Below the pieces are notes generated by a model. The model searched no databases. It was not told the DNA's origin and worked only from the letters and a program-made list of their open reading frames with translations. Of a stretch of 26,927 nt of DNA, positions 1 through 26,927 are shown piece by piece. Origin of the DNA: a virus. Position numbers and translations under genes: made by a program. The first letter of the stretch is position 1. Each line of letters opens with the position of its first letter. Where the stretch lies: positions 1-26,927 of the IMG/VR virus record IMGVR_UViG_3300032289_001175; one strand, written 5' to 3'.

Positions 1-2019
1 AACGGTATCTTCCGTGTAGGTCGATTCTTTACAGTTGACCAAGGTACTGGTACAGTTACATTCTCAGCTTCAATTGCGTTGAGTAACTTGGACGGTTTAG
101 GATTTAAACGTGGTGTACCTATTAGTGAATTCTCAGTAGACGGCACGTTTGGCGACAATGCCACTGATACTGTGCCAACTGAAAATGCTACTAGAACTTA
201 TATTGATAAGAGATTAGGTCTAAGTCATACTGGGTCAGTTCTTACAGACGCAGAAGTTATACCGTCACTCAGCGGAGGCTTCTTAGCATTGAATGGCTTG
301 CTAGGGATGAAAGCAAATTTAAATGTTAATGCTAATAAGATTATCAGTCTTGCTAATCCTGAGCTGCCAACTGATGCGGTAAACTTGCAAAGTTTAACCT
401 ATGACAACTTTCAAGATTTTACAGGCACAGGGGTAGCTGCTAAAGATCTAATAGTATTCACTGGCACTGGCAATCAGTCAATTAATGCTAGAATAACAGG
501 CGATGTTAATTTAGTTCTTAATACCGGTGCTAATACACTCGACGTACAGATTAATCCAAATACCATTGTTAACGCTGACATTAACTCGAGTGCAGCAATT
601 GCACAGAGCAAATTGGCAATGACTGCTGCAAGTACTCGTGCTAATGCTACATCAATCACACAAGCTGATTTAGGTCTAGCAAGTTTTGATTCTGCTAGAT
701 TTATAGCAACTAACGGTTGGCTGCAACTTAGAGATACAACTGTAGCTCGATTCACTGGTTATATTTCAGGGACAACATTAACAGTATTAACTATTACAGC
801 CGGTACGATTAGAACTGGTGGCTTTGCAATATTTGGACAGCCTTCAACAACTGCGGGAACTACTATATCAGCGCAGCTGACTGGAACTACCGGTGGAGCA
901 GGAACTTATACTGTCAGTATAAGTCAAACTGTAGGCAGCGTTGGTACTCCTGCTACATTTAGATCTTATAATACAGACGTTACTGGTGTTACAGTATCCA
1001 ATCTACAAATTATTACTACACCAAAATCAGTATTAGGAAATGCTAGGGCAGCGGATGAGGGCAATGTTGCAGAAGTTCCATTCACTACAGTTGTTGATGC
1101 GGGACTGGCTATTAAGAAAAGTTTATACGGAACTGGGACCGGCATATTGTATAAAAACGTTTCAGGTGCCGGTACACAAGATTCAGATGGGTCATATACT
1201 GTATTAGAAGCTGTATCTAATTCGTTAGATGACGACACTGTCATCCTGCGAGGCGCAGGTGGAGACTTTAGAGCAGGTACGGCTACTCTTGAAGACATAT
1301 GGTTACAACTAACATCCGATCCTCTTCCAATACAAACTTTATTTAGAACTAGTGCAGGTGGCGGTGGTTCAACTCGTCTAACTGGTTTTGATGGACAGGG
1401 AGGATTGCTGATTAACACTAGTGCTGTTCTTGCTGAAAATCAAACTACCTATGCTAATGATGCTCACATCTTTAGAACTAAAGATAGAAACAACCTAGCA
1501 CCAATAACTACCAGTCAAGTAACTACTACCAAGTTAACTACGGGGTCTAGTACAACATCTGGAACAATTACCGGACAATGGATCTTAGCTGACACACCGG
1601 GCGGTACTACTAGAACTAATTCGAGATTGCAAGCCACATACGCTGCTGACCTAGCAGAATACTATGAGGGAGACAAAGAGTACGAAGTTGGTACTGTATT
1701 AATCTTTGGTGGCGATAAAGAAGTTACACTGTCTACTAAATTAATGGACAGCAGGGTAGCTGGTGTTGTCAGTGACAACGCTGCATATTCCATGTATGGT
1801 GCATGCCCAGGATTTAAAAATCAAATAGCATTACAGGGTCGTGTACCATGTAAGGTTGTTGGAAAAATACAAAAGGGTGATATACTAGTAACCAGTAACA
1901 TTCCAGGGGTTGCAATTGTATCAAAAGAAGCCAAGGCCGGAACTATTATAGGCAAGGCATTAGAAAACTATGACTCCGATCACATTGGTGTAATCGAAGT
2001 TGCTGTGGGAAGAACATAA
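1..2019 (+). CDS. Phage tail/baseplate-fibre structural protein, 5' end outside window
   Basis: The frame is open from base 1, so the protein starts upstream of the window; a TTG at 79 is internal. The visible 672 residues begin with a V-G-x-F-F-x-V-D-Q-x-T-G segment and then 'ISEFSVDGTFGDNATDTVPT' (about 42-61), a type I recall from structural proteins of marine T4-like phages. A Gly/Thr-rich segment (about 251-310, with 'ISGTTLTV' and 'GTGGAGTYTVS'-like pattern) resembles modules common in phage tail fibres. The last ~125 residues, from 'YAADLAEYYEGDKEYEVGTV' on, resemble the C-terminal domain shared by many phage fibres and related to peptidase_G2-type autoprocessing or assembly domains; I see no proof of autocleavage. 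It is expected in the virion tail. The stop overlaps the next ATG by one base (TAATG), implying translational coupling. Exact tail role unknown. Confidence 0.8.
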   Translation, partial: NGIFRVGRFFTVDQGTGTVTFSASIALSNLDGLGFKRGVPISEFSVDGTFGDNATDTVPTENATRTYIDKRLGLSHTGSVLTDAEVIPSLSGGFLALNGLLGMKANLNVNANKIISLANPELPTDAVNLQSLTYDNFQDFTGTGVAAKDLIVFTGTGNQSINARITGDVNLVLNTGANTLDVQINPNTIVNADINSSAAIAQSKLAMTAASTRANATSITQADLGLASFDSARFIATNGWLQLRDTTVARFTGYISGTTLTVLTITAGTIRTGGFAIFGQPSTTAGTTISAQLTGTTGGAGTYTVSISQTVGSVGTPATFRSYNTDVTGVTVSNLQIITTPKSVLGNARAADEGNVAEVPFTTVVDAGLAIKKSLYGTGTGILYKNVSGAGTQDSDGSYTVLEAVSNSLDDDTVILRGAGGDFRAGTATLEDIWLQLTSDPLPIQTLFRTSAGGGGSTRLTGFDGQGGLLINTSAVLAENQTTYANDAHIFRTKDRNNLAPITTSQVTTTKLTTGSSTTSGTITGQWILADTPGGTTRTNSRLQATYAADLAEYYEGDKEYEVGTVLIFGGDKEVTLSTKLMDSRVAGVVSDNAAYSMYGACPGFKNQIALQGRVPCKVVGKIQKGDILVTSNIPGVAIVSKEAKAGTIIGKALENYDSDHIGVIEVAVGRT

Positions 2020-3884
2020 TGGCTAAACAAATTATTGATCCAAAAAAAGCTCCTATACTCTGGGAAACTGTTTATGATGCCTTTGGCAAAATTAATGATA
2101 ATTTTACAGAGCTGTATCTAACAATCGGGGGAGGAGCACCTGTAGACTTAACTGACTTATCGACATCGTTGATTCCCTCTGCAGGAGATGTATACGATCT
2201 AGGATCATCAACTAAGCGATGGAAAGATTTATATCTTAGCGGCAACAGTTTATATATAGGAAATGCTGTTGTAACTTCAACAGGCGGAGTATTAAATATT
2301 CCTGCAGGTTCTACTATTGGTGGATCGTTAATTAAAGATCCAATAGATGGAGCATTTAAAACTATATCCGTAACTGGCCAAACAAATATTGTTGCAGATA
2401 ACACTTCAGACTCGTTGAATTTAGTAGGAGTAGGCGTTTCACTTACTACAAACCCAACTACTGATACTCTTACAATTACTAACACTGGAGTTACTGGATT
2501 AGTAGCTAGCACTGGTATCAGCGTCAATAATAGTACTGGTTCAGTAACAATTACTAATACCGGTGTTACTTCTCTAACTGCTAACACGGGTATCAACGTA
2601 ACTGCAAATTCCGGTGCTATTACTATTTCAAACACTGGAGCTAGACAGTTAAGAGCAGGTGATGGTATTATTTTAGATCCTCTTAACGGAACTGGGGTAG
2701 TTACAATTACAAATAGTGCTCCTAACATTACACAAAGTCTCTGGAGATTTATTAACGTACCGGGCAGTCAGGTATTAGATCCGGCGAATCCAATTGATAC
2801 CTTGACATTTTCTCCAGGTGACGGTGTTAGTATTACCACAAGCACAGTAAGCAAATCAGTTACTATAGCAAATACAGGAGTTACATCATTAGCAGGATCC
2901 AGTGGTATTAGCGTAAGCGGTTCGACTGGTTCTGTAAATATTACCAATACCGGAGTTCTCAGCTTATCAGCAGGTGACGGCATAAGTCTTAGCGGCAGCA
3001 CTGGTGCTGTTACAATTTCGTATATTTCTCCAAAGTTTTCAACTATTGCTGTGCAAGGTGCAAGTTCAATTGTTGCAGACAATATTACAGATACTGTTAC
3101 GTTAATTTCAGGTCTAGGTATTATTATCACGACTGACCCAGTAACTGATGCTATTACTATTGCTGCTGGCGGAGATAACCAGTCAAGCATTTATTCAACA
3201 GGAAGTACATTACTAGTAAATGCAGAATCTGGACTGATTGTTGGTGATGTTGTTAACATTAGCACTAAATCAAGCAGTGCGGTGTTTGGAAATAATTCGC
3301 AAACTGACGCAGGTTATAAAGTTCATATAATTGGAAACTTAGGGTTTACCGGTGGCAATATTATAATGAACGGCGGTGGAATTAACGATGCTGTATTAAA
3401 CAATGCTACTGGTGATTTAAAAGGTTCAATATTTGGATCTGATTCTACTAGACTAGTTGACGCTGACAGTTCAAAGATTGTTGGAGCAATTGATACTGTA
3501 TATAATGCTGTAATTAATAAAAATGATGGCTTAATAACTTTTAGTGGCACTGGTGCTCATACTGTTAATGCTTCTGCTGGCACACTGTCTATTACAGCTA
3601 GTGCTGGCAATTTGTCTGTTACCAGTAGTGCTACTCTAGCATTGACCGCTACAACTATCACATTAGGTAGTAATGGTACTGATCAAGTCAGTATTGGCGC
3701 TACGGGCGGATTAGCACCTATTGTTAGAAGTAGGGCGCCGACAACAAGTAAAGGAGTAGCTGGAGATAAAGCTGGCATGTTTGCGTTTAGTAACACAGCG
3801 GTATTCTATTGTAAAGCTGACTATACTACTGGGGCTGCAGATATATGGAATAGACAGATATTTACTAACACTGGTGTTTGGTAA
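2019..3884 (+). CDS. Repeat-rich tail fibre / adhesin-like structural protein
   Basis: 621 residues, almost entirely predicted beta-strand, Thr/Ser/Gly/Asn-rich. The N-terminus (about 20-33) carries 'AFGKINDNFTELY', also seen in degenerate form in two other structural proteins here, so it may be an assembly or attachment element. Residues 61-100 ('LGSSTKRWKDLYLSGN') are typical of phage fibre proteins. A block of roughly 25-residue units (N-T-G-V-x-S-L, then G-I-S-V and T-G-S-V-T-I) covers about 155-335. A larger unit is duplicated: residues 113-157 and 340-384 share 'IVADN-T/I-(S/T)D' and 'TT(N/D)P-x-TD'. Residues 467-500 contain the 'GSIFGSDSTRLVDADS' type motif seen in marine phage fibres, and the C-terminus has 'SKGVAGDKAGMFAF'. 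Probably a trimeric fibre contacting the host surface (inference). Starts one base inside the upstream stop. Confidence 0.8.
   Translation: MAKQIIDPKKAPILWETVYDAFGKINDNFTELYLTIGGGAPVDLTDLSTSLIPSAGDVYDLGSSTKRWKDLYLSGNSLYIGNAVVTSTGGVLNIPAGSTIGGSLIKDPIDGAFKTISVTGQTNIVADNTSDSLNLVGVGVSLTTNPTTDTLTITNTGVTGLVASTGISVNNSTGSVTITNTGVTSLTANTGINVTANSGAITISNTGARQLRAGDGIILDPLNGTGVVTITNSAPNITQSLWRFINVPGSQVLDPANPIDTLTFSPGDGVSITTSTVSKSVTIANTGVTSLAGSSGISVSGSTGSVNITNTGVLSLSAGDGISLSGSTGAVTISYISPKFSTIAVQGASSIVADNITDTVTLISGLGIIITTDPVTDAITIAAGGDNQSSIYSTGSTLLVNAESGLIVGDVVNISTKSSSAVFGNNSQTDAGYKVHIIGNLGFTGGNIIMNGGGINDAVLNNATGDLKGSIFGSDSTRLVDADSSKIVGAIDTVYNAVINKNDGLITFSGTGAHTVNASAGTLSITASAGNLSVTSSATLALTATTITLGSNGTDQVSIGATGGLAPIVRSRAPTTSKGVAGDKAGMFAFSNTAVFYCKADYTTGAADIWNRQIFTNTGVW
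2355..3170 (+). repeat. Tandem and duplicated protein-coding repeats in the fibre gene
   Basis: Short units coding N-T-G-V-(T/L)-(S/G)-L ... G-(I/D)-(S/N)-(V/L) ... T-G-(S/A)-V-T-I recur within about 2478-3030. The flanking units at 2355-2489 and 3036-3170 are diverged copies of one another (residues 113-157 and 340-384). The pattern suggests growth by internal duplication, as is common in phage fibres. The copies have diverged at base level, so this is not a recent expansion. Confidence 0.6.
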
Positions 3885-3897
3885 TCTATTATAACAC

Positions 3898-3905
3898 GGT
3901 AAATA
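3898..3905 (+). promoter_or_regulatory. Late-promoter-like box (GGTAAATA)
   Basis: GGTAAATA lies 18 bases before the ATG at 3924, in the only real gap of the structural block (39 bases). It resembles the T4 late -10 box TATAAATA with the first two bases changed. Its position fits a late promoter for the 3924-7589 genes. No -35 element is expected for this promoter class. Short motif, so moderate to low confidence. Confidence 0.35.
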
Positions 3906-3923
3906 CACTAAAGAGAGCGCATA

Positions 3924-4484
3924 ATGACAGTACAAAATATTAACATAGGTAATCAAGTAAATGACGGACTAGGCGATGATCTTCGCACCGCTTTTGAAAA
4001 AGTTAATGCTAATTTTATTTCCTTAGGAGCAGAACTAACCGTAACTGCAAGTAATGCAGGACTGACAGGTGTTCGTGTATTCAGACAAAAAACAGGGTCT
4101 GACTTAGAATTTAGAAGGTTACGTGCAGGTAATAAAATTGTGTTAGAAGAAACTGACACTAACATTCTTATAACTTCTAACCAAGCAGACGCATTTACCT
4201 CTATAACAACAGACACTGGAGTTGTGGTTGCTAGTAGTCTAGCAAATACTGTAGGCATTACATTGCAGGGTAGCAAAAATATTAATGTTACATCTGCACC
4301 ATTGAGCGGAACTATCACTGTAGATACTGATTTAGATCTAAATCAGATTTTACTCAATATGGACTTTGGTCCTATTACTTCTGCATTTGTTAATCCAACT
4401 CAATTTGCATTACAGGCGTCAAACATAGATTTTGGAACTATTGAAATACCCGGGGCTCTGAGTTTAGACCTAGGGGCACCATAA
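3924..4484 (+). CDS. Small tail/baseplate structural protein
   Basis: 186 residues. The N-terminus 'GDDLRTAFEKVNANFISL' (about 17-34) is the same type of element as 'AFGKINDNFTELY' in the preceding fibre and is a pattern I recall at the start of many marine T4-like virion proteins. The rest is beta-rich and Thr/Asn-rich ('TDTGVVVASSLANTVGITLQ') without catalytic motifs, ending in a hydrophobic stretch around 'IEIPGALSLDLGAP'. Position between two structural genes and shared N-terminus support a virion role; no specific T4 counterpart can be named. The start follows a weak purine-rich site and a late-promoter-like box at 3898. Confidence 0.65.
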   Translation: MTVQNINIGNQVNDGLGDDLRTAFEKVNANFISLGAELTVTASNAGLTGVRVFRQKTGSDLEFRRLRAGNKIVLEETDTNILITSNQADAFTSITTDTGVVVASSLANTVGITLQGSKNINVTSAPLSGTITVDTDLDLNQILLNMDFGPITSAFVNPTQFALQASNIDFGTIEIPGALSLDLGAP

Positions 4485-4494
4485 GGAATTTTCC

Positions 4495-6981
4495 ATGGCA
4501 GTTAATTGGGTAACGCCTGCAGGAGACCTAGGAATACTTGTAGAAAGAATTTCTATAAACATCTCGCTACAAGCTACTTCTTCAAATACTATAACATATT
4601 CTCTACTTGCGGGATCACTGCCACGAGGATTGCGGCTTGATGGAAATGCTATTAAAGGAAGTCCTACAGAAGTAAATCAATTCACTACCAGTAAGTTTGT
4701 TGTCCGAGCCAATGATGGTAATGATATTGCAGATCGCACATTTAGTCTTTCGGTAGATGGCAGCGATATCCCTCAATGGGTTACAAAAAGAGGATTTTTG
4801 AATGTTGGTCCAGCTCAAGCATATTTTGTATTAGACAATAGTTTTGTTGATTATCAATTGATTGCAGAAGATACTGATACAGTAGCCGGCGATATTTTAG
4901 AATACTATCTTACTCCTATGGGCGGGGAAATGCCTCCGGGACTAACTCTTACAAGAGACGGAAGGATTACTGGGTTCACAGATCCTATTTTTTCAATTGC
5001 TTACGGAAATGCAACAAACGGAGCATACGATACCGGAGGGTTTGATATTGCTCCGTTAGACCGAATGGAGTCTCAGCCGAACGGATATGATAGTTATCTT
5101 TATGACATACAAGATTTTGATTATTCGGAAGCTAGTCAAGTTCCAAGAAGATTAAGTCGAGCTTATTCGTTTGTGATTACTGTTACGGATGGACGTAATC
5201 AAATTAACAGATTATTTCAAATATGGGTTGTAACTGAAGAATTTTTACAAGCTGATAACTCAATCATTCAAGTCGACACAAATTTATTTACATCTGACGC
5301 TTCATCAAATAGGGTACCATACTGGATCACAGGATCGAATCTTGGAAGACATCGTGCAAATAACTATCTTACTATATTATTAGATACATACAGAGCTCCT
5401 GGCCTAACTGGTACCCTTGTTTATTTTCTTCTACCTACAAATCCTGACGGAAGCTCTAGTGTGTTGCCTCCAGGGATGGCCATTGATCAAGACACGGGCG
5501 ATATTGCAGGTTCGGTTCCGTATCAGGCGGCTGTAACAAAAAACTTTACATTTACTGTTCGAGCAGTTAACTTTTTATATGAAATAGCTACAAGAAGCTA
5601 TAATCTTCGAGGAAATTGGAGTTCAACGCTCACATATGCAGTAGATGACGCTGTAACTTATGAAGGATTTGTATATATATGTTCTGCAGAACACAGAAAT
5701 AGACTACCAACAAATCCAGACTTTTGGATTAGCAGTGTATCGATTAGTGATAAAACTTTCAACATCGATATCATAGGTGAGATTGAAAGTGCAATCGAAT
5801 GGGTAACTGAAAGCAACCTAGGAGTTATAGAGCCGTCTAAACCCAGTATGCTATATGTCGAAGCAACTAGTTTAATGTATGGTAAGACCACAAGTTACGA
5901 ATTGGCTGCAGGTAATGCATTGCCCCCGGGACTAGAATTACTTAACACAGGCAGTATCCAAGGTAAAGTAAAACAATTTGGTGATCTTGCAGGACCCGGC
6001 CTTACACGATTTTATGAAAAATTCGACAGCGAAGGTCCAAATAGTTCAACTAATGACAGTTCGTTAATGGGTAGAAATTTCGATGTCTCTTGGGACGGAG
6101 ATACCACTACATTAGATCGTAAATTTAAATTTACAATTATAGCTAGAGATTCTTCTAGATTTGCCCAAAGTGCTAGACAGTTTGAATTAGTTGTTAATGA
6201 TGTAACAAATAAAACATTTGCCAATCTTTATCTAAAAGCGTTTCAGCCTAAGAGCAATAGACTTGAATGGTTTAATTTTATAACAAACGCAACTATATTT
6301 CAAAGCGGTGATATTTATAGATACGGCGATATAAACTTCGGAGTTCAAACTGAAATAAAAATTGTATTATTTGCGGGAATTGAAAGTAAAGAAGCTGTAA
6401 GATACGTGCAAGCTATGAGCCGTAATCATTATAAAAAACAATTAAGATTCGGTACTGTAAAATCAGCCGAGGCAAAAGATCCTATAACTCAAGAAACACT
6501 ATATGAAGTTGTATATGTAGACATTATAGATGAGTTTGAGAAAAACGGAAAAAGTATCAGTCAAGTTGTTAACTTGCCTAATAATATTAACAGCCCCGTA
6601 TTAGTCAGCTACGATGCTATAAAAATAGATAGCAATGTTCCATTAGTGAGTGATCGAGATCATCAACGTATTTTTCCTAATTCTATAAAAAATATGAGGA
6701 AACAAATACAATCAATTGGGGATCGAGATCGTACATATCTGCCTCTTTGGATGAGAAGTTTACAACAGAATGCTTATTTTGAATCAGGATACGTAAGTGC
6801 ATTACCATTATGTTATGCAAAACCTGGAAAATCTAGAGATATTATCAGCAGAATTAAACTTAGTGGTTTTGATTTTAAGAATATAAACTTTACCGCAGAC
6901 CGCTATCTAATTGACATATTAGGGGATCAGATAGAACATAAATATCTTGCGTTCCCACAAACTGGAGAAAAACTACCGTGA
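4495..6981 (+). CDS. Large structural protein with putative-Ig modules and a chitin-binding-like motif
   Basis: 828 residues. Four copies of the He_PIG-type signature (LP-x-G-(L/M)-x-(L/I) followed by G-x-I-x-G) occur at about 42-55, 146-160, 324-339 and 476-490, each in a roughly 60-110 residue beta-rich module. Between the third and fourth, at 374-411, is a Trp/Tyr pattern (W-x4-T-Y-x2-D-D-x-V-x-Y-x-G-x2-Y-x-C, then P-x4-FW) like carbohydrate-binding modules of the CBM5/12 type. The C-terminal ~270 residues lack such modules and include 'DRDRTYLPLWMRSLQQNAY' (about 718-736) and 'ALPLCYAKPGKSRD' (about 745-758), which I recall from homologous marine phage virion proteins. Likely a baseplate or fibre component that binds surface glycans (inference). 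An AAGGA site precedes the ATG by about seven bases. Confidence 0.75.
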   Translation: MAVNWVTPAGDLGILVERISINISLQATSSNTITYSLLAGSLPRGLRLDGNAIKGSPTEVNQFTTSKFVVRANDGNDIADRTFSLSVDGSDIPQWVTKRGFLNVGPAQAYFVLDNSFVDYQLIAEDTDTVAGDILEYYLTPMGGEMPPGLTLTRDGRITGFTDPIFSIAYGNATNGAYDTGGFDIAPLDRMESQPNGYDSYLYDIQDFDYSEASQVPRRLSRAYSFVITVTDGRNQINRLFQIWVVTEEFLQADNSIIQVDTNLFTSDASSNRVPYWITGSNLGRHRANNYLTILLDTYRAPGLTGTLVYFLLPTNPDGSSSVLPPGMAIDQDTGDIAGSVPYQAAVTKNFTFTVRAVNFLYEIATRSYNLRGNWSSTLTYAVDDAVTYEGFVYICSAEHRNRLPTNPDFWISSVSISDKTFNIDIIGEIESAIEWVTESNLGVIEPSKPSMLYVEATSLMYGKTTSYELAAGNALPPGLELLNTGSIQGKVKQFGDLAGPGLTRFYEKFDSEGPNSSTNDSSLMGRNFDVSWDGDTTTLDRKFKFTIIARDSSRFAQSARQFELVVNDVTNKTFANLYLKAFQPKSNRLEWFNFITNATIFQSGDIYRYGDINFGVQTEIKIVLFAGIESKEAVRYVQAMSRNHYKKQLRFGTVKSAEAKDPITQETLYEVVYVDIIDEFEKNGKSISQVVNLPNNINSPVLVSYDAIKIDSNVPLVSDRDHQRIFPNSIKNMRKQIQSIGDRDRTYLPLWMRSLQQNAYFESGYVSALPLCYAKPGKSRDIISRIKLSGFDFKNINFTADRYLIDILGDQIEHKYLAFPQTGEKLP

Positions 6982-7589
6982 GCAACATTAATTATTTAAA
7001 TATCGAACCAAACTTTCCTGTTGCAGGGCAAGATAACGATACCCAAACATTCAGAGACAATTTTAGTAGTATTAGAAACAATTTTCAAGCTGCTCAAGAT
7101 GAAATAACCGATCTAGAGAATAATACTGCAAAAACAAATGCCGATAACGATTTTCAAAAACATACTATTGAAAAAGCAGTAATGCGTAATAATCGAGAGC
7201 TAGTCAAACCAATATCAATTTATATTGAAGGTCAAGGGATTGACTACGAAGTAGCTCCTTATCAAATTTTTAAATTCACTTCAAACGGCACGGTAACGTT
7301 TGATAATCTCCCAGGTGATATTAATCTCATTGACGAATTAGTACCAGGAGCAGGTAAATTAACCTTAGAATTATATGGATCTGGAATAGGAACTCAATAT
7401 GTTAGATTTTCAACTAGTGCTGGTTCTGCTATTAAAAAAAGCGGGTTTCCAACGTTAGATGCACCGGGCATTGCTCTTAATGCCGATCTAGCTGTTAGGT
7501 CATTAACTGACCCTGTAATTATCGAAGTATTGCGTCACAGTTCTGATAATTCTCGAATCCTTATTAAGTACGTAGGACTTTTTGAATAA
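6978..7589 (+). CDS. Tail/baseplate-associated structural protein
   Basis: 203 residues, starting at a GTG that overlaps the upstream TGA (GTGA), so it is probably translated by coupling. The N-terminal ~60 residues ('FRDNFSSIRNNFQAAQDEI') resemble the 'KxNxNF' element of the neighbouring fibre proteins, followed by a helical segment. From about residue 80 the protein is beta-rich ('FKFTSNGTVTFDNLP', 'LELYGSGIGTQYVRFSTSAG') without recognisable catalytic residues. Virion role inferred from N-terminus and operon position; specific function unknown. Confidence 0.65.
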   Translation: MSNINYLNIEPNFPVAGQDNDTQTFRDNFSSIRNNFQAAQDEITDLENNTAKTNADNDFQKHTIEKAVMRNNRELVKPISIYIEGQGIDYEVAPYQIFKFTSNGTVTFDNLPGDINLIDELVPGAGKLTLELYGSGIGTQYVRFSTSAGSAIKKSGFPTLDAPGIALNADLAVRSLTDPVIIEVLRHSSDNSRILIKYVGLFE

Positions 7590-7819
7590 TGTTCAATCCG
7601 TTAGTGGGAGAATTATCCCATTTTAAAGACAACGAATTAGATGATAAAATTTTAGATCTCTCTAAAAAACTCCAGTTTGCCATACGGATTGGCAAAGTTG
7701 ATCTCTTGACACAACTGAATACATTGCTTATAATGTATAAAGAGGAACGAACGAGAAGATCTCTAACTAGAAAAACACAACTAGATGGAGACTTGGATCA
7801 ACTTATTAATGTCGATTAA
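7589..7819 (+). CDS. Small conserved phage protein, unknown function
   Basis: 76 residues, mainly predicted alpha-helical and charged ('LDDKILDLSKKLQFAIRIGK', then 'MYKEERTRRSL'), with an acidic C-terminus. It begins with 'MFNPLVGEL', an opening I recall from small proteins of T4-like cyanophages, but I cannot give a function. It shares one base with the upstream stop (TAATG), so it is translated with the structural operon although it does not look like a fibre protein. Cytosolic by lack of hydrophobic segments. Confidence 0.65.
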   Translation: MFNPLVGELSHFKDNELDDKILDLSKKLQFAIRIGKVDLLTQLNTLLIMYKEERTRRSLTRKTQLDGDLDQLINVD

Positions 7820-8288
7820 ATATAACGAAGATGTACTCAGCAAAGCAGTAATGAAACATGGTCCAGAAATTTTGGCCAAGTGTCTTGCTGACTTTACCTC
7901 TATCGAAAAATACATAAACACAGTTTATGATGAAAAATTAAATTACCCTATTCCTGCAGATAGTATCAATCAAGATAACTGGTTGATACCTAAAAAGTAT
8001 GCGGATATGGATATTGTGGATTTTGTTCTAAAGAAAACCACTACTGAAGTAGAATATCAGCGAGCAGCTTTAGAATTAGAGTTATTTAAAAAACACAACA
8101 TGATAGATGTGTTAAAAACAATGGTGTATGTTGTTGATACTCTTAGAGAAAACAACATAGTTTGGGGTGTAGGTCGAGGCTCTAGTGTAGCAAGTTATGT
8201 ACTTCACATTATTGGGGTACATAAGATAAACAGTATTAAATACAATATACCAATAGAAGAGTTCTTTAAAGGAGATCAAAATGGGTAA
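7809..8288 (+). CDS. Stand-alone DnaE (DNA polymerase III alpha)-like fragment
   Basis: 159 residues from ATG 7809, which overlaps the upstream gene by 11 bases; an in-frame ATG at 7785 would add eight residues. The C-terminal ~40 residues read G-V-G-R-G-S-S-V-A-S-Y-V-L-H-I-I-G-V, then 'INSIKYNIPIEEFF'. This matches the DnaE/PolC palm segment (G-P-G-R-G-S-x-x-G-S-L-V-x-Y-x-L-x-I-T-x-(V/L)-D-P). Residues 62-112 look like the helical part that precedes it in DnaE. The protein ends before the region where DnaE carries its catalytic D-x-D, so it should not polymerise DNA by itself. It may be a remnant, a decoy or regulator, or a reused fold (inference). The next gene's strong GGAG site lies inside its 3' end. 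Confidence 0.6.
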   Translation: MSIKYNEDVLSKAVMKHGPEILAKCLADFTSIEKYINTVYDEKLNYPIPADSINQDNWLIPKKYADMDIVDFVLKKTTTEVEYQRAALELELFKKHNMIDVLKTMVYVVDTLRENNIVWGVGRGSSVASYVLHIIGVHKINSIKYNIPIEEFFKGDQNG

Positions 8289-8502
8289 AACACATACAAG
8301 TATGAGAGGCGTTCCAATTGACATGGAAAAGCTCAATTTACAAAATGAACTAATGCCGGCTGTAGGAAACGTAAAAGTTAATGCTCGAGGTGATGAGCTT
8401 GGAACTGGCGGGAAGATTGTAAAAACTCGTGAACAGATTCTGCAGGATTATTATAAAAATTCAAATTCTATAGAAGATACTACACCCACAAGAAAGAAAT
8501 AA
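8281..8502 (+). CDS. Small conserved phage protein, unknown function
   Basis: 73 residues, hydrophilic, no Cys, no hydrophobic segment. Central 'AVGNVKVNARGDELGTGGKI' followed by 'VKTREQILQDYY' is a pattern I recall from conserved hypothetical proteins of T4-like marine phages. A strong AAAGGAG site sits about six bases before the ATG, inside the end of the DnaE-like gene (8-base overlap), suggesting fairly high translation. The basic, Gly-rich middle could bind nucleic acid or a protein partner, but this is only composition. Function unknown. Confidence 0.65.
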   Translation: MGKTHTSMRGVPIDMEKLNLQNELMPAVGNVKVNARGDELGTGGKIVKTREQILQDYYKNSNSIEDTTPTRKK

Positions 8503-8505
8503 TCC

Positions 8506-8922
8506 ATGGCTATTAATCCAATTAAAGCAAAGTCAATTCGTGCCTTAAATGATGATGTATTAGTTTCCGACATGGATATGGGCGAGATGATTACTGCTGG
8601 TGGCATTGTTATTCAAAGTGATGACGGTAAGGCTCACGGTGTTAAACCTCGTTGGGCTAAAGTCTACTGTGTAGGACCAAAACAAACTGATGTTAAAGTT
8701 GGACAATGGATTTTTATAGAGCACGGTAGGTGGACACGCAAGATGTCTATTGAAATTGACAACGAAGTCAAAGAAGTGCAAAAAGTAGAAGTAAAATCTA
8801 TTATCGCTGTGTCAGACGAACGACCTAATACAGCGTACCTTGGCGTTGAATATTCTAATGGTTCGGGTATTGATATTCGTCCAGAGGATTTCATGCCCGG
8901 AAATTTATCTAAGATTAATTAA
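8506..8922 (+). CDS. GroES-like co-chaperonin (gp31-type)
   Basis: 138 residues. The Cpn10 beta-barrel pattern is visible: 'IRALNDDVLV' (11-20) as first strand, a mobile-loop-like segment (about 23-45) containing G-G-I-V-I at 32-36 (GroES has a G-G-I-V tip that docks on GroEL), 'WAKVYCVGP' (50-58) and 'DVKVGQWIFIEHGRW' (62-76). Such proteins cap host GroEL and, like T4 gp31, may be needed to fold the major capsid protein. About 40 residues at the C-terminus extend beyond a minimal GroES. It lies three bases downstream of the preceding stop and overlaps the next start by one base. Confidence 0.75.
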   Translation: MAINPIKAKSIRALNDDVLVSDMDMGEMITAGGIVIQSDDGKAHGVKPRWAKVYCVGPKQTDVKVGQWIFIEHGRWTRKMSIEIDNEVKEVQKVEVKSIIAVSDERPNTAYLGVEYSNGSGIDIRPEDFMPGNLSKIN

Positions 8923-9164
8923 TGTCACTCAGAAAGAAGGATTGGGACGTTGGTAATATTGCGTCCCAAATTAATTCTATCTCTAGAGGATCTGCAGATC
9001 CTCATAACGACGGTTTTACCTCTTTTGAACTTAAAAAAGATCTGTACATTATAAAAGAACTAATCCACACGGCTTTACAAAGATGCCCAAACTTTGGAAC
9101 TATAGAAGAAGAGTGGTTGACTGATAGAGAAAAACAACGTATAATTAAAATACTCAAAGACTAA
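8922..9164 (+). CDS. Small conserved phage protein, unknown function
   Basis: 80 residues, predicted helical and charged. The section 'HNDGFTSFELKKDLYIIKEL' followed by a 'LQRCPNFGTIEEEWL' stretch looks like a conserved core, but I do not recognise a domain. Starts one base inside the GroES-like stop (TAATG), so it is probably co-translated with it and could act in the same process; that is only positional inference. No signal peptide or membrane segment. Confidence 0.6.
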   Translation: MSLRKKDWDVGNIASQINSISRGSADPHNDGFTSFELKKDLYIIKELIHTALQRCPNFGTIEEEWLTDREKQRIIKILKD

Positions 9165-9177
9165 GGAGTATTACATT

Positions 9178-9543
9178 ATGACGAATCCTTTTAGGGATCA
9201 AGAAAAGTTTATGCGATCATGCGATCAAACAGTTGATGCATACAACGAAACTCAATTTGAACTATATCTCAATTTAATTGCAGAAGAAGCTCAAGAACTA
9301 TCTCAAGCAGTATCTAACAATGACCGTCTCGAAACACTCGACGCACTAATTGATATTTTAGTTGTAACTGTTGGTGCTATACATAGTATGGGTGCTGATG
9401 CCGAAGGTGCATGGAAAGAAGTTATGATGACCAACTTTGCTAAGATTGACAGCGAAACTGGTAAAGTTCGTAAGCGTGAAGATGGTAAAGTTCTAAAGCC
9501 AATGGGCTGGACTGCTCCTAATTTAAAACCATTCGTAAAATAA
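9178..9543 (+). CDS. MazG-like nucleotide pyrophosphohydrolase
   Basis: 121 residues. The all-alpha NTP pyrophosphohydrolase signature is visible: E-E-A-Q-E at 36-40 and D-A-L-I-D at 55-59, the acidic residues that bind Mg2+ in MazG/HisE-type enzymes, followed by 'WKEVMMTNFAKID' (79-91) and 'GKVRKREDGKVLKPMGW' (95-111), a C-terminal pattern common in phage MazG-like proteins. It would hydrolyse (d)NTPs to (d)NMP and PPi, either cleaning non-canonical nucleotides or adjusting nucleotide pools or alarmone levels in the infected cell. An AAGGAG site about ten bases before the ATG supports the start. Exact substrate cannot be read from sequence. Confidence 0.75.
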   Translation: MTNPFRDQEKFMRSCDQTVDAYNETQFELYLNLIAEEAQELSQAVSNNDRLETLDALIDILVVTVGAIHSMGADAEGAWKEVMMTNFAKIDSETGKVRKREDGKVLKPMGWTAPNLKPFVK

Positions 9544-9544
9544 T

Positions 9545-9766
9545 ATGTATAAAACGATTTATACAGAAGTTGAAGTTGATGTTGATCTAGGTGATTTTGA
9601 CACAGCCGACCTCATCGAAGAGTTAGAAAGCCGTGGCTCTGGAACTACAAACTTTGGGGATGGTAAAGAATTATTGAGAGCCATCTATGAAAAGCGCAGA
9701 CTAGGGCAAGACTATCAAACAGAATTAGAACAATTGATCTTTTTAGGATTAGGAAAAATTATATGA
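9545..9766 (+). CDS. Small acidic phage protein, unknown function
   Basis: 73 residues, strongly acidic in the first half ('VEVDVDLGDFDTADLIEELE'), then Gly-rich and helical. Similar short acidic proteins with a 'V-D-V-D-L-x-D-F' opening are frequent in phages, but no function is established to my knowledge. The stop overlaps the clamp-loader ATG (ATGA), so it is translationally coupled to replication. Its charge would allow DNA mimicry or binding to a basic partner, but that is speculation from composition. Confidence 0.6.
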   Translation: MYKTIYTEVEVDVDLGDFDTADLIEELESRGSGTTNFGDGKELLRAIYEKRRLGQDYQTELEQLIFLGLGKII

Positions 9767-10677
9767 AAGAACTATGGGTAGAAAAATATCGTCCCAAGAC
9801 AGTAGATGGTTATGTGTTTCGTGATGATCATCAACGTAAACAAATAGCAACCTGGATCAAAGATAAAAGTATTCCGCATCTAATTTTAAGTGGTGTTGCA
9901 GGTATTGGTAAAACAACATTGGCAAAAATACTCATTAACGAAATAGGTATTGAGGATTACGATGTACTTGAAATTAATGCAAGTCGTACAAACTCAGTAG
10001 ATGACGTTCGAGACAAAATTACAAACTTTGTGCAGATGATACCGTTTGGTCCATTTAAATGTGTATTGCTTGACGAAGCGGATTATTTAAGCCCTAACGC
10101 ACAAGCGGCGTTACGTGGTGTTATGGAAGAGTATCACGCTACCGCTAGGTTTATTTTAACTTGTAATTACCCTAATCGTATTATTCCAGCACTACACAGT
10201 CGTTGTCAGGGATTTCATGTTGAAAGAACTGATCAAACTGAATTTACAGCTCGTGTAGCTACTATTCTTGTAGAAGAAAATATTGAATTTGATCTTGATA
10301 CATTAGACAATTATGTAAAAGTTGCCTATCCAGATTTGCGTAAATGTATACAACTAGTACAACAGAATTCAACAGAAGGCAACTTAGTTGCTCCTAATAA
10401 AGGTGATGCAGGAGAAGCTGACTGGAAATTTGATATGGTTGAGCTATTTAAAGCTGGCAAGATTACTGAAGCACGTAAAATGCTTTGCGGGAAACTTCGC
10501 GGAGAAGAAATGGAAGAAGTCTACCGCTGGTTATATGACAACATTGGAATCTTCGGTGAAGAAGATAAACAAGACAGTGCCGTGCTTATTATTAAACAGG
10601 GATTAGTTGATCATACATTGATTGTTGATCCTGAAATTAATCTATCAGCGGTGTTGATTAAATTAGGAAGGTTATAA
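9763..10677 (+). CDS. 44: Sliding-clamp loader large subunit (T4 gp44 / RFC small-subunit type)
   Basis: 304 residues, close to T4 gp44 (319). AAA+ ATPase motifs are all present: '[15 protein letters not shown]' (4-18, RFC box), Walker A G-V-A-G-I-G-K-T (44-51), Walker B V-L-L-D-E-A-D (101-107), sensor 1 '[10 protein letters not shown]' (131-140) and the S-R-C arginine-finger motif (146-148). The family assembles as a pentamer with a gp62-type subunit and opens the gp45 clamp around primed DNA using ATP; neither partner gene is visible in this window. Start ATG overlaps the upstream stop by four bases. The next gene starts four bases after the stop. Confidence 0.92.
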
Positions 10678-10681
10678 ATTA

Positions 10682-11005
10682 ATGACATTTTTAGTAACTG
10701 AAAATTGCATTAAATGCAAACACACCGATTGCGTAGAAGTTTGTCCTGTTGATTGTTTCCACGAAGGCCCAAACTTCTTAGCTATTGATCCTAATGAATG
10801 CATAGATTGCGGAGTGTGTGTTCCAGAATGTCCAGTAGATGCTATTGTTGCTGATAACGATACAAATACAAATATTGTACAGTGGTTAGAAATTAATACT
10901 AGATTAAGTTCTAATTGGCCTGTTATAACTAAGAAAAAGGCTGCGCTACCAGATGCTGATCAATGGAACGGCGTAGAGGGTAAGCTCGAACATTTAGAAG
11001 AATGA
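10682..11005 (+). CDS. fdxA: Seven-iron ferredoxin (FdxA / ferredoxin I type)
   Basis: 107 residues. From memory it aligns end to end, without gaps in the cluster region, with Azotobacter vinelandii ferredoxin I. Counting the initiator Met, cysteines fall at 9, 17 and 50 ([3Fe-4S] ligands in that family) and 21, 40, 43 and 46 ([4Fe-4S] ligands), with the extra C12 and C25 also conserved. Residues 85-107 ('[20 protein letters not shown]') preserve the C-terminal tail of the FdI group, so the gene is intact rather than a generic 2[4Fe-4S] fragment. It is a soluble low-potential electron carrier. It sits between the clamp loader and dCMP deaminase genes, which suggests electron delivery to a nucleotide-metabolism or other redox enzyme during infection (inference). 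Coupled to the next gene by ATGA. Confidence 0.92.
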
Positions 11006-11475
11006 ACGATAAGAAAAAATCTAACTTGGCAAAAGGGCGTAACAGTTACGATGCTGAGATTGATGGGTCTATTATTCCTTTCTTTAATCGAAATGTAACT
11101 CCCTATGCTACTGAAGCAGGTGGACCTAAGTTTGATCTAATTCCTGTTGAAAAACAGAAAGACATAATGATTAATCATGCTAGGATGTATGCCCAGCAAG
11201 AATACGATCGTATTATGGAACTGGTCTCTGTATTAGAAAAACAAGCTCAGGAAATTAAACGTAGATTAGATGTTACTGATGCTGTTCATGCGGCAGTGTA
11301 TCAGTTTCAGCCTGTTATGGGAAATTGTTATTGGCTAGTATGGGACAAACGTAAACAACATATCTTACTGACACAGCATGGTCCTAATGATTGGTCATCT
11401 AGTGCTCCGGTCGATTACGAATATCAGACGCAGGTAAAATACATGGGCGATCATACCTGGATGGAAATAGAATGA
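11002..11475 (+). CDS. DUF2452-like protein
   Basis: 157 residues. The N-terminus is polar; residues 43-60 contain '[15 protein letters not shown]'. A helical segment (about 61-90, '[20 protein letters not shown]') is followed by a C-terminal domain with '[18 protein letters not shown]' (101-118), '[10 protein letters not shown]' (121-130) and a final 'GDHTW'. This order (helix, then V-x-G-x-x-Y-x-L-x-W and x-P-x-x-W) matches my memory of the DUF2452/C1orf50 family, whose function is not known. ATGA overlaps on both sides place it between ferredoxin and dCMP deaminase, so it may act with them. No signal peptide or metal site seen. Confidence 0.6.
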
Positions 11476-11909
11476 AAGATAAATTTATAAATGCCTACAT
11501 GGATGTAGCTGAACGCTTTGCACAACTAAGCTCAGCACGTAGACTGCATGTTGGTGCTATTGTAGTCAAGGATGACAGGATTATCTCAATTGGTTACAAT
11601 GGCATGCCTAGCGGTTGGGATAACAACTGTGAGGACGTTATTCCCAATTACTCCGATGATACTACCTCGCTAAAAACTAAACCAGAGGTGCTTCATGCTG
11701 AGACAAATGCAATTGCCAAATTGGCCAAGTCTAACGAATCGGGTATGGGTGCTACTATGTTCATTACCCATGCTCCATGTTTAGACTGTGCTAAACTTAT
11801 CTACCAAAGTGGCATTGGCAGTGTTCTATATAAGAACTCTTATAGAGACACTAGTGGCGTTACATTTCTCGAGCAGTCGGGAATAGAAGTAAAACAAATT
11901 AAGGAATAA
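11472..11909 (+). CDS. cd: dCMP deaminase
   Basis: 145 residues of the zinc cytidine/deoxycytidylate deaminase fold. H-A-E at 75-77 supplies a zinc ligand and the catalytic glutamate, and P-C-L-D-C at 102-106 the other two zinc ligands. 'VGAIVVKDDRIISIGYNGMP' (27-46) is the usual substrate-side segment. It converts dCMP to dUMP, feeding thymidylate synthesis; T4 Cd plays this role and is allosterically regulated by dCTP/dTTP. The loop 47-72 is long and could hold extra zinc or effector contacts as in T4 Cd, but only C53 and no second His/Cys cluster is obvious. Start overlaps the upstream TGA (ATGA). Confidence 0.88.
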   Translation: MKDKFINAYMDVAERFAQLSSARRLHVGAIVVKDDRIISIGYNGMPSGWDNNCEDVIPNYSDDTTSLKTKPEVLHAETNAIAKLAKSNESGMGATMFITHAPCLDCAKLIYQSGIGSVLYKNSYRDTSGVTFLEQSGIEVKQIKE

Positions 11910-11911
11910 TT

Positions 11912-12160
11912 ATGGCAGAACGTTATATGTGTGTCTATTACTATCAGAAGCCCAACGGTAAGTGGGATGAAGTAACAGAGTTTAAGAATCATTTACGTTT
12001 AAAACAGATGCAAACCGCAAAGGTTATACTAGACTTCAAAGAAAAAAAATGTGTCAAAAACGGCCTCAACCCTGAAGCCGATTTTGATGACATGCTTGAA
12101 TTTTATAAAAGGTTGTTAGGGGATAAACTTACCCCCTACTTGCCTCAAGAATCTTTATAA
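11912..12160 (+). CDS. Small phage protein, unknown function
   Basis: 82 residues, preceded by an AAGGA site two bases after the deaminase stop, so it closes the 9763-12160 operon. First ~25 residues look beta ('YMCVYYYQKPNGKWDEVTEF'), followed by helices rich in Lys. I do not recognise a family. Its last 16 bases overlap the 3' end of phoH on the opposite strand, so the two transcripts are complementary there. Confidence 0.6.
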   Translation: MAERYMCVYYYQKPNGKWDEVTEFKNHLRLKQMQTAKVILDFKEKKCVKNGLNPEADFDDMLEFYKRLLGDKLTPYLPQESL

Positions 12161-12888
12161 ATTTCTAATATCTCCTTTACTGCTGCGTGTCTTTCTACAT
12201 CCTCTATTGTAAAGTGACACACATCAACATAACGGTGATTCTTAAAGTCGTTATACAACCCAAGGAATTCGAGCAAGCCGTTGTTTGACGGACGGTCTGC
12301 TTGCTGTAGATCACCAGTGACTACCATATGCGATCCTTGTCCTAATCTTGTTAGTAACATTTTCATTTGGCTTGGAGTTGCGTTTTGCATCTCGTCAGCG
12401 ATAATAATAGCATCTTTAAATGTTCTCCCCCTCATATAAGCTAACGGACTGGTTTCGATAATTCCTTCTTTAACCATTGTCTCGATTTCTTTAGCGTTAA
12501 AATTTTCTCTGAATACATCAAAAATCGGTATAGTCCATGGAGCCATCTTTTCGTTTAGATCTCCAGGTAAAAAACCGTGTTCTTCGTCAACTGACACCGC
12601 AGGTCTGGTTATAATTATCTTCGATACTTCTCCTCGGTTATATTGTTCTATGGCCCATTGAACTGCTAGCATAGTTTTCCCTGTACCGGCTGGCCCTATA
12701 GCAAAGATGATCATTTTTGATTCATCATTTAGCTTTAGGAGGTAATTTTCTTGGCTAAGGTTTTTGGGGTATATTTGAACGTGTTTACGTTTTTTCTGTA
12801 GTCTTGGGTCAATATTTATAACGTTGGACTCAAAACGTGGGTCATAGTGTTGATTTTGTTGCGATTGCTGTACTCTTTTTCGCTTCAT
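12145..12888 (-). CDS. phoH: PhoH-like P-loop ATPase
   Basis: 247 residues, the only minus-strand gene. After a basic Gln/Arg-rich 45-residue N-terminus come Walker A G-P-A-G-T-G-K-T (65-72), 'IIITRPAVSVDEEHGFLPGD' (91-110), Walker B 'IIIADEMQN' (161-169) and 'MVVTGDLQQAD' (188-198), the classic PhoH order. PhoH proteins are predicted RNA/DNA-dependent ATPases, widespread in marine phages and used as a viral marker; proposed links to phosphate starvation or RNA metabolism are unproven in phages. The AAGGAGGG site lies about 11 bases before the ATG. The 5' region contains a strong hairpin (12912-12956) and a late-promoter-like box (12962-12969). It converges with the upstream operon with a 16-base overlap. 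Confidence 0.92.
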   Translation of the reverse strand: MKRKRVQQSQQNQHYDPRFESNVINIDPRLQKKRKHVQIYPKNLSQENYLLKLNDESKMIIFAIGPAGTGKTMLAVQWAIEQYNRGEVSKIIITRPAVSVDEEHGFLPGDLNEKMAPWTIPIFDVFRENFNAKEIETMVKEGIIETSPLAYMRGRTFKDAIIIADEMQNATPSQMKMLLTRLGQGSHMVVTGDLQQADRPSNNGLLEFLGLYNDFKNHRYVDVCHFTIEDVERHAAVKEILEIYKDS

Positions 12889-12911
12889 ATAAGGTTAGCC
12901 CTCCTTGTTAT

Positions 12912-12956
12912 GTGTTAGGCACGGACCTTTTAACCGTAGTGTCCGTGTCCGAACAC
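12912..12956. promoter_or_regulatory. Strong imperfect hairpin in the phoH divergent intergenic region
   Basis: Arms GTGTT-A-GG-C-ACGGAC (12912-12926) and GTCCGTG-T-CC-G-AACAC (12941-12956) pair over 14 base pairs with one mismatch and one bulge, leaving a 14-base loop. No T-run follows on either strand, so it is not a standard intrinsic terminator. In a phoH transcript it would lie in the 5' leader about 24 bases upstream of the start codon, just before the Shine-Dalgarno. It could be a leader RNA structure, a protein operator, or insulate the two divergent units. Confidence 0.5.
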
Positions 12957-12961
12957 AAAAG

Positions 12962-12969
12962 TATTTAAC
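12962..12969 (-). promoter_or_regulatory. Late-promoter-like box for phoH (GTTAAATA on minus strand)
   Basis: On the minus strand the sequence reads GTTAAATAC, similar to the T4-type late box TATAAATA, about 74 bases upstream of the phoH ATG. It faces away from the plus-strand box at 13008-13015. A transcript from it would carry the 12912-12956 hairpin in its leader. Single degenerate motif; low confidence. Confidence 0.25.
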
Positions 12970-13007
12970 TCTTCTGCGAAAAAGATATGTGTTACGATAA
13001 AAAACGA

Positions 13008-13015
13008 ACTAAATA
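13008..13015 (+). promoter_or_regulatory. Late-promoter-like box (ACTAAATA)
   Basis: ACTAAATA is followed by ACTGTT-like bases and then the AGGAG site at 13021-13025 and the ATG at 13031. The similarity to the T4-type late box and its place ahead of the 13031-16426 lysis unit, which ends in a terminator at 16453-16485, suggest a late promoter for the lysis genes. Confidence 0.4.
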
Positions 13016-13030
13016 CTGTTAGGAGAAACC

Positions 13031-13552
13031 ATGGCTGATCTTAAAGATATAATTTTAAATATAGAACAATTATACGGTTCTAATAATAGTTTGTCTATGC
13101 TCAAGGACTTTGAGCGAGTATTAGACGAACTTGACATATACGTGTTTGACAACTGGATTGACGGCGAAATTGTTGCTGGTCCTAAAGAATCACGATATTT
13201 TGTAGAATGCACACTTATGTGGGCGGAAGATAAAATGCCAGAGCCTCGAGGCGGACTACGTTTGCTAGATTACGGTTGCAAAGTGCAATTTGCAAAATCT
13301 GTATTAAATAAAGTTAGAAAGATTAAAAACCCTGACGATATACGTCCGGGGACACGTAAAGGCAAAATTGATCAAGAACCCATTTATCTTGCTAAAATTA
13401 TAATGCCTAAAAAATTAATGTCTGATATACAACGAGGTTACAATAATCTCGACAGCAACAAAATAGAAGATATCATCAGCCAACAAGATATTATGGGCAG
13501 TAATCCCGCTGGTTCGGAACAACAAGTTCAGGATGTGCAAAATGCAGAATAA
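13031..13552 (+). CDS. Conserved phage protein, unknown function
   Basis: 173 residues with an AGGAG site six bases ahead of the ATG. Residues 20-80 ('FERVLDELDIYVFDNWIDGE', then 'RYFVECTLMWAEDKMP') and 'GGLRLLDYGCKVQFAKS' (about 75-91) look like a compact alpha/beta domain. I recall similar proteins in marine Caudoviricetes but know no function. The C-terminal 35 residues are polar, Gln/Ser/Asn-rich and probably disordered. It leads a likely late transcription unit and overlaps the next gene by 11 bases, so the two products may interact. No membrane segment or catalytic motif seen. Confidence 0.7.
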   Translation: MADLKDIILNIEQLYGSNNSLSMLKDFERVLDELDIYVFDNWIDGEIVAGPKESRYFVECTLMWAEDKMPEPRGGLRLLDYGCKVQFAKSVLNKVRKIKNPDDIRPGTRKGKIDQEPIYLAKIIMPKKLMSDIQRGYNNLDSNKIEDIISQQDIMGSNPAGSEQQVQDVQNAE

Positions 13553-14276
13553 ATTAATAGAAGGTCTTAGACCGTTAGATCTAAAAGAAATGATACGTCC
13601 TGTATTTGAAGTAGACACATTTAGATCTAAGATGGGCGAGGATCAAGATGTATGCGTTATCAGCTTTACAGTAAAAGATAGATTTCCAGCAAAGGACTTA
13701 ATGGAATTTGTTGAAAAGGGATATAACTTTGTACTAGATGCTGATGTTTCGTCTGGCGAAAATAATGATGGTGAGTACAGCGTATTCATTGAACTTGAGC
13801 GATCATCTAAACTGTCTGAACAAATTAAAGAATTAACTTACGGTATTCGTAAGCTAACAGGTATCGATGGTTGGCAATTTAAGTATCATAAAAACAATTC
13901 AGTACACGAAGCAACCGAAGAAAATTTAAAAAATTATATTCCGTCAAGTCCTAGAATGTACGAAGAAGCAATGACTCGTATTAAAACTGAGAATGTAAGA
14001 AAATTCTTTACTAAAACCCTTATGGATGATTTAACATTAGATGGCAATGTTATTACCATTCACAAACCATACAATCAAAAAATACAACTACGTTGGCTTA
14101 ATGAAAATGATCCTCAACCCGTAATCGAGGGCGCTATGGATATAGATGAAGCCGCAACTGCTGAAATGTTCTGGTTAACTAAAGTATTAGGCGACTACAA
14201 CATAAGTAAATTTGGTGATAAATTTTTATTCACAAATGGCGGGGGCGCCATGTTATTACAAAGGATAGAACAATGA
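13542..14276 (+). CDS. Conserved phage protein, unknown function
   Basis: 244 residues from ATG 13542; an ATG at 13533 would add three residues, but the AGGA at about 13530-13533 fits 13542. Notable segments are 'FEVDTFRSKMGEDQDVCVIS' near the start, 'DLMEFVEKGYNFVLDADVS' (about 53-71), 'YSVFIELERSSKLSEQI' and 'GIRKLTGIDGWQFKYHK' in the first half. The second half has 'MYEEAMTRIKTENVRKFF' and a short beta region ending in 'FLFTNGGGAML'. This looks like a two-domain alpha/beta protein; I cannot name a family. Position 11 bases into the preceding gene and four bases overlapping the endolysin start (ATGA) ties it to the late lysis unit. A virion or packaging role is possible but not shown. Confidence 0.7.
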   Translation: MQNKLIEGLRPLDLKEMIRPVFEVDTFRSKMGEDQDVCVISFTVKDRFPAKDLMEFVEKGYNFVLDADVSSGENNDGEYSVFIELERSSKLSEQIKELTYGIRKLTGIDGWQFKYHKNNSVHEATEENLKNYIPSSPRMYEEAMTRIKTENVRKFFTKTLMDDLTLDGNVITIHKPYNQKIQLRWLNENDPQPVIEGAMDIDEAATAEMFWLTKVLGDYNISKFGDKFLFTNGGGAMLLQRIEQ

Positions 14277-14893
14277 ACTTTAGTTTCACGTTAGAAGATC
14301 TTAAATCGATCATCGGAAAAAATCAATATGCAGATCATTGGTATGATGCAATTTGTAAGATATGTCCCGATTATCAAATTGATACTCCGCAACGTCTAGC
14401 AGCATTCCTAGCACAATGCGCACACGAATCCGGTGGGTTTGTTTTCTTAAAAGAAAACTTAAACTACAAAGCAGCAAGTTTACGCAAAGTTTTTCCTAAG
14501 TATTTTCCAGATGATGCTATCGCAGCGGCATATGCTAACAAAGGCGAAATGATTGCTAATCGCGTATACGGAAATCGTATGGGTAATGGTGATGAAGCAA
14601 GCGGAGATGGGTTTCGCTATTGTGGTCGTGGCTTAATTCAGTTAACTGGTAAAAATAATTATGAGTCTTTTGCTGACAGTATTGAAACTCCAGTTGAGGA
14701 AATTCCAGAATACCTAGCAACATTTGAAGGTGCGGTTCAATCAGCTTGTTGGTTCTGGGAAACAAATAACTTAAATCAGTGGGCGGACAAGGGCGACATC
14801 CTCACACTAACCAAACGTATCAACGGTGGTACTATTGGTCTTGAAGATCGTAAAAAACATTACGAACACGCTCTGCATGTACTAGGCGTTTAA
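14273..14893 (+). CDS. GH19 chitinase-like endolysin
   Basis: 206 residues forming a single glycoside hydrolase family 19 domain. 'AAFLAQCAHESGGF' (43-56) holds the catalytic glutamate E52 in the H-E pair; a second acidic residue is E61 in 'ENLNY'. 'ANRVYGNRMGNGDEASGDGF' (95-114) and 'YCGRGLIQLTG' (116-126) are family hallmarks. In Gram-negative phages this family acts as peptidoglycan-cleaving endolysin rather than a true chitinase. There is no signal peptide or membrane anchor, so release needs a holin; spanin and holin-like genes follow directly. ATGA overlap with the upstream gene. A second, divergent GH19 domain occurs at the C-terminus of the 24894-26318 product. Confidence 0.9.
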   Translation: MNFSFTLEDLKSIIGKNQYADHWYDAICKICPDYQIDTPQRLAAFLAQCAHESGGFVFLKENLNYKAASLRKVFPKYFPDDAIAAAYANKGEMIANRVYGNRMGNGDEASGDGFRYCGRGLIQLTGKNNYESFADSIETPVEEIPEYLATFEGAVQSACWFWETNNLNQWADKGDILTLTKRINGGTIGLEDRKKHYEHALHVLGV

Positions 14894-14894
14894 T

Positions 14895-15515
14895 ATGTGG
14901 CAACTTGGATGGGTCTTAAGTCTCATTCCAGATAGTTTGTTTATTTGGATCTATTATACCATGCTAACGCTAGGTGTAGGCCTCTACATTGCTAGCAAGC
15001 TGATAAAATGGATCCCATTAATGGGGCAGTATAAACTTCCAGCAGAATTAATTGGAGTTGTATTACTAGTAGTTGGTTCTTATTTTTACGGAGGGTACGG
15101 GGTTCAGTCTGCGTGGCTAGCCCGTGTAGCAGAATTAGAAGCAAAAGTAAAAGCCGCAGAAGAAAAAAGTCAGCAGGTTAACACAGTTATAGAAACTAAA
15201 GTAGTCACTAAGATAAAGGTAGTAAAGGAAAACGTTTATGTTAACAGAGAAATTATCAAAGAAGTTGCGGGCAAACAACTTGATGCTAGCTGTAGCTTGC
15301 CTAAGTCTACTGTCAGCTTGCACGACAGCGCCAGTCGTAATGAAGTTCCCGAGCGTGCCGCCGCAACTGATGGAACCCCCAGCGAAGTTAAAGCCAGTCA
15401 GCTCCTCGACAGAGTCGTTGAAAACTACGGCTCCTGTCACGAAAACGCAGCCAAACTAGAAGCATGGCAAGAGTGGTACAAGGAACAGAAAAAAATCTTC
15501 GAAAGCGTTAAATAA
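14895..15515 (+). CDS. Rz: Inner-membrane spanin (Rz-like) with two predicted membrane segments
   Basis: 206 residues starting one base after the endolysin stop. Two hydrophobic segments (about 14-36 and 51-70) precede an Ala/Lys/Glu/Val-rich coiled-coil region (about 76-125, 'RVAELEAKVKAAEEKSQQV') and a C-terminal helical tail with Trp/Tyr ('KLEAWQEWYKEQKKIFES'). The layout membrane-coiled coil-periplasmic tail, and an out-of-frame lipoprotein gene inside it (15238-15459), identify an i-spanin that links inner and outer membranes for final lysis. Classical Rz has one membrane segment, so the extra one is unusual and may give holin-like or altered topology. Two Cys (133 and 181) could form disulphide-linked dimers, as known for some i-spanins. 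Confidence 0.8.
   Translation: MWQLGWVLSLIPDSLFIWIYYTMLTLGVGLYIASKLIKWIPLMGQYKLPAELIGVVLLVVGSYFYGGYGVQSAWLARVAELEAKVKAAEEKSQQVNTVIETKVVTKIKVVKENVYVNREIIKEVAGKQLDASCSLPKSTVSLHDSASRNEVPERAAATDGTPSEVKASQLLDRVVENYGSCHENAAKLEAWQEWYKEQKKIFESVK
15238..15459 (+). CDS. Rz1: Outer-membrane spanin lipoprotein (Rz1-like), fully embedded in Rz
   Basis: 73 residues read in the +1 frame inside the Rz-like gene. A basic N-terminus (residues 1-14) and hydrophobic core lead to the lipobox L-S-A-C with lipidation predicted at C28 ('CLSLLSACTTAP'). The mature ~46 residues are Pro/Ser/Thr/Lys-rich, as usual for o-spanins, and would sit on the inner face of the outer membrane and bind the i-spanin. An AAGGA site about seven bases before the ATG supports real translation. 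The fully nested arrangement is the lambda Rz/Rz1 architecture. Confidence 0.85.
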   Translation: MLTEKLSKKLRANNLMLAVACLSLLSACTTAPVVMKFPSVPPQLMEPPAKLKPVSSSTESLKTTAPVTKTQPN

Positions 15516-15541
15516 TATTGTAAACACTGAGGAGCGTTATT

Positions 15542-15658
15542 ATGTTAGATATTTTATTATGGGTAGCAGTAGGAGCATTCGTAGGTTGGAATTTTCCACA
15601 GCCTTTCTGGGCCAAAGCAATTCAGGAAAAGATTCAAACAATGTTAGCTAAGAAGTAA
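15542..15658 (+). CDS. 38-residue single-span membrane peptide in the lysis cassette
   Basis: Translation of ATG 15542 gives 38 residues: hydrophobic segment 'ILLWVAVGAFVGWNF' (4-18), then P-Q-P-F-W and an amphipathic, basic tail ending A-K-K. A strong GAGGAG site seven bases before the ATG, and its placement between spanin and holin-like genes, argue it is real. I recall similar 'FVGW-x-FPQP' mini-proteins in marine T4-like phages. It could be a small holin/antiholin or a membrane adaptor; function unproven. Confidence 0.65.
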   Translation: MLDILLWVAVGAFVGWNFPQPFWAKAIQEKIQTMLAKK

Positions 15659-15680
15659 TAGACAGCTAGGAGCGAACACC

Positions 15681-16196
15681 ATGTCAGAAGAAATTAAAGA
15701 CGCAATTGAACTAAAGAAAGAAGATTGGATGAATTCCAAATGGCGTCCAATGATGGGTTGGATGTACATGGTGGTCTGTATGTTCGACATGATTTTATTC
15801 CCTATATTGTGGAGTTTACTACAAGCAACTACTCATGGATCAGTTCATGCACAATGGAACCCATTGACACTACAAGGTGCTGGATTGTTCCATATCGCAA
15901 TGGGTGCAGTACTAGGTATTGCAGCATTTGGTCGCACACAAGAAAAACTAAACGGAGCAAACAATGGCGGAGCACAAACAACTACCCCAACAAGCAGCTT
16001 TGGAACACCTAACACACCCTCAACAGGATTCGGAGCAACGTCAGGATTTGGGACTTCTTCGACAAGCGTACCTCCGGCACCAACAACAAGTTTTGCACCA
16101 GCACCAAGCTGGGGAACAACTTCAGTTGCAACTAAACCAGTAATGGCAAGTAGCGGCAAATTAGGTCCGGCAGCGCCAGCTGAGCCAGAACTATAA
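15681..16196 (+). CDS. Holin-like membrane protein with FG/Pro/Thr-rich disordered tail
   Basis: 171 residues. 'KWRPMMGWMYMVVCMFDMIL' (20-39) opens the first membrane segment (about 25-49) and a second hydrophobic segment covers about 65-85, ending 'AAFGRTQEKL'. The 'W-R-P-(M/L)' start and two to three spans resemble the Holin_3TMs group used for release in phages and gene-transfer agents. From residue 90 on the chain is low-complexity (Gly, Thr, Ser, Pro, with several FG pairs such as 'TGFGATSGFGTSS') and probably disordered. A GGAG site ten bases before the ATG. The location after endolysin and spanins makes a holin role likely, though not proven. Confidence 0.65.
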   Translation: MSEEIKDAIELKKEDWMNSKWRPMMGWMYMVVCMFDMILFPILWSLLQATTHGSVHAQWNPLTLQGAGLFHIAMGAVLGIAAFGRTQEKLNGANNGGAQTTTPTSSFGTPNTPSTGFGATSGFGTSSTSVPPAPTTSFAPAPSWGTTSVATKPVMASSGKLGPAAPAEPEL

Positions 16197-16207
16197 AGGA
16201 AATTAAA

Positions 16208-16426
16208 ATGAAAAAATTATTAGCATTATTAGTAGTAGCAGCATTTTCAATGCCAGTGATGGCAGCAGATGAGGCACCAAAAACTAAACAAGTTTGCAAA
16301 GATACAATTGGTAAAGACAACAAGCCAGTTAAAAATAAAGACGGCACGGTAAAACAAACTTGTAAAACTATCAAAATTCATAAAAAATATGAAGGTACAG
16401 AAGTTCCAGATAATAAGAAAAAATAA
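16208..16426 (+). CDS. Small exported Lys-rich protein with cleavable signal peptide
   Basis: 72 residues. A clear Sec signal peptide: M-K-K, hydrophobic core 'LLALLVVAAFSM', and A-x-A-type cleavage after residue 19 ('PVMA|ADEAPK'). The mature ~53 residues are highly basic (Lys about a third) with two Cys (30 and 52), which could pair in the periplasm. AAAGGA precedes the ATG. It ends the lysis transcription unit, directly before a terminator. It might neutralise or bind acidic cell-envelope polymers or DNA, or modulate lysis; no family recognised. Confidence 0.7.
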   Translation: MKKLLALLVVAAFSMPVMAADEAPKTKQVCKDTIGKDNKPVKNKDGTVKQTCKTIKIHKKYEGTEVPDNKKK

Positions 16427-16433
16427 TTTACCA

Positions 16434-16450
16434 TTAACTTTTTAAGTTAA
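16434..16450. other. Small perfect palindromic hairpin upstream of terminator
   Basis: TTAACTT-TTT-AAGTTAA forms a 7-bp stem with a 3-base loop immediately before the larger terminator hairpin. It is A/T-rich and weak alone; it may protect the transcript's 3' end or be incidental. Confidence 0.35.
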
Positions 16451-16452
16451 AT

Positions 16453-16485
16453 AATAGGGCTGTAGTAATACAGTCCTATTTTTTT
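16453..16485 (+). terminator. Intrinsic (Rho-independent) terminator after the lysis unit
   Basis: Stem arms AATAGGGCTGTA (16453-16464) and TACAGTCCTATT (16469-16480) pair over 12 positions, one being G-U, around a 4-base loop GTAA, followed by a run of T through 16485. It lies 27 bases after the exported-protein stop and ahead of the J-domain gene, closing the 13031-16426 unit. Confidence 0.9.
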
Positions 16486-16505
16486 CACAAACGGTAATTG
16501 ACAAA

Positions 16506-17336
16506 ATGGATTATTATTCAACACTAGGAGTTAAACGAGGGGCTTCCTCCGATGAAATCAAAAAAGCCTATCGTAGCATGGCAATGAAACATCATCCTGA
16601 TCGAGGTGGGGATGAGAAAAAATTTAAAGAAATATCACAGGCATACGATGTGCTTAGTGATCCTCAGAAAAAACAAATGTTTGATTCTGGCATGGATCCT
16701 GCCAATCCTCAACAACACGGATTTAGAGGCGGCAACCCGTTTGAGTTTCATTTTGGTTCAGGCGATATTAACGATATGTTTGGCCAGTTTGGGTTTGGTC
16801 AACGACCACAAAGAAGAAATTCTTCAATTAACGTAGTTGTAGATTTGTCACTAGAAGAAGTACTATCTGGTAAAGATGTTACTGCAGAAGTTGGTATGCC
16901 CAACGGACATAATAAAGTAATTAATATTTCTATTCCAGCTGGAATAGAACACGGTCAACAGATACGATATCAGGGAATGGGCGGATCAGAAATTCCCGGG
17001 ATACGTGCAGGAGATTTAATTGTTAATATTAATATTAAACGTCATCCTAAATTTCAAAGAGATGGCACTACTTTAATTTACGAACACAAAATATCTGTAT
17101 GGGAAGCTATACTAGGAGGCAGTGCTAACATTGAAACATTAGATGGTAGAACCCTGAGCATTGGTATTCCTAAAGGGTCTCAGCCCGATACTGTTTTAAG
17201 TTGCAGAGGAGAAGGTATTCCCGATATGCGTAGTCATGTCAAAGGAAATCTTTTGATAAAACTTAAAGTAGAAATTCCAAAAAATCTAACAATTCCTCAA
17301 TTAGAAAAAATTGAGAAAGTAAAAAATGAACTTTAA
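16506..17336 (+). CDS. dnaJ: J-domain co-chaperone (CbpA/DnaJ type, no zinc finger)
   Basis: 276 residues. J domain (about 1-62) with the H-P-D tripeptide at 30-32 that stimulates Hsp70 ATPase and 'FKEISQAYDVLSDPQKK' (40-56). A Gly/Phe-rich linker (61-98, 'FEFHFGSGDINDMFGQFGFG') leads to two beta-rich substrate-binding domains (about 105-265; 'ISIPAGIEHGQQIRYQGMG', 'GDLIVNINIKRHPKFQRDG'). There is only one Cys, so the DnaJ zinc-binding domain is absent; the layout is that of CbpA-type class B J-proteins. It should recruit host DnaK to phage or host clients. No DnaK gene is seen here. It is followed by a ClpA-like gene, suggesting a proteostasis module. The start follows the 16453-16485 terminator; its own promoter was not identified. 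Confidence 0.9.
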   Translation: MDYYSTLGVKRGASSDEIKKAYRSMAMKHHPDRGGDEKKFKEISQAYDVLSDPQKKQMFDSGMDPANPQQHGFRGGNPFEFHFGSGDINDMFGQFGFGQRPQRRNSSINVVVDLSLEEVLSGKDVTAEVGMPNGHNKVINISIPAGIEHGQQIRYQGMGGSEIPGIRAGDLIVNINIKRHPKFQRDGTTLIYEHKISVWEAILGGSANIETLDGRTLSIGIPKGSQPDTVLSCRGEGIPDMRSHVKGNLLIKLKVEIPKNLTIPQLEKIEKVKNEL

Positions 17337-17358
17337 TCACCTAACCGGTATTTGTTTG

Positions 17359-17388
17359 TTGACATTGTCAGTCACATGAAGTTACAAT
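17359..17388 (+). promoter_or_regulatory. Sigma70-like promoter for the ClpA-like gene
   Basis: TTGACA (17359-17364), an 18-base spacer and TACAAT (17383-17388) match the housekeeping -35 and -10 consensus with one mismatch. A transcript would start near 17395, about 27 bases before the ATG at 17422. This suggests early or host-RNA-polymerase transcription of the ClpA-like gene, separate from the J-domain gene upstream. Confidence 0.7.
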
Positions 17389-17421
17389 TAGTTATGAAGA
17401 ATCTTAGGAAACAAAAATAAT

Positions 17422-19731
17422 ATGATAGAACCTAGTAATAAACTACAAGAAGTATTTGAGTCATCAGTTGAAATTGCTCGAAAACTAAATCACGAATATG
17501 TAACTCTCGAACACCTGCTACTGGCTGTTATGCAAGATGCAGAATGCTATAAGTTAATCGAACAGTTCGGTGCAGATGCTAACTTCATCAAAACTAATCT
17601 AAATCATTATATTCAGAATAATCTTAGTGAGATATCAAATCCATCTATAGAAAAGCCTAGAAAAACACATTCTGTTGAACGTGTTTTAAATAGATGTTTT
17701 ACACAGGTATTATTCAGTGGGCGACAAAGAATTGAAATCCAAGATGTTATTATTGGCATTTTAAGTGAGAAGAATTCATTTGCTCATTACTTTCTCAACA
17801 AAGGTGGGCTAACTAAAGAAAAATTTGTAAAATATTTCCACGATTCGATCGTTGAAATTGAAGACGGTGAAGAAGAAACAAGGACCCCCTCTGTGCCACA
17901 AATGGATAAAATTATCAATGCATTTTGTACCAACCTTAGTTTAGCTGCAAAGCAAAGAAAAATAGATCCTGTTATTGGTCGTGATGAAGAAATTGAAAAG
18001 ATTCAATTAGTACTTGCTCGTAGAAATAAAGCCAACGTGTTAATGGTCGGTGATCCAGGTGTAGGTAAAACTGCTATTGCTGAAGGACTAGCACGTAAGA
18101 TTCACGAAAAGAAAGTTCCTAAGTTTATTCAAGACCACCAAGTCTATACATTAGACATTAGTGCGCTTCTAGCTGGCAGTAAGTATCGTGGCGATTTTGA
18201 AGAACGAATTAAGGCAGTATTAATGGCGTTGGAAAAGAAAGGTAAAATTATTCTTTTCATTGACGAAGCTCATATGATGAGCGGTGCTGGTGCAGCAAGT
18301 CAAGGATCAAATGATCTTGCAAATATTCTTAAGCCAATATTAACTAAAGGCGTAATTAAACTCATTGCATCAACTACATGGGAAGAATATCGCAAGTACT
18401 TTGAAAAGGATCGTGCCTTAATGCGTCGATTTCAACGTGTTACTATCGACGAACCTACACAAGAGCTCACTGTTAAAATTATTAAAGGCCTTAAAAAATA
18501 TTACGAGCAACATCATAATGTTCGTATTACAAACGATGCAATTGATCAAGCTGTTAAATTATCTATTAAGTACATGGCTGACAAAAAACTTCCTGACAAA
18601 GCTATTGATATTATAGACTGCGCTTCAGCAAGATTTAAATTAAAAGATGATGCAAACGACGGTACTGAGAATGTTGTCGACATCGAGCAGGTTGTATACG
18701 AGTTAAGCAAAATGATCAACATGCCATTGGAAAATGTTGCACAAAAAGAAAGTAAGAATCTTATTGAATTAGAATCATCAATGAAGAAAGCTGTGTTTGG
18801 TCAAGATGTTGCTGTAGATAATTTGCTTGACAAGATTTTTGTTGCTCAGGCGGGAATGAAAGCACCTAATAAACCTATTGGTAGTTTCTTACTACTTGGC
18901 CCAACAGGCTGCGGCAAAACCGAGACTGCTAAACAACTCAGCGATAAAATGTCGATGCCGTTGATACGATTTGATATGAGCGAGTATCAAGAAAAACACA
19001 GTGTTGCACGTTTGATTGGGGCTCCTCCGGGTTATGTAGGATTTGATGACGATGCTGGTCAATTAATTACTAAGTTACAAGAAAGTCCTAACTGCATTCT
19101 GCTACTTGATGAAATTGAAAAAGCTCATCCAGATGTTTCAAATATTCTATTGCAGTTTATGGATAATGGATTCATTACAGGTTCGAATGGCAAGCAAGCC
19201 GATGGGCGTAATTGTATATTGATTATGACCAGTAACTTGGGTGCTAGAGATAATGAAAGCAATACTATTGGTTTTGGCGAGCTTGGAAAAGAGGGAGAAG
19301 ATGATAAAGCAGTTAAAAAGTTTTTTGCCCCAGAGTTTCGTAATCGCTTAGACGCAATTGTTAAGTTTAATAGTCTCGCTATTGAAACAGTTTATCAAAT
19401 TGTCAAGAAATTTATCAGTGATCTAAATGATCAACTTAAAGATAAGAACATTATTTTAAGCCCGACTTTAGAAACTGTTAAATGGTTAGCAGAAAAAGGC
19501 TATGATAAGAAGATGGGCGCACGACCAATTTCTAGACTAATTGATCTAGAAGTTAAGTCGCCGCTAAGTCGAAAGGTGTTATTCGGAGAATTACAGTCTG
19601 GCGGAAACGTAGAGATCGTAGTCAATGAAGGTAAATTAGACTTTATTATTACTCCTATACTGACTAAAGAACAGAAAAAAGCTATAAAGCGTGGTGAGCT
19701 TGTTTCGGAAATTACAGACTTAGATGCTTAA
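17422..19731 (+). CDS. clpA: ClpA-type AAA+ unfoldase
   Basis: 769 residues, similar to E. coli ClpA (758), without the long coiled-coil middle domain of ClpB. The N-domain (1-145) has the two-fold Clp_N pattern. D1: Walker A G-D-P-G-V-G-K-T (210-217), pore loop 'KYRGDFEER' (254-262), Walker B 'ILFIDEAH' (277-284), arginine 'RRFQRV' (335-340). D2: Walker A G-P-T-G-C-G-K-T (493-500), pore motif G-Y-V-G (537-540), Walker B 'CILLLDEIE' (558-566), sensor 2 G-A-R (699-701). Residues 616-618 are I-G-F at the position of ClpA's I-G-L loop that docks on ClpP. It therefore likely feeds substrates to host ClpP, redirecting degradation (inference). A sigma70-like promoter lies just upstream; the 3' end overlaps the next gene by eight bases. 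Confidence 0.92.
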   Translation: MIEPSNKLQEVFESSVEIARKLNHEYVTLEHLLLAVMQDAECYKLIEQFGADANFIKTNLNHYIQNNLSEISNPSIEKPRKTHSVERVLNRCFTQVLFSGRQRIEIQDVIIGILSEKNSFAHYFLNKGGLTKEKFVKYFHDSIVEIEDGEEETRTPSVPQMDKIINAFCTNLSLAAKQRKIDPVIGRDEEIEKIQLVLARRNKANVLMVGDPGVGKTAIAEGLARKIHEKKVPKFIQDHQVYTLDISALLAGSKYRGDFEERIKAVLMALEKKGKIILFIDEAHMMSGAGAASQGSNDLANILKPILTKGVIKLIASTTWEEYRKYFEKDRALMRRFQRVTIDEPTQELTVKIIKGLKKYYEQHHNVRITNDAIDQAVKLSIKYMADKKLPDKAIDIIDCASARFKLKDDANDGTENVVDIEQVVYELSKMINMPLENVAQKESKNLIELESSMKKAVFGQDVAVDNLLDKIFVAQAGMKAPNKPIGSFLLLGPTGCGKTETAKQLSDKMSMPLIRFDMSEYQEKHSVARLIGAPPGYVGFDDDAGQLITKLQESPNCILLLDEIEKAHPDVSNILLQFMDNGFITGSNGKQADGRNCILIMTSNLGARDNESNTIGFGELGKEGEDDKAVKKFFAPEFRNRLDAIVKFNSLAIETVYQIVKKFISDLNDQLKDKNIILSPTLETVKWLAEKGYDKKMGARPISRLIDLEVKSPLSRKVLFGELQSGGNVEIVVNEGKLDFIITPILTKEQKKAIKRGELVSEITDLDA

Positions 19732-20383
19732 TCATCTTACCCGCCCCTCTAATAAAAAATTCTATAATAAGTGGAAATATAAAATCACTTTAGAAGTAGA
19801 CGGGGCGGCTGCATTCCGTAGCTATAATCGATCACGTCTTAAAAACATAGTTCTCAATGGTGAAGAGCGTGATACTTACGGTTGGTTTTGGAAGAAAACG
19901 TTTGATCGAACACTAATGCTTAATCTGATGTTATGTATAGAAAAGTATCAATTAGCAATTAGGGTTGAAAGAGATTGTATAGATCTTTATACAAACGATA
20001 AAGATGTATACGATGACATTAGTTTAGAATTTACAAGTCATATAAAACACAGATACGAGCTTGTACAAGGGGCTGTTGAAGAGCAAGAAGAAGAAAGAGT
20101 AATATTTGTTAAAAAATACCCGCACGACAAGTACAAGTATAAGGTATTTTTAACTCCCCATAATTCTACAATTAGTGACAAAGCAGAGTGGCTTCAATGG
20201 ACGTTGAGTCAAGGTGATCGAATTAGGATTTCCGATACTGTAAAAACTTGGTTTATAACTACTAACTGGAATTGGGATCGTAGATATATGTACGTTGAAG
20301 ACGAAGCTACACTGCTTATGGTGAAAATGCGGAGTGCAACTGCTCTTGGCAAAGTTTATCAATATCGTTTGATCGATAAATAA
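19724..20383 (+). CDS. Conserved phage protein, unknown function
   Basis: 219 residues. N-terminus 'KKFYNKWKYKITLEVDGAAA' then 'FRSYNRSRLKNI'. The middle is acidic ('VEEQEEERVIF', about 117-128). The C-terminal part 'WDRRYMYVEDEATLLMVKMR' followed by 'SATALGKVYQYRLIDK' is distinctive, and I recall it as a recurrent end of uncharacterised marine phage proteins. No catalytic motif or membrane segment. It overlaps the ClpA-like gene by eight bases, so it is probably co-expressed; an adaptor or substrate role for the unfoldase is possible but speculative. Confidence 0.65.
   Translation: MLNHLTRPSNKKFYNKWKYKITLEVDGAAAFRSYNRSRLKNIVLNGEERDTYGWFWKKTFDRTLMLNLMLCIEKYQLAIRVERDCIDLYTNDKDVYDDISLEFTSHIKHRYELVQGAVEEQEEERVIFVKKYPHDKYKYKVFLTPHNSTISDKAEWLQWTLSQGDRIRISDTVKTWFITTNWNWDRRYMYVEDEATLLMVKMRSATALGKVYQYRLIDK
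20375..20382 (+). promoter_or_regulatory. Late-promoter-like box (GATAAATA) four bases before a start codon
   Basis: GATAAATA overlaps the D-K-stop codons of the upstream gene and ends four bases before ATG 20387. It matches the T4-type late box in seven of eight positions. If it works at the usual spacing, transcription would begin at or about the start codon. The same layout recurs at 26314 and 26568. It could be coincidence from Asp-Lys-stop codons. Confidence 0.35.
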
Positions 20384-20386
20384 TTC

Positions 20387-20743
20387 ATGTCCACTGAAAC
20401 TATACAACTATTATCAAACATAACTGCATCCGTAAGTGATTCTGCATATTCTTATAGCAATAAGGATGTTGGTGCAGGATATCATAAAAAACTTAATAAT
20501 TTACATACTGCTGTATACAGTGTTAATTCGTTTGTAGGAACTATTAAACTGCAAGCTACATTAGCTTTAGATCCCAGTAATAACGATTGGTTTGATATCG
20601 CAAACTCGTCGTTTGGCGGAGATAGCACAATTACCGGCGGAACTATCACGCACACTGTAAATTTTAGTGGGAATTTTGTGTGGATTCGCGCTGCATATAA
20701 CCTACAAGACGGCACTATCACGTCAGTTCAATATAATTCCTAA
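20387..20743 (+). CDS. Small beta-rich probable virion protein
   Basis: 118 residues, predicted beta-sandwich: 'FVGTIKLQATLALDPSNNDW' (about 49-68), 'STITGGTITHTVNFSGNFVW' and 'IRAAYNLQDGTITSVQYNS' at the end. The 'GTIKLQATL-x-x-DP-x-x-x-DW' pattern is one I recall from small structural proteins of T4-like marine phages and resembles carbohydrate-binding folds. No signal peptide. A late-promoter-like box overlaps the upstream stop, fitting a late, virion role. Not confirmed as structural. Confidence 0.6.
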   Translation: MSTETIQLLSNITASVSDSAYSYSNKDVGAGYHKKLNNLHTAVYSVNSFVGTIKLQATLALDPSNNDWFDIANSSFGGDSTITGGTITHTVNFSGNFVWIRAAYNLQDGTITSVQYNS

Positions 20744-20755
20744 CCAGCGTTAAAC

Positions 20756-20763
20756 GATAAATA
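20756..20763 (+). promoter_or_regulatory. Late-promoter-like box (GATAAATA) at the head of the tagged-protein cluster
   Basis: GATAAATA lies in the 47-base gap before ATG 20791, 27 bases upstream, in seven-of-eight agreement with the T4-type late box. It is the best-placed candidate for a late promoter driving the 20791-26927 cluster. Confidence 0.5.
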
Positions 20764-20790
20764 TAGTATGATCTTTTGGAATCCTACTAT

Positions 20791-21126
20791 ATGCTATTAA
20801 AAGAAATGTTTTCGCCAATTGGCGCTGCCAACGAAGAAGCAGAAATAGACTGGCTCGGCGACTTAAAACAATACATCGACGATCACGATCATTTGTTAAT
20901 GGGACACATGTTCCCTGCTATTAAAAAACATCAAAAATTTATAGGGCATCCCGGCGCATATAAACTTTATATTAAGCCAATTGAGCAGTGTAAAGAAGAG
21001 TACTGTAATAAATTTGAGATTGACGAGCCCGGCGAAGTGTTTCCTAAAGAAAAAATTATAGAATTAGCAAAAAAATGTTGTGCTGAACAAGAGCAACATA
21101 TAAAAGACGGACAGTACGATAACTAA
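20791..21126 (+). CDS. Conserved phage protein with CTS-like N-terminus, unknown function
   Basis: 111 residues from ATG 20791; an upstream TTG at 20776 is possible but the ATG gives 'MLLKEMFSPIG', closely matching 'MLLRELFEGGG' of the next gene. The body is helical with 'WLGDLKQYIDDHDHLLMGHM' (about 21-40), 'AIKKHQKFIGHPGAYKLYI' and a pair of Cys (about 97-98). I recall homologues in marine T4-like phages, with no function. It may belong to the capsid-targeted set, although its own tag lacks a clean (I/L)-x-E|(G/S/A) site. A late-promoter-like box lies 27 bases upstream. Confidence 0.65.
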   Translation: MLLKEMFSPIGAANEEAEIDWLGDLKQYIDDHDHLLMGHMFPAIKKHQKFIGHPGAYKLYIKPIEQCKEEYCNKFEIDEPGEVFPKEKIIELAKKCCAEQEQHIKDGQYDN

Positions 21127-21127
21127 T

Positions 21128-21724
21128 ATGCTATTAAGAGAACTTTTTGAAGGTGGTGGCAAGCACATTACATTCTGCTTTGGTAGAATGAATCCCCCTA
21201 CCATTGGTCACAAGCAACTGTTAGATACTGTTGCAGGAATTGGCGGTGACTATAAAATATTTCTAAGTCAGACCCAAGATAAGAAAAAAAATCCGTTAGA
21301 CTATCAAACTAAGATTAAGTTCTTAAAATTGCTTGTTCCTGAATACGACAACGACATTGTTGTTAATTCCAGTTTGAATACCATTGTTAAGGTTGCTAGT
21401 TATCTTTATGACCTTGGATACCGGGATGCTACGTTTGTAGCAGGAAGTGATCGACTTGAAGATATGAAATCACTACTTCAAACATATAACGGTGTAGAAG
21501 GTAAAGGACACGGTTATTATAAGTTTGACGTACTTGATTTTGAATCAAGTGGTGATAGAGAAGATGGGGCAGAAGGTGTTGCTGGTATTAGTGCTAGCGG
21601 TGCAAGGCAAGCAGCAGTTGATGGCGATTTAGAAAAATTTGCAGAAGCAACAGGTGCTGGTCAATATGCTAAAGAATTATATACTGCTGTTCGAAGCGGT
21701 ATGGGAATTAAAGATGCGGGTTAA
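21128..21724 (+). CDS. Nucleotidyltransferase of the NMNAT/cytidylyltransferase fold, tagged N-terminus
   Basis: 198 residues. After a tag 'MLLRELFE|GGG' the Rossmann-type nucleotidylyltransferase core begins: 'HITFCFGRMNPPTIGHKQLL' (13-32) with T-I-G-H at 25-28 in place of the classic H-x-G-H, 'DYKIFLSQTQDKKKNPLDYQ' (41-60), 'DATFVAGSDR' (100-109) and I-S-A-S-G-A-R (154-160), equivalent to the I-S-S-T-x-x-R motif. Enzymes of this fold transfer AMP or CMP to substrates such as NMN, making NAD+. Loss of the first motif His could shift the substrate. L-F-E|G at residues 6-9 fits the T4 gp21 cleavage rule, so it may be packaged in the head and ejected. It overlaps the next gene by 11 bases. Confidence 0.75.
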   Translation: MLLRELFEGGGKHITFCFGRMNPPTIGHKQLLDTVAGIGGDYKIFLSQTQDKKKNPLDYQTKIKFLKLLVPEYDNDIVVNSSLNTIVKVASYLYDLGYRDATFVAGSDRLEDMKSLLQTYNGVEGKGHGYYKFDVLDFESSGDREDGAEGVAGISASGARQAAVDGDLEKFAEATGAGQYAKELYTAVRSGMGIKDAG

Positions 21725-22424
21725 AGATTTAGTCAAAGGTAATATTGCCTATCATGACGAACTTAATCCAGATGTATGGGACGATAATGACCTTCGCACT
21801 GAAGTTCGTTATAAATTATTAGTAATTGCTAAACGTTTTATCGAGTATTTAGAAGTTCCTAATTTTAAATTACTCGATATTATACTACGTGGTAGTTTAG
21901 TTAACTATAACTACACACAATACAGCGACTTTGACCTACACATAGTTACAGACTTTGCTGCTTTAGATACTGACATCACTGAAGCATTCTATATGGCTAA
22001 GAAGAAAATATGGAATGATGAACACGACATTATTATTAAATCGCATGAAGTAGAACTATATATAGAAGACCGCGATGCAAAAAATGTCAGCGAAGGAACT
22101 TATAGTGTTCTAAATGCAAAATGGCTTAGAATACCAAAACATCAACAGCCTGAAATTGACGATCGTGCGGTTAATGCAAAAGCACGTGACCTCATGACAC
22201 AGATTAATCGTGCTATTAAATCAGGTAGTGTAGAAGATATAGAAAGACTACAAACTAAAATTAAAAATATGCGACAGGCAGGACTAGACTCTAGTGGAGA
22301 ATTTTCAACAGAAAATTTAGCCTACAAGATTGTGCGGAATAAAGGTTATATGGATAAGCTGTATAAAAACAAAAATCAAAAGTTTGATCAAAAATTAAGT
22401 TTGGATGAATACTATGAGAGCTAA
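21714..22424 (+). CDS. Pol-beta-type nucleotidyltransferase, tagged N-terminus
   Basis: 236 residues from ATG 21714 ('MRVKDLVKGN'); a longer upstream start would read through the preceding gene. Key motif: G-S at 60-61 and D-F-D at 72-74 ('ILRGSLVNYNYTQYSDFDLH'), the h-G-S-x(n)-D-h-D pattern of the polymerase-beta nucleotidyltransferase superfamily. E114 in 'VELYIED' is the likely third metal ligand. The helical C-terminus (about 145-236) may bind substrate. Members add nucleotides to small molecules, proteins or RNA; the target here is unknown. It is linked to the neighbouring adenylyl/cytidylyltransferase by an 11-base overlap, so a joint pathway is possible. Confidence 0.7.
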   Translation: MRVKDLVKGNIAYHDELNPDVWDDNDLRTEVRYKLLVIAKRFIEYLEVPNFKLLDIILRGSLVNYNYTQYSDFDLHIVTDFAALDTDITEAFYMAKKKIWNDEHDIIIKSHEVELYIEDRDAKNVSEGTYSVLNAKWLRIPKHQQPEIDDRAVNAKARDLMTQINRAIKSGSVEDIERLQTKIKNMRQAGLDSSGEFSTENLAYKIVRNKGYMDKLYKNKNQKFDQKLSLDEYYES

Positions 22425-23136
22425 AGAATTTGAACCAAAGCCAAGAAACTTTGTGGCTAAGAACGCCAAAATGGGCGGTGCTGGCCAGCACAAAGATAAA
22501 AAGAAAGCTGAAAAGCAAGGCAATGTTAAACACAAGAATAAAGAGTATGCAGAAAGTGTAGAGGAAGGCTGGAAGGATAAAGTTGCAGCAGCTGGACTTG
22601 CTGGGGCAATGGCGTTTGGTGCTGCTGGGGCTAATGCTCGAGTCATGCCCGGTGATGATCCTAACATCAATCGGTTAACTGGTAAACCTATTGCTACACA
22701 ACAAGCAACAGATAATGCTCCTGCAAAAGCAGAAGCACCAAAAGGATTCAGTAAAGAATATCTACAAAAGGCCGCTGATCCAAATCGTTTTGGTAGATAT
22801 ATGATTAGTGTTGAAAAAGCACAAGAACTTTTAAAGAATATGACGGAATCAACTTACCAACACGGGTTTGCAGATCCAAAAGCACCGGACCTTGGCACAC
22901 AAGACAAACGTGATTTTAAACGTGCTGAACTACAGCATGAGTTAGGGGACGAAAGAAATAACATTGCTGTTTCAATTAACGGCAAACTATGGAAAGTATT
23001 TAGAGGCAAAGGTACTGCTGACAGCTTTGAAGAACGTCAGTATCTAAATCATATGAGATCGTGGGCAGAGAAAAAATCTGCGGCTAGTGGTAAAAAGTGG
23101 TCTGTTGGATTAACCGGGGCGGAGCCTACAGCATAA
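22414..23136 (+). CDS. Modular basic protein with internal signal-like hydrophobic segment
   Basis: 240 residues from ATG 22414; an ATG at 22405 would add three residues but 'MRAKEFEP' fits the tag family. Modules: a very basic, His/Lys-rich region (10-45, 'FVAKNAKMGGAGQHKDKKKA'); V-E-E|G-W (49-53) followed by Ala/Gly-rich hydrophobic 'VAAAGLAGAMAFGAAGANAR' (57-76), which resembles a signal peptide or membrane helix; a polar linker; and a C-terminal domain with 'RDFKRAELQHELGDERNNIA' (166-185) and 'INGKLWKVFRGKGTADSFEE' (188-207). The G-W-K-D plus hydrophobic block is shared with the GH19 protein at 24894. I recall the basic and C-terminal modules from other T4-like marine phages. Function unknown; ejection protein suspected. 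Confidence 0.65.
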   Translation: MRAKEFEPKPRNFVAKNAKMGGAGQHKDKKKAEKQGNVKHKNKEYAESVEEGWKDKVAAAGLAGAMAFGAAGANARVMPGDDPNINRLTGKPIATQQATDNAPAKAEAPKGFSKEYLQKAADPNRFGRYMISVEKAQELLKNMTESTYQHGFADPKAPDLGTQDKRDFKRAELQHELGDERNNIAVSINGKLWKVFRGKGTADSFEERQYLNHMRSWAEKKSAASGKKWSVGLTGAEPTA

Positions 23137-23342
23137 TGGATGAACTTGCTGACATCAAACGCCTAGCAGGCATTACTGAGTTTAACGGCCTACAGCCGTA
23201 TGGCGGTAGTAATATCAGCATCACTGGAATGACCAATCAAGCATTGGAGCGCAAACACAATATTAAACCAGGAACAGACGAATGGTTTAAACTATGGTTT
23301 TCTAAACCATATCTAACAGGTGAAAAAAAGGTAGGAAAATAA
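23136..23342 (+). CDS. Small conserved phage protein, unknown function
   Basis: 68 residues from ATG 23136, which overlaps the upstream stop by one base (TAATG); an upstream start at 23097 is less likely. 'MDELADIKRLAGITEFNG' opens the protein and 'KPGTDEWFKLWFSKPYLTGE' closes it, both patterns I recall in small proteins of T4-like marine phages. No Cys, no membrane segment. Translation of the ErpA-like gene follows directly (next ATG one base after the stop), so the two are co-expressed. Confidence 0.65.
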   Translation: MDELADIKRLAGITEFNGLQPYGGSNISITGMTNQALERKHNIKPGTDEWFKLWFSKPYLTGEKKVGK

Positions 23343-23669
23343 ATGGTTGAAATAACACAATCAGCAAAATCAAAGATTATGGATTTGCTGTTAGAAGAAA
23401 ATAATCCAAAACTGGCGTTGCGTACCTTTGTACAAGGTGGCGGTTGCAGTGGTTTTAGCTATGGCTTTACCTTTGACGAGGAAAAGAACGAAGATGACTT
23501 TGAATTTCCTATCAACGAACAGTATAATGTATTCGTTGATGCAATGAGCATGCAGTACCTACAAGGTGCTGTTATTGATTACAAAGAAGATGTAATGGGC
23601 AGTCAATTTGTTATTACTAATCCTAATGCACAATCAACTTGCGGATGTGGGAGTAGTTTTTCAGTATGA
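23343..23669 (+). CDS. erpA: A-type iron-sulfur cluster carrier (ErpA/IscA family)
   Basis: 108 residues. All three cluster ligands are present: C35 in '[11 protein letters not shown]' and C100, C102 in '[11 protein letters not shown]'. The overall sequence follows E. coli ErpA more closely than IscA ('[20 protein letters not shown]' and '[15 protein letters not shown]'). ErpA accepts Fe-S clusters from the IscU scaffold and passes them to apo-proteins. In a phage it could mature the phage ferredoxin at 10682 or keep host Fe-S enzymes active. AGGA lies seven bases before the ATG. Its N-terminus lacks the tag of its neighbours, so it is probably made and used in the infected cell. The stop overlaps a small reading frame (ATGA). 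Confidence 0.93.
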
Positions 23670-23743
23670 GTCCTGATAAATATCCTGTGTATCCAGAAGA
23701 TGATGGTTATGACCGTTTTAGAAACCCTTACAGTCCTGTTTGA
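23666..23743 (+). CDS. Possible 25-residue peptide coupled to erpA
   Basis: ATG at 23666 overlaps the erpA stop (ATGA) and gives 25 residues, Pro/Tyr/Asp-rich ('[18 protein letters not shown]'), ending at 23743. The overlap is the kind used throughout this genome, but length and composition alone cannot prove it is made. It contains a GATAAATA string (23675-23682) that may be chance. Confidence 0.35.
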
Positions 23744-23810
23744 CGATATTATTGAAGGTATTATCCGCTTTGGATGCGGCTTAGAAGGAATCCCTTATGA
23801 AAGTGAATGA
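23709..23810 (+). CDS. Possible 33-residue peptide
   Basis: ATG 23709 gives 33 residues: hydrophobic/acidic helix '[19 protein letters not shown]' then 'CGLEGIPYESE'. It overlaps the preceding small frame and the start of the 23797 gene, filling the 127-base gap after erpA. There is no strong ribosome site. Low confidence. Confidence 0.3.
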   Translation: MTVLETLTVLFDDIIEGIIRFGCGLEGIPYESE

Positions 23811-24894
23811 ATTTATTATTGAAGGTGTAGCAGGTCCAAAAAAGTGTTGGCCGGGCCATAGAAAAGTAGGCACACAGCCAGGTACTGGTAAAAATGCCGG
23901 CAAGCGTGTCAACGACTGTGAAAAAATCAAAGAAGACGATGTAGAAGAAAGCGGCCTTCAATACTATACTGGAGTTAAGAAACACGGTAAAGAATACATG
24001 ACCAAGGCTGCTGCTGCTGGTCGTGAAGGTGCTAGCCAGAAAGAACTTGGCGCACTCAAAGACAAGTACAGCAAGGCACACAAGGGCAAGGCTAAGAACG
24101 AAGGTGTAGCGGAAGGTGGTTTAGAAGCAAACACCCCCAATCCGGTTGTAGTAATACAAGATCTAAAAGGTAAAATTTTAGATAAAGTAAACTTATCTGT
24201 GGCTGCACAAAAATATAAATTAGGCGATCCGCAAGATATAAAGAAACAATTAGCACATCAAAATTATACCACTATTGGAAATTATGTTGTGGTCGCTCCA
24301 ATGACCGGTCAGCCACAAGATGCTACAACACAAGGCATGGCAGAAGCTGAGAAGAAAGGTCTTTACTACTATGTGAACAAGCGCAAGAAGGCTGGTACCA
24401 GCAGAGATGCTAGTCATCCCAAAGCACCTACAGCACAAGCCTGGAAAGATGCGGCCAAGACTGCAAAGAAAGAAGATCTAGAGCTAGAACAAGAATTTGA
24501 TATGATTGAAGAAGTGATTGAGTACATTGCAGATCAACATGCCGTTGACGCTGAACTTGTATGGGAAGATCTATCAACTCTTACAAATGATGAGTTGTAT
24601 GTGTTTGCTGTCACTCAACCTGTTAACGAAGATTGGCAAAAAGCTAACAAGCGAGATAAGACTGATGGTATGAGTCGCAAAGCTGTTAAGGCTTATCGTA
24701 GAGAGAACCCAGGTTCAAAGTTAAAGACTGCTGTGACCACTAAACCCAGCAAGTTGAAGAAAGGCAGCAAGGCGTCAAAGCGTAGAAAGAGCTATTGTTC
24801 ACGCAGTCGTGGACAAATGAAAATGCACAGCATTAGTTGTGCTAAAACTCCAGACAAGGCAATTTGTAAAGCAAGACGTCGCTGGAACTGCTAA
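23797..24894 (+). CDS. Modular basic protein with capsid-targeting-like N-terminus
   Basis: 365 residues. Tag 'MKVNEFIIE|GVAG' (I-I-E|G at 7-10) closely resembles T4 internal-protein targeting peptides cut by gp21. Modules follow, separated by V-E-E|S (49-52), V-A-E|G (104-107) and M-A-E|A (181-184): 'CWPGHRKVGTQPG' with second Cys at 41; 'YYTGVKKHGKEYMTKAAAAG' (56-75); a beta segment 114-170; 'YYYVNKRKKAGTSRDASHPK' (190-209); an acidic helical part 226-280; and a basic Cys-containing C-terminus (290-365) with 'MSRKAVKAYRRENPGSKLKT' and 'KAICKARRRWNC'. I recall several of these modules, shuffled, in other marine T4-like phages. Possibly DNA-binding, packaged and processed (inference). AAGGA supports the start. 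Confidence 0.65.
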   Translation: MKVNEFIIEGVAGPKKCWPGHRKVGTQPGTGKNAGKRVNDCEKIKEDDVEESGLQYYTGVKKHGKEYMTKAAAAGREGASQKELGALKDKYSKAHKGKAKNEGVAEGGLEANTPNPVVVIQDLKGKILDKVNLSVAAQKYKLGDPQDIKKQLAHQNYTTIGNYVVVAPMTGQPQDATTQGMAEAEKKGLYYYVNKRKKAGTSRDASHPKAPTAQAWKDAAKTAKKEDLELEQEFDMIEEVIEYIADQHAVDAELVWEDLSTLTNDELYVFAVTQPVNEDWQKANKRDKTDGMSRKAVKAYRRENPGSKLKTAVTTKPSKLKKGSKASKRRKSYCSRSRGQMKMHSISCAKTPDKAICKARRRWNC

Positions 24895-26318
24895 TGAGAG
24901 CACACGAGTTCATCACTGAACGAAAGAAGCGTAAGCGTAGACCTTGGTATGCTGCTTACGGTCCCGGACCTTACGGCGGCTATGGATATTATGCTGGATA
25001 TAGCGGAGATAGCAGTGGGTCTGAAGGTGGTGATAGCGGTGGTGGTGAAAGTATAAATTACGAAGCTTCATACCCTGGCAATATTGGCATGATGGAGTTG
25101 GCTAAGTTCTTTCAAATTGCTAATCCTAAACAAAAAGAATTGTTTAAACAATTTTTAGAAAAAGGCAAAAAGGGATTGGCTTGGAAATTAATACAAGATA
25201 TCACTGATACCAAATTGCAAGGTAAAGAGTTTGAAGAAAACTTTGCTGATGGTAAAAAGCCTGGACGTAAAGGACTAGCCAAGCGTAGTGGTGTTAATAC
25301 CAAAGCCAGTGTTAGTAGTCTAAGAAAAACTGCTAAAAATTCATCAGGTGAAAAGGCTCGCATGGCACACTGGCTGGCTAACATGAAAGCAGGCCGTGCT
25401 AAAAAAGAAGACATAGACGAAGCTGGGTTTTTAAGTTTTCTTAAAGGTGAACCTGCTCCTAAAAAGAAATGGGACCCCTCGCAGTCAAGAGTAGTACCAA
25501 CTAAAAAAGATGACGAAGCATGGATTAAACTTTTAATAGACAAACATCGTAGAGGAATATCACTTACTAATCGTGAATGGGATTCTCTAAAACAATGGCA
25601 ACTACAACGTGCTATAAAGGACGAAGACCTAACTGACGAGGGTTGGAAAGACTGGGTAGCTGGTGCTGCTATAGGTGCTGCGTCATTAGGTGCTGCAGGA
25701 GATGCAGATGCTAGTGTAAAGAAAGATTTAAACAAGCCCGCTATTCAACAGGTAATTAAAAAACAAGATGCTAAACCAGTTGCTCCGCCCGAGGCAAGCG
25801 AAAAAGAATTAGCTAAATCAGTAACTGGCAATGCACACGAAGTCTATCTTAAAAAGGCTGCTGAAAAAGCAGGTATCCAAGGTAACGAACTTGTTGCATT
25901 TTTAAGCCAATGTGCTCACGAAACCATGGATTTTAAACACATGAAAGAGATAGGTGGTAGCTTAGATTTTCGTAAATATGATCCTAAGTATGCTCCTAAA
26001 AAAGCAAAAGCGTTAGGAAACAAACAAGTAGGGGATGGGGCAAAATATAAAGGGCGAGGTTACATACAATTGACTGGGCGTGACAATTATAAAAGAGCAG
26101 GACAAGCATTAGGGCTACCATTAGAACAACAACCAGAACTTGTTGAAAAACCAGAAATTGCTGCCAAAGTGGCTGTATGGTATTGGAACAGCAGAGTAGC
26201 TTCAAAAGTTGATAACTTTAAAAACACTGCCGATGTTACTAAAACTATTAATCCCGGAATGAAGCATCTCGATCAACGTAAAGAAAAACAACAATCGTTC
26301 CAGGTCGCAATGCGCTAA
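24894..26318 (+). CDS. Multi-module protein with C-terminal GH19 peptidoglycan hydrolase domain
   Basis: 474 residues. Tag 'MRAHEFITE' then K/R cluster; Gly/Tyr-rich stretch (18-55, 'YGPGPYGGYGYYAGYSGDSS'); helical module 64-118; 'DGKKPGRKGLAKRSGV' (119-134) with 'SSGEKARMAHWLANMKAGR' (150-168), a module I recall in T4-like marine phages; I-D-E|A at 174-177; DEG-W-K-D (248-253) and hydrophobic 'VAGAAIGAASLGAAGDADA' (255-273), signal-peptide-like; then a GH19 domain (about 312-474) with H-E at 342-343 ('LSQCAHETMDF') and 'YKGRGYIQLTG' (385-395). The catalytic elements match the endolysin at 14273 but the sequences are diverged and context differs. It may be a virion-borne enzyme that opens peptidoglycan at entry (inference). 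One-base overlap with the upstream gene. Confidence 0.75.
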   Translation: MRAHEFITERKKRKRRPWYAAYGPGPYGGYGYYAGYSGDSSGSEGGDSGGGESINYEASYPGNIGMMELAKFFQIANPKQKELFKQFLEKGKKGLAWKLIQDITDTKLQGKEFEENFADGKKPGRKGLAKRSGVNTKASVSSLRKTAKNSSGEKARMAHWLANMKAGRAKKEDIDEAGFLSFLKGEPAPKKKWDPSQSRVVPTKKDDEAWIKLLIDKHRRGISLTNREWDSLKQWQLQRAIKDEDLTDEGWKDWVAGAAIGAASLGAAGDADASVKKDLNKPAIQQVIKKQDAKPVAPPEASEKELAKSVTGNAHEVYLKKAAEKAGIQGNELVAFLSQCAHETMDFKHMKEIGGSLDFRKYDPKYAPKKAKALGNKQVGDGAKYKGRGYIQLTGRDNYKRAGQALGLPLEQQPELVEKPEIAAKVAVWYWNSRVASKVDNFKNTADVTKTINPGMKHLDQRKEKQQSFQVAMR

Positions 26319-26321
26319 ATA
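26314..26321 (+). promoter_or_regulatory. Late-promoter-like box (GCTAAATA) five bases before a start codon
   Basis: GCTAAATA overlaps the stop codon of the GH19 protein gene and ends five bases before ATG 26327. It matches the T4-type late box in six of eight positions. No Shine-Dalgarno lies between it and the ATG. Confidence 0.3.
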
Positions 26322-26326
26322 GTAAT

Positions 26327-26572
26327 ATGAAAATACGTGATATTTTAGAATCAGCATCAGCAGGAGCAACTAGTGCCGCTAATATTGGGACTGTTGTGAG
26401 CCCGCATTTAAGTCCAGGATCAGCTAGGGGGAAAACTAGCTATACTGGAAGTCCGGGTAAAAGCGGTACAAAAGCTCCGCCGCAACCTAAACCAAAAAAA
26501 CAAAAACCTACAGATAATGCCTTAGATTCTAAGACTAATATATTTGGGGCTGGCGCAGCAATCAAAAGATAA
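26327..26572 (+). CDS. Short disordered protein with capsid-targeting-like N-terminus
   Basis: 81 residues. 'MKIRDILE|SASAGATSAANI': I-L-E|S at 6-9 fits the gp21 rule. The 'SAGATSAxxIxTVVxP' segment after it is one I recall in many T4-like marine phage proteins. The remainder is Gly/Ser/Pro/Lys-rich (e.g. 'KAPPQPKPKKQKPTDNALD') and likely unfolded. It could be a small internal head protein. A late-promoter-like box precedes it; no clear ribosome-binding site. Confidence 0.65.
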   Translation: MKIRDILESASAGATSAANIGTVVSPHLSPGSARGKTSYTGSPGKSGTKAPPQPKPKKQKPTDNALDSKTNIFGAGAAIKR

Positions 26573-26575
26573 ATA
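26568..26575 (+). promoter_or_regulatory. Late-promoter-like box (GATAAATA) four bases before a start codon
   Basis: GATAAATA overlaps the upstream stop codon and ends four bases before ATG 26580, the same layout as at 20375-20382. It matches the T4-type late box in seven of eight positions; no Shine-Dalgarno lies in between. Confidence 0.35.
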
Positions 26576-26579
26576 CATT

Positions 26580-26879
26580 ATGAATCACAAAAACCAAGAT
26601 CATGAAGCGTCGATGGCAAAAGCACAATTAGCACAAACTGCTAAAAATGCCGTTGCTATCTATAAAATGATTCAGGAAGGGGACGAATTAGACGGTTGGA
26701 TTAGCAGTTATATTACTATTGCTAACGATCATCTAAATTCAGTTCATGAAAAATTAGACTACGAAACAGCGGCTAAAAACGCCATTGATCGTGGGCCAAG
26801 AGAGTTTGAAGAGTCAGTGGGACATCAAATTAAAAACAGCCTAAAAGAACAATGGCTACAGAAAAAACAAGGGAACTAA
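26580..26879 (+). CDS. Small helical conserved phage protein
   Basis: 99 residues from ATG 26580; a TTG at 26544 in the same frame would extend it but overlaps the upstream coding region. 'HEASMAKAQLAQTAKNAVAI' (about 8-27), 'MIQEGDELDGWISSYITIAN' and 'HLNSVHEKLDYE' form a helical core that I recall as a recurrent module in T4-like marine phages ('MA-x-x-(Q/E)-L ... LDGW(I/V)-x-x-x-I-x-x-A-x-D-x-L-x-x-V'). Function unknown. It has no ribosome-binding site ahead of the ATG and a late-promoter-like box only four bases before it. Confidence 0.65.
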   Translation: MNHKNQDHEASMAKAQLAQTAKNAVAIYKMIQEGDELDGWISSYITIANDHLNSVHEKLDYETAAKNAIDRGPREFEESVGHQIKNSLKEQWLQKKQGN

Positions 26880-26880
26880 C

Positions 26881-26927
26881 ATGGATTTCAAATCATTACT
26901 TAACAAATTAGACAGCATGGAAGCTCC
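26881..26927 (+). CDS. Phage protein, 3' end outside window
   Basis: ATG 26881 follows the previous stop by one base, with AAGGGA about six bases upstream. Only 15 codons are visible ('MDFKSLLNKLDSMEA'), helical in character and like the start of further cluster members in related phages. The product cannot be assigned. Confidence 0.5.
   Translation, partial: MDFKSLLNKLDSMEA

Follow-up and report, generated by a model that had tools for sequence, protein, structure and literature searches.

A J-protein gene and a ClpA-type unfoldase gene as the probable core of a protein quality-control cassette in a phage genome fragment

Described systems and the present locus

Very large phages are already known to carry genes for a J-protein and a ClpA-type unfoldase, and such gene sets are conserved among them. 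In jumbo phages, Iyer et al. described genes for ClpP, ClpS, ClpA and DNAJ, and they proposed that the phage ClpS and DNAJ recruit the ClpAP and HSP70 of the host, and jumbo-phage ClpA has also been suggested to act as a translocase or assembly aid (PMC7824862). DnaK and DnaJ have been reported in moraphages (PMC12619734), and deformylase and DnaJ genes with consecutive numbers, gp154 and gp155, in a Sinorhizobium phage related to Atu_ph07 (PMC11242549). The J-protein Rki of phage RB43 was shown to bind host DnaK (Perrody 2012) and showed no generic co-chaperone function (PMC3486835).

The locus considered here lies in a stretch of 26,927 bases (the window), which is an entire IMG/VR record but no more than a small fraction of a phage genome of this kind. 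By description, its J-protein shares with Rki the phage J domain, but is a class B protein with a DnaJ_C domain and adjoins an unfoldase. In Agrobacterium phage Atu_ph07, for which ClpA, DnaJ, ClpP, ClpS, ClpB and ClpX were reported in 2018 (PMC6102473), the J-protein gene (gp293) directly precedes that of a ClpA (gp292) with an IGF loop, as in the window, and ClpP and ClpS are gp676 and gp708; unlike the window with its deformylase remnant, the annotated cluster is without a deformylase, and ClpB and ClpX are encoded in addition. The cultured Sinorhizobium phage Phosso (PV764938.1) likewise has a J-protein gene followed by a Clp gene with an IGF loop, in the order J-protein, deformylase, Clp, and has ClpP and ClpS elsewhere in its genome, but its deformylase is intact and its Clp is distant in the tree from the clade of the window. 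EST35_0297 and EST35_0298 of Pseudomonas phage PA5oct stand, as do their counterparts in the window, in the order minus-strand PhoH, two genes, J-protein, ClpA, with the same IGF loop, and PA5oct has its own ClpP and ClpS. Unlike in the window, however, there is no deformylase between the PA5oct J-protein and ClpA genes, the window J-protein has no tblastn match to that of PA5oct, and in the window lysis genes separate the structural genes from the J-protein gene. No paper naming the J-protein, deformylase and ClpA cassette or an embedded promoter was found in the open-access literature, and it is this conserved architecture, together with a promoter-like element embedded in the deformylase gene, that is modestly new.

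Layout of the window

The features on which the analysis rests are as follows.

8506..8922, + strand: GroES-like (Gp31-type) co-chaperonin candidate (phrog_931, 8e-16; phrog_3188, 5e-5)
16453..16489, + strand: intrinsic-terminator-like hairpin and T-run (12-pair stem, 4-base loop, T tail; a pattern match only)
16506..17336, + strand: class B J-protein gene, 276 aa (Pfam, alignment, model, Foldseek, dN/dS)
16593..16601, + strand: codons for H-P-D in the J domain, residues 30-32 (no variation among the 28 sequences aligned)
17327..17421, + strand: peptide deformylase gene remnant (DNA alignment with the relative L001; tblastn E 4e-7)
17359..17388, + strand: promoter-like TTGACA-N18-TACAAT inside the deformylase remnant, beginning 63 bp 5' of the clp start
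17422..19731, + strand: ClpA-type two-ring AAA+ unfoldase gene (clp), 769 aa (domains, tree, alignment, dN/dS)
18049..18072, + strand: ring 1 Walker A, GDPGVGKT, residues 210-217 (conserved in 81/81)
18898..18921, + strand: ring 2 Walker A, GPTGCGKT, residues 493-500 (conserved in 81/81)
19267..19275, + strand: IGF tripeptide of the predicted ClpP-docking loop, residues 616-618 (aligns with IGL of E. coli ClpA)

The terminator-like hairpin immediately 5' of the J-protein gene is strong and sets the J-protein unit apart from the preceding genes; a T4-type late promoter, TATAAATA, was looked for upstream of the J-protein gene and was not found there. At the other end, the gene downstream of clp begins at 19724, within clp, giving an 8-base overlap at the clp stop. 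The surroundings are structural and lysis genes, with a phrog_13138 virion structural protein at 13533 and a GH19 endolysin at 14273. Directly 3' of the endolysin gene (14273-14893), an ORF at 14895-15515 with a second ORF nested at 15238-15459 resembles an inner-membrane spanin with its nested lipoprotein, the Rz/Rz1 arrangement. The GroES-like candidate has no Pfam match, and of the two PHROGs families to which it does match, phrog_931 is annotated as head morphogenesis and phrog_3188 as GroES. Elsewhere the window encodes an iron-sulphur assembly (HesB-type) protein (23343-23669), a bacterial-type ferredoxin (10682-11005) and a short ORF of 167 aa (7785-8288) that matches part of the DNA polymerase III alpha NTPase domain (PF07733).

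The J-protein

The J-protein matches the Pfam families DnaJ (1e-23) and DnaJ_C (2e-39) and is made up of a J domain, a G/F-rich linker at approximately residues 66-100 and a DnaJ_C region at 109-258. As the sequence-only reading had stated, the H-P-D motif is kept, by the ORF at 16506-17336; the three residues, H30-P31-D32, are invariant in all 28 sequences aligned. There are no CxxCxGxG zinc-finger repeats in the sequence, and the score of 231 falls below the cut-off of 377 for the NCBIfam DnaJ family of the zinc-finger type; by these sequence features it is a class B (zinc-finger-less) J-protein. The structural model has confident J-domain helices and a beta-rich C-terminal region joined by a low-confidence linker, and Foldseek with this model returns DnaJ proteins, including T. 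thermophilus DnaJ (4j80, E 2e-23). A dN/dS of 0.043 between the window and L001 documents strong purifying selection. Judged from its sequence, such a protein could in principle recruit DnaK.

The ClpA-type unfoldase

The clp product has the Pfam domains Clp_N, AAA, AAA_lid_9, AAA_2 and ClpB_D2-small and matches phrog_4871, 'ATP-dependent protease', at 4e-249. It was aligned with 80 relatives (L001-L080), and in all 81 sequences of this clade the Walker A and B motifs of both rings, both pore loops and the Arg fingers are conserved. The docking tripeptide is [IV]GF throughout, as IGF in 62 and VGF in 19 members. The earlier observation that both ATPase sites and an I-G-F are retained is therefore borne out, with intact Walker motifs, IGF at 616-618 and conservation far beyond chance. 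The contrast it drew with the I-G-L of ClpA carries little weight: the tripeptide is real, but bacterial ClpAs commonly carry IGF (39 of 75 loci, alongside 18 VGF, 13 LGF, 4 MGF and 1 IGY), so that I-G-F is an ordinary ClpA loop and not a phage peculiarity. In the AlphaFold model the loop at 615-623, located between two helices, has a pLDDT below 50, which would fit a flexible docking loop.

Several lines of evidence place the protein among the ClpAs. Like E. coli ClpA, to which it is ~45% identical, it has two AAA+ rings, a Clp_N domain, an IGx loop and no middle domain, and it retains the positions matching E23 and E28 of that protein. The stretch from the Arg finger of ring 1 to Walker A of ring 2 measures 163 aa, as compared with 157-163 in ClpA, 218 in ClpC, 210 in ClpE, 267 in ClpV and 279-284 in ClpB references, and by this distance a ClpB/ClpC-type middle domain is absent. 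Maximum-likelihood phylogeny against ClpA, B, C, E and V references puts it within the ClpA clade (100/100), inside a phage branch (100/99) that includes the Phosso, Atu_ph07, PA5oct, RaK2 and GAP32 proteins, with long-branch warnings for PA5oct and RaK2/GAP32. Among PDB entries, the family profile scores highest against E. coli ClpA, at 1064 bits, with ClpC and ClpB below 800, and ClpAP and ClpC-ClpP entries are among the top Foldseek matches. A ClpB-like disaggregase was ruled out by the lack of the middle domain, the tree position and the presence of IGx, E. coli ClpB having no such loop at the aligned position. As the score against the NCBIfam ClpA equivalog TIGR02639, 893 bits, does not reach the cut-off of 993, the protein is assigned to a phage branch of ClpA and not counted as an ortholog of cellular ClpA. 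For both proteins homology and motif integrity are established, as are the ClpA clade of the unfoldase and purifying selection, with a dN/dS for clp of 0.029 (window versus L001).

Within the phage branch, the unfoldases of RaK2 and GAP32 (L180 and L179) carry IGV and LGM, respectively, in place of IGF, and there is no adjoining J-protein gene. Docking to ClpP may consequently not be universal in this branch and, to judge from these residues, could differ or have been lost in RaK2 and GAP32.

A deformylase gene between the J-protein and Clp genes

A J-protein gene lies shortly before clp in all 73 loci that have both genes, and in 60 of the 73 relatives an ORF of 161-179 aa is located between them. 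In L001 this ORF (1349-1843), which overlaps the J-protein stop by 11 bases, encodes a peptide deformylase (PF01327, E 3e-40), and all three deformylase motifs are kept in 58 of the 60 intervening ORFs. The window, in which the gene had gone unnoticed, retains only the first codons and the 3' end, with ~0.4 kb lost internally and the frame broken downstream; it is a deletion remnant, and the intact cassette is not present in the window. There is also no deformylase between the two genes in 13 other relatives, and at least two relatives, L023 and L028, contain decayed deformylase stretches, so that the loss is recurrent.

The order J-protein, deformylase, Clp extends beyond the clade, to the isolate Phosso and to the phage-like contigs L094 and L095, which are binned with bacterial MAGs; the isolates Atu_ph07 and PA5oct share the order J-protein before Clp. 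Phage-type Clp sequences (51-62% identical) are also found in genomes labelled Neomarinimicrobiota, Pacearchaeota, Rickettsiales, Pelagibacter and Halobacteroidaceae (L092-L096), with an adjoining J-protein gene in L092-L095, and these are probably phage contigs binned into MAGs. In contrast to the phage genes, whose neighbours are J-protein and deformylase genes, cellular clpA has clpS as its neighbour: ClpS is encoded within 4 kb in 75 of 75 bacterial ClpA loci and a deformylase in none. Both the synteny and the decay of the deformylase are established.

A promoter-like element upstream of clp

TTGACA-N18-TACAAT persists in the deformylase remnant, starting 63 bp 5' of the clp start, and in most close relatives the element, with the same N18 spacing, sits within the 3' codons of an intact deformylase gene. 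It occurs with at least 11/12 matches in 30 of the 60 loci with an intact deformylase, as compared with 0.68 expected from synonymous codon shuffles, counts that are not independent since the loci are related. L023 and L028, with their decayed deformylase genes, have the element too; at the more distant loci L055-L080 it does not occur. As promoter-like matches in the whole window are no commoner than in shuffled sequence (27 versus 37), the case for a promoter rests on this conservation, which is established, and not on the match.

A count of the consensus TTGACA-N17/18-TANAAT in all 81 sequences gives 110 sites on the + strand, which is also the coding strand of nearly all their genes, and none on the opposite strand; most of the sites fall a short distance 5' of a gene. 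From this distribution the phages of the clade seem to rely on sigma70-type promoters, and the likeliest reading of the element is a dedicated clp promoter that was retained through the loss of the deformylase.

Partner genes in relatives

Neither partner of the two proteins is encoded in what is available of this phage, as the sequence-only reading had recognised: ClpP is absent from the 26,927-base window and there is no HSP70 among its annotated ORFs. The further step, that both proteins must plug into host machines, does not follow. With a 27-kb fragment, an argument for host partners from missing ClpP and DnaK genes is weak, and relatives do encode ClpP, ClpS and, once, DnaK. Most relatives are short fragments, and the counts of partner genes refer to fifteen long ones.

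ClpP is encoded in 5 of the 15, with E-values from 1e-63 to 3e-84, in a shorter relative (G032) and in the isolates Phosso, Atu_ph07 and PA5oct. In all five long relatives, Ser, His and Asp align with those of E. coli ClpP, an intact catalytic triad, and both strong copies scanned pass the NCBIfam ClpP subfamily cut-off; two weaker copies, one in G010 and an additional one in G001, belong to another type and were left out of the count. These genes carry the PHROGs label 'head maturation protease', yet with the triad intact in five a prohead protease was rejected as their identity. No ClpP was found in 9 of the 15, including four of 188-270 kb that have no end overlap. ClpS is encoded in 4 of the 15, with the NDD, H66, E79 and K84 positions conserved, and the existence of ClpP and ClpS in phage relatives is established.

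A full-length DnaK gene is present in one long relative, G001, and GroEL in none of the fifteen; GrpE is absent from the two longest. In the 364-kb contig of G001, DnaK, an IbpA-like Hsp20 and ClpS are encoded side by side (284500-296500, locus L081). The ends of this contig share diverged repeats (76-96% identity) and not an exact overlap, and completeness on the grounds of end similarity was rejected. The 322-kb relative G002, in contrast, has an exact terminal repeat of 99 bases and is, for that reason, probably complete; it encodes the J-protein, deformylase, ClpA, ClpP and ClpS, and neither DnaK nor GroEL. Given GroEL in 0/15, DnaK in 1/15 and G002 without both, the default partners are those of the host, and on this gene content host DnaK would be the likeliest partner of the J-protein and host GroEL that of the GroES-like protein. 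To this extent the earlier proposal that the phage addresses host chaperone systems remains likely; for the protease it may not hold, as the ClpP could be the phage's own, and whether the Clp of the window is served by a phage-made ClpP or by that of the host appears evenly balanced.

Proposed function and alternatives

Overall, gene content and motifs are probably best explained by the J-protein and Clp forming the core of a phage quality-control cassette, with a ClpA branch that feeds ClpP. The cassette would belong to the late region of a large phage of the T4-like kind. In it, Clp (769 aa) would presumably form a two-ring hexamer that unfolds misfolded or tagged proteins by threading and, docked through its I-G-F loops, passes them to a ClpP barrel. 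The J-protein would deliver non-native clients to DnaK, presumably with stimulation of the latter. Where the deformylase is present, the usual arrangement, nascent-chain processing, DnaK recruitment and unfolding or degradation would be encoded together; the phage of the window would have lost the deformylase and kept the J-protein, clp and the putative promoter of clp.

It is possible, though we hold it only tentatively, that phage ClpA and J-protein work solely with host ClpP and host DnaK, redirecting their clients. Besides the missing genes in the window, the nine long relatives without ClpP, four of them at 188-270 kb, and the single DnaK in fifteen are consistent with such a dependence, as are the recruitment proposed by Iyer et al. 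(PMC7824862) and the binding of host DnaK by Rki (PMC3486835). It sits poorly with a true-type ClpP in 5/15 and ClpS in 4/15 long relatives, with the presence of both in G002, the only relative with an exact terminal repeat, and with the small part of such a genome that the window represents.

An unfoldase that remodels structural proteins in virion assembly, protease-free and with the J-protein and GroES-like protein as assembly chaperones, is unlikely. The position of the cassette amid structural and lysis genes, the non-canonical IGx of the RaK2-type relatives and the suggested translocase or assembly role of jumbo-phage ClpA (PMC7824862) would agree with it, but such a role would not need the docking loop, which is [IV]GF in 81/81 clade members, and ClpS and ClpP co-occur with Clp in relatives. 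That these are decaying or neutral passenger genes, as the broken deformylase next to them and its absence there in 13 relatives might suggest, is highly improbable given dN/dS values of 0.03 (Clp) and 0.04 (J-protein), catalytic motifs that are all intact and synteny kept across the clade.

Implications

The quality-control reading has a stronger form, which we regard as rather doubtful: that a module of J-protein, deformylase, ClpA, ClpP and ClpS, complete in itself, is encoded across a widespread clade of large aquatic phages, with a phage protease in place of that of the host and the clp promoter hidden in the deformylase gene. Such a module would combine N-terminal quality control with degradation, ClpS being the N-degron adaptor. 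A link of the deformylase to ClpAPS through fMet and N-degrons is an idea only, taken by analogy from work that is not about phages (PMC4745127).

If the phage ClpA uses phage ClpP and ClpS, the result would be regulated degradation run by the phage, which would select the proteins removed in the infected cell; if it uses host ClpP, it would compete with host ClpA, ClpC or ClpX. These two readings are cleanly separable, and isolates with a J-protein gene beside that of ClpA, together with ClpP and ClpS, exist in Phosso, PA5oct and Atu_ph07. That the genes for J-protein, deformylase and ClpA are kept together hints that nascent-chain processing and triage may be coupled in these phages.
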